Source of the DNA: Acidobacteriaceae bacterium
GTDB taxonomy: Bacteria > Acidobacteriota > Terriglobia > Terriglobales > Acidobacteriaceae
DNA length: 50,446 nt
Assembly (NCBI GenBank): GCA_003131585.1
Contig: PKVW01000029.1
Location: 1 to 50,446, forward strand
Reading direction: 5' to 3'
Shown piece by piece: positions 1 to 50,446 of the stretch. A model generated the notes under the pieces. That model ran no database searches. It was not told the origin of the DNA and saw nothing but the letters and a program-made list of their open reading frames with translations. The first letter of the stretch is position 1. Every line of letters begins with the position of its first letter. The translations under genes and the position numbers were made by a program.

Positions 1-2
1 CC

Positions 3-1979
3 ACCGGCTTCGTGGTCGATGACGCCATCGTGGTGCTGGAAAACATCACACGCTACGTAGAACAAGGCATGGACGCGGTGCAGGCGGCCTTCAAAGGAGC
101 GGCCGAAATTGGATTTACCGTGCTTTCCATGAGCACGTCGCTGGTGGCGGTGTTCATCCCCTTGCTGCTGATGGGAGGAATTGTGGGGCGGCTGTTCCGC
201 GAGTTCGCGGTCACGCTGAGCATTTCCATCGGAGTTTCGCTGCTGGTCTCGCTGACTACCACGCCCACGATGTGCGCCAAATTCCTGCGCCCGCCGGCCG
301 AGAATGAGCGCCACAATCTCATCTACCGCGGCAGCGAGTGGGTCTTCGACAAGACTCTGGCGGCCTACCGCCGGTCGCTGACTTGGGTGCTGGAATATCA
401 GCTGCTCACACTCATCGTGACCATCCTGGTGGCGTGCTTGAGCGTGTACCTCTACATCATTGTGCCCAAGGGTTTTTTCCCGCAGCAGGATACGGGGCGC
501 ATCGGGGGATCGGTACAAGCGGCTCAGGACATTTCCTTCCAGGCGATGCGCGACAAGATGGAGCGCTACGTCAGCATTGTGACGAAAGATCCGGCGGTAA
601 GTTCGGTGGTGGGTTTTGCGGGAGGCAACACCGTCTCGAACCAGGGCCGATTCTTCATTATGCTGAAGCCGCTGGCCGAGCGGGGCGTTTGCGCGAACCT
701 CCATTTCTGGCAATCGTGCCCGCGAGTCAGCGCCGACGATGTGATCAACCGCCTGCGCGGCAAGCTGGCGGTGGTGCCGGGGGCCACGCTCTTTTTGCAG
801 TCGGCTCAGGATCTGACCATTGGCGGGCGCGGCGGAAACGCCCAGTACCAATACACGCTGCAAGGGGAGAACGTGGATGAGTTGAACACCTGGTCGCCCC
901 AGTTGCTGCAAAAACTGCGGAGCCTGAAAGAATTGCAGGATGTAAATACGGACCAGCAAGACCGGGGACTTCAGGCCAGGCTAGTGATCGATCGCGATAC
1001 CGCCAGCCGCCTGGGCGTCAGCCCGCAGGACCTCGACAACGCCCTCTATGACGCGTTCGGGCAGCGCCAGGTCTCAACCATGTATCGTCCGCTCAATCAG
1101 TATCACGTCGTCATGGAGGTTGCGCCGCAGTTCCAGCAAACCACCGAAGCTCTGCAGAATATTTACTTGCGCGCCTCCAATGGCAGTCCGATTCCGCTGG
1201 CGGCATTCACCCATTTCGTTCCCTCCAACACGGCGTTGGCGGTGAATCACCAGGGCCAGGTGCCGTCGGCCACGATGTCATTCAATCTCTCTCCAGGAGT
1301 TTCTCTGGGAGAGGCGACGGTGGCCATCGAAAATGCCGAACGTAGTATCAGCTTTCCCTCGACCATCACGGCCAGTTTTCAGGGCACGGCGGCGGCCTTC
1401 CAGGATTCGCTTTCCAGCCAAAAGATCCTGATTTTTACCGCCCTGGTTACGGTTTACATCGTGTTGGGTATGTTGTATGAGAGCTACATTCATCCCATCA
1501 CGATTCTCTCGACGATTCCATCCGCCGGGGTGGGCGCCCTGCTCGCCCTGCTGCTGACTCACAACGAGCTCAACGTGATAGGAATGATCGGCATCATCCT
1601 GCTGATCGGGCTGGTGAAGAAGAACGCAATTATGATGATCGACGTGGCGCTCGAGGTGGAGCGCATGCAAGGAAAGAAGCCGGCAGAGGCCATTTACGAG
1701 GCCTGCCTGCTGCGCTTCCGCCCCATTATGATGACCACTATGGCCGCCTTGCTGGGAGGCCTGCCGCTGGCCCTCGGCAGGGGGACTGGCTCCGAACTGC
1801 ACCGTCCTCTGGGCATCACGATTGTTGGCGGACTGATTGTCAGCCAGGCGCTTACGTTGTTCACCACGCCCGTCGTCTATGTGTATCTTGACCGCTTGCG
1901 GATGGCCTTGCGCGGCGGCGAAGATACATCTCTGGACAGGACTTCTCCCGCCGCTCCAACACCGAGCCCGGCGCGTTGA
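3..1979 (+). CDS. RND efflux pump inner-membrane permease (HAE1/MdtB-C type), 5'-truncated
   Basis: This is a proton-driven multidrug or metabolite exporter of the inner membrane that would work with a membrane-fusion protein and an outer-membrane channel. The reading frame is already open at the window edge, so about 380 N-terminal residues are missing from a usual length near 1,040. The visible part opens in the fourth membrane helix with the family signature GFVVDDAIVVLENI, whose paired Asp residues carry protons. It continues through the second periplasmic porter loop and ends with the last helices. The conserved Lys of helix 10 is present in GLVKKNAIMMID. The exact substrate cannot be told. 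Partner genes would lie upstream, outside the window. Confidence 0.93.
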   Translation, partial: TGFVVDDAIVVLENITRYVEQGMDAVQAAFKGAAEIGFTVLSMSTSLVAVFIPLLLMGGIVGRLFREFAVTLSISIGVSLLVSLTTTPTMCAKFLRPPAENERHNLIYRGSEWVFDKTLAAYRRSLTWVLEYQLLTLIVTILVACLSVYLYIIVPKGFFPQQDTGRIGGSVQAAQDISFQAMRDKMERYVSIVTKDPAVSSVVGFAGGNTVSNQGRFFIMLKPLAERGVCANLHFWQSCPRVSADDVINRLRGKLAVVPGATLFLQSAQDLTIGGRGGNAQYQYTLQGENVDELNTWSPQLLQKLRSLKELQDVNTDQQDRGLQARLVIDRDTASRLGVSPQDLDNALYDAFGQRQVSTMYRPLNQYHVVMEVAPQFQQTTEALQNIYLRASNGSPIPLAAFTHFVPSNTALAVNHQGQVPSATMSFNLSPGVSLGEATVAIENAERSISFPSTITASFQGTAAAFQDSLSSQKILIFTALVTVYIVLGMLYESYIHPITILSTIPSAGVGALLALLLTHNELNVIGMIGIILLIGLVKKNAIMMIDVALEVERMQGKKPAEAIYEACLLRFRPIMMTTMAALLGGLPLALGRGTGSELHRPLGITIVGGLIVSQALTLFTTPVVYVYLDRLRMALRGGEDTSLDRTSPAAPTPSPAR

Positions 1980-2191
1980 CGGATCGGAAATGTCGCGAAG
2001 AAAGTTGATTTGGGCGCCCACGGACAGGCTGGGTGCAACCCGGTTTGAGGAGCATCGCATCGCAGCACAGGTGCGCGGCCCCTTTTTTCCGGCCGTGACC
2101 GTATGATAGAGAAAGTTCCCGTTTCCATGCCGGATTTCCCGGTAGCCCAGTATTATTGTTCTTCGCTCTCGAATTCTCTCAGGAGTCACGG

Positions 2192-3274
2192 ATGCTTCAG
2201 AAGGCATTGGTCCTGGTATTCGCTCTTGCAAGCATTGCCAGCTGCATTGGCTGCGGCAGCACTTCGAGCCACTACGTCTACGCGACCATCCCCGCCGCGA
2301 GTCAGGTAGTAGCCTACCGGGAAGACCCCAACTCGGCAGTGCTCACGCAAATCGCGGGAAGCCCCTATGTTGCGGGCGACGGAGCCGATTCCCTGGTCCT
2401 CCATCCTTCCGGAAAATTCTTGTACGTGGCGAATCCCGGTCAAAGCGAAAACGATATTTCCCTGTTCACCATCGCCAGCAACGGCGCTTTGACCGAGATG
2501 TTCCCACGGACGTCCATTGGCCTGGGCTCACTGCCGAAATTCATGGCCATAGACCTTGCCGGCGGTTTCCTGTACGTGGCGAACGTCCAATCGAACGACA
2601 TTTCGGTTTTCTCGATCGATAGCGGAAGCGGCGCGCTTACACCGGTTGCCGGGTCTCCATTTTCGATCGGGTTAACGCCGCTGAATATGCAGCTGACGCC
2701 AGCGGGCAACTATCTCTACGTAAGCGCCGCCAGCACAACTCATGGCTGGATCGCGGGCTTCAGCGTGGGCGCGGGAATACTCCAACCGCAAGCGGTTAGC
2801 CTGATCAGCAGCGATGGGTTGAATCCCAACGGACTCGCAATCGACCCCAGCGGCACTTACCTATACGCGGCGAACAGCTCATCCAATTCCATCTCGACCT
2901 TCACCATTGCTCCGTCCGGCGCCTTGACGGAGGTTGCCGGCTCTCTGCTCAACGACATCTATACCGATCCGTTTGCGCTGATGTTGGATCGGTCGGGCAA
3001 ATACCTCTACGTGGCCAATCAGACCTCCAACAACGTTGCACTCTATCCGATTGGCGCTAACGGAGTTCCTGCCACTTCCACCACTACGTATGCCTTCCCC
3101 ACCGAATCTAGTCCTAGTTTTTTGGTCACGGACCCGAGCGGAAAATATTTGTTTGTGGGGAACCAAGGTTCCTCTGCGGGAATTCAGTCGTTCGGCGTCA
3201 GCAATGGCAATTTGACTTCGCTCTCCACCTACGGCGTCGGGAATACACCCAGTTCGATCGCGGTATTGCAGTGA
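2192..3274 (+). CDS. Secreted lipoprotein, YVTN/lactonase-like seven-bladed beta-propeller
   Basis: The start at 2192 is chosen over an in-frame ATG at 2156 because AGGAG lies 6 bases upstream (2181-2185) and a clean lipoprotein signal follows (MLQKALVLVFALASIASC, lipobox IASC). The mature part is about 340 residues with repeated LYVAN-x(2-3)-SN-x-IS-x-F-x-I segments, typical of the 6-phosphogluconolactonase-like/YVTN propeller family (PF10282). Such proteins are common in Acidobacteria as exported propellers of unknown ligand. True lactonase activity cannot be inferred. The gene stands alone, with about 210 bp upstream and 240 bp downstream free of genes. Confidence 0.85.
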   Translation: MLQKALVLVFALASIASCIGCGSTSSHYVYATIPAASQVVAYREDPNSAVLTQIAGSPYVAGDGADSLVLHPSGKFLYVANPGQSENDISLFTIASNGALTEMFPRTSIGLGSLPKFMAIDLAGGFLYVANVQSNDISVFSIDSGSGALTPVAGSPFSIGLTPLNMQLTPAGNYLYVSAASTTHGWIAGFSVGAGILQPQAVSLISSDGLNPNGLAIDPSGTYLYAANSSSNSISTFTIAPSGALTEVAGSLLNDIYTDPFALMLDRSGKYLYVANQTSNNVALYPIGANGVPATSTTTYAFPTESSPSFLVTDPSGKYLFVGNQGSSAGIQSFGVSNGNLTSLSTYGVGNTPSSIAVLQ

Positions 3275-3329
3275 ATGCAGCGAGTGCGGCAGTCACCACG
3301 AGCGGCGACTGGGGGCAGAGTCTCTCTTT

Positions 3330-3361
3330 ACAAGCCAATGACAAAACAAGCCAATGACAAA
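3330..3361. repeat. Perfect 2 x 16-bp tandem duplication
   Basis: The unit acaagccaatgacaaa occurs twice without a mismatch (3330-3345 and 3346-3361). It lies in the intergenic space between the beta-propeller gene and the polyketide synthase gene, about 155 bp upstream of the latter's start. It may be a simple slippage product or a doubled regulator site. Confidence 0.9.
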
Positions 3362-3460
3362 CAAAAAATCCCAACTCTGCGACAATAGCTAAACTGGCAC
3401 TAGCCTCCCCGGTACCATCACGGGAGCCCAAATATCGAATCGAGAGAAGGTTTCGTGGAT

Positions 3461-3480
3461 TCGGCCGGCTTTGGGGCCGA
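3461..3480 (+). other. Inverted repeat in the leader of the polyketide synthase gene
   Basis: TCGGCC (3461-3466) pairs with GGCCGA (3475-3480) around an 8-base loop, about 35 bp before the synthase start. It could form a small hairpin in the leader RNA. There is no T-run, so it does not look like an intrinsic terminator. Its function is unknown. Confidence 0.35.
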
Positions 3481-3515
3481 TTCCGTGCCGAGACTAACTT
3501 CAGGAGTGAGAGTCC

Positions 3516-4580
3516 ATGAGGATCGCAAGTGCGGCGAGCGCATTCCCGAAGCATTACTACTCCCAGAAGTTTCTTCTCGAGCGCCTCCAGGACTATTGGG
3601 GAGACCAACTCAAGAATCCTCTGTTGCTGGCACGGCTGCACCGCAACGTGACCGTGGATGGCCGTTATCTCGCGATCCCCGCGGAGCAATACGTGGACAT
3701 CAAGACCTGGGGCCAGGCCAACGATATCTGGATCAAGGTCGCACAGGAATTGGGTGAACAGGCCCTTTGCCTCGCACTTCACAACGCTGGGCTGAAACCG
3801 CGCGATTTGGGAGCCTTGTTGTTCACGACCGTCACTGGAATCGCGAGCCCGTCGATCGACGCGCTCCTGATCAACCGCATGGGACTCCCGGCCAACATTC
3901 GCCGCACTCCGATTTTCGGCCTGGGATGCGTGGCGGGCGCTGCCGGAATCGCGCGGGCCGCGGATTACGTTCGCGCATATCCTTCGCAGGCAGCGGCGCT
4001 GGTATCGGTCGAGCTCTGTTCGCTCACCTTGCAGCGTGAAGATATGTCGGTCGCGAACCTCATCTCCTCGGGACTTTTCGCCGATGGCGCTGCCGCGGTG
4101 ATTGTGACCGGCGCGGAATTCGCGTCGTCTGGCCCTGAAATTTTGGGTCCTAAGATTCTTGCCACCCGGTCGGTCTTCTATCCCAGCACAGAGGAAATGA
4201 TGGGCTGGAACATTTCCGAGAAAGGCTTCCGCATCCTGCTGTCGACCGAGGTTCCGAATCTGATCCGGGAAAACCTGGGGCGGGACGTGGACGCTTTTCT
4301 GGCGGACAACGGACACAAGCGCGGCGATCTTCAAAGCTGGGTTCTGCACACCGGCGGACCGAAAGTGCTCGAAGCGTCAGCCACCGCGCTGGGATTGCAC
4401 AATGGACAGCTTGATGCCTCCTGGGATTGTCTGCGTAAAGTAGGAAATCTTTCTTCGGCTTCCGTGCTGGTTGTGCTCGAAGACGTGATGCAGCACCGGA
4501 GGCCTGAGCCTGGCACTCTGGGCCTGCTCGCCGCCATGGGACCCGGATTTTGTTCCGAGCTCCTGCTTCTGCAATGGTGA
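3516..4580 (+). CDS. Type III polyketide synthase (chalcone/stilbene synthase superfamily)
   Basis: A homodimeric cytosolic ketosynthase that would extend an acyl-CoA starter with malonyl-CoA and cyclise the product, as alkylresorcinol or alkylpyrone synthases do. At 354 residues it has the normal family length. The Cys-His-Asn triad is visible: Cys138 in FGLGCVAGAAG, His278 in VLHTGGPK and Asn311 in VGNLSSAS. The C-terminal GPGFCSE loop is also typical. AGGAG at 3502-3506 sits 9 bases before the ATG. A flavoprotein gene follows after only 10 bases, so the two are probably co-transcribed. That pairing resembles the Streptomyces srsA-srsC set for phenolic lipids, but without the methyltransferase. 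The product is inferred, not shown. Confidence 0.92.
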   Translation: MRIASAASAFPKHYYSQKFLLERLQDYWGDQLKNPLLLARLHRNVTVDGRYLAIPAEQYVDIKTWGQANDIWIKVAQELGEQALCLALHNAGLKPRDLGALLFTTVTGIASPSIDALLINRMGLPANIRRTPIFGLGCVAGAAGIARAADYVRAYPSQAAALVSVELCSLTLQREDMSVANLISSGLFADGAAAVIVTGAEFASSGPEILGPKILATRSVFYPSTEEMMGWNISEKGFRILLSTEVPNLIRENLGRDVDAFLADNGHKRGDLQSWVLHTGGPKVLEASATALGLHNGQLDASWDCLRKVGNLSSASVLVVLEDVMQHRRPEPGTLGLLAAMGPGFCSELLLLQW

Positions 4581-4590
4581 GGTCCTCGAG

Positions 4591-5700
4591 TTGGTGAATT
4601 CGACAGATGTCTTCGTGATCGGCGGCGGTCCAGCCGGCCTGGCGGCGGCGATTGCCGCCCGCCAGCAGGGATTCCGCGTGGTGGTTGCCGACGGCGCCAA
4701 GCCGCCGATTGACAAGGCCTGCGGTGAAGCGCTGATGCCGGACGCAATTACGGCGCTGGCAAGGCTGGGAGTTGCCGTGCCCGCCGCTGAAGCCTGCCTT
4801 CTTCGCGGTGTGCGCTTTCTCAGTTCCGGGTTGTCGGCAGAAGCGGTGTTCCCTTCGGGCTGCTGCGGTCTCGCAATTCGCCGGACTACGTTGCACCGCA
4901 TCATGACCGAACGCGCCGCCGGGCTGGGCGTCGATCTGCTTTGGCAGAGCGTAGTCACGGGGATTTCCGGCGAGGAAGTCCAGCTCGGGAAGCGCGCGAT
5001 CCGCGCGCGATGGATTGTAGGAGCCGATGGCGTCAACTCGCGCGTGCGCCGCTGGGCGAATCTCGATGCGCACTCGCGAACGGACCTCCGATATGCTTAT
5101 CGCCGGCATTATCGCGTGCCGCCCTGGACCGATCGCATGGAAATATATTGGGGAGAGCGCAGTCAGGGCTATGTCACAGCCGTGAGCGACGAGCAGGTTT
5201 GCGTGGCTGTGGCCTCCCACGATGCCGAGCTTCGCCTGGAAGAATCTTTGCCCGCGTTTCCCGAGCTCAACGCCCGGCTTCGCGGGGCTGAGGCGGCCTC
5301 TGCCGAAAGGGGCTCAGTGTCTGCGAATCGAAGACTGAAGCGCGTCTGGCGGGGAAACGCTGCCTTGATCGGCGATGCCTCCGGCACCGTCGATGCGATC
5401 ACAGTCGAGGGTTTGGGTCTTTCCTTCAGCCAGGCCGTGGTGCTGGCGACCTGTCTCAGGTCTGGCAGTCTCGCTGGTTACCAGGCCGCGCACCGCCGCT
5501 TGGCACTGCGCCCCTTGTTGATGGCGCGACTGATGCTCACGCTGGACAACTTTCCCGGCATTCAGCAACGTACTCTCCAGGTTTTTCGCAAGCGTCCCGA
5601 GGTTTTCCGCAGATTGCTGGCCCTGCACGTGGGAACTCTTTCGCCGTTTCACCTCGCGCTCGACGGGCTCACCCTGGGGTGGGGGCTGTTGACGGCGTGA
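4591..5700 (+). CDS. FAD-dependent monooxygenase / geranylgeranyl-reductase-like flavoprotein
   Basis: A Rossmann-fold flavoprotein of about 369 residues. The N-terminal dinucleotide motif is VIGGGPAGLAAA (Gly11-Gly16), followed by ACGEALMP, the DG motif IVGADGVNSRVRR (144-147) and the GD motif LIGDASGTVDAITVEG (261-262), all typical of class A flavin hydroxylases and geranylgeranyl reductases. The start is TTG at 4591, 8 bases after GGTGAGG; GTG at 4594 is the alternative. Its position directly behind the type III polyketide synthase suggests that it oxidises the polyketide, as SrsC hydroxylates alkylresorcinols towards quinones. It could instead be a saturating reductase. Confidence 0.85.
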   Translation: MVNSTDVFVIGGGPAGLAAAIAARQQGFRVVVADGAKPPIDKACGEALMPDAITALARLGVAVPAAEACLLRGVRFLSSGLSAEAVFPSGCCGLAIRRTTLHRIMTERAAGLGVDLLWQSVVTGISGEEVQLGKRAIRARWIVGADGVNSRVRRWANLDAHSRTDLRYAYRRHYRVPPWTDRMEIYWGERSQGYVTAVSDEQVCVAVASHDAELRLEESLPAFPELNARLRGAEAASAERGSVSANRRLKRVWRGNAALIGDASGTVDAITVEGLGLSFSQAVVLATCLRSGSLAGYQAAHRRLALRPLLMARLMLTLDNFPGIQQRTLQVFRKRPEVFRRLLALHVGTLSPFHLALDGLTLGWGLLTA

Positions 5701-5704
5701 CCCG

Positions 5705-5980
5705 ATGAAAGAAGACGCTCAGGTACTTCGCCGAAGTCGAGTGCGCTGGCCATTCCTGGCTGTGATTGCATTTCTGGCATTGCCGGCATCGCGCCTGCCG
5801 CGCAGGATGTGGCATTCCGGCTGGAGCCTCAGCACCCCACGCAAGCTCACGGGACAAATCGTAGTGGACGCCAAAAGCGCCGAAAGCGGCAGCGGAATGC
5901 GTGACCGGAAAATGCAAGGCCGATGTGCGACGCCCCGACGATACGTCGGCTGGCCCAGGCATGTCACAATGCAGTATTAA
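5705..5980 (+). pseudogene. Relic of a YceI-like (lipid/isoprenoid-binding) gene
   Basis: Pieces of a YceI-family protein are recognisable but lie in two reading frames. A signal-peptide-like start (WPFLAVIAFLALPA) is in the frame of the ATG at 5705. The segment APAAQDVAFRLEPQHPT is in the frame of position 5812. GQIVVDAKSAESGSGMRDRKM, a hallmark YceI stretch, is back in the first frame at about 5848-5910. Roughly 30 residues expected between the last two are missing, and the sequence after RKM no longer resembles the family. The gene therefore seems broken by a frameshift, a deletion and 3' decay. It begins 4 bases after the flavoprotein stop, so it was probably the third gene of the polyketide operon. 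Confidence 0.6.
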
Positions 5981-6017
5981 TGAAGCGAATCCAAGCCTGG
6001 CGGAGTCCAACTAGAGA

Positions 6018-7940
6018 TTGAATACCGACCTTAATCCAGCCCAGAAGACCCCGAAAGTCCAGAGACTTCGCGCCGTTCTGCCGGAAGTGTGGAAGCTGAT
6101 GCGCCCCCGGCGCTGGCTGATCGGGCTGGGCTTTGTGTTGATGGTGATCAACCGGGTTGCGGCGCTGGTGTTGCCGTATTCCACGAAGTTCCTGATCGAT
6201 ACCGTCATCAACAAGCACCACATGGATCAACTGCGGCCGCTGGTTCTGGTTGTATTGGCCGCGACACTCGTGCAAGGCGTCACCTCATTTTCCCTGACGC
6301 AGTTGTTGTCGAAGGCGGCGCAACGGCTGATCACGGAGTTGCGCCAACAGGTGCAGGTCCATATCTCCCGCCTGCCGGTGGCCTTTTACGACGGCAACAA
6401 GACCGGCACTCTGGTAGCACGCATCATGAGCGACGTGGAGGGCGTGCGCAACCTGCTGGGCACTGGCCTGGTGGACTTCGCGGGGGGATTGGTCACCTCT
6501 GGGATTGCGCTGGTTTTGTTGTTCCGCACCAGCCCGCAGATGACGTTGATCGCCGTCGGCTCGCTGCTGTGTTTTACGGTGGCCCTCAATAAGGCCTTCG
6601 CGACCATCCGGCCGATCTTTCGCGAGCGCAGCAAACTCAATGCGGAGGTCACGGGCCGACTCACGGAGTCGCTGGGCGGCGTGCGGGTGATCAAGGGGTA
6701 CCACGCAGAAGAGCGCGAGGAAGCGATTTTTGCGACCGGCGTGCGCCGCCTGCTGGACAATGTGATGCGCACCCTCACGGCCACTTCGGTCATGAGCCTT
6801 TCGGCAAGCGTGCTGCTCGGCGGAGTGGGAGCGGTCACGATGTATGTGGGCACGCACCAGATTGCCTCCGGCACGCTGACGGTTGGCGGTTTTTTTTCCT
6901 ACACTTTGCTGCTGGGTTTTCTGATTGCGCCCATTATGCAGATCGTCTCCATCGGAACCCAACTCACCGAGGCATTGGCGGGGCTAGAGCGAACGCAGGA
7001 GATCATGCGGGAGCGGCCGGAAGATCAAGACCCCAGACGCGACGTGCCGCTGCACAATATCGTGGGACGGATCGAGTTTGACGACGTAAGTTTCAGCTAC
7101 GATGGAAGACGCGACGTGTTGCGCGATATTTCCTTCCGCGCCGAGCCTGGTACCGTAACGGCGCTGGTTGGCTCATCCGGCTCGGGAAAATCCACCACCA
7201 TCGGCCTGATCTCCGCTTTTTACGTGCCCACCAAAGGCAGAATCCTGGTGGATGGCGCGGACTTGAGCACGGTTCGGCTCGACTCCTACCGCACGCGCCT
7301 TGGAGTCGTGTTGCAGGAATCGTTTCTGTTTGACGGAACGATTCGCGAGAACGTCGTGTTTTCCCGTCCCGATGCGAGTGAAGAAAAAATCATGCGGGCT
7401 TGCCGGATCGCGCGCGTGGATGAGTTCGCCGAATCTTTCGCGGAGAGGTATGACACGGTGGTCGGCGAACGCGGCGTAAAGCTCTCGGGCGGCCAGCGGC
7501 AGCGGATTTCGATTGCCCGCGCCATTTTGGCCGAGCCCCGCATCCTGATTCTCGACGAGGCAACCTCCAGCCTCGACTCGGAATCGGAGGCGATGATCCA
7601 GCACGGACTTTCTTATCTCATGCAGGGCCGGACCACGTTTGTGATCGCGCACCGCCTTTCGACCATCCGCCGCGCCGACCAGATCCTGGTGATGGAGCAG
7701 GGGCAAATCGTGGAGCGTGGCACGCACGAACAGCTCTATGCCGCGCAAGGCCGCTACTACGATCTCTACACCAGGCAGCAAGGCTTGGAGCATAACCTGT
7801 TCCTCGCGCCGGGCGAGGGAGACACGCTTGAGGGGGACGGGAACGGCAACGGCAACTCCGGGCGGGCACGCAATGGCGATGCAAAGGACGCCGACGCCTT
7901 GCGTGTGCTCAGAGGAGAGGTCCGCCGGCCCTATGGGTAG
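6018..7940 (+). CDS. ABC exporter, fused membrane and ATPase domains (MsbA/lipid-exporter type)
   Basis: A half-transporter of 640 residues that should work as a homodimer in the inner membrane. Residues about 30-320 form the six-helix export domain. The ATPase follows with Walker A GSSGSGKST (385-393), signature LSGGQ (489-493), Walker B ILILDE (509-514) and the switch His545. The charged, Gly/Asn-rich C-terminal tail (600-640) is atypical and may be dispensable. The start is TTG at 6018 without a clear ribosome site; an ATG at 6099 is possible but would trim the N-terminus before the first helix. The next gene overlaps its 3' end by 8 bases, so the exporter and the MacB-like pair probably form one operon. 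The substrate is unknown. Confidence 0.9.
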   Translation: MNTDLNPAQKTPKVQRLRAVLPEVWKLMRPRRWLIGLGFVLMVINRVAALVLPYSTKFLIDTVINKHHMDQLRPLVLVVLAATLVQGVTSFSLTQLLSKAAQRLITELRQQVQVHISRLPVAFYDGNKTGTLVARIMSDVEGVRNLLGTGLVDFAGGLVTSGIALVLLFRTSPQMTLIAVGSLLCFTVALNKAFATIRPIFRERSKLNAEVTGRLTESLGGVRVIKGYHAEEREEAIFATGVRRLLDNVMRTLTATSVMSLSASVLLGGVGAVTMYVGTHQIASGTLTVGGFFSYTLLLGFLIAPIMQIVSIGTQLTEALAGLERTQEIMRERPEDQDPRRDVPLHNIVGRIEFDDVSFSYDGRRDVLRDISFRAEPGTVTALVGSSGSGKSTTIGLISAFYVPTKGRILVDGADLSTVRLDSYRTRLGVVLQESFLFDGTIRENVVFSRPDASEEKIMRACRIARVDEFAESFAERYDTVVGERGVKLSGGQRQRISIARAILAEPRILILDEATSSLDSESEAMIQHGLSYLMQGRTTFVIAHRLSTIRRADQILVMEQGQIVERGTHEQLYAAQGRYYDLYTRQQGLEHNLFLAPGEGDTLEGDGNGNGNSGRARNGDAKDADALRVLRGEVRRPYG

Positions 7941-8787
7941 TACGGGCAGATACCCACAGAACGACAGCGCTCCGGCGATCCAATCTCCGGCGGTCCCATC
8001 TCCGGCGATCCATGCTCCGGCGATCCATGCTCCGGCGATCCATGCTCCGGCGATTCATGCAGAACAGCTTTGCCGCCATTACCGCATGGGCGAGAATCTG
8101 ATCCGAGCTGTGGATGGCGTAACGCTTAAAGTAGGCGCCGGCGAATTTGTCGCTCTCCTGGGCAGTTCCGGCTCTGGAAAGTCTTCGGTATTGAATCTGA
8201 TCGCCGGCCTGGACCGTCCTACATCGGGCAGCGTGATTGTCCACGAGCGCAATCTCGCGCAACTCTCCCGAGAGGAGCTTGCCAGATATCGCCTGCATAC
8301 CGTGGGAATGGTCTTCCAATCGTTCAACCTGATCGCCAGCATGACACTCGCGGAGAACGTGGAATTGCCCATGCGCTTTGCGGAGGTCGATCGCGGAAAA
8401 CGCGACAGTCTGGCGCGCGAGGCCCTCGCCAGAGTCGGGTTGCAGGCGCGCATGAACCATCGGCCCAGCGAACTCTCCGGCGGGGAACAACAACGGGCCG
8501 CGCTGGCCCGAGCGCTCATCAACCGCCCTCGGCTCCTGCTCGCCGACGAACCCACAGGCAATCTCGACAGCCGCACCGGAACCGAAATCATGAATATGGT
8601 CCGCGAGTTCAACCAGCAATTGGGAATGACAGTCGTCATGGTGACGCACGAACGGGCTTTGGCCGAGCGTTACGCCCAGCGCCTCATCTTTCTCGCGGAT
8701 GGCAGGCTGGTTGGCGATGAAGCGAACTCGGCCGGGCCCGCCAACGCTTCTCCGGACCGTGCCAGCGCGGATGGAGAACGGCCATGA
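7933..8787 (+). CDS. MacB/LolD-type ABC transporter ATPase with repeat-bearing N-terminus
   Basis: The cytoplasmic ATPase of a MacB-like export or mechanotransmission system, 284 residues. I place the start at the ATG of 7933, overlapping the previous gene by 8 bases, with a purine-rich ribosome site at 7911-7920. After a low-complexity head the domain shows LLGSSGSGKSS (Walker A), LSGGEQQRAALARAL (signature), LLLADEPTGNLD (Walker B) and VMVTHE (switch His), with the LolD/MacB-type Q-loop VFQSFNLI. Residues about 13-42 are an Ala-Pro-rich repeat unlike other family members. The stop overlaps the permease start in an ATGA arrangement. Confidence 0.9.
   Translation: MGSTGRYPQNDSAPAIQSPAVPSPAIHAPAIHAPAIHAPAIHAEQLCRHYRMGENLIRAVDGVTLKVGAGEFVALLGSSGSGKSSVLNLIAGLDRPTSGSVIVHERNLAQLSREELARYRLHTVGMVFQSFNLIASMTLAENVELPMRFAEVDRGKRDSLAREALARVGLQARMNHRPSELSGGEQQRAALARALINRPRLLLADEPTGNLDSRTGTEIMNMVREFNQQLGMTVVMVTHERALAERYAQRLIFLADGRLVGDEANSAGPANASPDRASADGERP
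7969..8058. repeat. Six-copy 15-bp in-frame minisatellite
   Basis: Six consecutive 15-bp units of the form gctccggcgatccat lie end to end. Units 4 and 5 are identical; units 1, 2, 3 and 6 differ by one to a few bases. The repeat is in frame and encodes a string of Ala/Ser-Pro-Ala-Ile/Val-His/Gln/Pro units ahead of the ATPase domain. The copy number can probably change by slippage without breaking the frame. Confidence 0.95.
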
Positions 8788-10196
8788 GGCTTCCCGATCT
8801 CGCCGAGCTTGCGGTGCGCAATTTGCGCGAATCTCTTCTGCGAAATTCGCTGACTACCATCGGCATTTCGGTGGGCGTGGCGTCGTTGGTCGCAATGCTC
8901 TCTCTGGGAATCGGACTGCAACAGCTCGCTTCCCGCCGTTTGATGAAGTCCGGTTTGTTCGATACCGTGGTTGTCACCTCCCGGCGCGATCTGCGCAGCT
9001 TCAATCGCGAGGAAGAACGCACTGGTCCGGCCCCGGGCGAAAGCCGCATCCTCGACGAGCCCACACGCCGGGAGATCGAACATTTACCGAACGTGCTTGA
9101 AGCTTATCCTGACATTCGCTTTATCACGGAACTGCGCTATGAAGACAAGCCCCACATAACGACGGTCGCGGCACTGCCTGCTTCCGCCAAATCGAACGAC
9201 GCGTTCGAAGCGGTGCAGGGACACTTCTTCTCTTCTGACATGGCGCCCGAAGCAATTCTTCAGAAAACTTTTGCCGAAGAACTGCTGGGAAGAACTCCGA
9301 AACCCGGTCTCGACGAAACTAACGTAGCGGAGCTGGCCGCTCCCCTTCTGGGCAAGGAATTGACCATGCGCTATGCCCAGCGCGAGGTTTCACAGAGTAC
9401 GGCTGCGACGACTGCGCTCGGCAGTGTGGCCGTCCCTGGCAACGAGAGTCTCGGCGGCGCCGCCTATTCTGTCGTCTCGCGGGAGCAGAAGCTGACAATT
9501 GTCGGCGTCGCTGACCTCGATCCAGAGAGCATGCGCGGGCCCACCCGCGCACGAGTTTTTCTTCCGCTCAAGCTGGCCGAGAGTCTGCACGTGATGCAGC
9601 CCACGGACCTGCGCGAAGTTTCCCGTGCCGCCACCGACCAGCCGGTTTATTCCTCCATCACCGTGCGAGTGAACAATCCCGCGCAAATACGGGCGATCGA
9701 AGATGCCATTAAGAAGATGGGTCTCAATACTTTCTCCATCCTCGACGCCACGCGAAGTCTTCAGCAATTCTTCGCGGTGTTGGATTTGTTCCTCGGAATT
9801 TTCGGCAGCCTCGCCCTGGCCGTCGCTTCCATCGGAATCGTAAATACGCTGGTGATGGCTATCCTCGAGCGGCGGCGCGAAATTGGCATTATGAAAGCCA
9901 TCGGCGCCAGCGACGGTGACGTAAAGAAGCTCTTCTTCGCAGAGGCGGGCGCCATGGGAATTCTTGGCGGCATTGTCGGAGTCGCTCTGGGCTGGGCCAT
10001 CGGCCAGGTCATCAACCTGGGAACGAATGTCTATCTCAAGCGTCAGTCTTTGCCGCCGGAGCATTTTTGGTCCGTGCCGTGGTGGCTGGTGGGCGCGGCA
10101 ATTTTGTTTGCTTTCATCGTGAGCCTTGCGGCGGGCCTGTACCCGGCGGGACGCGCAGCCCGGCTCGATCCGGTGCAGGCCTTACGCTACGAGTAA
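8784..10196 (+). CDS. MacB/FtsX-type ABC transporter permease
   Basis: A permease of 470 residues in the inner membrane, partner of the preceding ATPase (4-base ATGA overlap). It has the MacB layout: one helix near residues 22-45, a periplasmic domain of about 270 residues (MacB_PCD), then the three-helix FtsX domain. The FtsX part contains ASIGIVNTLVMAILERRREIGIMKAIGA and ends GLYPAGRAARLDPVQALRYE, both strong family signatures. Such systems move peptides, lipoproteins or antibiotics from the periplasm outward. No membrane-fusion protein is encoded alongside, so the substrate and partners are open. Confidence 0.9.
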   Translation: MRLPDLAELAVRNLRESLLRNSLTTIGISVGVASLVAMLSLGIGLQQLASRRLMKSGLFDTVVVTSRRDLRSFNREEERTGPAPGESRILDEPTRREIEHLPNVLEAYPDIRFITELRYEDKPHITTVAALPASAKSNDAFEAVQGHFFSSDMAPEAILQKTFAEELLGRTPKPGLDETNVAELAAPLLGKELTMRYAQREVSQSTAATTALGSVAVPGNESLGGAAYSVVSREQKLTIVGVADLDPESMRGPTRARVFLPLKLAESLHVMQPTDLREVSRAATDQPVYSSITVRVNNPAQIRAIEDAIKKMGLNTFSILDATRSLQQFFAVLDLFLGIFGSLALAVASIGIVNTLVMAILERRREIGIMKAIGASDGDVKKLFFAEAGAMGILGGIVGVALGWAIGQVINLGTNVYLKRQSLPPEHFWSVPWWLVGAAILFAFIVSLAAGLYPAGRAARLDPVQALRYE

Positions 10197-10205
10197 ACTG
10201 GATCG

Positions 10206-11099
10206 ATGGATCGCAGTCTCCGAATCGTTCTCCTGTTCGCGGCCTTCACTTTTTCTCTTTCAGTTCAGGCTCAGAGCCGGATCGACTGCAACGCGCTGAA
10301 TAGCCGGATCCTGAAATATCCGGTCCACTACTGCGTCTATCTTCCGGCTGGCTATGACGCCGGCGCGGCCGGGCATCCTGCCCAAAACTATCCTGTGCTT
10401 TACTTCCTGCACGGCCTCGGCGACAACGAGCGAACCCTCTTCAACAGTGGCGGGTGGACGCTGCTCGACGATCTTCGCCGGCAGCACAAGATCGGTGAGT
10501 TTCTCATTGTCGCTCCGGAAGGCGGGCGGACGTTCTACATCAATTCCGCCGACGGGTCGGTGCGCTACGGTGATTTTGTTCTGCAAGAATTCATCCCGCT
10601 CATCGAAGCGAAATACCGCGTAAAGAAAGGTCGGAATAATCGGGCGATCAGCGGCATCTCCATGGGTGGTTACGGTGCGCTGCGTTTCGCTTTCTCTCAT
10701 CCCGAAATGTTCTCGGCCGTCAGCGCGCAAAGCGCCGCCTTGATCACCGAATCTCCGCAGGAACTCGATACCGCGGCCCGCTCCGGCGCTCCACTGGGAA
10801 AGTTGCTGGCGGCGGTTTTCGGAAGCCCGATCGAAGTGCGCCACTGGAAAGAGAATAGTCCGTTCGTTCTCGCGGGCAGAAACCAGGCGGCGCTGCGACG
10901 GCTGGCCATCTATTTCAACTGCGGCCAGGATGACAACTACGGCTTTGAAAAAGGCGCAGCCGCGCTACACGAGCAACTGCAGAAAGAAGGCGTGAAGCAC
11001 GAGTATCATCCGTATCCGGGCGACCACAGCCTGTCCTATTTCCTGGCTCACTTCACCGAGGTTATGGAGTTTCATTCCCGGGCATTCGGCCTCAAATAA
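10206..11099 (+). CDS. Secreted alpha/beta-hydrolase, esterase D/FrmB-like (PF00756)
   Basis: A predicted periplasmic or exported esterase of 297 residues with a signal peptide ending near Ala-Gln-Ala-Gln at residue 23. The nucleophile elbow GISMGG places Ser152. The acid is probably Asp242 or Asp243 in CGQDDNYGF, and the base is His274 in YPGDHSLSYF. The oxyanion region FLHGLGDNE is also typical of the esterase D, S-formylglutathione hydrolase and mycolyltransferase family. It starts 9 bases after the MacB-like permease and may be co-transcribed. The substrate is unknown. Confidence 0.87.
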   Translation: MDRSLRIVLLFAAFTFSLSVQAQSRIDCNALNSRILKYPVHYCVYLPAGYDAGAAGHPAQNYPVLYFLHGLGDNERTLFNSGGWTLLDDLRRQHKIGEFLIVAPEGGRTFYINSADGSVRYGDFVLQEFIPLIEAKYRVKKGRNNRAISGISMGGYGALRFAFSHPEMFSAVSAQSAALITESPQELDTAARSGAPLGKLLAAVFGSPIEVRHWKENSPFVLAGRNQAALRRLAIYFNCGQDDNYGFEKGAAALHEQLQKEGVKHEYHPYPGDHSLSYFLAHFTEVMEFHSRAFGLK

Positions 11100-11100
11100 G

Positions 11101-11172
11101 CAGCCCCGAACCGATTTGCAAAGCCGCCCGCGGCAAAAGACTGAGCTTGCTTTTCGCAAGGACTTGGGGCTG
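11101..11172. other. Structured intergenic element, possible multibranched RNA or terminator
   Basis: The ends of this 72-base stretch are perfectly complementary over 7 bases (CAGCCCC 11101-11107, GGGGCTG 11166-11172). Inside are two further hairpins: GCCG/CGGC at 11123-11134 and CTTGC/GCAAG at 11146-11160. It starts one base after the esterase stop. It lacks a T-run and the conserved T-arm of a tRNA. It could be a read-through barrier or a small structured RNA. Confidence 0.4.
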
Positions 11173-11271
11173 TCTTCGCAGGACACTCTTCAAGCCTGCG
11201 TGTCTTCTTCATTCGTGTCGAACCTGTTGTAAACTAGCCCGAGACAGCATGCACCTGCTGCCCGCCCTCGC

Positions 11272-11361
11272 GGAGGGATGTGTGAGTGGTTGAAACAGGC
11301 GGTCTTGAAAACCGCTGTACGGGAAACCGTACCGGGGGTTCGAATCCCTCTCCCTCCGCCA
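11272..11361 (+). tRNA. tRNA-Ser (anticodon UGA), CCA end encoded
   Basis: A complete class II cloverleaf. The acceptor stem is GGAGGGA (11272-11278) with TCCCTCC (11351-11357), discriminator G at 11358 and encoded CCA at 11359-11361. The anticodon stem is GCGGT/ACCGC (11299-11303 and 11311-11315) around loop CTTGAAA, giving anticodon TGA at 11306-11308. A long variable arm (TACGG-GAAA-CCGTA) and the T loop TTCGAAT follow. The long arm and the anticodon agree on serine. Confidence 0.97.
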
Positions 11362-11601
11362 CGTAATCCCTTGGTGGCAAAGCACTTCACACGTCTACTG
11401 CACAACCTGCGACTCTCGTCCGGAACGCAATGAGGAGCGCTCCAAGGTCGGAACAAGTGGCAGCCTTATGAGCGTGCAGCTTGGCACGCGAGTTTAGCTG
11501 TCTCAGGAAATCCTAATGTGTAACTACTGGCCTATCGGACAGTGGGTTTATGTACTGCCGGAATCTACCACCCTCGCCGTAAGGCTTTCAAACTGGACGG
11601 T

Positions 11602-12882
11602 ATGCGACTCCCCCAGTCCATCATCCGGCCTCCCTTCGTCCGCGCAGTCTACCTTCTAACGATCGGCATGGCGATCCTGCTCCTCGGCATGGCGCCCACG
11701 AGCGCCGAAGCGGCTACGCCACAACTCGCGTGTACACCCCCGCACCTTCGATTTGGCACTATCGTCCTCGGGCAGACCGAAACCTTGCTGGTCACCGTAA
11801 CAAATAATGGACAACCGAGTGTGACGGTCTCTGGAATTACGGTAAGCAACTCCGAATTCACCACGTCCCCTTTGACCCTACCGCTGGTCTTGCTTGCGGG
11901 ACAGAGTGTCGACCTGAGTGTGACCTTCGCTCCCACGGCGATGGCATGGACGGGAGGCACGATCAAGTTCTCCAGCAATGCAGCGAATCCAACCCTTCAG
12001 CTTGAGGTTGGAGGGACAGGCGTGAGCAGCGAAGGCGTGACTGCCAGCCCCTCGACGGTGTCGTTTGGCCAAGTGGCGATAGGAACCAGCTCCACCGTGC
12101 CTGTCGTGCTTAAGAATGATCGTTCCTGGAACGTACCCCTCCCGGCACTCCAGACAACGGGCAGCGAATTCTCGATGAGCGGACCCACGTTCCCTCTGAT
12201 TCTGGGCGTGGGGCAAAGCGTTACGTTGAACGTCACGTTCACGCCGCAATCGGCCGGCACCACCGGAGGTAGCCTGTTTATTTCTGGCCCCGCGCTGGCT
12301 ATCCCTCTCACGGGCACGGGAGGCGGCACGGGCCAATTGATCATAGCTCCGGCACCACTGAACTTCGGCGACGTGATGGTTGGAACGACAGCGACTTTAG
12401 CAATGACCATGAGCGCCGCCGGCGGAAGTGTGACAGTTTCCTCGGCCAGCAGCAGCAGTTCCCAGTTTGCCCTTGATGGGGCTTCGTTCCCGTTTACTAT
12501 CGCCGCGGGCCAAGGTCTATCGTTCAATGTGGGCTTCACGCCCAAGAACAGCGGGACGGCGTCTGGCTCGCTCTCCTTTGTCAGCAATGCATCCAACTCG
12601 CAGGCACTTGAATCTCTTACCGGCATCGGCACCCAGACGCAGTTCAGCGTGAACCTGTGGTGGAGTTCCAGCAGTTCGGAGGTAATAGGCTACAACGTTT
12701 ATCGCAGTATTGCCGCGAACGGCGCGTATTCGAAGATTAATTCCACGTTAGACCCGAATACCGCCTTCACCGATGGCACAGTAGTTTCCGGACAGACCTA
12801 TTATTACGCCGCCACATCGGTGAATTCCGGTGGACAGGAGAGTACCCGCTCGACACCCCCAGTGCAGGCAGTAGTCCCATAG
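11602..12882 (+). CDS. Secreted choice-of-anchor-D (ASPM/SPD-2/Hydin-like) protein with C-terminal FN3 module
   Basis: The ATG at 11602 is preferred over 11542 because a normal signal peptide follows (helix near residues 14-32, then PTSAEAATP). The protein, about 426 residues, carries three successive repeats of roughly 100 residues, each starting with a LxFGxVxVGxT-like motif and containing G-x-S-x(3)-VxFTP. These are immunoglobulin-like choice-of-anchor-D domains. The last 80 residues form a fibronectin type III-like domain (GYNVYRS, YYYAATSVN). Such proteins are usually cell-surface or extracellular in Acidobacteria. No catalytic motif is visible. The gene stands alone downstream of the tRNA. 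Confidence 0.8.
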   Translation: MRLPQSIIRPPFVRAVYLLTIGMAILLLGMAPTSAEAATPQLACTPPHLRFGTIVLGQTETLLVTVTNNGQPSVTVSGITVSNSEFTTSPLTLPLVLLAGQSVDLSVTFAPTAMAWTGGTIKFSSNAANPTLQLEVGGTGVSSEGVTASPSTVSFGQVAIGTSSTVPVVLKNDRSWNVPLPALQTTGSEFSMSGPTFPLILGVGQSVTLNVTFTPQSAGTTGGSLFISGPALAIPLTGTGGGTGQLIIAPAPLNFGDVMVGTTATLAMTMSAAGGSVTVSSASSSSSQFALDGASFPFTIAAGQGLSFNVGFTPKNSGTASGSLSFVSNASNSQALESLTGIGTQTQFSVNLWWSSSSSEVIGYNVYRSIAANGAYSKINSTLDPNTAFTDGTVVSGQTYYYAATSVNSGGQESTRSTPPVQAVVP

Positions 12883-13054
12883 CCAGGCGCTTCATGGAGG
12901 GAGATTTCGGAGGATTTGAGCCGAATGGGTTACTGCAGGGACGAAGGGACTTGATCCTGAATGCTGAAAACCCGATATCTGCGTTCCTGCCTGTGGGCCG
13001 ACTGGAGAGCTTCGTGTGATTCTCCCAAGCGCTTTCTCGGCGGTAAATACTCAA

Positions 13055-14167
13055 TCAGAGCGTCCGCTTGAACAGCGGAATCGCGATTCCGAGAGTGATG
13101 GCGGCGAAGATCGTCAGAAACAGCATGTCGCCCCAGACCGCCGCCAGAGTCGTCTCTTTCAGCAGCAGACACTTGAAGCCATCGACCGCGTAGGTGAAAG
13201 GGTCCACTCTGGCAATCGCCCGCAACCACGGCGGGAATGCCTGGATGGGATAAATTGCCCCACTGGGAAAAAACAGCAGTGTATTCAGAATGCCGAACAT
13301 CGCCCGCGGCACCAGAGGGTCTTCGATGCGCACCATCAGCAGAAACATCATAGTGTTGAACGCAAGAGAAGTCAGCACGATCATCACCAGCAGTCCGAGC
13401 ATCGTGACCGGATTGAAGAGCGTGCTCACTCCGGCAATCAGCGATCCAATCACCGTGATGATCACTCCCGTCATCACGGCCTTAATCGCGCCCGCCAGGT
13501 TGAGCCCTAACACCAGTTCGAGCTTCGTGATGGGCGTGACCAAATAGCCTTCATGCACACCGCGCGCCTTGTCGTCGATGTACAGCATTCCGCCCCCGAT
13601 CATCACCGAGACGAACATCGCCAGGGCGAGCGAGCCTGGCAGCAGATATTTCATGTATTCGATGTAGGGATAAAGTTCGACAATTTCGAGCGCGGTCTGC
13701 TGCAGGACGCGCGGCTCTACCGTGGGCTGGTTCAGTGCGTTGGTCAGGTCCGTGAGCTCGGCCTCCAGCGCGGAGCTCATGAAGTTGTCGCTGTTATCCA
13801 CCACCAGAGCGATCTGAGGGTGGTTGTCTTCGTAAACTCGCCGCGAGAACTGGGGCGGGATAATCACAGCGCCATCGAGCTTGCCGTTGCGCACGTCCTC
13901 CATCGCTTGCCTTTCGTTGGCGTAGTACACCGGCACGAAGGTGCGAATGTTGGCGCGCACGGAGTCGAAGGCTTCGCGAATCTTCAGCGCCTGCGTGCCT
14001 CCGTCCTGATCGACAATGGCGAGCCGGGCGTCGCGAATCTTCCCGCCGAACGCGTTTCCCAGAATGACGAGTTGCACCAGGGGAAAGATCATCGACGCCA
14101 GCATCAGCGCCGGCGAGCGAAAGAACTTGCGCATTTCGCGCTCGACAATGGCCATCATTCGGTTCAT
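13055..14167 (-). CDS. ABC-2 type transporter permease (YbhS/YbhR/DrrB family)
   Basis: A membrane protein of 370 residues and last gene of the tetR-hlyD-ATPase-permease operon. It has one N-terminal helix (about 20-40), a large external domain of about 130 residues, and a C-terminal block of five helices with MLYIDDKARGVHEGYLVTP and the signature near FPSGAIYPIQAFPPWLRAIARVDP that marks ABC-2 exporters. In the E. coli counterpart (ybhFSR) two permeases form a heterodimer; here only one permease is encoded, so a homodimer is likely. It begins 19 bases after the ATPase stop. Confidence 0.9.
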   Translation of the reverse strand: MNRMMAIVEREMRKFFRSPALMLASMIFPLVQLVILGNAFGGKIRDARLAIVDQDGGTQALKIREAFDSVRANIRTFVPVYYANERQAMEDVRNGKLDGAVIIPPQFSRRVYEDNHPQIALVVDNSDNFMSSALEAELTDLTNALNQPTVEPRVLQQTALEIVELYPYIEYMKYLLPGSLALAMFVSVMIGGGMLYIDDKARGVHEGYLVTPITKLELVLGLNLAGAIKAVMTGVIITVIGSLIAGVSTLFNPVTMLGLLVMIVLTSLAFNTMMFLLMVRIEDPLVPRAMFGILNTLLFFPSGAIYPIQAFPPWLRAIARVDPFTYAVDGFKCLLLKETTLAAVWGDMLFLTIFAAITLGIAIPLFKRTL

Positions 14168-14186
14168 AACTTCAACGCCGGGCGGC

Positions 14187-15242
14187 TCATGGCTGCAACC
14201 CCGGCCGCTGCGGCATGGTAAAGGCGTAAGCCTTCACCAGTTCGTCGCGCAACTGCCTGCCCGTGTAATGCACAAATACATCGTCCAAGGTGGTGTTCTG
14301 CACCGACAGCGACTTCACAGCAACCCCGGCTTCGACGGCCATCTCGACCAGTACGGTGGTGGTGCGGGACCCATTGCCGGTCAGGATTCGATACATTCCC
14401 GCTCCCTCGTGCTGGATGGATGTGACATCGTCCATCGTGTGCAGGCGCTGCTCCCAATCCTCCGGCGAATTCTCGAACTGCGCTTCAATCACGTTCGATC
14501 CCGGTACGCTGGCTTTCAGCGCCATGGGCGCGTCGAGCGCGACCAGTTTGCCGTGGTCGACGATGGCGATCCTGTCGCATAGCCGGTCGGCTTCGTCCAT
14601 GTAATGCGTGGTGATCAGGATCGTAAGTTGGCGCTGGCTCATGATGTTGCCCAGCATCTCCCATACGGCCACGCGCGACACTGGGTCCAGTCCGGTGGTG
14701 GGCTCATCGAGGAAAAAGATTTTCGGATGATGCACCAGCCCGCGGGCAATCTCCAACCGCCGCCGCATGCCGCCGGAGAGCGTCTTGGTCTGCGCATCGC
14801 GCCACTTAGTTAGGTCCACCAGCCCCAGCAACTCCTCAATCGAGCGCTTCCGTTCCTTCGCCGGCACGTCGTAGAGTTTGGCGTAGATGTTCAGATTCTC
14901 TGCCACCGTGAGATCGAGATCGCTGGTCAGGGCCTGCGGGATCACTCCGATGGTTCGCCGCACCGCATCCGGATCTTTTGCAACATCGTGGCCGGCAATG
15001 CGCGCCGTCCCCGAGGTGATGGGAATCAGCGTGGTCATCATGCGGATCAGGGTCGACTTCCCCGCTCCATTCGGACCGAGCAGGCCGAAGATCTCGCCTT
15101 CTTTCACGTTGAATGAAACATCGCCGACGGCGGTGAAGTCGCCGTACTTCTTGACGATGTGCTCGACTTCGATGGCGTAAGTTACTGCGGAGGCAGGCGC
15201 AGGCGCGTCGCCATTTGCCCCAGCGTTTAGGTCCGCCATCAT
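14187..15242 (-). CDS. ABC-2 transporter ATPase (YbhF/DrrA-like)
   Basis: The energising ATPase of the export operon, 351 residues. It shows GLLGPNGAGKST (Walker A), TLSGGMRRRLEIARGL (signature), FFLDEPTTGLDP (Walker B) and TTHYMDEAD (switch His), then a C-terminal accessory domain of about 100 residues of the drug/polyketide exporter type. Its ATG at 15242 overlaps the stop of the upstream fusion-protein gene (ATGA); a second Met follows at once. It should bind the ABC-2 permease encoded next. Drug, lipid or polysaccharide export are all possible. Confidence 0.92.
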   Translation of the reverse strand: MMADLNAGANGDAPAPASAVTYAIEVEHIVKKYGDFTAVGDVSFNVKEGEIFGLLGPNGAGKSTLIRMMTTLIPITSGTARIAGHDVAKDPDAVRRTIGVIPQALTSDLDLTVAENLNIYAKLYDVPAKERKRSIEELLGLVDLTKWRDAQTKTLSGGMRRRLEIARGLVHHPKIFFLDEPTTGLDPVSRVAVWEMLGNIMSQRQLTILITTHYMDEADRLCDRIAIVDHGKLVALDAPMALKASVPGSNVIEAQFENSPEDWEQRLHTMDDVTSIQHEGAGMYRILTGNGSRTTTVLVEMAVEAGVAVKSLSVQNTTLDDVFVHYTGRQLRDELVKAYAFTMPQRPGLQP

Positions 15243-16336
15243 TGCTTCCCCGCTGCCGCCGCGCTCTGCGGATTGCCGCCCCTCAACTGCTCAGGTGAAA
15301 GTAGGACCTCGGCCGTCATCCCCGGAACAAACGCGCCTTTGGGATTGTCCAACCGGATTTTCAGCACGATCGTTTTGATATCCCGTTTGCGCCGGCTCAC
15401 ATCGCGCTGCGTGGCAAAATCGCCTTCCACTCCTTTGAAGAAAACCTTCCCGCCGGTAATCGTTCCGCCCGGCAACCGCACACGCAGCGAATCGCCATAG
15501 CCGATGTGGTCAGCGTAGGTTTCTGGGATCGCCGCCCGCGCCCAGGTGTCGGTCAGATCGACGATCGTCACAATGGGGCCGCCGATGTTGACCACCTCTC
15601 CCTGCCGCGCCGCCCGCACCGAAACTGTGCCGGTCACGGGTGCATAAACATTCGTGTAGCCCAGCCGCACCGCTGCCTGATTCTTCTGCGCGACTGCGCT
15701 CTTGAGATCAGATTGAGTGGCCTCGACGGTGCTCTTCGCAGCACTAGCCTGATGCGTGCGCGCGACCGCCGAATTCAAATCTGCTTCCGCGGCTTTCACC
15801 AGCTCCTGCTGCGCCTGCACGGTTGCCTGTGCCGCCTGCAAGTTGGTTTCCGCCTGCACGCGTTCCTGATCGGAAGCGACCCCCGCCTTGGCCAGTTCAA
15901 TGGCCCGCCGGCTGTCGCTGGCAGTGCGATCGAGGGCGGCTTGCGCCTGCAAAAGCTGCGCCTTGGCAGATGAAAGTTTGGCGCGCGCGTTGGCCACGTC
16001 GCTGGAAGTGGAACCTGAAGTGGATTCCTCCGTGTGCTGCATCTCGGACACTTTATGCTGCAAGCTGGCGATGTTCGCCGCCGCGGCGGCTTCCTGCGTC
16101 TGCAACTCGGAGGGATCGAGCACGGCAATCAAGTCTCCGGCATTCACCGGCGTGCCTTCGTCCACCAGCAGCTTCTGGATGCGGCCTTCCACCTGCGCGC
16201 TGACGATTACCTGGTTCGCGTCAACCGTGCCGATCAGCACCAGGTCTTTGGAATGGTCGGCGGACAACCCATAGTAGATCGCCGAGATCACGAAGATGAT
16301 GCCGAGAAGAATGAAGAACCGGTTACGAGCGCTCAT
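15239..16336 (-). CDS. HlyD/EmrA-family membrane-fusion protein (YbhG-like)
   Basis: The periplasmic adaptor of the export operon, 365 residues. One N-terminal helix (7-24) anchors it in the inner membrane. A split lipoyl-like domain (GTVDANQVIVSAQVEGRIQK, and TGTVSVRAARQGEVV further on) flanks an Ala/Gln-rich coiled-coil hairpin (about 80-215), and a beta-barrel follows. AGGAG lies about 8 bases before the ATG, which overlaps the TetR stop by 4 bases. With the ABC-2 ATPase and permease it should form a tripartite exporter using an outer-membrane factor encoded elsewhere. Confidence 0.9.
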   Translation of the reverse strand: MSARNRFFILLGIIFVISAIYYGLSADHSKDLVLIGTVDANQVIVSAQVEGRIQKLLVDEGTPVNAGDLIAVLDPSELQTQEAAAAANIASLQHKVSEMQHTEESTSGSTSSDVANARAKLSSAKAQLLQAQAALDRTASDSRRAIELAKAGVASDQERVQAETNLQAAQATVQAQQELVKAAEADLNSAVARTHQASAAKSTVEATQSDLKSAVAQKNQAAVRLGYTNVYAPVTGTVSVRAARQGEVVNIGGPIVTIVDLTDTWARAAIPETYADHIGYGDSLRVRLPGGTITGGKVFFKGVEGDFATQRDVSRRKRDIKTIVLKIRLDNPKGAFVPGMTAEVLLSPEQLRGGNPQSAAAAGKQ

Positions 16337-17043
16337 TCACGTACTCCTGATTTGCGAACTGCTGACGCCGCGCCGGCACAGGGCTGAAACAGCGCCGCAG
16401 AAATAAAATCCAGAACCGCGGCTCGCCGCTCGGCGACGCGCTTCGGCGCCAGCGGATTGAAGTGCACGATCCGCTGCATTATCGGGGCACTACTGAAATA
16501 GAAAACGATCATCGCCACCATGGAAGGAACAAAGTGCGCCGGGTCGACCTGCCGGAATTCGCCTTCCGCGATCCCTTTGTGCAACAGTTCTCCCACCCGC
16601 CGGTAAATCGGCTGGAAATAAGTCTTGACCAGCCTGTCGATATGCTGCGAGTGGCCTTCGCGCGCCCGCATCATCTCGCGCTGCATCAGTTTGGGATAGA
16701 TCTGGTTTGACGCAATGAAATCGAAATAAGCGCCCACGTAGGCCATGATCTTCTCGCGCGGCGGCTGGTCACTGTCGAGCACCTGTAAAACTTTGGTCTT
16801 CATCCCGGAAAACTCGTGGTCGAGCACCGCGCCGTAGAGCGTTTCCTTGTCTGTAAAGTAGTAATAGAGTAGAGCCTTGTTAACTTTCGCCGCACGTGCA
16901 ATGGCGTCGGTGCGAGCCCCGGCAATGCCGTGCTCGGCAAACTCCTGGGCCGCGGCCTGCAGAATGGCGGCACGGCTCTCCTCCGGCTGCCCGCGGGAGC
17001 CCATTCGAGGAGAGTGCTGGCGAGGACGCAAAAGTTGAGCCAT
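16333..17043 (-). CDS. TetR/AcrR-family repressor of the export operon
   Basis: A DNA-binding regulator of up to 236 residues. The N-terminal helix-turn-helix is clear (ILQAAAQEFAEHGIAGARTDAIARAAKVNKALLYYYF). The C-terminal part would be the ligand-binding and dimer domain. The ATG at 17043 is used, but the Met at 17004 is equally plausible and neither has a good ribosome site. It is the first gene of an operon with a fusion protein, ATPase and ABC-2 permease, the same order as E. coli ybiH(cecR)-ybhG-ybhF-ybhSR. Autorepression through the AT-rich site just upstream is likely. Confidence 0.88.
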   Translation of the reverse strand: MAQLLRPRQHSPRMGSRGQPEESRAAILQAAAQEFAEHGIAGARTDAIARAAKVNKALLYYYFTDKETLYGAVLDHEFSGMKTKVLQVLDSDQPPREKIMAYVGAYFDFIASNQIYPKLMQREMMRAREGHSQHIDRLVKTYFQPIYRRVGELLHKGIAEGEFRQVDPAHFVPSMVAMIVFYFSSAPIMQRIVHFNPLAPKRVAERRAAVLDFISAALFQPCAGAASAVRKSGVRE

Positions 17044-17047
17044 TAGA

Positions 17048-17082
17048 ACTTAATTAACCAGTTAGTTAGATTAATTATACAT
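17048..17082. promoter_or_regulatory. AT-rich candidate operator/promoter of the TetR operon
   Basis: A 35-bp stretch of very low GC in an otherwise GC-rich region sits directly upstream of the tetR start. It contains two TTAATTA blocks (17051-17057 and 17071-17077) flanking two copies of GTTAG. The imperfect dyad is what a TetR dimer would bind, and it also offers -10-like elements. Position and composition support this; no match to a known consensus is claimed. Confidence 0.5.
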
Positions 17083-17133
17083 CATGGGCGGGAATTGCAA
17101 GCTGACTGGATCTGAGGGGGCGAGCGTCGAGGA

Positions 17134-17415
17134 CTACTTCGCTCCGCCCGCGATCGACGGCACCAGAAGCACTTCATCCCCCTCTTGGAAGGCGTAGCTG
17201 GGTCCGCCGAGGAAGCGAATGTCTTCGTCATTCACGTAAATGTTGAGGAAGCGGCGCACCTGTCCAGCCTCGTCGCGCAAGTGGGGCTTCAGTTCCGGGA
17301 ACTTCTCATCGAGGACGGAGAACAGTTCTCCCAGGTTTGTGGCCGCACACGCGATCGAGCTGACGCCTGCCGTGTGCCGCCGCAGGGCGGTCGGAATTTG
17401 TATTGTGATCGACAT
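17134..17415 (-). CDS. MoaD/ThiS-family small sulfur-carrier protein with C-terminal GGAK
   Basis: A ubiquitin-fold protein of 93 residues. The beta-grasp pattern is typical: TIQIPTALRRHT at the start, a Leu-rich helix, FLNIYVNDEDIRFLGG, then DEVLLVPSIAGG. The tail reads Ile-Ala-Gly-Gly-Ala-Lys-stop. Carriers of this type are adenylated and thiocarboxylated on an exposed Gly-Gly, so two residues would have to be removed first, as JAMM-type proteases do for QbsE- and HcyS-like carriers. It starts 12 bases after the threonine-synthase-like gene and is surely co-transcribed with it behind the SAM riboswitch. A molybdopterin role is unlikely here because no other moa gene is near. Confidence 0.88.
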   Translation of the reverse strand: MSITIQIPTALRRHTAGVSSIACAATNLGELFSVLDEKFPELKPHLRDEAGQVRRFLNIYVNDEDIRFLGGPSYAFQEGDEVLLVPSIAGGAK

Positions 17416-17427
17416 CTTCTCCTGCTC

Positions 17428-18741
17428 CTACGCTCCCACCGTCGCCGCCGCTTCTTTCGCGACCTCGGCGACTTCCAGCGATTGCTGCAGATAGTTTTCG
17501 AATTCGGCCAGCTTGGGAGCGATCGGTCTCTCTGTCTCGTAGACGCCGGCGAGCACATCGGTCGTCTTCAGGCCGTTGCCGGTGATGCACAACACGGTTG
17601 TTTCCTCGGGCAGGATGCGATCCTGGCGATAGAGTTTGCCGGCGGTGCCCACGGTCACCCCGCCGGCGGTTTCGGTGAAGATGCCTTCGGTCTCCGCCAG
17701 CAGACGGATCGAATCGATCACCTCGGGATCGCTCACATCTTCGGCCCATCCGCCGCTTTGCTTAATGGTCTTGATGGCATAGTGCCCGTCGGCGGGATTG
17801 CCGATGGCAAGCGAACGCGCGATAGTCGCCGGTTTCTGGGGCTCGATCTCCGTGCTGCCGGTCTTTACGGCAGTCGAAATCGGCGAGCATCCGGTAGCCT
17901 GCGCGCCAAAGAACTTCACCGGTTTCTCCTCGACCAACCCGAGCTTGATCAGCTCATCGAACGCCTTCTTGATCTTGGTTATCAACGACCCGCCCGCCAT
18001 CGGAACGACCACATTGTCCGGCAGCCGCCAGCCCAGTTGTTCCGCGATTTCGAAGCCCACAGTCTTCGAGCCCTCGGCGTAATAGGGCCGCAGGTTCACG
18101 TTGACGAAGCCCCAGCGACGCTCTTCGGCGATCTGCGAGCACAGGCGGTTTACTTGATCGTAGTTGCCGTTGATGCGCACCACGTTCGCGCCGAAAACCT
18201 GTGTGCCCAGAATCTTCGCGGGCTCAAGATCGGATGGAATAAGTATCCAGGCTTTCAGCCCCAGCCGCGCGGCATGGGCCGCCACGGCGTTCGCCAGATT
18301 GCCCGTCGAAGAACACGCGACCGTGTCGAAGCCGAAAGCGAGCGCCTGGGCCAGCGCCACGGCCACAGCGCGGTCCTTGAAGCTCAGCGTGGGCAGGCAG
18401 ACGGCGTCATTCTTGAGGTAGAGATTCTGCGCGGCGGTTTGCGCGTCGTTGGTCCCGGCCAGCCGCGCCGCCAGGCGGGGCGCCCGGAATAGAGGCGTGA
18501 ACCCGACCGGCAGCCGGGGCTCAAAGCCTGCGGGCAGCGGCAATAATTCGGCGTAGCGCCACATGTTCGGCGGCCGCTGCGCGATTTCCTCGCGGCTAAA
18601 CGTTCCCTGGGCAATCGAGTCCCGGATAGTGTCGTAGTCATAGGTGATCTCCAGAGGAGAGAAACACTCGTCGCAGATCGAGCGGGGCTGGTTCCCCCAG
18701 CTTCGGCCGCATTCCCGGCAGTGCAGTTCGTAGTGAGCCAT
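17428..18741 (-). CDS. thrC: Threonine-synthase-like PLP enzyme with N-terminal zinc ribbon; candidate homocysteine synthase
   Basis: A fold-type II PLP enzyme of 437 residues. The N-terminus carries a four-Cys zinc ribbon (Cys8, Cys11, Cys23, Cys26). The PLP lysine is Lys122 in LSFKDRA, SSTGNLANAVAAHAA is the substrate loop and MAGGSL binds phosphate. By family it is a threonine synthase, acting on O-phosphohomoserine. However, it lies under a SAM-I riboswitch and is followed at 12 bases by a sulfur-carrier gene, so a sulfhydrylation giving homocysteine must be considered. The start at 18741 matches the family N-terminus. An in-frame TTG at 18819 lies 3 bases behind a perfect AAAGGAGG and would add 26 residues. 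Confidence 0.85.
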   Translation of the reverse strand: MAHYELHCRECGRSWGNQPRSICDECFSPLEITYDYDTIRDSIAQGTFSREEIAQRPPNMWRYAELLPLPAGFEPRLPVGFTPLFRAPRLAARLAGTNDAQTAAQNLYLKNDAVCLPTLSFKDRAVAVALAQALAFGFDTVACSSTGNLANAVAAHAARLGLKAWILIPSDLEPAKILGTQVFGANVVRINGNYDQVNRLCSQIAEERRWGFVNVNLRPYYAEGSKTVGFEIAEQLGWRLPDNVVVPMAGGSLITKIKKAFDELIKLGLVEEKPVKFFGAQATGCSPISTAVKTGSTEIEPQKPATIARSLAIGNPADGHYAIKTIKQSGGWAEDVSDPEVIDSIRLLAETEGIFTETAGGVTVGTAGKLYRQDRILPEETTVLCITGNGLKTTDVLAGVYETERPIAPKLAEFENYLQQSLEVAEVAKEAAATVGA

Positions 18742-18890
18742 ATCGCTACTCGCTTTCTTAGTTCTGTTACAGCAGCGAATAGCTGGGGACGAGCCGGAGA
18801 AAAGAGCCCTAAAATACAAAGGCCTCCTTTCCCCGGAAAAAGGAAAAAGAGGTATCGGAATGCAAATAGAAATAAAGGTTCGCATCCGAA
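18742..18890 (-). promoter_or_regulatory. Expression platform between SAM aptamer and thrC
   Basis: About 150 bases of leader follow the aptamer. An imperfect hairpin CGGATGC/GCATTCCG, with one bulge, begins right after P1 and is followed by a T-rich stretch, so it could act as a terminator. Further on, CCTTTTTCC can pair with GGAAAGG and would hide the perfect Shine-Dalgarno-like AAAGGAGG (18823-18830). Either transcriptional or translational control is therefore possible; I cannot decide which. Confidence 0.45.
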
Positions 18891-19002
18891 TCTCATGTTC
18901 CCCGTTTCCGGGCGGGAGTTGGCACCTGGCGGTCGGGATATATGATCCCGATCCGGTTGCCGTGGCGTCACAGGGCTCGTCCCTCAGCCACTCTGCATGA
19001 AA
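18891..19002 (-). promoter_or_regulatory. SAM-I (S-box) riboswitch aptamer
   Basis: Read on the minus strand, the class-defining features occur in order. P1 is TTTCATG pairing with CATGAGA (19002-18996 and 18897-18891). P2 is GTGGC/GCCAC enclosing the kink-turn and the GAGGGA and GAGCCC segments. Then come the invariant GGCAACC, a P3 hairpin CGGGAT/ATCCCG, the conserved AGGTGCCAACTCC joint, and P4 TCCCG/CGGGG. The core GAGGGA-(n)-GCCC-(n)-GGCAACC-(n)-AGGTGC is diagnostic of S-box RNAs, which shut genes off when S-adenosylmethionine is plentiful. It lies 149 bases upstream of the threonine-synthase-like gene. Confidence 0.93.
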
Positions 19003-19159
19003 TTCAGGTCTGCCCCGAAGAGCAAACTTGTCCACATAATGCTACAACTCCCCCCAGAGCTACGTCAACCGGCGGCAGTTGGACTGTTGGTCACACAGAG
19101 GAGGATTTGACAAGGCGAATTAGGCTTCTGTATGTTCTGTTTGAACTGAAAGCACAGAT

Positions 19160-19684
19160 ATGGCGACATTGACGGGAGTTCAGAAGCAGTACATCCTGCA
19201 CTGGGGGGAGATGGGGACGCGGTGGGGAATCAACCGAACGGTGGCGCAGATTCATGCGCTGCTGTATTTGTCGCCGCGGGCGCTGCCGGCGGAGGAGATT
19301 GCGAAGACGTTGAGCGTAGCGCGGTCGAACGTGAGCACGTCGATCCGGGAGCTGGAGACGTGGGGGATTGTGCGGGCGGTGCATGTGCTGGGGGACCGGC
19401 GGGAACATTATGAGTCGATGAAAGACGTGTGGGAGATGTTCCGGCTGGTGATTGAGCAGAGGAAGCGGCGGGAGATTGATCCGACGCGGGAGCTGCTGCG
19501 GCGGTGCCTGGCGGAACTGGATCCCAAGGAGCCGGGAGCGGACTTTACGCGCGAGAGGCTGGCGGCGATGGCGGGATTTTTCGAAGCGGTGACGGAGTTG
19601 CACGATCAGATGAAGCGGCTGCCGACCGGGACGGTGCGGAAATTGTTGCGAATGGGGACGAAGGTCAGGAAGGCGAAAACCTAA
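19160..19684 (+). CDS. GbsR/MarR-family transcriptional regulator
   Basis: A winged-helix DNA-binding protein of 174 residues. The sequence GVQKQYILHWGEMGTRWGINRTVAQIHALLYL and the helix-turn-helix segment EEIAKTLSVARSNVSTSIRELETWG are typical of the GbsR branch of MarR regulators, followed by the wing (VLGDRREHYE) and a helical dimerisation tail. It is transcribed away from the thrC-moaD operon. The 157 bases between its ATG and the aptamer must hold both promoters. Whether it controls its neighbours is unknown. GbsR homologues respond to choline or to membrane and osmotic signals. Confidence 0.85.
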   Translation: MATLTGVQKQYILHWGEMGTRWGINRTVAQIHALLYLSPRALPAEEIAKTLSVARSNVSTSIRELETWGIVRAVHVLGDRREHYESMKDVWEMFRLVIEQRKRREIDPTRELLRRCLAELDPKEPGADFTRERLAAMAGFFEAVTELHDQMKRLPTGTVRKLLRMGTKVRKAKT

Positions 19685-19802
19685 GAGCTCACGACGGAGG
19701 ATACGTAGGATTTTCTGTGGCTTTCTTTCGAGGGACGCGCACTGTCGTTCCGCCTGCCTGGACGAATTATTTTTCTTCGTTCGGCAGGAGCACAGGCGCT
19801 AC

Positions 19803-19862
19803 GGCGGATTGCATAGTTCCTTCGGGCCCAAAGGACAGGCCCTCAGGATGACAGGCTGGTTT
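19803..19862. repeat. Candidate dispersed intergenic repeat (ccctcaggatgacag type)
   Basis: The stretch ttccttcgggcccaaagg followed by ccctcaggatgacaggctgg resembles an interspersed repeat I recall from GC-rich Acidobacteria-like genomes, which when translated gives spurious peptides beginning CHPE. It is imperfectly palindromic and lies between two genes on the same strand. Only one copy is in the window, so the call rests on recognition. Confidence 0.35.
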
Positions 19863-19895
19863 GTATAGTTGAATTTGAAGAGGTGGGCTGAGGCG

Positions 19896-20570
19896 ATGGC
19901 GCAAGCGGGTGGTGGTGAGCAGAAAAAGATTTGGATGACGACGACGGGACTGCCGCTGACGATTGCGCTGGAGTGGCCGTTCCACCGGTCGACCTCGGGG
20001 GCGGATTTCTGGGTGCTGCATGGGGACATCCGGCTGGAGAATTCGGATGGACTGCATGCGCCGGTGGCGGTGAATTTGTCGGCTACGGTGCGGGAAGTGC
20101 TGGCGTCGCTGGAACCGAAGGATGTTGAGGCTCCGGTGATCAACGCGCTACGCAAGGAAGTGGACCGGAGGCAGATTGAGTTTGTGAAGTCGGGGAAGCT
20201 GAAGCCGGTGGCGTTTTCGAGCCGGCACTATGACTTCAGGCGGCAGAAGTGGGTGTTTGGCAAGGCTACCGATGAGGCGATTGCGACGTTTGTGGAGCGG
20301 AAGGTTTATTGGCAGAACGTTTATTGGAACAACGGTGGGGATAAGCGAGTTTGGATTGGGGATCCGACGGAGGCGCAGTATCTAGAGACTACTCCGGAGC
20401 ATTTGGTAGAAATTGCGGGCCGGCTGGTGGCGGCGGATGGACTGGTGCGGATGGAAGGCGAGTGGGCGGAGGCGACTTCGGGACTGATGGGGCAGGCGGA
20501 AAGATTTGAGGCCACGATGCGGAGTGCGGTGGAAGAGTTGGAGAAGAAGCACGCGTTTGAGAGAGGGTAA
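19896..20570 (+). CDS. Protein of unknown function, about 224 residues
   Basis: I do not recognise the family. The reading frame is long, has consistent third-position bias and shows no signal peptide or membrane helix, so it should be cytosolic. The ATG at 19896 is preferred over the TTG at 19869 because GAGG-type purines precede it. Visible features are an Arg/Lys-rich middle (SSRHYDFRRQKWVFGKATDE), several Trp and Tyr residues (YWQNVYWNNGGDKRVWIGD) and an acidic helical C-terminus (RFEATMRSAVEELEKKHAFERG). It lies downstream of the GbsR-like regulator, 211 bases away. Confidence 0.6.
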   Translation: MAQAGGGEQKKIWMTTTGLPLTIALEWPFHRSTSGADFWVLHGDIRLENSDGLHAPVAVNLSATVREVLASLEPKDVEAPVINALRKEVDRRQIEFVKSGKLKPVAFSSRHYDFRRQKWVFGKATDEAIATFVERKVYWQNVYWNNGGDKRVWIGDPTEAQYLETTPEHLVEIAGRLVAADGLVRMEGEWAEATSGLMGQAERFEATMRSAVEELEKKHAFERG

Positions 20571-20649
20571 GGCGAACGCTTTGACCGCGCGGGTTCCTAC
20601 GGATAGATCTTCCTGGGCAGCAGATTCACAGTTCTGGTCTTCCTTGTGA

Positions 20650-20751
20650 CCTTCCCTTCTAGTCTCCCTTTCTAGGCAGGTGGGGGGGGCGCTGCTGAAC
20701 TTTGTTACGGAGTTCTCCAAGGAGATTCATCGGAAGCTGGGAATGAAATAA
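20650..20751 (+). pseudogene. Possible 3' remnant of a coding sequence with an 8-G run
   Basis: An open stretch ends with GALLNFVTEFSKEIHRKLGMK and a TAA stop at 20749-20751, which reads like the natural end of a protein. Upstream it is closed by a TGA at 20647. A run of eight G (20682-20689) is a frameshift-prone tract. No longer frame can be recovered on either side of the run by eye. It may be a gene remnant or chance. Confidence 0.25.
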
Positions 20752-20853
20752 GGCGGGCAATCGTTGAGTGTGGTCAGGCCGACATCGACTTGTGACGTGT
20801 TGACCTGCGCGAGTGCCTATATCATCGGGAACCGATTGCCTGACAGTCATGAC

Positions 20854-23532
20854 TCACTGCAACAGCGTGCCTCCGTTGCCATTGGGCTCTTCTTCGGGCG
20901 CCAGCACTACGGCGGCGGCTACGCGGTCGCCGGGCTCGAGATGCAGGAGGCGGACGCCCTGGGCGTTGCGGCCGGATTCGCGGATGGTTTTCGAATCCAT
21001 GCGGATGATTTTGCCGTACTGGCTGATGAGCATGACCTGGGAGTTCTCGTCGACCAGAGCGATGCCCACGACTTTGCCGACGCGCTCGGTCGTCTTAATG
21101 TTGATGACGCCCTTGCCGGCGCGGTTGGTGAGGCGGTATTCGTCGGCGGGAGTGCGCTTGCCGTATCCGTTTTCGGTGACGGAGAGAATGAGGGTGCCTT
21201 TCTGAGTGAGGTCCACGACTTCGGCGCTCGCCGCCTGGCCCTCGGCGGCCGCTGACGCGTCCGGGACAGGCGAGGCGGTTGTCCCCACACGGTCGTCGCC
21301 CGGTCTTGGGGTTACGGCCATGCCTACCATGTAGTCGCCTTCTTCCAGGTGGATGCCGTTGACGCCATAGGCGGCGCGGCCCATGGAGCGGACGTGGTTT
21401 TCGTCGAAGCGGACGGCCATGCCTTCGTGGGAGGCTAGGAAAACGATCTGGTTGCCGTTGGTGATGCGGGCGGCGACGAGTTCGTCTCCGTCTTCGATGT
21501 TGATGGCATTGATGCCGTTGGCGCGGACGTGCATGAACTCGCGGAGTTCGGATTTCTTCACCAGGCCGTTGCGGGTGGCGAAGAAGATGTACTTGTTTTC
21601 TTCTTCGAGATTGCGCACGGCGAGCATGGTGCGCACGGTCTCGCCGGGTTGCAGGCCGATGAGGTTGCCAACGTGCTTGCCCTTGCCGGCGGCGCTGACG
21701 TCGGGAATTTCGTAGACCTTGAGCCAATAGACGCGGCCCTTGTTGGTGAAGATAAGGATGTAGGCGTGAGTGGAGGCAATGAAGAGGTGCTCCACGAAAT
21801 CCTCGTCGCGAGTCTTCATGCCGGTGCGTCCGACGCCGCCGCGGCGCTGCATGCGGTAGGTGGAGATGGGCGTGCGCTTCATGTAGCCGGAGTGGCTGAC
21901 AGTGACCGCGACCTGCTCATCGGCGATGAGATCTTCGAGGAAGATTTCGGCGGCTTCGTCTTCGATGCGGGTGCGGCGCTCGTCGCCGTAGAGTTCTTTT
22001 ACTTCTTCGAGTTCCTTGACGATAACGCCGCGAAGCTTCTTTTCGGAGCCGAGGATGGATTCATAATCTTCGATGCGGCCGCGGACTTCTTTCAGCTCGT
22101 TGGAAATTTCGTCGATGGAGAGCTTGGTGAGGCGATGCAATTGCAGTTCGAGGATGGCATCGGCCTGGCGCGAGGTGAAAGGCTTTTCGAGGTCGAGCTT
22201 GGGAGCGCGGCCGGAGGTGCTGATGTCGATTTTCTTGCCGCCAAAGTAGGCGACTAAATTCTCGCGGGCATCGGCGCGGTTGGCGCTGGCGCGGATGATG
22301 GCGATGACGTTGTCGAGGTGATCGAGCGCGTTGAGATAGCCCTCGAGAATGTGCTCGCGATCTTTCGCTTTCTGCAGCAGGAAGGCGGTACGGCGGCGGA
22401 CAACCTCGACGCGATGATTGATGAAGTGCTTGATGGCCTGAATCAGGCCCATTTCGCGAGGCTGGCCGTTGACCACCGCGAGCAGGATCATGGAAAAACT
22501 TTCCTGCATGGCGGTGTGTTTGAAGAGCTGGTTGAGAACGATCTGAGGCTCGGCGCCGCGTTTCAACTCGACCACGATGCGCATCCCGTCGCGATCGCTT
22601 TCGTCGCGGATATCGGAAATGTCTTCGATGTCTTTATCGTTGACCAGTTGGGCGATGCGTTCGACCAGGCGGGCCTTGTTTACCTGATAAGGAATTTCGG
22701 TGACGATGACGGCTTGGCGGTCCTTGGAGATGCTTTCAATGGCGGCTTTGGCGCGCATCATGAAGCGGCCGCGGCCGGTGCGGTAGGCTTCGAAGACTCC
22801 GGCGCGTCCGTGGATGACGCCGGCGGTGGGGAAATCAGGGCCCTGGACGAACTTCAGAATTTCGGCGAGCTGGGCGTTCGGGTTATTGATGAGAGTGATG
22901 GTAGCGTCGACGATTTCGGTTAGATTGTGGGGCGGAATTTTTGTGGCCATGCCGACCGCGATTCCGTCGGAGCCATTGATGAGCAGGTTGGGAATTCGCG
23001 TGGGGAGAACGTCAGGCTCGACTTCGCTGCCATCGTAGTTGGGGCGGAAATCGACAGTCTCTTTGTCGAGATCTTCGAGCAGCGCAGTGGCGACTTGCGC
23101 GAGCTTGGCTTCGGTGTAGCGATCGGCTGCGGGGGGATCTCCGTCGACGGAGCCGAAATTTCCCTGACCGAAGATGAGCGGATAGCGCAGGCTCCAGGTT
23201 TGAGCTAGGCGCACGAGAGCGTCATACACAGCGAGGTTGCCGTGAGGATGGTACTTGCCCATGACTTCGCCGACGATTCTGGCGCACTTACGCGTGGCTT
23301 TGTTGGGCTGAAGACCCATCTGCTGCATGGTATAGAGAATGCGGCGATGCACGGGCTTGAGTCCGTCGCGGATATCGGGCAGCGCGCGGCCGATGATGAC
23401 CGACATGGAATAGTCGAGATACGACTTGCGCATCTCGTCTTCAATGTTGACGGGCTGAATGTGCAGAGCGCCGGGACTGCCGTCGCCGGGCGGAGGAGCC
23501 AGGGGAAGTTCGGGATTATTATCGTCGGGCAT
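20854..23532 (-). CDS. gyrA: DNA gyrase subunit A
   Basis: The breakage-reunion subunit of DNA gyrase, 892 residues, full length. The winged-helix domain has the catalytic Tyr139 in AADRYTEAKL. The C-terminal pinwheel carries the gyrase-specific box QRRGGVG, which separates it from topoisomerase IV ParC. A low-complexity Ala/Ser/Gly-rich insert (around SPVPDASAAAEGQAASAE) sits between blades. In the quinolone-determining region the sequence is YHPHGNLAVYD (Asn99, Leu100, Asp104), where E. coli has Asp82-Ser83 and Asp87. The gene stands alone on the minus strand with its own promoter upstream. Confidence 0.98.
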   Translation of the reverse strand: MPDDNNPELPLAPPPGDGSPGALHIQPVNIEDEMRKSYLDYSMSVIIGRALPDIRDGLKPVHRRILYTMQQMGLQPNKATRKCARIVGEVMGKYHPHGNLAVYDALVRLAQTWSLRYPLIFGQGNFGSVDGDPPAADRYTEAKLAQVATALLEDLDKETVDFRPNYDGSEVEPDVLPTRIPNLLINGSDGIAVGMATKIPPHNLTEIVDATITLINNPNAQLAEILKFVQGPDFPTAGVIHGRAGVFEAYRTGRGRFMMRAKAAIESISKDRQAVIVTEIPYQVNKARLVERIAQLVNDKDIEDISDIRDESDRDGMRIVVELKRGAEPQIVLNQLFKHTAMQESFSMILLAVVNGQPREMGLIQAIKHFINHRVEVVRRRTAFLLQKAKDREHILEGYLNALDHLDNVIAIIRASANRADARENLVAYFGGKKIDISTSGRAPKLDLEKPFTSRQADAILELQLHRLTKLSIDEISNELKEVRGRIEDYESILGSEKKLRGVIVKELEEVKELYGDERRTRIEDEAAEIFLEDLIADEQVAVTVSHSGYMKRTPISTYRMQRRGGVGRTGMKTRDEDFVEHLFIASTHAYILIFTNKGRVYWLKVYEIPDVSAAGKGKHVGNLIGLQPGETVRTMLAVRNLEEENKYIFFATRNGLVKKSELREFMHVRANGINAINIEDGDELVAARITNGNQIVFLASHEGMAVRFDENHVRSMGRAAYGVNGIHLEEGDYMVGMAVTPRPGDDRVGTTASPVPDASAAAEGQAASAEVVDLTQKGTLILSVTENGYGKRTPADEYRLTNRAGKGVINIKTTERVGKVVGIALVDENSQVMLISQYGKIIRMDSKTIRESGRNAQGVRLLHLEPGDRVAAAVVLAPEEEPNGNGGTLLQ

Positions 23533-23665
23533 GGTTAGCTTCCAGCTCTTAAGCTTCTAGCTCTTTCAGTTCATGGGACGGCATACTGGGTCGATCTCTA
23601 GAATCGCCCAAGTCGTCGCTAAACGGTTGTATTTACAGGCGGTTAGTTGGATCTTGTCGAATGAT

Positions 23666-23693
23666 ATTGTACCACGGTGCGCGGCTGTGAAAA
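23666..23693 (-). promoter_or_regulatory. Candidate sigma-70 promoter of gyrA
   Basis: On the minus strand TTTTCA (23688-23693), a 16-base spacer and TACAAT (23666-23671) match the -35/-10 pattern 4/6 and 5/6. Transcription would start about 125 bases before the gyrA ATG, leaving a long leader. Two in-frame features do not compete for this space. Confidence 0.5.
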
Positions 23694-23745
23694 CTGTGAC
23701 TGGGGGAGATTGTTGCCTATGGCGATTCTGGCGCGCGGTCGGTGA

Positions 23746-23820
23746 GGAGCGAACCTCAGCGCCTAAATGCGCAATGGGGATGATGGTTTGCGGCACGCGT
23801 GAAGGCGTGCCCTGATACGA
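23746..23820. repeat. REP-like palindromic intergenic repeat
   Basis: The centre is a perfect hairpin GGCACGC/GCGTGCC with a 6-base loop (23792-23798, 23805-23811), flanked by tgcggcacgc and ccctgatacgaa. I recall this arrangement as a dispersed element of Terriglobia-like genomes, but only one copy is in this window. The rest of the 349-bp space between gyrA and the next gene holds the gyrA promoter and nothing else I can identify. Confidence 0.45.
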
Positions 23821-23881
23821 ATCCTGGTTTTCAAGCCAGCCGTGCTGACCCCGTTCGCAATGCGCCGCCAAGGAATGTCTC

Positions 23882-24580
23882 TTAGGGGCGGGTGATGACC
23901 TCGTTGGGTGACGAGGGAAGGACGAATCTGACGCTTCGAGCGGCATTGGTTTGGAGGGTTTGGGAGAGGTTAAGGACAGAGAGGTCGATCTTCTTGTTCC
24001 AGTATCCGTCGGTGTAGAAATCGCCGCGGGCGTAGAGGACGCCGTCGGCGATGGTGTAGTCGCGGACTTCCTCGCTATGTCCATCGCGAAAGATTAGGAT
24101 GGCTGGCGGCAGATCGTGGGAAGGAACTACGGCGGTGCTGGAAGTAAGAGTGAGCGGAAGGGCATCGCCGTCGGCTGGGTTGCTGGCGACGCGGACGTAG
24201 CGTCCGCGTTGGAGTTCAATCATCAGAGGCTGGGTGGGATCGTTGGCCGGACGGCCGATTTCGGGTTGGGCGAGAGAATCCGCCGAGCCGGACATGGCGC
24301 GGGCTGCTTGCAGCAGAAACGCGGGCGGCTCCGAGGCGACGGGGTAACCGGTGGAGTAGATGTCGTCGGGATTGAAGGAATCGCCGAAGAATGGGAAAGG
24401 CAGAGAAGTGAGTGGCGAAGATCTGCGGAATCCGGACGGATGTGCGTTCGGTCCAAAAGCAAGCCTGCCTGTGGGCGTGTGTGAACGGGAGATCGCGGGA
24501 CGAGGGTGTGCGACTCTTTGGGCTGCGGCCCATGATGGGGCGAGAGCTGCTAGAAGCGCGAAAAGGGCGAGTGATCGCAT
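23882..24580 (-). CDS. Secreted protein of unknown function, paralogue of the upstream gene
   Basis: The start at 24580 gives a good signal peptide (MRSLALFALLAALAPSWAAAQ) and lies 1 base after the stop of the upstream gene, indicating translational coupling. The mature protein (about 212 residues) has a Pro/Ser-rich N-terminal half and a C-terminal region with LIFRDGHSEEVRDYTIADGVLY and KKIDLSVLNLSQT. That region is similar to LVFKDGHQLQVENYAIVSQTLY and KIALADLDLPAT of the neighbour, so the pair arose by tandem duplication of a C-terminal module. The module resembles short beta-rich domains of other Acidobacteria secreted proteins. Function unknown. Confidence 0.72.
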   Translation of the reverse strand: MRSLALFALLAALAPSWAAAQRVAHPRPAISRSHTPTGRLAFGPNAHPSGFRRSSPLTSLPFPFFGDSFNPDDIYSTGYPVASEPPAFLLQAARAMSGSADSLAQPEIGRPANDPTQPLMIELQRGRYVRVASNPADGDALPLTLTSSTAVVPSHDLPPAILIFRDGHSEEVRDYTIADGVLYARGDFYTDGYWNKKIDLSVLNLSQTLQTNAARSVRFVLPSSPNEVITRP

Positions 24581-24581
24581 G

Positions 24582-25328
24582 TCAGTTGGCCTGGGCCGAG
24601 GGCGGCAGTTGGAAAGTGACACCCTGGTTGTCGTTTTGTTTTTCGGTGGCCGGGAGGTCGAGATCCGCTAAAGCGATCTTGCGGGGATGGCCGCGGGTTA
24701 GGTCGTAGAGTGTTTGGCTGACGATGGCATAGTTTTCGACCTGGAGTTGATGGCCGTCCTTGAAGACCAGAGTGGTCGGGGGCCGCGGGGGCTCGGAATC
24801 GGAGTTCGATTCTGCGGAGCTGTCGCTCGCGCTTCGCGCGTGGGCTGGGCCTTCATAGGTCGGAGGGATGTAGGAATCGCGGCCTGATCCGCGGCGGTCG
24901 AAGATGGTGGGGCCGCCTTGATATTCGTCGTCGTCATCTTCGTCAGTGTTGGCGGGAGCGGCGTCTGCGACGTAGGGAAACGGCACAGCGTAGACATAGG
25001 GGTAGTAGACGTCTCCCTGTCCGGCGCCGCTGCGATGGTGGTGGTGGTGCTCCATGCTGCCGCCGTTCGAGGTGTGGGTGGAATGTGAAGTGGAAAATGT
25101 GACGCCTGAGTTGGCCGGTGCGGATCCGGTGTGAGCGAAGGAGCCGACGGAGGCGGTTCCGCCGGAACTGTGGCCAGAGCCGGAAGAACTGGCCGATGCG
25201 CTGTCGTGTTGAGCAGGGCTGAGGGAGACTAGAACCAGCGGAAGCAGAAGAACCATGAAAAGCGCTGACGGAAACGGGCGCTGGACGGGGCGTTTCACGA
25301 GATCATGATACTCCAATGGGAAGGTCAT
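24582..25328 (-). CDS. Secreted or membrane-anchored low-complexity protein of unknown function
   Basis: A protein of 248 residues with one N-terminal hydrophobic segment (about 22-38), then a Ser/Gly/Thr/His-rich region that includes a natural run of five His, an acidic run (DEDDDDE) and a Tyr/Pro-rich stretch. The C-terminal 60 residues carry the FKDGHQLQVENYAIVSQTLYDL module shared with the next gene. The composition suggests an extended, surface-exposed and possibly metal-binding spacer in front of a small folded domain. No known family can be named. It is the first gene of a two-gene unit. Confidence 0.7.
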   Translation of the reverse strand: MTFPLEYHDLVKRPVQRPFPSALFMVLLLPLVLVSLSPAQHDSASASSSGSGHSSGGTASVGSFAHTGSAPANSGVTFSTSHSTHTSNGGSMEHHHHHRSGAGQGDVYYPYVYAVPFPYVADAAPANTDEDDDDEYQGGPTIFDRRGSGRDSYIPPTYEGPAHARSASDSSAESNSDSEPPRPPTTLVFKDGHQLQVENYAIVSQTLYDLTRGHPRKIALADLDLPATEKQNDNQGVTFQLPPSAQAN

Positions 25329-25470
25329 GGCGCACCTCTATCTTCATTTTAGATCGCGATGTGGTGAGGTGGTGCGGGGAGATTGTAGAGAATTGTAAGG
25401 CGCGGATAAGGGCAGTCTTTAAAGCAAAATCTTTACCACAGGGGATGCAGAGGGCACAGAGTAAACCTGG

Positions 25471-26718
25471 TCATCCGAGGGGGATTTGGGCTAGGGCCAG
25501 CAGGCTCCAGAGGATGTAGGCGGCTAGCAAGCCCCCGACAGAGGCAGTCACGAGGAGACGAAAGGGAGTTGCCATTAAGTCGGCGAGGACGCCGGAGACG
25601 AAGATTAGGATGAATGGGACGGAAGCGAGGAGGAATCCTGCGCCGGCGACGTGAGGATGGGCCATGCCCAGTCCGATGAACAATAGGGCGACAAGCCCGG
25701 GAGCGGTATTGCCGAAGTAGCGGGTGCGAGGCCAGACAGCATAGATTGCGATGGCGACCGGCAGCAGCAGGGCGAGGGCGGGACAGGCCCGCAAGATCTG
25801 CAATCCGACCTGGCGGTAGACGCCGGGCACGGTGAAGCTGCGCCAGGTTGCTCCCCAGAAGGAGGCGTGCCGCAGACCCTCGGAAAAGGCGTGGGGATGG
25901 AAGAAGTACGTGGCGAAGAGTAGTGCGAGAGCCACGAGGCATGCGGCGGTCCAGATGATGAAGGCTGCGCCGCGGCGAATGGGCGCCAGATAGAGCAGGA
26001 GGGCTAAGGCCAAGGGCATGACGATGACCATGGAGAACTGGGATCCCACGGCGAGAGCCAGAGAGATGCCGAGCAAGACGATACGACGCCAGTTCCAGAG
26101 AACGACTTCGCGCGGGGCGTAGAGGGTGTGGGCGACGGCGATGGCGGTGAAGACGGAACCGAAGGCTCCCCAGGCGGCGAGGGTTTCAGGCTCGGCGTGC
26201 CAGACGGCGCTGGCCTGGATCATCGAGGGAGAAAAGCAGTAGAGAATGAGGGCGAGGAATCCTCCAGTGTTTCCACAGAGACGGCGGGCGACATACCACA
26301 ATGAAGCGCCGAGGAAGACTCCGCAGGCTAGGAAGGGAAGGCGCGGGAGCCAGCGCCAGTACGGGGAGAATTCGGCATCGAGCAGGCGCTGGGGCCAGAA
26401 TAGTAGGGGCGCGGTGGTTACCAGGGAGAGCAGCGGGGAGTGCTGGGTGTCGAAGCCGTCGTCTGCGGAGACTTCCACGGGGAGCGCGGCTGTAGGATCG
26501 GGAAAAGGCGCGCCGGCGATACCGCCGCCGTGGAGTTGTCGCGAGCCTGCGGCGATGCGGGCTTGCTCGGACACGCCGTGGCTGTCGGTTCCGCGCAAGT
26601 CGGAGGCGTGCAACTCGGAACGGACGAGCCAAACGGCCTGTGCCAGGAAAGCCAGGAGCAAGAGACCGGCCAGAAACTGCGGACGGCCGAAGCGTTCGCG
26701 GGTGAAAAATCGCGTCAT
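25471..26718 (-). CDS. Polytopic membrane protein, GT39/ArnT-like glycosyltransferase candidate
   Basis: A membrane protein of 415 residues with about nine to ten predicted helices. The first helix is followed by an external loop with DLRGTDSHGVSEQARIAAG and ADDGFDTQHSPLL, placed like the acidic catalytic loop of GT-C transferases that use lipid-linked sugars. The paired acidic residues of classic ArnT/PMT enzymes are not clear, so the call is made from topology. It is divergent from the CPBP protease gene. A role in decorating cell-surface glycans is possible. Confidence 0.55.
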   Translation of the reverse strand: MTRFFTRERFGRPQFLAGLLLLAFLAQAVWLVRSELHASDLRGTDSHGVSEQARIAAGSRQLHGGGIAGAPFPDPTAALPVEVSADDGFDTQHSPLLSLVTTAPLLFWPQRLLDAEFSPYWRWLPRLPFLACGVFLGASLWYVARRLCGNTGGFLALILYCFSPSMIQASAVWHAEPETLAAWGAFGSVFTAIAVAHTLYAPREVVLWNWRRIVLLGISLALAVGSQFSMVIVMPLALALLLYLAPIRRGAAFIIWTAACLVALALLFATYFFHPHAFSEGLRHASFWGATWRSFTVPGVYRQVGLQILRACPALALLLPVAIAIYAVWPRTRYFGNTAPGLVALLFIGLGMAHPHVAGAGFLLASVPFILIFVSGVLADLMATPFRLLVTASVGGLLAAYILWSLLALAQIPLG

Positions 26719-26775
26719 AAGGGTGAGCCGAGTGTTTTACCATGACCCGAGCCCCTTTTGCGGGAAACTTCTGCG

Positions 26776-27777
26776 ATGAATGATGGAATAGATAAGGGGA
26801 TGAACATTTCGAGTGAGGAGCGGGGAGCGTTGGTTCCGGGAGCGACAACGCCGGAACCGACAGCTTCGGCGCCGGATTTTGCGGCGGCGGTGCAGCCATC
26901 GTATGTGCGAACGGTGTTTCTTAGTCCGGACGGATTGAGGGCGGGGTGGGGACTGTTGTGTTATATGGCAATGCTTTATCCGCTACAGTCTTTGGCTGGC
27001 CGCTGGGCTGGGTCGCTGGATCTGGGTGCGAGTGGGTTGTGGTCGATGATGCTGGAGGAGTTTGGAGTCTTTGTGGCGGCGGCGGTTCCGGCGTTTGTGC
27101 TGGCGAGGGTTGAGAAACGACCGTGGGGAGTGTACGGTCTGCCGGGGCGGCAGGCGTTCGGAAAGTTGTTTTGGGTGGGTGCGGTCTGGGGGTTCGCGAG
27201 CATCACGCTTCTGTTGGGAACGATGTATGGGCTACGAGTGTTTGCGGTGGGACCTCTGGCAATCCATGGCATGCGCGCCGTCAAGTTTGCCGCGTTCTGG
27301 GCGGTGATGTTCCTGCTGGTGGGATTGTTCGAGGACTTTCGGTTTCGCGGTTATTTGCAGTTCACGCTGACGCGGGGGATCGGTTTCTGGCCGGCGGCGG
27401 TGTTGCTGTCGTGCGACTTCGGTTGGAGCCACCACGGAAATGCCGGCGAGCAGTGGATGGGGTTGCTGGCGGCGACCGTGATTGGTTTCTTTTTCTGTCT
27501 TACCTTGCGGCGCACGGGCAGTCTGTGGTTTGCGGTGGGATTTCACATGGCCTGGGATTGGGGCGAGACGTTTTTTTATTCGGTGCCGGACAGCGGGACA
27601 GTTTTTCCGGGGCACCTGCTGAAGTCGTCGTTTCACGGTCCGCATTGGCTGACGGGAGGAATGGTGGGGCCGGAGGGAAGCGTGCTGTGCTTTGTGGTGA
27701 TCGGGGTGGTGTGGGTGGTATTTGAGAGGATGTATCCGGACGTAAAGTATGGAGTGACGAAGCGAGGTCGCGGATGA
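26776..27777 (+). CDS. CPBP-family intramembrane metalloprotease (CAAX-protease-like)
   Basis: A membrane protein of about 333 residues with eight or so helices, of the Abi/CPBP family. The three glutamate/histidine motifs are visible: Glu186-Asp187-x3-Arg191 (FEDFRFRG; most members have Glu-Glu), Phe215-x3-His219 (FGWSH), and His257-x3-Asp261 (FHMAWD). The start at 26776 is chosen over TTG 26758; ATG 26800 is another option. Bacterial members cleave membrane peptides or act in bacteriocin immunity. The Glu-to-Asp change is a conservative departure that may or may not affect zinc chemistry. Confidence 0.8.
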   Translation: MNDGIDKGMNISSEERGALVPGATTPEPTASAPDFAAAVQPSYVRTVFLSPDGLRAGWGLLCYMAMLYPLQSLAGRWAGSLDLGASGLWSMMLEEFGVFVAAAVPAFVLARVEKRPWGVYGLPGRQAFGKLFWVGAVWGFASITLLLGTMYGLRVFAVGPLAIHGMRAVKFAAFWAVMFLLVGLFEDFRFRGYLQFTLTRGIGFWPAAVLLSCDFGWSHHGNAGEQWMGLLAATVIGFFFCLTLRRTGSLWFAVGFHMAWDWGETFFYSVPDSGTVFPGHLLKSSFHGPHWLTGGMVGPEGSVLCFVVIGVVWVVFERMYPDVKYGVTKRGRG

Positions 27778-27869
27778 GAAGTCGGGAAGTCCCGGTTTGG
27801 AAAGCGCCCAGCAGCGAACCTGCGGATTCTTTTCTCCTAATATTCGCCTCGGCCTATACTCTTTAGTTC

Positions 27870-29747
27870 ATGGGCACGGAAACGGATCTGCTGACGCCGC
27901 TGCGGCGCTACTGGGGGTACAGCACGTTTCGTCCGCTGCAGGAGCGGATTGTGCGCAGTTTGCTAGCCGGGCGCGATACTTGCGTGGTGATGCCGACGGG
28001 CGGGGGGAAGTCTCTGTGCTATCAACTGCCTGCGCTTGTATCGGACAGGACGGCGGTGGTGATTTCTCCCCTGATCGCGCTGATGCAGGATCAAGCTGTA
28101 CAACTGGCGCAGATGGGGATTCCGGCTGCAGTGCTGAACAGCACGCTTAGCGACGGAGAGCAAACTAAGGTGATATGCCGGGCGCGGGAAGGGGCTTACC
28201 GGCTGCTGTATGTGTCGCCGGAGCGGGTGGCGCGGGGCGATACCATGGCCTGGTTGCAGCAGGTGCCGATCGCATTTTTTGCGATCGATGAAGCGCACTG
28301 CATCTCGGAGTGGGGACACGAATTCCGTCCCGAATACCGGCAGTTGAGCCGGCTGCGCACGAGGTTTCCGGATCGTCCCATCGCGGCATTTACGGCCAGC
28401 GCTACGCGGCATGTGCGGCATGACATTCTGGCGCAATTGCAATTGCGCGATCCCGATAAATACATTGCCAGCTTTTACCGGCCGAACCTGCGGTATCTCG
28501 TGCGCGAGTGTGCCGGGCTGGAGCAGATGGAACTGCTGGTGAAGGCGCTGCGCAGCTACGCCGGCAGCAACGTGATTGTCTATTCTCCGACGATTAGCCG
28601 GGTCGAAGAGACAGTGGATTTTCTGGGAGATCACGACATCGCTGCGGTGGGATATCACGGCAAGATGGGAGGGGACGATCGGAGGCGCAACCAGGAACGG
28701 TGGATGTCGGACGAAGTGCGGGTGCTGGTGGGGACCATCGCCTTTGGCTTGGGCATCAACAAGGCGGCGGTGCGAGCCGTCATTCATTTGTCGTTGCCGA
28801 AGTCGATCGAGCAGTACTACCAGGAGGCGGGACGGGCGGGGCGCGACGGCGAGAGCGCGGACTGCGTTTTGCTGTGGCAGAAGAAAGACGCCGGGCTGCT
28901 GGGGTTCTTTGCTAATCAGATTACGGACGCGGCGGAGCGCGAACGGGCGTGGGAGCGGTACCGGATTATCCGGGAGTTTGTGGAGTCGAGACGCTGCCGG
29001 CACCGGCAAATTTGCGGGCATTTTGGAGAGATTCCGAAGTGGGAGACTTGTGCCGCTTGTGATGTGTGCGGGAGCGCGGCGGAGTGGATGACGAAGTCTG
29101 AGGTGCTGCCGGGCAAAGCGGCCGGCAGAAAGCGGCTGCCGCAGCACACGGCTGCCGCTGCTGCAGGGCCTGAGGCGGAGGAGTTGCGGGAGTATCTTCG
29201 GGAGTGGCGGCGCCGTGTGGCGAAGGAGATGGGCATGGCCTCATTCGTGGTTTTGCATGATTCCTCGCTGGATGAGATTTGCCGGCGGCAGCCGAAGTCG
29301 ATTCAGGAGTTATTGCAGGTTCCGGGAATCGGAGAGAAGAAGGCGGAAACCTATGGGCGGGAGATTTTGGCCGCGCTGGAAAAATTCCGGAAGGGTGAGC
29401 GGGCGGGCTGGACACAGCAGCAAGCCAAGCCGGCGGATGAGACTTTGCGTATGTTGAACGAGGGGAAAAGTCTGGAAGAGATAGCGCAGATTCGCGGACG
29501 GCAGATGTCGACGATCGTGAGCGCGGTAGCGGGTCTGGTGGAGACGGGGTATGCGGAGTTCCAGGATGGGTGGGTGAGTAAGGAAAGGCAGTCGGTGATT
29601 GAGGCGGCTTGCACCAAGGCGGGCATGGAGCGATTGAAGGCCCTGAAGGATCTATTGCCGCCGGAGATCAGTTATGACGAGATTAAGTTGGTGGTGGCGC
29701 GGTTGCGGCGGGAGGAGAGTTCGAGAAAGGCTGATGTTCCTGCGTAG
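27870..29747 (+). CDS. recQ: ATP-dependent DNA helicase RecQ, variant domain layout
   Basis: A 3'-5' superfamily 2 helicase of DNA repair, 625 residues. Motif I is MPTGGGKS (41-48), motif II is DEAHCISEWGHEFRPEY (140-156) and motif VI is YYQEAGRAGRDG (316-327). The zinc site follows with Cys376, Cys394, Cys397 and Cys400. Next comes an HRDC-like domain (about 435-505, ending with LLQVPGIGEKKAETYG) and a C-terminal HTH_40-type domain (about 520-612). The winged helix that separates zinc site and HRDC in E. coli RecQ is missing: only about 33 residues link them. It is convergent with hemY. Confidence 0.93.
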   Translation: MGTETDLLTPLRRYWGYSTFRPLQERIVRSLLAGRDTCVVMPTGGGKSLCYQLPALVSDRTAVVISPLIALMQDQAVQLAQMGIPAAVLNSTLSDGEQTKVICRAREGAYRLLYVSPERVARGDTMAWLQQVPIAFFAIDEAHCISEWGHEFRPEYRQLSRLRTRFPDRPIAAFTASATRHVRHDILAQLQLRDPDKYIASFYRPNLRYLVRECAGLEQMELLVKALRSYAGSNVIVYSPTISRVEETVDFLGDHDIAAVGYHGKMGGDDRRRNQERWMSDEVRVLVGTIAFGLGINKAAVRAVIHLSLPKSIEQYYQEAGRAGRDGESADCVLLWQKKDAGLLGFFANQITDAAERERAWERYRIIREFVESRRCRHRQICGHFGEIPKWETCAACDVCGSAAEWMTKSEVLPGKAAGRKRLPQHTAAAAAGPEAEELREYLREWRRRVAKEMGMASFVVLHDSSLDEICRRQPKSIQELLQVPGIGEKKAETYGREILAALEKFRKGERAGWTQQQAKPADETLRMLNEGKSLEEIAQIRGRQMSTIVSAVAGLVETGYAEFQDGWVSKERQSVIEAACTKAGMERLKALKDLLPPEISYDEIKLVVARLRREESSRKADVPA

Positions 29748-29841
29748 TGGCTCAGCGGCTGAAGCGGGTTTTGTTCTGGAAGCTTATCGCGGCGCTGGAA
29801 GCGCTGCGCCACCCAAAACCATTCCCTTCGCCCGCGCGCCC

Positions 29842-31245
29842 TTAAAGATTGAGAATCTGCTTGACGGCTTCGCGGCCGGAGCGGATGCAGTCGGGCACAC
29901 CGATGCCGCGGTAGCCGTTGCCGGCGAGCGCCAGAGCGGGCAATTGCTGGCGCAGGCGCTCGATGCGGTCGAGACGGTCGAGGTGGCCGACGCTATACTG
30001 GGCCATGGCGGACTTCCATTTATAGACGCGGGCGAAGAGAGGCGCGGCGCGGAGGCCGAGGATCTGCTGCAATTCGTTTCGGACGACGGCGATGATGGCG
30101 TCGCCGGGAAGCTGCCAGATGTTTTCCGCGTTCGATCCCGCGAAGAAGCAGCGCAGCAAGGCGCGATCTTCGGGGGCGCGGTGCGGGAACTTGTTGTGGA
30201 CGAACGTGGAGGCCAACAGACGCTTGCCTTCGCTGCGCGGCACGAGAAATCCGAAGCCGGGAGGAAGTGACTGGCGGACGTCGCGATTATAGCCGAGGCC
30301 GACCGTGATGGAAGAGCTGTAGCCGATGGCGGCGAGTTCGGCGGACAACTCGGGGCTGCTGATCGATAGAAGCTGCGCGGCAGCGTGCGCAGGCGCGGCG
30401 AGAATGACGGCGTCGAAACGATCGGATTTCAGTCTGCTGCTTCGTGCGTCAGGATGAACTTGGACAGTCCAGCCTCCGGCTTCTGGTTGAATAGCTTGCA
30501 CGGGGGCGTTGGTGACGAGGGAGGACGGGTGCAGGCGCGGGACGAGGGTGTCGACGAGTTGCTGCATGCCGTTCTTGAGAGAAGTGAAAAGCGGAGGCTG
30601 GTTGGCGGCCGGCGGCCTTTTTTTGCGAGCGGCGAGCATGGCACGGCCGAGACTGCCGTGAGTGCGCTCCATCTCGGCTAAGCGGGGAAGGACGGCACGC
30701 ACGCTCAGGCTGGCGGCTTCGCCGCCGTAGACGCCGGAGAGGAGCGGATCGGCGAGGCGGTGCACCATTTCCTCGCCGTAGTGGCGCTCGACAAGAGAGG
30801 CGACGCTTTCGTCGGCTTCGGCGGCGCGCGGGGGATGGAAACATTCCTGCGCCATGCGGAGCTTGGTAGCCCGGGAAAAAAGCGGCGAGAGAGCGGTGGG
30901 CAGGATTTTGGTTGGGACTAGGAACATGAGGCCGTCGGGCATGGGGATGAGGCGGCCGCGAACGAGGATGTACGTTTTGCGATCGGCGTCGTTGGAGCCG
31001 ATGAGTTGATCGCCGAGGCCGAGCGTACGGCAGAGATCGGCAGCCCACGGCTTTTCGCTAATGAAGGAGTCGGGTCCCGCTTCGACGATGCAGCCCTGGA
31101 TGTGCTCCGTGTGGAGGACGCCGCCGAGACGGGGCGAGGATTCATAAAGCGTGTATTCTACTGCGCCGGCGCGGCGATGCTCTTCGAGGGCGAAAGCGGC
31201 GGTGAGTCCAGAGATGCCGCCACCGATGATCGCGATGCGAGTCAT
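29842..31245 (-). CDS. hemY: Oxygen-dependent protoporphyrinogen/coproporphyrinogen oxidase (HemY type)
   Basis: A flavoenzyme of about 467 residues that removes six electrons in late haem synthesis. The start at 31245 (MTRIAIIGGGISGLTAAFAL) overlaps the hemE stop by 4 bases (ATGA). Visible features are the N-terminal FAD motif GGGISGL, the glutamate-rich second part LYESSPRLGGVLHTEHIQGCIVEAGPDSFI, the SLKNGMQQLVDTL loop and the C-terminal LALAGNGYRGIGVPDCIRSG. All match the family known as HemY or, in some databases, HemG/PPOX. Whether it acts on copro- or protoporphyrinogen cannot be decided from sequence. It is translationally coupled to hemE. Confidence 0.92.
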   Translation of the reverse strand: MTRIAIIGGGISGLTAAFALEEHRRAGAVEYTLYESSPRLGGVLHTEHIQGCIVEAGPDSFISEKPWAADLCRTLGLGDQLIGSNDADRKTYILVRGRLIPMPDGLMFLVPTKILPTALSPLFSRATKLRMAQECFHPPRAAEADESVASLVERHYGEEMVHRLADPLLSGVYGGEAASLSVRAVLPRLAEMERTHGSLGRAMLAARKKRPPAANQPPLFTSLKNGMQQLVDTLVPRLHPSSLVTNAPVQAIQPEAGGWTVQVHPDARSSRLKSDRFDAVILAAPAHAAAQLLSISSPELSAELAAIGYSSSITVGLGYNRDVRQSLPPGFGFLVPRSEGKRLLASTFVHNKFPHRAPEDRALLRCFFAGSNAENIWQLPGDAIIAVVRNELQQILGLRAAPLFARVYKWKSAMAQYSVGHLDRLDRIERLRQQLPALALAGNGYRGIGVPDCIRSGREAVKQILNL

Positions 31246-32345
31246 GGCACTCGGCTTCCGCCGTCCGGCTTTCGGCCTGCGGGAGCCGGCTCGCGCGCGT
31301 TGGAAGCGAGAAGCGACGCAGAATGCTCTTGCACCAAGCGGGCCAGGTTCTTCACGTTCTCGACCGGGGTTTCGGGCAGGATGCCGTGGCCCAGATTGAA
31401 GATGTGGCCGGGGCGTCCGGCGGCGAGTCGCAAAATATGCTCCGCACGAGACTTCAATTCCTTCCAATCGGCGAAAAGTAGGACGGGATCGAGGTTGCCC
31501 TGCACGGCGCAGCGATGTTCCAGGCTGCGCCAACCTGCGTCCAGCGGGATGCGCCAGTCGAGGCCGATGACATCGGCTCCAGTTTCATTCATCGCAGGAA
31601 GCAGCGTAGCGCTGTCGGTGCCAAAATAAATGATGGGCGCGCCGGTCTTCTGCAGCCGCTTCACCAGGTCTGTGACATGCGGCAGCGCAAAGCGGCGGTA
31701 ATCGTCCACGCTGAGGCAGCCGACCCAACTGTCGAAAATCTGGATGACATCGGCGCCGGCGCGCACTTGATCGGTGGAGTATTCGGCAGTGACGGCAACC
31801 AGCTTGCGCATCAACTCATCCCAACCTTCCGGGGAGTTGTACATCATCTTCTTGGTGTGGAGATAGTGGCGGGAGCCAGCGCCTTCGATCATGTAGCTGG
31901 CCAGGGTAAAGGGCGCACCGCAAAAACCGATGACGGGAAGCCGGCTGGCGAAGTGTTTCGCGACGAGGTGGACCGCCTCGGAGACATAGCCGAGGTCGGC
32001 GGCGCGGTCGGTGCGGAGTTGGGCAATGTCTCCGGCAGTGCGGACGGGCTTCTCGATGACGGGTCCTTCCCCGGCCGCGAAATGAAAGGGTAGGCCCATG
32101 ACCTCGAGAGGAAGCAGGAGGTCGGCGAAGATGATGGCGGCGTCGACGCGGAGGATCTCGGCGGCGGTAATGGTAACTTCCGCGGCGAGGGCAGGTTTTT
32201 TGCAGATCTCGAGCAGCGAATGTTGCTTGCGCACGGCGCGGTACTCGGGCATGTAGCGTCCAGCCTGGCGCATGAACCAGACCGGAGTGCGGTCGACAGC
32301 CTGCGACTTGCAGGCGCGAACGAAGAGGGAATTGGGCGCGGACAT
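31242..32345 (-). CDS. hemE: Uroporphyrinogen decarboxylase
   Basis: Converts uroporphyrinogen III to coproporphyrinogen III in the cytosol. From the ATG at 32345 the protein is 367 residues, the usual length; a longer frame upstream is not conserved. Family motifs are PVWFMRQAGRYMPEYR (active-site Arg residues), GFCGAPFTLASYM, IQIFDSWVGCLS (catalytic Asp), QGNLDP and FNLGHGILPETP. It is followed by hemY with a 4-base overlap, so two adjacent haem steps are made from one message. Haem supply fits the oxidase and cytochromes encoded later in the window. Confidence 0.97.
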   Translation of the reverse strand: MSAPNSLFVRACKSQAVDRTPVWFMRQAGRYMPEYRAVRKQHSLLEICKKPALAAEVTITAAEILRVDAAIIFADLLLPLEVMGLPFHFAAGEGPVIEKPVRTAGDIAQLRTDRAADLGYVSEAVHLVAKHFASRLPVIGFCGAPFTLASYMIEGAGSRHYLHTKKMMYNSPEGWDELMRKLVAVTAEYSTDQVRAGADVIQIFDSWVGCLSVDDYRRFALPHVTDLVKRLQKTGAPIIYFGTDSATLLPAMNETGADVIGLDWRIPLDAGWRSLEHRCAVQGNLDPVLLFADWKELKSRAEHILRLAAGRPGHIFNLGHGILPETPVENVKNLARLVQEHSASLLASNAREPAPAGRKPDGGSRVP

Positions 32346-32443
32346 GAAACGATCACTGTAGCATTTTTGCCGAGTGTGCGGGTTCGCGCGGATATGCGAG
32401 ACTAGACGGAGAATGGGAGCGATTGCGCGAGGCTGTGAGTGCA

Positions 32444-32767
32444 ATGAAACCCGCTGCCGAATCTATGCGCTGGGTAATCGCTGGCCTGATCATGCTCACC
32501 GGCTGGATAGCGTGGCTCGTCTACGTTGTTTTGCCTGCTCATTCCAGCAGGTTATTCGGCGGATTTTTCCTCGCGATTGGCGTGCCGCATGTGATCTTCT
32601 ATCGGAGAAATGGCAGGAAGTTCTTTGCCAAGACGCAGACCAGCCGCCCTTTCGTCGCCAACTTTTGGGCGCGCAGCGGAGAGAAGGGCATCCAGCTTCT
32701 GTTTCTGGGATTTGGGATCACCCTCGCTGTAGCTGGATGCGTCCTGATTGTCATGGGGTCCACATAA
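32444..32767 (+). CDS. Small integral membrane protein of unknown function
   Basis: A protein of about 107 residues with three hydrophobic segments (near 8-27, 36-52 and 82-105) and a short basic loop (YRRNGRKFFAKTQTSRPF). The ATG at 32444 is used; TTG 32423 and ATG 32465 are alternatives. It starts within 100 bases of the divergent hemE and ends 9 bases before the dienelactone hydrolase gene, so it probably shares a transcript with that gene. No family can be named. Confidence 0.6.
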   Translation: MKPAAESMRWVIAGLIMLTGWIAWLVYVVLPAHSSRLFGGFFLAIGVPHVIFYRRNGRKFFAKTQTSRPFVANFWARSGEKGIQLLFLGFGITLAVAGCVLIVMGST

Positions 32768-32776
32768 AGAGGTGTT

Positions 32777-33502
32777 ATGAGCCGAGCGGCAATCGTGAAA
32801 GAGAAGGTAGAGCTGGCCGTTTCGGACGGAACACGGATGGCAGCCTATGTGGCTCGTCCGGAGCAAGCGGGGCCGCATCCGGGGCTACTCCTGTTCCAGG
32901 AAGCATTTGGCGTTAACCGGCACATTCGCAGCGTCACCGAGCGGTTTGCTGCGGAGGGATACGTCGTTATTGCTCCGGAGCTGTTTCATCGCACTGCGCC
33001 GCCAGGCTTTGCCGCCAGCTATACCGACTTTCCTGCCGCGAAGCCGCACCTTCATGCGGTGACAACGGAGACGGCGGAGGCGGACATCCGGTCGGCCCAT
33101 GAATGGCTGCACTCCAATGCGCATGTAAGACCGAACGAGATTTCAAGTGTGGGATTCTGTCTGGGTGGACGGATTTCGTTTCTTGCCAATAGTCTTGCCA
33201 ACAGCGTGGTTCCGCTGCGCGCCGCAGTCTCGTTTTACGGAGGAGGAATCGCTCCCGGATTGCTGGATCGGGCGTCGAAGCTGCAGGCACCGTCGTTGCT
33301 TATCTGGGGTGGATTGGACAAGCACATTACGCCAGAGCACCGGAAAGCGGTAACCGAGGCGTTGAGCGCGCAGCGGAAGGTTTACGTGAATGTCGAGTTC
33401 TCCCGCGCCGACCATGGATTCTTCTGTGACGAACGCGCATCGTATGAACCGCGCTCGGCGCGGCAAGCGTGGGCATTAACTTTGGAGTTTCTACGCTCGT
33501 GA
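32777..33502 (+). CDS. Dienelactone hydrolase family protein
   Basis: A cytosolic alpha/beta-hydrolase of 241 residues. The Cys-Asp-His triad typical of dienelactone hydrolases is visible: Cys128 in GFCLGG, Asp181 in WGGLDKH and His213 in RADHGFF. The conserved Glu of the LFQEAFG loop is also present. AGAGG precedes the ATG. The next gene's GTG overlaps its stop. No other aromatic-degradation gene is near, so the natural substrate may be a different lactone or ester. Confidence 0.9.
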   Translation: MSRAAIVKEKVELAVSDGTRMAAYVARPEQAGPHPGLLLFQEAFGVNRHIRSVTERFAAEGYVVIAPELFHRTAPPGFAASYTDFPAAKPHLHAVTTETAEADIRSAHEWLHSNAHVRPNEISSVGFCLGGRISFLANSLANSVVPLRAAVSFYGGGIAPGLLDRASKLQAPSLLIWGGLDKHITPEHRKAVTEALSAQRKVYVNVEFSRADHGFFCDERASYEPRSARQAWALTLEFLRS

Positions 33503-34836
33503 CGAAGCTCGGAACACTTTTCGCCGCTGCGGTTTCTCTCCTGGGGATGGGAGCGGCGTGGCAGATGCCGGGTATTGCGGTCGGGCGGGGCGAACAAAAT
33601 TCGCCACCAACCTTTTATAAAGATGTGGTTCCGGTTCTCCAGAACAAGTGCCAGAGTTGCCACCGAGCAGGAGAAGCTGCGCCGATGCCGCTGGTGACTT
33701 ACGAGGAGACGCGGTCGTGGGCGGGGAAAATGGCGGCTGCCGTCGAGATGAAGATGATGCCGCCGTGGTTTGCCGATCCGCGGTACGGACATTTTTCCAA
33801 TGATCCGTCGTTGAGCGAAGAAGAGATTGCGACGATTGCGGCCTGGGCAAAAGCTGGAGCGCCCGCGGGGGATGCGCGTGATGCGCCGGCGCCGCGGAAG
33901 TGGGGTGAGGGATGGAATATTCCGCAGCCGGATCTGGTGGTGAAAATGCCCAAACCAGTGCGGATTCCGGCGCGAGGCGAGGTGGAGTACACATACGAGA
34001 TTGTGGCCACGCATTTTGCCCTGGACAAGTGGGCGCAAATGGCGGAGGTGCGGCCCTCAAGCGCGGCGCATGTGCACCATGCGGTGGTGTACATCCGGCC
34101 TCCGGACTCGCCCTGGCTGCGGCATGCGCCAGTGGGCGAGCCGTTCACGGCTTCGATGCTGAGCGATCCGGAGGAGCGGCGCCAGGCGCACGAGACCACC
34201 AGCGATCTGCTGCTGGTGTATGCGCCGGGGAGTGCGCCGGATCGATGGGCGGACGGGATGGCAAAGTTTGTGCCAGCGGGATCGGATCTGGTGTTTCAGA
34301 TGCACTACACCACGAACGGCGAGGCGGCGAGCGACGAGACGAGCGTTGGGCTGGTGTTCGCGAAGAGCGCGCCGAAGCAAAGGGTAATCACGCTCCAGTT
34401 GAACAATCATGCGCTGCTGATTCCGCCGGAGGCGGAGGATTTTCGCGTAGAAGTGGAGGGAACGCTGCCCAACGACGCAATCTTGCTGAGTCTTTTTCCT
34501 CACATGCACCTGCGCGGGAAGCGGTTTGAGTATGACATTGTGCATGACGACGGAAGGGTGGAAACTTTGCTGCGGGTTAACTATCACTTCCACTGGCAGT
34601 TGAGTTACAAGCTGGCCAAGCCGCGGGAATTGAAGGCGGGGACAAGGTTGCGGGCGGTGGCATGGTATGACAATTCGCGAAACAATCCGCATAATCCCGA
34701 TCCCGAGAAGACGGTGACATGGGGCGACCAGACGTCGCAGGAAATGATGGTGGGGTTCTTTGACGTGGCGGTACCCGCGGGGATGGACAAGCGGCGGTAT
34801 TTTATCCGGCACGGCGAGGTGGGAGGGAAGAAGTAG
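33499..34836 (+). CDS. Secreted monohaem protein with copper type II (PHM/DBM-like) monooxygenase fold
   Basis: An exported protein of 445 residues combining a haem c site, CQSCH at 51-55 after a signal peptide, with a two-domain copper monooxygenase-like region. Candidate copper ligands are His193-His194 (HVHHAVV), Met268/His269 (QMHYTT), His335/His337 (FPHMHLRG) and Met416/Met417. The start is the GTG at 33499, overlapping the previous stop as GTGA with GGAG upstream; an earlier in-frame GTG lies at 33469. Fusion of a cytochrome to a PHM-like domain suggests that the haem supplies the electrons that ascorbate supplies in animals. The substrate is unknown. Confidence 0.82.
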   Translation: MTKLGTLFAAAVSLLGMGAAWQMPGIAVGRGEQNSPPTFYKDVVPVLQNKCQSCHRAGEAAPMPLVTYEETRSWAGKMAAAVEMKMMPPWFADPRYGHFSNDPSLSEEEIATIAAWAKAGAPAGDARDAPAPRKWGEGWNIPQPDLVVKMPKPVRIPARGEVEYTYEIVATHFALDKWAQMAEVRPSSAAHVHHAVVYIRPPDSPWLRHAPVGEPFTASMLSDPEERRQAHETTSDLLLVYAPGSAPDRWADGMAKFVPAGSDLVFQMHYTTNGEAASDETSVGLVFAKSAPKQRVITLQLNNHALLIPPEAEDFRVEVEGTLPNDAILLSLFPHMHLRGKRFEYDIVHDDGRVETLLRVNYHFHWQLSYKLAKPRELKAGTRLRAVAWYDNSRNNPHNPDPEKTVTWGDQTSQEMMVGFFDVAVPAGMDKRRYFIRHGEVGGKK

Positions 34837-34897
34837 TGATCGGACAGCTAGTTGCTGACTGGCCCGGTATTTGTAAGACTGGATTGGGCTCATCCAT

Positions 34898-36769
34898 TTG
34901 ATCGCGAATCCGGTTTCTCTCACTACAGAACAAGAGCGGCGTGCGCGCGGGTCCAGATCTTCCTACTGGGCGCTCGTCGTGGTGTTTCTGGCGATTTACG
35001 TTGGGTCAATGTTCACTCCGGGGCTGTTGGACGATGCCGACAGCACACACGCGGAGGCGGCGAGAGAGATGGTAGTGACGGGCGACTACGTCACGCTGCA
35101 TGTCAATGGCGTCCGTTATCTGGAGAAGGCGCCGCTGCCCTACTGGCTGGTGGCATTCAACTATAAGGTTTTCGGCGTAAACGAATTCAGCACGCGCCTG
35201 CCGATGGTGCTGTCGGTGATGCTGCTGGGAGTATTGGCATTTTGCTGGGGCCGTCGCGCGTTCGGGGAACGGACAGGAATTTATGCGGGATTATTCGTCT
35301 ACACCTGCGCGGGAGTGTACCTGTTCACGCGTGTTCTGATTCCGGACGTGCTGCTGAGCCTGCTGATTGCAGCGGCTATGTATCTTTTTCTGACGGCACT
35401 GGAGCCGGGAGCCACAGCCTGGCGATGGTACGCGGGATACGCCATGATGGCGTTAGGCGTGCTCACGAAGGGGCTGATCGCGCTTGTGTTTCCTTGCGGG
35501 GCAGCATTTTTCTTTCTGCTGGTTACGGGAGAATGGCGACGATGGCGGGAGTTCCGGTTGGTTTCAGGGTTGGTGTTCTTCCTGGCGATCGCCGCGCCGT
35601 GGCACATTCTGGCGGGGTTGCGCAATCCGGGCACCGCCGAGCACCACGGCTTCTTCTGGTTCTATTTTGTGAATGAACACTTCCTGAGATTCCTGGGGAA
35701 GCGGTATCCGCGGGACTACAACAAGCTTCCGGCGACGCTGTATTGGACGCTGCATCTGGTGTGGTTATTCCCCTGGAGCCTGTACCTGCCGGCAGCGGTG
35801 AAGACTGCGGCGCAGGAGTGGCGAGACCAAGACAGCCGTTCGGGTGCAACCAGACAGAGTGGCATACGGCGGCAAAGCGATTTCGCTTCGCGGACGCGGC
35901 TGCTGTGCTGGCTTCTGGCGGGAGTGGTGTTGATTTTTTTTGCCGTTTCGACCAACCAGGAGTACTACACGTTCCCCGCATATTTGCCGCTGCTGCTGTT
36001 GCTGGCGGACGGCATGGCGCAGTGCGAGCGGGCGGAGTGTGAACGCGAAGTGCGCGCGGGTTGGCTGGCGCCTTCCGCAGGTTTGTTGGCCATGATTGGG
36101 GTTGCGGCCAGCGCCATGTTAGTGGTGGGCCTGTGGCAATCGCGAAACCTGCCGTTCGAGGCGGACATTGGAAGTGTGCTGGGCAAGCAGGATACAAACG
36201 CGTATACGCTTTCGACGTCGCACATGCTGGATTTGAGTTACGCGTCGTTTGCGGCGCTGCGGTTGCCGGCGGCGCTGGCGGCAGTCGTTCTGCTGGTGGC
36301 TCCATTGCTGTCGTTCCTTTTGCGTCTGTTCCGGCGACATTATGCCGCAACCTGGGTGCTGGCGGCGGGATTGGCGGTGTTCCTGGTGGCGGCGCACATT
36401 GCCCTGGGACGATTTGGCCCGTATCTTTCGTCAAAGCAGTTGGCGGGGGAGATCGCGGCGCGGGCGCGGCCGGAGGACAGAGTAATGATTTATGGCGACC
36501 AGGCCTTTGGTTCGTCGTTGCTGTTTTATCTGCGGCGGCCCATTGATCTGGTGGAGGGGCGGACGACCTCGATGTGGTTCGGTTCGACCTTTGCGGATGC
36601 GCCCAAAATCTATTTGAGCGATGCGGATTTGCAGCGCGACTGGGCTGGAGACGGGCGGGTGTTCCTGTTTGTGCCGCCGCACCAAAAGGCACGAGTGGAT
36701 GGGCTTTTGCCGGCCAAGTTCGTGATCGCCGACGTATCGGGGAAGTACGTGTACAGTAACCGGCCGTGA
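34898..36769 (+). CDS. GT39/ArnT-like membrane glycosyltransferase
   Basis: A GT-C transferase of 623 residues with about a dozen helices. After the first helix the loop GLLDDADSTHAEAAREMVVTGDY carries the paired Asp residues used by ArnT/PMT enzymes, followed by VNGVRYLEKAPLPYWLVA, a strong ArnT/GT39 motif. These enzymes transfer sugars from polyprenyl phosphate to lipid A, proteins or other acceptors at the outer face of the inner membrane. The start codon is TTG at 34898; no ATG occurs until well past the first helix. The C-terminal 130 residues form a soluble domain. Acceptor and sugar are not known. Confidence 0.85.
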   Translation: MIANPVSLTTEQERRARGSRSSYWALVVVFLAIYVGSMFTPGLLDDADSTHAEAAREMVVTGDYVTLHVNGVRYLEKAPLPYWLVAFNYKVFGVNEFSTRLPMVLSVMLLGVLAFCWGRRAFGERTGIYAGLFVYTCAGVYLFTRVLIPDVLLSLLIAAAMYLFLTALEPGATAWRWYAGYAMMALGVLTKGLIALVFPCGAAFFFLLVTGEWRRWREFRLVSGLVFFLAIAAPWHILAGLRNPGTAEHHGFFWFYFVNEHFLRFLGKRYPRDYNKLPATLYWTLHLVWLFPWSLYLPAAVKTAAQEWRDQDSRSGATRQSGIRRQSDFASRTRLLCWLLAGVVLIFFAVSTNQEYYTFPAYLPLLLLLADGMAQCERAECEREVRAGWLAPSAGLLAMIGVAASAMLVVGLWQSRNLPFEADIGSVLGKQDTNAYTLSTSHMLDLSYASFAALRLPAALAAVVLLVAPLLSFLLRLFRRHYAATWVLAAGLAVFLVAAHIALGRFGPYLSSKQLAGEIAARARPEDRVMIYGDQAFGSSLLFYLRRPIDLVEGRTTSMWFGSTFADAPKIYLSDADLQRDWAGDGRVFLFVPPHQKARVDGLLPAKFVIADVSGKYVYSNRP

Positions 36770-36905
36770 AACCGCGGCCTGCTCGCGCTTTTACAGGCCC
36801 GGACTGACGGGGTAAGCTCGAATCGCAGAGTGCACGGAGAAGTGACGCGAAGGAGTGTCGCGGAGAAGAGAGTATGGTCGACGTTTCTTACTGAGGCGAC
36901 AATCG

Positions 36906-38105
36906 ATGAAGAGAAAACGGGCATTCGTTGTAGTTGTGGGGATGATCGCATTCCTGGCGGTTAGTGGACTGGTGACGGACGGCGCGAAGGCGCAGTCGGG
37001 CGGATCTCCGGCGGCCGCTAATGCTGACGAACCAAAGAAGGCAGAGGAGCAATTCAAGAACATCCAGGTTCTCAAGGGAATTCCAGCCGATCAGTTGATC
37101 CCTGGCATGCAATTCATCACGGCGTCCCTCGGCGTGGAATGCGAGTTTTGCCACGTGGAGGGCGCATTCGACAAGGACGACAAGAAGCCGAAGCAGACCG
37201 CGAGGAAAATGATGGCGATGATGTTCGCCATCAATAAGGACAACTTTGAGGGACATCGCGAAGTGACCTGCTATTCATGCCACCGTGGCAGTACCGATCC
37301 GGTGGGAACGCCCGCGGTAATGGCGGAAGAGGCGAAACCGGGCATGCGCATGGACGAACCCCAGAGGAGCGAATTAAGCGAGAGCGGAGAGGCGAAGGCC
37401 AAAGGCGCGGAAGCGAAAGAAGCGAACTGGCCGTCCGCCGATCAGATATTCGGCAAGTATCAGCAGGTTGTGGGTGGAACCGCCGCGATCGACAAGATTA
37501 CGAGCCGGGTGATGAAAGGCACGATCACCTTCGGCGACCGCAATGTTCCGATCGACATTTTCTCGAAGGATCCGGACAAGCGGGTATCGTTTACACACAC
37601 CCCCGACGGAGACAGCGTGACGGTGTTCGACGGTCACGAAGGCTGGTTGGGCGCTCCGGGTCGGCCGGTGCGCGAGATGCACGGGCCAGATATCGACGGG
37701 GCCGCGATGGATGCGGATCTTCACTTTGCGGCGCACTTGAAGGAGATGTTCAGCGAGGCGCAGGTGCGAGGCACGGAGAAGGTGGGCGACCGCGACGCCT
37801 ATCTGGTAATTGGGCGGCGCGAGGGAAAGCCGCCGCTAAAACTGTATTTTGACCAGCAGTCGGGGATGCTGGTACGTCTGGTTCGATATGGAGAGACGCC
37901 GCTGGGACGGTTGCCGACACAGATCGATTATGCGGATTATCGAGAAGCGGGCGGGGTGAAGATTCCATTCCGTTGGACGCTGGCGCGGCCGAGTGGGCGG
38001 TTCACGATTCAGGTGAGCGAGGTGAAGCAGAACGTTCCAGTAGACGACGCAAAGTTTGCCAAGCCGCCAGCGCCTCCGGCAGAGCAGAAGGACCCGGCGA
38101 AGTGA
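36906..38105 (+). CDS. Reaction-centre-type dihaem cytochrome c with C-terminal lipoprotein-sorting-like domain
   Basis: An exported protein of 399 residues. The start at 36906 follows GAGG by 9 bases and opens a signal peptide. The N-terminal part matches the photosynthetic reaction-centre cytochrome subunit family (CytoC_RC) but with two haem sites, CEFCH (79-83) and CYSCH (122-126), and with GIPADQLIPGMQFITASLGVECEFCH as signature. After a charged linker, residues about 150-385 resemble the LolA-like fold (IFGKYQQVVGGTAAIDKI, YFDQQSGMLVRLVRYG, IPFRW). The combination is common in Acidobacteria without phototrophy. It probably moves electrons in the periplasm. The haem axial Met residues are plausible but not assigned. 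Confidence 0.87.
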   Translation: MKRKRAFVVVVGMIAFLAVSGLVTDGAKAQSGGSPAAANADEPKKAEEQFKNIQVLKGIPADQLIPGMQFITASLGVECEFCHVEGAFDKDDKKPKQTARKMMAMMFAINKDNFEGHREVTCYSCHRGSTDPVGTPAVMAEEAKPGMRMDEPQRSELSESGEAKAKGAEAKEANWPSADQIFGKYQQVVGGTAAIDKITSRVMKGTITFGDRNVPIDIFSKDPDKRVSFTHTPDGDSVTVFDGHEGWLGAPGRPVREMHGPDIDGAAMDADLHFAAHLKEMFSEAQVRGTEKVGDRDAYLVIGRREGKPPLKLYFDQQSGMLVRLVRYGETPLGRLPTQIDYADYREAGGVKIPFRWTLARPSGRFTIQVSEVKQNVPVDDAKFAKPPAPPAEQKDPAK

Positions 38106-38289
38106 ACACTTTGAACTGCCTCGTTGTGCATAACAAGTCCCGATAGGAAGATAAATGGCTTCGATTTCCGTGAAGCGACGACAGACGATAGGGTGAGCGC
38201 CAGATGTTGAGGCCGCACACGCCCCGAACCACTTGTGAAGCCAGCGTAGCCTCCATGAATCTGAGGTGGTACCATCCCCTACTGACACC

Positions 38290-39597
38290 ATGACCAAACC
38301 CCGGTGGTTTCTTTCGCCATCTTTATCGTTATCATTGCTGCTGCCGCTGCATGGGCTCTCTGCGGCGCAGACCCAATCCCAGCCCGCCACACCACATGCG
38401 ATTGTGCTGCACGCGGCTCGTCTACTGGACGTGAAGAGCGGGCACGTGGTGAAACCGGGCGAAGTGCTGGTGGTGGGCGAACGAATCGTGGAAGCGGGCT
38501 CGTCTGTAACGCATCCGGCGGACGCGGAGATGATCGATCTGGGAGACCGCACGCTGCTGCCTGGCCTGATCGACGCTCACGTGCATCTGTTCCTGCATCC
38601 CGGGGCGGAGGACCTGCAGACGGTGCAGGAGTCCGTGCCGCAGCGCACGATCATGGCGCTGTTGGCGGCACGGGATGATTTGATGGCGGGCTTCACAGCG
38701 GAACGCGACATGGGAACCGAAGGCGCGGGGTCAGCCGATACAGCGGTTCGCGACGCGATTGCTGAGGGGCTGGTTCCGGGGCCGCGATTGCGCATCAGCG
38801 GCAATGCCGTGAACATTCTCGGCGGCCACGAAGACGCCATCGGCTTCAACCCGGCGCAGCACGTGCTGCCGAACGCCGATTACGCCAACAATGCTGCCGA
38901 ACTGGTAGCGGTCATGCGCCACCAGTTTAAGGAAGGCGCGGACTTCATCAAGATTTATGAGACGGGCCCGGATACCGTGCGAAACGGCCAGTTTTCCACG
39001 ATTTATCAATATACCGAAGCTGAACTGAGTGCCGCAGTCGAGGAGGCAGCGCGATCCGGCAAGCGCGTGGCGGTCCATGCTACCGGCGAACCAGGCACGC
39101 TGTTTGCGGCACGGGCGGGCGTTGCTTCTATCGACCATGCCAACCAGCTCAGCGACGAAACGATGCGGCTGATGCGCGAAAAACGGATCTTCGCGGTGCC
39201 AACCTTCACCATCTTTGAATATTTTGCCGATCATGCGGCTACGCCAGCGCAGGCTGCGCATGAGCACCAGATGCTCGACTTGAAGGTGCAGGAATTCCGC
39301 AAGCAGATCGCGGCCGGAGTTCCGATGGCGGTGGGCTCTGACGTAGGACCCTTTCCTCACGGGACGCAGGCGCGGGAATTTGTGCTGATGGTGAAGTACG
39401 GCATGTCGCCGCTGGCGGTGATACAGGCAGACCTGCTCAATGGAGCGAAGCTGCTGGGTTGGGATGGCCAGATTGGGGCCTTGGAGCCGGGTTATCTTGC
39501 CGACATCATCGCGGTTTCCGGCGATCCACTGCAGGACATCAGTGCGCTGCAGAATGTTTCGTTCGTGATGAAGGGCGGCGTGACCTACAAGAAGTGA
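38290..39597 (+). CDS. Secreted metal-dependent amidohydrolase (imidazolonepropionase/prolidase-like)
   Basis: An amidohydrolase-superfamily enzyme of 435 residues with a signal peptide, starting at ATG 38290 (GTG 38266 is possible). Metal-binding motifs are visible: His97-x-His99 in DAHVHLF, the Lys of FIKIYETG that may be carboxylated, His in AVHATGEPG, His in IDHANQLSD and Asp in GSDVGPF. The composite beta-sandwich is formed by the ends (LLDVKSGHVVKPGEVLVVGERI, LEPGYLADIIAVSGDPLQDI). Members cleave dipeptides, organophosphates or cyclic amides. It stands alone between the cytochrome gene and the convergent cox operon. Confidence 0.88.
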   Translation: MTKPRWFLSPSLSLSLLLPLHGLSAAQTQSQPATPHAIVLHAARLLDVKSGHVVKPGEVLVVGERIVEAGSSVTHPADAEMIDLGDRTLLPGLIDAHVHLFLHPGAEDLQTVQESVPQRTIMALLAARDDLMAGFTAERDMGTEGAGSADTAVRDAIAEGLVPGPRLRISGNAVNILGGHEDAIGFNPAQHVLPNADYANNAAELVAVMRHQFKEGADFIKIYETGPDTVRNGQFSTIYQYTEAELSAAVEEAARSGKRVAVHATGEPGTLFAARAGVASIDHANQLSDETMRLMREKRIFAVPTFTIFEYFADHAATPAQAAHEHQMLDLKVQEFRKQIAAGVPMAVGSDVGPFPHGTQAREFVLMVKYGMSPLAVIQADLLNGAKLLGWDGQIGALEPGYLADIIAVSGDPLQDISALQNVSFVMKGGVTYKK

Positions 39598-39630
39598 GTG
39601 GACTTGGACAGCGGGGTCTGATTGTTGTTC

Positions 39631-39912
39631 TTACCAGTCGCGGTCCTTGCCTGAGAGGTCTTCATCACCACTTTCTCGAGTCTGATTGCGTTTGCGATAG
39701 CAGACGAAGATCACACCAACGCTCATGAATGTCGGCGGAACGATAAGGATCAGGATGCCGCTGCGCAAGGCCTGAATCATGCGAGAGCCCGAGGATGCAG
39801 CCTGCGTATAACAAAGCGCGCAACTCTGGGAAAAGGCGGGCACTGGCGCCAGCAGGATGATTAGTCCCGTCAGCACAATCCCAAGAATCCCGATTGGTCT
39901 CCAGACCTTCAT
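39631..39912 (-). CDS. Small exported membrane protein with CxxC, last gene of the cox operon
   Basis: A protein of 93 residues with a cleavable signal or first helix ending near PAFSQSCALCY, a CxxC pair directly after it, a second helix (GILILIVPPTFMSVGVIFVCY) and a charged cytosolic tail. It lies 37 bases after the subunit IV gene on the same strand, so it belongs to the oxidase operon. The external CxxC could serve copper or thiol chemistry during oxidase assembly, but this is inferred from position only. Confidence 0.7.
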   Translation of the reverse strand: MKVWRPIGILGIVLTGLIILLAPVPAFSQSCALCYTQAASSGSRMIQALRSGILILIVPPTFMSVGVIFVCYRKRNQTRESGDEDLSGKDRDW

Positions 39913-39949
39913 GTTCGCTTTCTTGCGGCGCCAGCCGTGCCGCCTCAGG

Positions 39950-40273
39950 CTACTTCGCCCACGGTACGCCGCCTAAGATACGGAAGCTGTCGGTCCATCC
40001 ATATTGCATACCCAGCACCACAGAAACCGTAAAAATTAAGACAAACCACATGAGTCCGCGATTCTCCGACAAGTGCATGAAAAACAACAGCGCGAGTCCA
40101 GCCTCGACGACAGCGACTGAAAGCATGCGCCCAAACATCTGTGATGCGCTGATATCCTGATAGGCGATGACGAACTGTATCGCTGCCAGGGCCAGCATGC
40201 AAAGGTAGACGACTAGGTCTTTCCCCATTCCGGTATTCTTGTGAGCCTCGTCCGTAGTCATGGCGGTAGTCAT
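39950..40273 (-). CDS. Cytochrome c oxidase subunit IV (prokaryotic, CyoD/CtaF-like)
   Basis: A protein of 107 residues with three membrane helices, of the prokaryotic oxidase subunit IV family (PF03626). The segment VVYLCMLALAAIQFVIAYQDI, the Met-rich second helix and LLFFMHLSENRGLMWFVLIFTV, with the typical His-Leu after Phe-Met, are characteristic. It follows the second subunit III gene by 27 bases. It is thought to stabilise the catalytic core. Confidence 0.87.
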   Translation of the reverse strand: MTTAMTTDEAHKNTGMGKDLVVYLCMLALAAIQFVIAYQDISASQMFGRMLSVAVVEAGLALLFFMHLSENRGLMWFVLIFTVSVVLGMQYGWTDSFRILGGVPWAK

Positions 40274-40300
40274 AGTGATTTGCTCCTGCCTCGTTCCATC

Positions 40301-40921
40301 TCAGTGAGCTAGATTCAAAAGATAGACCAGCGGCACCACAAACATCCAAACCAGATCCACGAAGTGCCAATAGAGTCCCGTAATTTCGAGATCATCGGCG
40401 CGGTAGCGCCCCGCCTTGTAGCGTAGCCCCACTGCTACTAGAGCGATCACGCCGCCGGTTACGTGCAGCAGGTGCAGGCCGGTAATGCTGAAAAACAACG
40501 AGCCGAACAGAGGCGTGCCCCACGGGTTGTGGAACAGCGTCGCGCCTTCCCCGATCATTCCCATCCATTCACGAATGTGCAGGATGGCGAACAGGATTCC
40601 GGCCACAGCCGTAATCATGGTCCAGCGAAAAGCTCCGGCTTTGTCGCCTTTCTGGGCCGACCGCACCCCAATGAGCATGGTCAAGCTGCTGGTCAGCAGA
40701 ATGAGCGTCATCAGCGCCACGTTGGTGATGCTATGAAAAGGTCTGGGCCAATCGGGAGTGCTGTTGCGTATAAATCCGTAGGCGACGAGACAACCGGCAA
40801 AGGTAGCGGTGTCTGCGATGATGAACAGCCACATCGCCATCTTTTTGGCGGGGACCGAGAATGTGGGCTCGGCCATGGCCGCGGTTGAATGTCCTTGCAT
40901 CGTTAGATCGGCTTGGCTCAT
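40301..40921 (-). CDS. Cytochrome c oxidase subunit III, second copy
   Basis: A membrane protein of 206 residues starting at 40921. It shows the subunit III pattern with KKMAMWLFIIADTATFAGCLVAYGFIR, a long internal pair ILFAILHIREWMGMI, and the closing GLYWHFVDLVWMFVVPLVYLL, including the conserved His of the last helices. The gene precedes subunit IV and follows another subunit III-like gene by 23 bases. Two different subunit III proteins in one operon are unusual but known in branches of the A-type oxidases. Confidence 0.9.
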   Translation of the reverse strand: MSQADLTMQGHSTAAMAEPTFSVPAKKMAMWLFIIADTATFAGCLVAYGFIRNSTPDWPRPFHSITNVALMTLILLTSSLTMLIGVRSAQKGDKAGAFRWTMITAVAGILFAILHIREWMGMIGEGATLFHNPWGTPLFGSLFFSITGLHLLHVTGGVIALVAVGLRYKAGRYRADDLEITGLYWHFVDLVWMFVVPLVYLLNLAH

Positions 40922-40944
40922 GTCGCCTCCTACCTTTGACTGGG

Positions 40945-41634
40945 TTAGAGCTTCATCCAAAGCAGCAAAAGCAGATACAGCCACAGGACACCCATGAAAT
41001 GCCAGTAGCGCGAGGTGGCGTCCAAAGTGCTCCGTCGCAGGGTTGAATGTTTGAGTTTACCGATTACTCGAACCAGACCGCCGAGTCCGCCGAGCACATG
41101 CAGCGCATGAGCTACAGTCAGCACATAGAAGAACGAGTAGCTCACATTGGTAGCGAGTCCGAATCCCTGTGACCTGAGTTGCAGCCAGGCAAAGGTTTGC
41201 CCGGCAACAAACAGCAGGCCCAGGAATAACGTTACATACAGCCACCGCGCCGGACTCGCCGCTTGATCTTTGATGCCGCCCATAAATGCCGCAATTCGGC
41301 GGCGCGCTATTTCCAGAGCGATGCTGCTGGCAATGATCACCAGCGTATTCAAGTACAGCACCGAGGGCAGAGTGAAGTGCCGCCAATCCGACGCAGCTCC
41401 CTGACGAACGATCAGGGCACTCGTGAAGGCGGCAAAGCTCATGGTGATGGCCGCCAAGCCTACCCAGATGCCAGTACTGGCGGGAGGGGGAGAGTAGTCC
41501 TTGAGCCGGCGCAAGTCTCCGCCGACGGGAACCAGATTCCGCCAGCCTCCGTTGCCGGAGCCCCGGCTCGGTAAACCGTGGTTCGGCTGTCGGTCGGGCT
41601 CGATTTTCGGCGGTTCGTGGACTGTAGTCGCCAT
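40945..41634 (-). CDS. Cytochrome c oxidase subunit III, first copy (divergent)
   Basis: A membrane protein of 229 residues with a 50-residue cytosolic head (Pro/Gly-rich), then about five helices. It matches the subunit III family at STGIWVGLAAITMSFAAFTSALIVRQG, LLFVAGQTFAWLQLRSQG, NVSYSFFYVLTVAHALHVLGGLGGLV and TSRYWHFMGVLWLYLLLLL. It is clearly different from the second copy, so the pair is an old duplication rather than a recent one. Subunit III protects the proton entry and stabilises the core; why two are needed here is unknown. Confidence 0.87.
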   Translation of the reverse strand: MATTVHEPPKIEPDRQPNHGLPSRGSGNGGWRNLVPVGGDLRRLKDYSPPPASTGIWVGLAAITMSFAAFTSALIVRQGAASDWRHFTLPSVLYLNTLVIIASSIALEIARRRIAAFMGGIKDQAASPARWLYVTLFLGLLFVAGQTFAWLQLRSQGFGLATNVSYSFFYVLTVAHALHVLGGLGGLVRVIGKLKHSTLRRSTLDATSRYWHFMGVLWLYLLLLLWMKL

Positions 41635-41709
41635 ACTGCTGACTCTCCCCTGGTGAAACTCCGCACCTGCTCGAATCTTACTTCTCTTCCTTCTCTTCCT
41701 TCTCTTCGA

Positions 41710-43500
41710 TCACTTTTCGTCGGGAGCGTTCTTAAGTTGCTCCGGCGAGGTCTGCATCACATAATCGGTGCTCGCACCCTCGACGCTGTACTGATACGGA
41801 TCGTGATAAACCACCGGCATCTTGTCGCCAAAGTTATTGTGGGGCGGCGGCGTGGCCGTGCTCCATTCCAGCGAAGTGCCTTCCCACGGATTGTCCGGCG
41901 CCAACGCGCCCTTGAACCGACTGTGGATCAAGTTGTAAATGAAAATGAACTGGGCCAGGCCGGTGAGCAGTGCGGCAATCGTAATGAACTTATGCACCGG
42001 GATGAGCGGGATAAGGTAATCGTCGGTGAAGGCCTGGTAGCGGCGCACGTTCCCGGCGATTCCCAGGTAGTGGAACGGCATAAAAATGCAGTACGTACCC
42101 ACGAAGCTCAGCCAGAAGTGGATCCTACCCAAAGTCTCGTTCATCATACGGCCGGTCATCTTGGGGAACCAGAAGTAAGTTCCGGAGAAAATGCCGAAGA
42201 TGGCCGCGACCGCCATGACCAGGTGGAAGTGGCCGACCACAAAATAGGTGGCGTGCAACATGATGTCAATCGAGGGCTGAGCCAGGAAAAAGCCGCTCAC
42301 GCCGCCGCTGATGAACATCGAGATGAAGCCCAGCGCGAATAGCGATGCCGTATTGATCCGCAACTTGGACCCATACAGACTGCCGAGCCAGATCAACACG
42401 ACGATTGTGGAGGGAATGGTGATCACCAGTGTGGGGAACGAAAACGCCAGCGAAGAGTAAGGATTCATCCCGCTGACGAACATGTGGTGCCCATATACCA
42501 TGTAGCTGAGAACGGCCAAGGAACCCATGGAGTAAATAATTACTCTGTGGCTAAGCAACGGGCGGCGCATGTTAGTAATCAGAACATGCGAAACGATGCC
42601 CAGACCGGGCACGATCGCAATGTATACCTCAGGATGTCCGAAGAACCAGAACAGGTGCTGCCACAGCAGAGTCGATCCGCCGGAATGCGGCAATACCTGG
42701 TCATTGATCACCAGATTCGAGGCCACGAAGAAGCTGGTTCCGGCGACGTGGTCGAGGATGAGCAGGATGCAGGCGGGCATCAACACTGCAAATGCGGTCA
42801 AGCCCATGATCGAGGTAATGAACCAGGCCCAGGCGCTGAGCGGCAGCCGCATCAGAGACATGCCTTTGGTACGCATGTCGAGGGTTGTAGTGATGAAGTT
42901 CAACGCACCCAGCAGCTGGCCAATGCAGAAAATGCCAATCGAACTTGCCCAGAGAACCACACCGAGACCCTGGCCGGGGCCGGCCACCGCGCCCACAGCG
43001 CTCAGTGGCGCATACTGGGTCCAGCCACCCAGAGTCGGCCCGTCGCCCACAAAAAACGACGAGACCAGAACCAGGAAAGCCACGAATGTAATCCAGAACG
43101 ACATCATGTTGAAATGCGGAAACGGCATATCTTCAGCGCCCACCTGGATCGGCAAGAAGAAATTGCCGAATGCGGCGAACGGGGCGGTAGTGAGCACAAA
43201 GAAGACCATGATCGTCCCGTGCATGGTCATCAGTTGCAGGTAATACTCCGGCGTCAGCACGTTCCCCGGCGCACCGGTACTGGAAAGCAGGTGCAGTCCG
43301 GGAATTGCGAAGTTATTCCATCCAAGATGGATGCGCATGATCCAGGAAAGCACCATCCCGACCACGACGGCCACCAGCGCCAGCGCGTAATACTGCTTGC
43401 CGATGACTTTGTGGTCAAGGCTGAAAACGTGCTTCCGAATGAAGCTGGTGGGGACGCCATGATGCACCGCGTGTGCGGACGTATCGTGCATTGTGCTCAC
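41710..43500 (-). CDS. ctaD: Cytochrome c oxidase subunit I (A-type haem-copper oxidase)
   Basis: The catalytic subunit, 596 residues with 12 or more helices. Haem a ligands are His94 and His426, haem a3 His424, and CuB His289, His338 and His339; Tyr293 in GHPEVY would be crosslinked to His289. D-channel positions are kept: Asn113, Asp124, Asn131 and Glu291. At the position of the K-channel lysine (PTGIK in typical enzymes) the sequence is PSTIV, so Val367 replaces Lys. Ser304 of the same path is retained. The C-terminal 100 residues extend past the core. It follows the subunit II gene in the operon. Confidence 0.96.
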   Translation of the reverse strand: MSTMHDTSAHAVHHGVPTSFIRKHVFSLDHKVIGKQYYALALVAVVVGMVLSWIMRIHLGWNNFAIPGLHLLSSTGAPGNVLTPEYYLQLMTMHGTIMVFFVLTTAPFAAFGNFFLPIQVGAEDMPFPHFNMMSFWITFVAFLVLVSSFFVGDGPTLGGWTQYAPLSAVGAVAGPGQGLGVVLWASSIGIFCIGQLLGALNFITTTLDMRTKGMSLMRLPLSAWAWFITSIMGLTAFAVLMPACILLILDHVAGTSFFVASNLVINDQVLPHSGGSTLLWQHLFWFFGHPEVYIAIVPGLGIVSHVLITNMRRPLLSHRVIIYSMGSLAVLSYMVYGHHMFVSGMNPYSSLAFSFPTLVITIPSTIVVLIWLGSLYGSKLRINTASLFALGFISMFISGGVSGFFLAQPSIDIMLHATYFVVGHFHLVMAVAAIFGIFSGTYFWFPKMTGRMMNETLGRIHFWLSFVGTYCIFMPFHYLGIAGNVRRYQAFTDDYLIPLIPVHKFITIAALLTGLAQFIFIYNLIHSRFKGALAPDNPWEGTSLEWSTATPPPHNNFGDKMPVVYHDPYQYSVEGASTDYVMQTSPEQLKNAPDEK

Positions 43501-43548
43501 CTCAAACGAGATGTATTGGTCTATCTAGATCCTGCGCAGATGAAACGG

Positions 43549-44352
43549 CTACTGCAGCGCCGCCTGCTGCTTGATCCAGCTATCGAAATCTTCCTGAGAC
43601 TTTACCTCGAGATACGCCTTCATGTTGTAATGCCCCAGGCCACAAAGCTGCGTGCAGACGATTTCGTACTTGCCGACCTTCGTTGCCGTGAAATGAATCG
43701 AGAGATCCAATCCCGGTACGAAATCCTGGTGGACACGCAATTCGGGAACATAGAAGGAGTGTCCCAGATCCTTCGAATGCATCAGGAGGTGGACCTCCCG
43801 GTTCACAGGAATGGCCATCTCGGCGGAAACGATATCGTCTTTGGAATCCTGGTCGTGCGTGGTATCGAGACCAAAGAAGTTCGCGTTTGCCTCACTGATC
43901 TGGTCCGCGTGAAGCGGGCCGAACGTTCCATCCGGGCCGGGGTAGCGGAAATAAAATGCAAACTGTCCCGCCTGGACCTGAATCGGCAACGCATTCGCCG
44001 CGGGTGGAGTGAAATACACGCTGGCCCACGCCTTCGCCCCAAACACGCCCAAAGCCAAAACCTCCGTGCCTACCAACAGGAAGGCGGCGATCACCAATCC
44101 TGCGGCGCCACCGGGGAAACTCTTAATTTTGGCGCCTGGCTTGGGACTGGAGAACTTCCAGATGAAGAATGCCAGGAGGAACTGAGAGACCAGAAACGAA
44201 ATGCCCGCCTCCGCCATCGTGTCCGCATACTGCTCATCAATCAGATGGCCGTGAGTCGAGATGTCCTGCGGCATATCCCAAGTGTGCATCAGGATGGGAA
44301 TAGCCGAACCGATTGCGATCAATACGATCGTCACCGCGAATATCTTCGCCAT
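43549..44352 (-). CDS. ctaC: Cytochrome c oxidase subunit II with CuA site
   Basis: An electron-entry subunit of 267 residues, starting at 44352. Three hydrophobic segments precede the cupredoxin domain, one more than the usual two-helix hairpin. The CuA ligands are complete: His in GHSFYVPELRVHQDFVPG, then CTQLCGLGHYNM giving Cys, Cys, His and Met. The residue between the cysteines that is usually Glu is Gln here, as in some other branches; that ligand acts through its backbone. No haem c is fused, so separate cytochromes must feed it, and two are encoded upstream in the operon. Confidence 0.94.
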   Translation of the reverse strand: MAKIFAVTIVLIAIGSAIPILMHTWDMPQDISTHGHLIDEQYADTMAEAGISFLVSQFLLAFFIWKFSSPKPGAKIKSFPGGAAGLVIAAFLLVGTEVLALGVFGAKAWASVYFTPPAANALPIQVQAGQFAFYFRYPGPDGTFGPLHADQISEANANFFGLDTTHDQDSKDDIVSAEMAIPVNREVHLLMHSKDLGHSFYVPELRVHQDFVPGLDLSIHFTATKVGKYEIVCTQLCGLGHYNMKAYLEVKSQEDFDSWIKQQAALQ

Positions 44353-44441
44353 GTCGCTCCGCCTTTGGCCAGCCTTAGCCAGCCTTTTTTCAGTGATTCG
44401 ACTGATTGTGCGGCCGCCCGCGCTCAAGCTCTCGCAGTTCT

Positions 44442-45182
44442 CTATTTCGCCTTAAAGGTGAAATCGGCAGTCCCCGGCTTCCCAGCGGCGACCGTGACTT
44501 TTTGCATTTGTGTACCGTAGGTTTCCTGCCACGCGGTCACCGTGTAATTTCCGGGCGGCACGTTGTTGATCGTATAGGAGCCGTTGGCATCGGTGGTCGC
44601 GTAAGGCCCTTTGACCACGACGAACCAACCGTGCATCCAGGGATGGATGTTGCACTGAACCGGGATAACTTCCGCAGCTTTCCAGCTCTTCTCGACCGCC
44701 GGCGCTCCCGGTGGCTGAGACTGATTCCACCCAACATTGATCATGGGGTTGGGGAGCGGGTGAATGTTGTGGGCCGTCTGATCGCTGGTGACAACCTTGA
44801 ACTTCTGGTTGACGTCCATCGCTAAGACGTGTGGCATATACATGCAGTTCTTTTGATTGAATACCGGCACTTCAGTCGGAACCTCGGTCAGCGCGCCGCC
44901 ACTCAACCCTTCGGAGATGTAGAGGACCACATTCTCCAGTCCACCGTTCTGACCGGCCAGCACCGTTTCCAGGTGCCCGGGGTCGCTCGCGTGAGCCTTC
45001 GAGCAGTAGGGATCCTTCGACATGTCGATGCCCTTCATGTGAGGCGCTGTGCCGTCGAGTTTGACCGTCCCGGTAATCTTGCCTTCACCAGCAGCGTTGA
45101 CTTTCTGCCCCAAAATCAACGCTCCACAGCAGACTAATATTACTGCCGAAAGTACAGCCGCTAAATTGTATCGATTCCTCAT
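44442..45182 (-). CDS. Exported cupredoxin-like protein with carboxypeptidase-regulatory-like domain
   Basis: An exported protein of 246 residues with a signal peptide (about 1-30). A plastocyanin-like site is suggested by His138 in TAHNIHP and by Cys177, His180 and Met183 in VQCNIHPWMHG. The last 55 residues (GPYATTDANGSYTINNVPPGNYTVTAWQE) form a CarboxypepD_reg-like beta-sandwich. The gene lies between the dihaem cytochrome and subunit II genes, so it may be a copper electron carrier or a copper donor to CuA. Related proteins are frequent in Acidobacteria and Planctomycetes near respiratory clusters. Confidence 0.78.
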   Translation of the reverse strand: MRNRYNLAAVLSAVILVCCGALILGQKVNAAGEGKITGTVKLDGTAPHMKGIDMSKDPYCSKAHASDPGHLETVLAGQNGGLENVVLYISEGLSGGALTEVPTEVPVFNQKNCMYMPHVLAMDVNQKFKVVTSDQTAHNIHPLPNPMINVGWNQSQPPGAPAVEKSWKAAEVIPVQCNIHPWMHGWFVVVKGPYATTDANGSYTINNVPPGNYTVTAWQETYGTQMQKVTVAAGKPGTADFTFKAK

Positions 45183-45239
45183 AGAAAGTCCTCTCCTTAA
45201 GAACCAAGGTGGAGCTTAGCTCGCGATGCCGTTCCCGAC

Positions 45240-46106
45240 CTATTGTTGTCCCGCCGGGGCATTGGGATCAACCGGCTTCAGGGCCAGTTGTTTCGCAATG
45301 GCTTTTTCCTTGCTTTTTTGAGGCTCAAGCGTTCGCAGATAAAAAACCAAGTCCCACGCTTCCTCCGGCTTGATATTGTCCGCAAACGAGGGCATTGGAG
45401 TGCCGTCCAAACCGGTCATGAAAATTCGGAATAGATCCTGGTCTGTGGATCCGCATTTCGGCCGGGCTCCCTCGGTAAAGTTGAAGGGGGCGATGGGCCG
45501 GCCGAGATCGTCGGTGAGGGTGGCGGCGGAGGGTCCGTTGGCCATACCCTGCACCCCGTGGCATTTCCAGCACTGCACCTTGGCGAATACATCGCGTCCC
45601 GCCTTGATCCGCTCGGCGGTAATTTCCGGTTCGGGAGGAATCTGAATCGGCGTTCCTGGCTTTTCACTTACCCAGCGTGGAGAAAAATGCTTCACCCAAG
45701 CTACCAGGTCTGCCCGCTCCTGCTTGGTGAAGGTGCTCCATTGCGGCATGTTCGAGCGGTCAAGGCCGCGGGCTATGGTGTCGAAAAGATCCTGGTCGAC
45801 AGGCAAGGTTCCCGTTGGCGTGGAGCGGCACTTAAACACGCCCAACTGGAAGTCGCGCGGCTTGGGGTCGACCCAGGGAAAGCTTTCGCCATTTCCGTCC
45901 CCGAGTTCGCCATGGCAAACCACGCAATACCGGCGGTAGTCGGCTTTGGCATCCTTGGCATGGCCCGTAATGTTTCCGATGTGGCTTTCCGTGCCCATGC
46001 GCGATTCCAAGTCGTACTTGGTGAGCTGCGCCCAGGCAACTTGGGAGACCGCCAGAACCGCCGCTGCACCCAGCAAAAGCGACCACTTCCGCACTGTTGT
46101 CTGCAT
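45240..46106 (-). CDS. Exported dihaem cytochrome c
   Basis: A periplasmic protein of 288 residues with a signal peptide (about 1-26) and two cytochrome c domains: CVVCH (61-65) and CWKCH (179-183), each followed by typical glycine-rich loops and later Met ligands (SNMPQWS, TPMPSFADNI). Domains of this kind resemble the small c-type donors fused to other oxidases (caa3, cbb3 FixP). As a separate gene upstream of the cupredoxin and subunit II genes it is the best candidate for the donor to CuA. Confidence 0.88.
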   Translation of the reverse strand: MQTTVRKWSLLLGAAAVLAVSQVAWAQLTKYDLESRMGTESHIGNITGHAKDAKADYRRYCVVCHGELGDGNGESFPWVDPKPRDFQLGVFKCRSTPTGTLPVDQDLFDTIARGLDRSNMPQWSTFTKQERADLVAWVKHFSPRWVSEKPGTPIQIPPEPEITAERIKAGRDVFAKVQCWKCHGVQGMANGPSAATLTDDLGRPIAPFNFTEGARPKCGSTDQDLFRIFMTGLDGTPMPSFADNIKPEEAWDLVFYLRTLEPQKSKEKAIAKQLALKPVDPNAPAGQQ

Positions 46107-46118
46107 GTCTATCCCTCT

Positions 46119-47597
46119 CTAGAAATCAAAGTCAAATCCGAGCAGCAACTCGCTGGTATTCACGTTCGCGCTAGTCAGGCCAAGAGTTGGGCCAGTACCG
46201 TCCTGATGCAGCCAGTTGTATTCGTTGTGCCAGGCAAAGCCGGCCCGGCTCGTCATAAACGGGTTGTAACGATAGCCGATGGTGTAGGTCGAGATATTGC
46301 CGAAGTTGGACGCGGAAGGGCTGGCCGAGTCCGGACCGTTGGCCTGCCGCGACATTCTGATCGTTTCATACCGCCCGATAAAGATGAGCTGCGGACTGTA
46401 GACGTAGTGCGGCTCAAAAAGAATACCGTTCCACGTCGGCCCTTGCGAGCCAGCAGGTAAGACGGTTCCAGTGGTGTTGTTGCAAGGCTGGCCGCCATTG
46501 CATGTGGTGGTGGCACCGGTATCGATGAAATCGCCGTAACCTTGCCCAAACCATGCGCTATCCTGCCCATGCTGAGTCACAACTTGGAGGTCAACATGTT
46601 GTCCGAAGTAGAATTGCCCGACGAAGCCCTCGCGGCTGAAAGACTTGTTGCCAATTCCGGAGCCAGGTATCGGTCCGGTCGGACCACCACTGGTCAGAAA
46701 GGTGGTTGGAGCTTGACCGACCATGGCGTAGAAGCCAACGCGCTGCACTCCTGCCTTGCCGGTATCGAACGCCTGGCTGGCGGCAAAGAATCCGGTATAA
46801 GCGTTGCCATAGGGAAGTTGCACTGTGCCGTTATTCGAGCTTAACAGCGCGGCGGAATAACGGGTGCGGTCGCTGTAGGAGTGACCCATGAGCTCGACGC
46901 CGAGCTGGTTGTCTCCCATTTGGCCGAAGATGTTGCCATCACCCTGCGGGATGAAGTGGTAGAGCTGGTAGATGCCGCCATTCCCCGTCAGCGTCAGGAT
47001 GCGCTTTTCGGAAAGCAGATTGTCGAGCTCGAACTTGCCAAGTTTAATGTTGAACCAACCGCTGCCAAACAGATTGTCGAGCCGCGCCATTACTGTTTCA
47101 AAGTGAAAGGAGGCCGTGGCGTCCGAAGACGGAAGCACGTAGAACGAAAAGTTCTTTTCCAGCGTGCCGCCGGTGTGGAAGTCGAGGCCGCTCAGGTCAA
47201 AGCCAGACTTGGTGAGACGCTGTACAGCGGAGCCGGTGGGCGAGGGGTTTCCCGACGAGTAGGTGTCCACCAGTACTTTACCGGTGCTCACCCTGTGCCA
47301 GAGCGGAATGATGCGGAAGGTGACCGGCCAGTACCCCGGATTCTGCCAGATCGGAGCATCGCGATCGTTCATGAGCTGGTAGCCGTTGTCCTTGAACTTT
47401 TGGCCAAAGTAATTGAGCATCGGCCAGGACTCGTGACAGGCCGAGCAGCGCAGGCCATACTTCCTGGCGAAAGCCGGCAGTGCGTTCGCGGGCTGGCTGC
47501 AAGTGAGAACGACCGACACGAGAACCAGAGCGACAGAAAACAAGGGCATCGCAAAGTTAGATATGTTGCGAAGATGGGAACGCCTCGAAACGCGCAT
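46119..47597 (-). CDS. Outer-membrane beta-barrel protein with N-terminal haem c motif (porin-cytochrome fusion)
   Basis: A protein of 492 residues, first gene of the oxidase operon. The ATG at 47597 has GAGGAG 7 bases upstream; a longer frame is not needed. A signal peptide (to about 39) is followed by a single CSACH motif (51-55, RKYGLRCSACHESWPMLNYFG). The rest is rich in alternating strands, Tyr/Phe/Gly and short loops, and ends in LLLGFDFDF with a terminal Phe, as outer-membrane barrels do. The fusion would place one haem at the periplasmic mouth of a pore. It may pass electrons across the outer membrane or bring in a substrate. Confidence 0.8.
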   Translation of the reverse strand: MRVSRRSHLRNISNFAMPLFSVALVLVSVVLTCSQPANALPAFARKYGLRCSACHESWPMLNYFGQKFKDNGYQLMNDRDAPIWQNPGYWPVTFRIIPLWHRVSTGKVLVDTYSSGNPSPTGSAVQRLTKSGFDLSGLDFHTGGTLEKNFSFYVLPSSDATASFHFETVMARLDNLFGSGWFNIKLGKFELDNLLSEKRILTLTGNGGIYQLYHFIPQGDGNIFGQMGDNQLGVELMGHSYSDRTRYSAALLSSNNGTVQLPYGNAYTGFFAASQAFDTGKAGVQRVGFYAMVGQAPTTFLTSGGPTGPIPGSGIGNKSFSREGFVGQFYFGQHVDLQVVTQHGQDSAWFGQGYGDFIDTGATTTCNGGQPCNNTTGTVLPAGSQGPTWNGILFEPHYVYSPQLIFIGRYETIRMSRQANGPDSASPSASNFGNISTYTIGYRYNPFMTSRAGFAWHNEYNWLHQDGTGPTLGLTSANVNTSELLLGFDFDF

Positions 47598-47914
47598 GTC
47601 CGGACTCCTCGGCAAGATCAAATCACGATCTGTTTTTTGAAAATCGACTTCCCGCAAAACGCGGCTGCACTCAGAACGTAAAGGGCTCCGAACGCGAACC
47701 CTTCTCATTCCGCCTGCGGTAGAACGTCGACAAAGGTTCTACCACCGTACCGCGGCGGAATCCTACTACGGTCGAAAGGCGAAGTTCAAGATTTTTTTTA
47801 CAATTTTTTTACAAGGTCAATCCGGGAAGGGTTTCTTAAGCTCTGGCATCCTCGCCAAACCCGCCAGAGTTGACAGCCTTATGCCCAGAGTACGAGACTC
47901 TCTGGAGTCTGGGA
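47598..47914. promoter_or_regulatory. Divergent intergenic region of the cox operon and the SH3-like pair
   Basis: The 317 bp contain no convincing gene. Their main feature is an AT-rich core in GC-rich DNA at about 47790-47815: two direct copies of a T-run plus ACAA, one with eight and one with seven T. Promoters for both directions should lie here. A possible minus-strand -35/-10 pair (TTGAAC, 18 bases, TAGGAT) is weak. An activator site in the T-run repeat is conceivable. Confidence 0.4.
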
Positions 47915-49036
47915 ATGGAGACTACGGTGGGTTTGGGGATAGGCGTTCAAAGTCGAAGTCGGAAGCCGGATTTTTGGGCCAAGAGTAGTACAACTGCTGC
48001 GGTCGACGTTGCGCGACGCCGTTGGTCTGGCGCCCCCAGGCTGCGTTCTCTCACCGGTTTGTTCGCCCTGCTGCTTCTGCTTTTCACGGCGGTGCTTCCG
48101 CTCGCCGGCCGCGAAAAGGATAAATTGCCCTACGGCGAAGGCCTGATCGTCAACATCCCCCTGCCGGAGAGCGAAGTGGCGCAAGTCGTGGAAGACGTCG
48201 CGCAGAACGGCGTGATCAGGGGAACCAAGGAGTACAACAAGGACGAGTTTGTCGGCGGCGCGAAAGCCGCCAGTTCCTCCCGCGTATTTCCGGCATGGAA
48301 CGAGGGCGGGAAGCTTTTCTACAAGGTTCGGATGCAAGCCATCGATCCGCGCAACTTCAAGGATAGCGGCGACGTCGGGACGCTGGTTGTGCGATATGTA
48401 GTGCAAGCCCAAGGGGAGAAGAACACGGTTCTGCGCATCGACGCGCTTTTTGAAGAAGACTTCCGGCACACCGTTCATCAATCGAACGGCTCGATCGAAA
48501 GCAGCGAATACAAGGATATTCAGGAGCACCTTGAAGCCATCGAGGTCATGAAGAAGCAGACTGTCGAAGCGAACGAGGAGCGTCGCGAACAACTGGAGAA
48601 AAAGCAAAATCTTGCCATGCGCAGCGACCCACCCGCGGTGACCGCGCTGCAATCCGTGCCGCTTCAATCCGAACCCCCGGCGGTCGCTCCGGCGATGGAG
48701 AGCCTCGCGGATCCCGCCTCGCAAGCCGAAACAATGCAGTCCGCGGGCCAGACGCGGCCAGGACAGACTCTCCCTGGCCAAACCCTCTCTGCCCAAACCC
48801 CCTCTGACCAAACCCTGGAAGAGCGCGTCAAGGATCTTCGCAAGCAGGTTGAGCGGCTGGTGAAGGCTCCGGGCGCGCCGCTCAAATCCGCGCCTTTCCA
48901 CACCGCGAGCACGCTGCAATCCTTAACCCCGGGCACGGAAGTTCTGATTCTGATTTCCACACCCTACTGGTATGGGGTCGAGACGCACGAGGGGCAGCAC
49001 GGATGGATCCTCCGCGACCAGTTGGAGCAGCCATGA
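47915..49036 (+). CDS. Exported protein with coiled region and C-terminal SH3-like domain, function unknown
   Basis: A protein of about 373 residues. The ATG at 47915 has GGAG 8 bases upstream. An unusually long basic head of 45 residues precedes the hydrophobic segment (SLTGLFALLLLLFTAVLPLA). The external part begins with a beta-rich domain (KLPYGEGLIVNIPLPESEVAQVVEDVA), then a helical EANEERREQLEKKQ region, a Gln/Thr/Pro-rich repeat (QTRPGQTLPGQTLSAQTPSDQT) and a C-terminal bacterial SH3-like module (VLILISTPYWYGVETHEGQHGWILRDQLE). The stop overlaps the next start (ATGA). The SH3 module suggests binding to peptidoglycan or a partner protein. Not recognised as a named family. Confidence 0.72.
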   Translation: METTVGLGIGVQSRSRKPDFWAKSSTTAAVDVARRRWSGAPRLRSLTGLFALLLLLFTAVLPLAGREKDKLPYGEGLIVNIPLPESEVAQVVEDVAQNGVIRGTKEYNKDEFVGGAKAASSSRVFPAWNEGGKLFYKVRMQAIDPRNFKDSGDVGTLVVRYVVQAQGEKNTVLRIDALFEEDFRHTVHQSNGSIESSEYKDIQEHLEAIEVMKKQTVEANEERREQLEKKQNLAMRSDPPAVTALQSVPLQSEPPAVAPAMESLADPASQAETMQSAGQTRPGQTLPGQTLSAQTPSDQTLEERVKDLRKQVERLVKAPGAPLKSAPFHTASTLQSLTPGTEVLILISTPYWYGVETHEGQHGWILRDQLEQP

Positions 49037-50418
49037 AGCGTCGATTCCGTCGAGCTTTCTCGCACACGCTGTTGGCGGCCGCCGTAGCCTTTTGCTGCGT
49101 GGAATGGAGCCCAGCGCAAGGCAATGGATACGAACGGACTTTCCCGCAGGACAAGGCCAGGGTGGAAAAAATCCTGAAGGAAATGCAAGCCGTCACGGCG
49201 GGACGTCTTCCGGTGTTGGATGGTTTCGCGACTTCGGCGGATCATTCCCTGGACCGTTATCAGCGTGGCTACTATCAGTCCAAGTTCCAGGTCAGCGCGG
49301 CGGCTTCCGGCGGATCCGTGGTGCGGGTGAGCGTGCAGGTTACGGCCTGGTATGTTGATCCGGTCGCTGCCCGGTCTGGGTATCAGGTATTGACGTCGAA
49401 TGGCCGTCTGGAAGCGGACCTGCTGGACCAACTGGCAGATCAACTCGCTGGCAAAGCATCACAAGTCGGCGCGAGTTCTCCGGCAACTCCTGCGCCGGGA
49501 AGATCTTCATGGGAACGATCTCCGTCGGAACGAACTTCTTCGGAACGAACTTCGACCGGACGATCTTGGCCGGGGCAATCTGGGAAGACCCCGGATCCGG
49601 CGGAATCCACCCTCTCAGCGCCGGTGCCCAGAATTCCGGAAGCCGGCGGCAAGTTTTCATCGTCCCTGGCCCAAAGTCTGGCTGAGCAGGAAAAGACCGG
49701 CCCCCAAATGGGGCAGAAAAAACTCGCCGACAAGGATCCAAGCGGTCTGCAAGCCGAAGCGGAGAGCCTGGAGGAGATTCTTAAGAATCAGGCGCATCCC
49801 AAGAATCTTGTTGCGACAAAGAAGTCCGGGACTCCGGTGGTCGCGACCGCGAGTTTGACTGCCAAGACTTTGTTCATGGCCAGCGCACACGACGAGTTCG
49901 AGATGCTGGATTTCAACCGGGATTGGGTTCACGTGCGCATTTCCGGCCTGTCACGGGGATGGATCTGGCGTAACAACCTGGAAATGCCCGACAGCATTCC
50001 GGACAGCGATGCGCCGACGGATCCGGCGCCGGTTTCGGTTGCCGCGGAGCTATTTCATGTGACTCGGGAAGAAAAAGCGCCTTTCCCCGGAGATTGGGAG
50101 CCCCTGCGAGGAAAGAGCGTGAAGATCGTCTCGGTGGAAAAGACAAACGAGACGGCAAAGGATTCGGGCCCTCAGCTCAGACTGGAGTTCGCTAAGTCAG
50201 TGCTCGACAAGGATTATGCGGAACTCGCGCAGAGTCCGCAGGAACTGGCGGGGATTGTGCTGATCTTCGATTCCGCGGACGGGGGGATGATTGCCGCTAC
50301 GTTCCCGACGCTCCAGCAATGGAAGGCCGGCAAATTGTCGGACGCCGCTCTGTGGCATCAGTGTTTTTTTGATCCGCCGGAAACTTTCAATCCGTCCGGT
50401 TCTCCGGCGAGCCCGTGA
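49033..50418 (+). CDS. Exported protein with internal SH3-like domain, partner of the preceding gene
   Basis: A protein of 461 residues with a signal peptide (about 1-29), translationally coupled to the previous gene by a 4-base overlap. The first 120 residues form a mixed domain ending in LLDQLADQLAG. A Ser/Arg/Glu-rich repeat follows (WERSPSERTSSERTSTGRS). The SH3-like module is in the middle (LFMASAHDEFEMLDFNRDWVHVRISGLSRGWIWRNNLEMP), sharing G-W-I-x-R-(n)-L-E with the neighbour. The C-terminal 150 residues are a further domain with no name I can give. The two proteins probably work together at the cell envelope. The gene ends 28 bases before the window edge. Confidence 0.72.
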   Translation: MKRRFRRAFSHTLLAAAVAFCCVEWSPAQGNGYERTFPQDKARVEKILKEMQAVTAGRLPVLDGFATSADHSLDRYQRGYYQSKFQVSAAASGGSVVRVSVQVTAWYVDPVAARSGYQVLTSNGRLEADLLDQLADQLAGKASQVGASSPATPAPGRSSWERSPSERTSSERTSTGRSWPGQSGKTPDPAESTLSAPVPRIPEAGGKFSSSLAQSLAEQEKTGPQMGQKKLADKDPSGLQAEAESLEEILKNQAHPKNLVATKKSGTPVVATASLTAKTLFMASAHDEFEMLDFNRDWVHVRISGLSRGWIWRNNLEMPDSIPDSDAPTDPAPVSVAAELFHVTREEKAPFPGDWEPLRGKSVKIVSVEKTNETAKDSGPQLRLEFAKSVLDKDYAELAQSPQELAGIVLIFDSADGGMIAATFPTLQQWKAGKLSDAALWHQCFFDPPETFNPSGSPASP

Positions 50419-50446
50419 CGGAATTGGGTAGTGTCCTAATTTGCCT

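Follow-up and report, generated by a model that had tools for sequence, protein, structure and literature searches.

Why should a gene that scores as a threonine synthase lie behind a SAM riboswitch and in front of a gene for a sulfur carrier, and what does its product make? The locus is found in what we call the window, the whole stretch of 50,446 nucleotides that was analysed, which is contig C51 of the draft genome (3.93 Mb, 96% complete) of a soil bacterium of the Acidobacteriaceae. A SAM-I riboswitch here heads an operon that encodes a divergent enzyme of the threonine synthase family and a sulfur carrier of the CysO type, and sequence comparison, together with analogy to a Streptomyces pathway, makes it very probable that this is a MetM–MetO operon for homocysteine synthesis under SAM control. 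The features, in the order of transcription, are as follows.

18890..19003, minus strand: predicted SAM-I (S-box) riboswitch aptamer (RF00162, 74 bits, model positions 1–108)
18823..18852, minus strand: terminator-like hairpin between the aptamer and the start codon, likely expression platform (12 pairs, loop of 6, then CCTTTGTATT)
17428..18741, minus strand: metM, threonine-synthase-like PLP enzyme of 437 amino acids, likely homocysteine synthase (PF00291, TIGR00260, alignment, tree)
17134..17415, minus strand: metO, sulfur carrier of the CysO/MoaD/ThiS type, 93 amino acids, with the end SIAGG-AK (PF02597, 44 bits)

A sequence-only reading of this DNA had proposed a SAM-I riboswitch and had given the locus a span, 17134–19002, that proved correct to within one base; its description of the locus held at every point compared. 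The RF00162 covariance model matched 18890–19003 on the minus strand over its full length (positions 1–108), scoring 74 bits where the gathering threshold is 44.4, with an E value of 1.4e-15 for the window; a mere S-box look-alike is ruled out by this match, and the segments that the reading had picked out (P1, GGCAACC and AGGTGCCAACTCC) are all present in the alignment. In a search of the whole host genome with the covariance model the match upstream of metM is the sole one, and matches to RF00162 in same-genus loci show that the aptamer is kept across the genus. The hairpin that follows has a counterpart at the same place in every one of the 17 leaders aligned, several of them bulged, with folding energies of −11.3 to −16.3 kcal/mol. 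Judged from these alignments, it is likely to be the expression platform of the SAM-I leader; the leader region has six terminator-like sites against a shuffle mean of 2.8, a figure that is weak taken alone.

The best curated models for the metM product are those of threonine synthases and not of the CysK/CysM family. It scores 220 bits on PF00291 and 264 bits on TIGR00260 (cut-off 167), and reaches 264 bits on its best-scoring equivalog, PRK08197, below the cut-off of 303. Lys122, which the sequence-only reading had also named, is invariant in all 14 aligned orthologues (the window's own included), as are Cys8, Cys11, Cys23 and Cys26. By curated-model score alone metM would thus be labelled a threonine synthase, and the TIGR00260 score favours an alternative in which the enzyme is a second threonine synthase (or synthase/deaminase), placed under SAM control to balance threonine against methionine flux, with the carrier a bystander. 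We regard this as unlikely. An S-box normally switches genes off when SAM is high, the opposite of what a threonine enzyme would call for, and the active-site motifs differ from those of the canonical paralogues. In an alignment of 16 MetM orthologues and six paralogues, PTLSFKD is present in all 16 orthologues, whereas canonical ThrC paralogues have PTGSFKD; the orthologues have STGNLAN against STGNTSA in the paralogues, and their PLP-phosphate loop reads AGGSLI or a close variant of it, against GGNLGN or GGNLAN in the canonical paralogues. The canonical combination of PTGSFKD with a GGN-type loop is not found in MetM, and the PRK08197-type paralogue has motifs unlike those of both groups.

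A phylogeny had been suggested as a check on the first reading. In a tree of 36 rows, a branch supported at 99/99 divides 29 MetM-type enzymes, among them that of the window, from the Thermus ThrC, the ThrC that the host encodes next to ThrB, four further ThrC paralogues and the PRK08197-type row. This last row is a long branch whose join is possibly false, according to a program warning. The root was placed at the midpoint only, and the rows exclude locus L174, whose matched stretch contains an internal stop. The MetM group unites the window enzyme with cyanobacterial and actinobacterial homologues, of which the Nonomuraea and cyanobacterial ones stand in for the MetM of Streptomyces albulus. 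By these sequence comparisons the window enzyme falls within the MetM clade, apart from canonical ThrC.

In S. albulus, MetM is a homocysteine synthase that converts O-phosphohomoserine into homocysteine, with metO as the carrier gene and a SAM riboswitch upstream of metM (Hasebe et al. 2024, AEM 90:e01247-24, as reported in excerpts of PMC12172450). The sequence-only reading, which knew of no described system with this trio, was mistaken on that point, but its suggestion that O-phosphohomoserine and carrier sulfur give homocysteine matches the S. albulus system (same excerpts), and the clade, the second ThrC and the absence of MetA, MetY and HcyBio from 24 of 30 near-complete genomes with the enzyme, described below, are consistent with it. 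What we describe is the extension of a known pathway, published for Streptomyces in 2024, to an acidobacterium, and not a new route.

Some homologues may do otherwise. Microcystis has a sulfur-carrier gene beside thrC that resembles S. albulus metO. In vitro the Microcystis homologue formed threonine from O-phosphohomoserine and also acted as a threonine deaminase, and sodium sulfide was tried as well; in cells methionine did not rise, and the authors concluded that the enzyme is apparently not fully a MetM there (excerpts of PMC12172450). These synthase and deaminase activities are a second point in favour of a threonine enzyme at our locus. In Streptomyces lividans, RF00162 precedes SLIV_16930–SLIV_16925, labelled ‘threonine biosynthesis’, and a SAM-IV riboswitch precedes a cysteine desulfurase (excerpts of PMC8079986); the former pair is very likely metM–metO. 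The portions of PMC12452182, PMC11237513 and PMC4239095 available to us contain no description of a riboswitch, ThrC-type enzyme and carrier trio.

The host has other enzymes for threonine. Six proteins match TIGR00260 there, that of the window included: one at C42:29097 (270 bits) with the homoserine kinase gene thrB directly after it, one at C42:92049 (157 bits, and 544 bits on PRK08197 against the cut-off of 303) and three with 32–59 bits. The ThrB adjoining the canonical ThrC scores 216 bits on TIGR00191, above the cut-off. Because the host has this strong ThrC beside ThrB, the window enzyme need not be the threonine synthase, which counts further against that alternative. A MetA–MetY pair is also present above the cut-offs, with MetY on another contig than metM, and MetM would therefore be a second, not the sole, homocysteine route in this organism. 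Of the findings that the sequence-only reading had set against its own proposal, a standard methionine route is thus present in the host, but a lack of any other threonine synthase is not.

The carrier was found as first read, with its start codon 12 bases past the metM stop codon and a PF02597 score of 44 bits. Its closest solved structures are 3dwg_C (77 bits), listed as culture filtrate antigen cfp10A, and 4n6e_B (65 bits), listed as a ThiS/MoaD family protein; we take 3dwg_C to be the CysO of Mycobacterium tuberculosis, solved with CysM. These relatives, and the fact that S-boxes can also control cysteine genes, speak for a carrier-dependent cysteine synthase of the CysO–CysM kind, acting on O-phosphoserine or O-acetylserine, but we consider this highly improbable. 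The carrier's partner is of the ThrC family and not CysK/CysM, and the host seems otherwise equipped for cysteine: on contig C57 a ThiF–rhodanese protein (MoeZ-type, with both domains in one protein) adjoins a second CysO-like carrier, on the same contig a JAMM gene comes directly behind one for CysM, and a CysK scores above its cut-off. MetO ends in Gly-Gly and then Ala-Lys, a tail that is variable among relatives, and because two residues stand behind the Gly-Gly the carrier would need trimming; JAMM is present in 56 of 61 genomes compared. In Nonomuraea gerenzanensis, the riboswitch and MetM-type enzyme are accompanied by a carrier that ends in Gly-Gly.

For the comparison we used 61 genomes, the host included, and counted as orthologues matches with at least 59% identity, fragments included, some of the places ending at contig ends. 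Among the matches listed, to which weak fragments could add more, MetM orthologues occur in 50 of the 61 genomes, at 51 places. RF00162 lies within 600 bases upstream at 44 of these places (one of them, in G028, below the cut-off), a carrier lies within 1 kb downstream at 46, and both flank MetM at 40, again among the matches listed. Because riboswitch and carrier are both present at 40 of 51 places, we take the trio to be above chance. Among the matches listed, 30 of the 32 near-complete genomes (completeness at least 90%, contamination at most 5%) carry a MetM orthologue, the exceptions being G054 and G056.

The usual routes to homocysteine are sparse in this set. MetA (PF04204) was found in 14 of the 61 genomes and MetY above the cut-off in 10, and both are absent from 24 of the 30 near-complete MetM-bearing genomes (among the matches listed). 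HcyBio (PF01837, COG1900) was ruled out as the missing route, with no match in any of the 61 genomes in a search that gave matches in three controls. MetX did not exceed its cut-off in any of the 61, but that cut-off, 500 bits, is very strict and was reached by none of 14 controls (seven of which have matches), and we therefore judged its absence by scores. Of the 24 genomes without MetA and MetY, 12 yield nothing MetX-like at E <= 1e-20, nine have matches of 75–114 bits, and three (G011, G051 and G053) have matches of 147–153 bits that are of no clear class. A strong MetX, at 460 bits, occurs in G054 alone, a genome without any RF00162 match in which the protein most similar to that of the window is a distant paralogue; G056 has none of MetA, MetY, MetX and HcyBio above the cut-offs and also no MetM orthologue.

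Relatives without MetA or MetX might instead use a PF01053 enzyme as a plant-like, O-phosphohomoserine-dependent cystathionine gamma-synthase, MetM doing something else. In 40 of the 61 genomes a PF01053-type protein matches at E <= 1e-60 but stays below the cut-off for MetY. The one classed, the host protein on contig C49, scores 488 against a cut-off of 513 on the gamma-synthase model and 499 against 594 on the gamma-lyase model. This protein, however, has a CysK-like neighbour, the arrangement of reverse transsulfuration gene pairs, and an Rfam scan of its locus (L010) gave no SAM riboswitch, the sole one in the host preceding metM. We therefore think this explanation very unlikely. The alternative readings overlap, and their probabilities need not sum to one.

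Beyond these relatives, a contig scan with the MetM orthologue alignment gave at least 588 stretches encoding related enzymes, of which the best 80 were analysed. A carrier match is present in 72 of these 80 loci, and in 69 it lies within 500 bases downstream of the enzyme; such an association across many phyla argues against a bystander carrier behind a threonine synthase. By their record titles, the sources of these best 80 of at least 588 include Acidobacteria, Nitrospinota, Nitrospirae, Mariprofundaceae, Neomarinimicrobiota, cyanobacteria, Omnitrophota, Verrucomicrobiota, Kiritimatiellae, Deltaproteobacteria and Actinomycetota. Forty loci picked for spread (39 of the best 80, and Nonomuraea L210) were scanned with Rfam: RF00162 precedes the enzyme gene on its own strand in 22, within 300 bases in 21 and at 2.3 kb in L174, and was not found at the other 18 sampled loci, the two cyanobacterial ones of the sample (L197 and L199) among them.

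The neighbouring genes at 81 loci encode ThiF-type proteins (25 loci), CysK/CysM-type enzymes (23), NIL domains (16), ThrB (8), JAMM (7), MetH (3) and a cysteine desulfurase (1). The order in L154 and L155 is SAM-I, MetM, carrier, ThrB, and that in L157, L160 and L163 is SAM-I, MetM, ThrB, with no carrier found. The presence of homoserine kinase in some MetM operons points to O-phosphohomoserine as the substrate, and such operons again speak against a cysteine synthase. Five distant loci (L174, L182, L183, L191 and L192) encode the carrier as a fusion with a NIL domain (PF02597, 53–71 bits; PF09383, 48–54 bits), and four of the five also have a JAMM gene; methionine importers contain NIL domains, which may serve as methionine sensors. 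Eight same-genus loci (L103–L109 and L118) have a second SAM-I riboswitch, upstream of a cysteine desulfurase of the NifS/IscS type, each of the eight enzymes scoring 442–458 bits on TIGR03402, below the cut-off of 531. The remaining riboswitch matches away from MetM are those in G048, near a contig end, and at G034:C444, below the cut-off. SAM riboswitches on the same two targets in Streptomyces and here suggest that the supply of sulfur to the carrier belongs to the SAM-controlled pathway.

The reading as MetM–MetO rests on the S. albulus precedent, the tree, the trio at 40 of 51 places, the MetA/MetY gap and the second ThrC beside ThrB. The S. lividans pair, the SAM-I leaders at 22 of 40 further loci, the operons with ThrB, the desulfurase leaders and the host's ThiF–rhodanese and JAMM proteins also speak for it. 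At low SAM the leader would let transcription proceed. A JAMM peptidase would cut off the residues behind the Gly-Gly of MetO, and a MoeZ-type enzyme (E1 and rhodanese) would adenylate the carrier and load it, as a thiocarboxylate, with sulfur from a cysteine desulfurase. ThrB would make O-phosphohomoserine, the phosphate of which MetM would exchange for the MetO sulfur to give homocysteine, and from it methionine and SAM, while threonine would come from the distinct thrC next to thrB. The 2024 abstract of Hasebe et al. is said to place metO downstream of metM, to name thiocarboxylated MetO as the sulfur donor and to report the pathway from other bacteria and archaea.

A wider scheme is conceivable, although we hold it only tentatively. 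Both sulfur amino acids might be made on carrier-bound sulfur in these acidobacteria, cysteine by the CysO-like carrier, MoeZ and CysM–JAMM and homocysteine by MetO–MetM, with one JAMM maturing both carriers and SAM riboswitches on the homocysteine synthase and on the desulfurase that charges the carrier; elsewhere a MetO–NIL precursor might have its NIL half, perhaps a methionine sensor, cut off. The narrower reading already has consequences for annotation. For many of the acidobacterial genomes compared, in which the searches turned up no further known route to homocysteine, a threonine-synthase label would leave methionine synthesis incomplete, and the assignment as MetM would close this gap. 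With a riboswitch on the desulfurase and homoserine kinase in some operons, the pathway is easy to test outside Streptomyces.

Compared with known systems, the locus shares with S. albulus metM–metO the ThrC-family enzyme, the sulfur carrier and the upstream SAM riboswitch (excerpts of PMC12172450), but it is acidobacterial, and its host has a MetA–MetY route too; the desulfurase leader is SAM-I in the acidobacterial relatives and SAM-IV in S. lividans (excerpts of PMC8079986). The window carrier has a two-residue tail behind its Gly-Gly, whereas the Nonomuraea and cyanobacterial carriers have none. CysO–CysM–Mec, the cysteine synthesis system of M. tuberculosis, likewise has a CysO-type carrier and a PLP enzyme of the same superfamily that accepts carrier sulfur; the partner in the window is instead of the ThrC type, under SAM control and with homocysteine as its likely product. 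In the HcyS–MetY system of Wolinella, a carrier thiocarboxylate gives the sulfur of homocysteine and a MetY-type enzyme uses O-acetylhomoserine. The sulfur donor would be of the same kind here if the MetM reading is true, but the window carrier adjoins a ThrC-type enzyme, with no MetY-family partner beside it. With canonical threonine synthases (Thermus 1uim and the host's own ThrC) the window enzyme has in common its family, the Lys-PLP and O-phosphohomoserine as probable substrate, and it differs from them in its separate clade, its altered active-site motifs, its carrier partner and its S-box.

The genome to which the window belongs also carries, outside the window, a MetA-MetY route, a further threonine-synthase-like gene and additional sulfur-carrier proteins, located as follows (coordinates are those of the excised locus, L).

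L012 (own contig C28), 6323-8714, minus strand: MetA-MetY operon, both genes above curated cut-offs
L070 (own contig C42), 7882-9120, plus strand: third threonine-synthase-like gene of this genome (PRK08197, 544 bits; cut-off 303)
L073 (own contig C57), 5350-6940, minus strand, and 11913-13573, plus strand: CysO-like carrier with ThiF-rhodanese activator, and CysM-JAMM gene pair
L071 (own contig C43), 6037-6786, plus strand: ThiS-MoaE fusion protein (PF02597, 57 bits; PF02391, 132 bits)

The distribution of MetA-MetY among relatives is patchy, with MetA present in 14 of the 61 genomes; next to the operon at L012 lie two further genes, one for a protein of the pyridine-nucleotide-disulphide-oxidoreductase type and one for an AMP-binding enzyme. 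One relative, G024 (610 contigs, completeness 77%), has two MetM copies, at C273 and C277, with 79% and 92% identity to the window enzyme.

Directly 3' of metO, the window continues on the same strand with the following genes.

13055-17043, minus strand: TetR regulator, HlyD-type adaptor, ABC ATPase and ABC-2 permease (the permease assigned by eye)

These may perhaps be reached by read-through from the metM-metO transcript. Near metM in the best 80 of at least 588 loci, an ABC ATPase was found in 11, TetR in nine and HlyD in nine.

Elsewhere, ThrB (homoserine kinase) shares a SAM-I riboswitch operon with MetM (L154, L155, L157, L160 and L163), and no carrier gene was found adjacent to the MetM-ThrB operon in L157, L160 or L163. 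A lysine riboswitch (RF00168, 59.7 bits) lies near another MetM locus (L145, 1775-2000, minus strand).

As to sulfur supply, a NifS/IscS-type cysteine desulfurase gene has a SAM-I riboswitch upstream in each of eight loci from same-genus genomes (L103-L109 and L118). A carrier is also found joined, behind its Gly-Gly, to a NIL domain.

L183, 7257-7772, plus strand: sulfur carrier-NIL domain fusion

The same fusion occurs in L174, L182, L191 and L192; ThiF and CysK/M genes lie near it in all five loci, and a JAMM gene in four. In the window's own genome, the carrier, activator and CysM-JAMM genes of C57 look like a carrier-based cysteine route.
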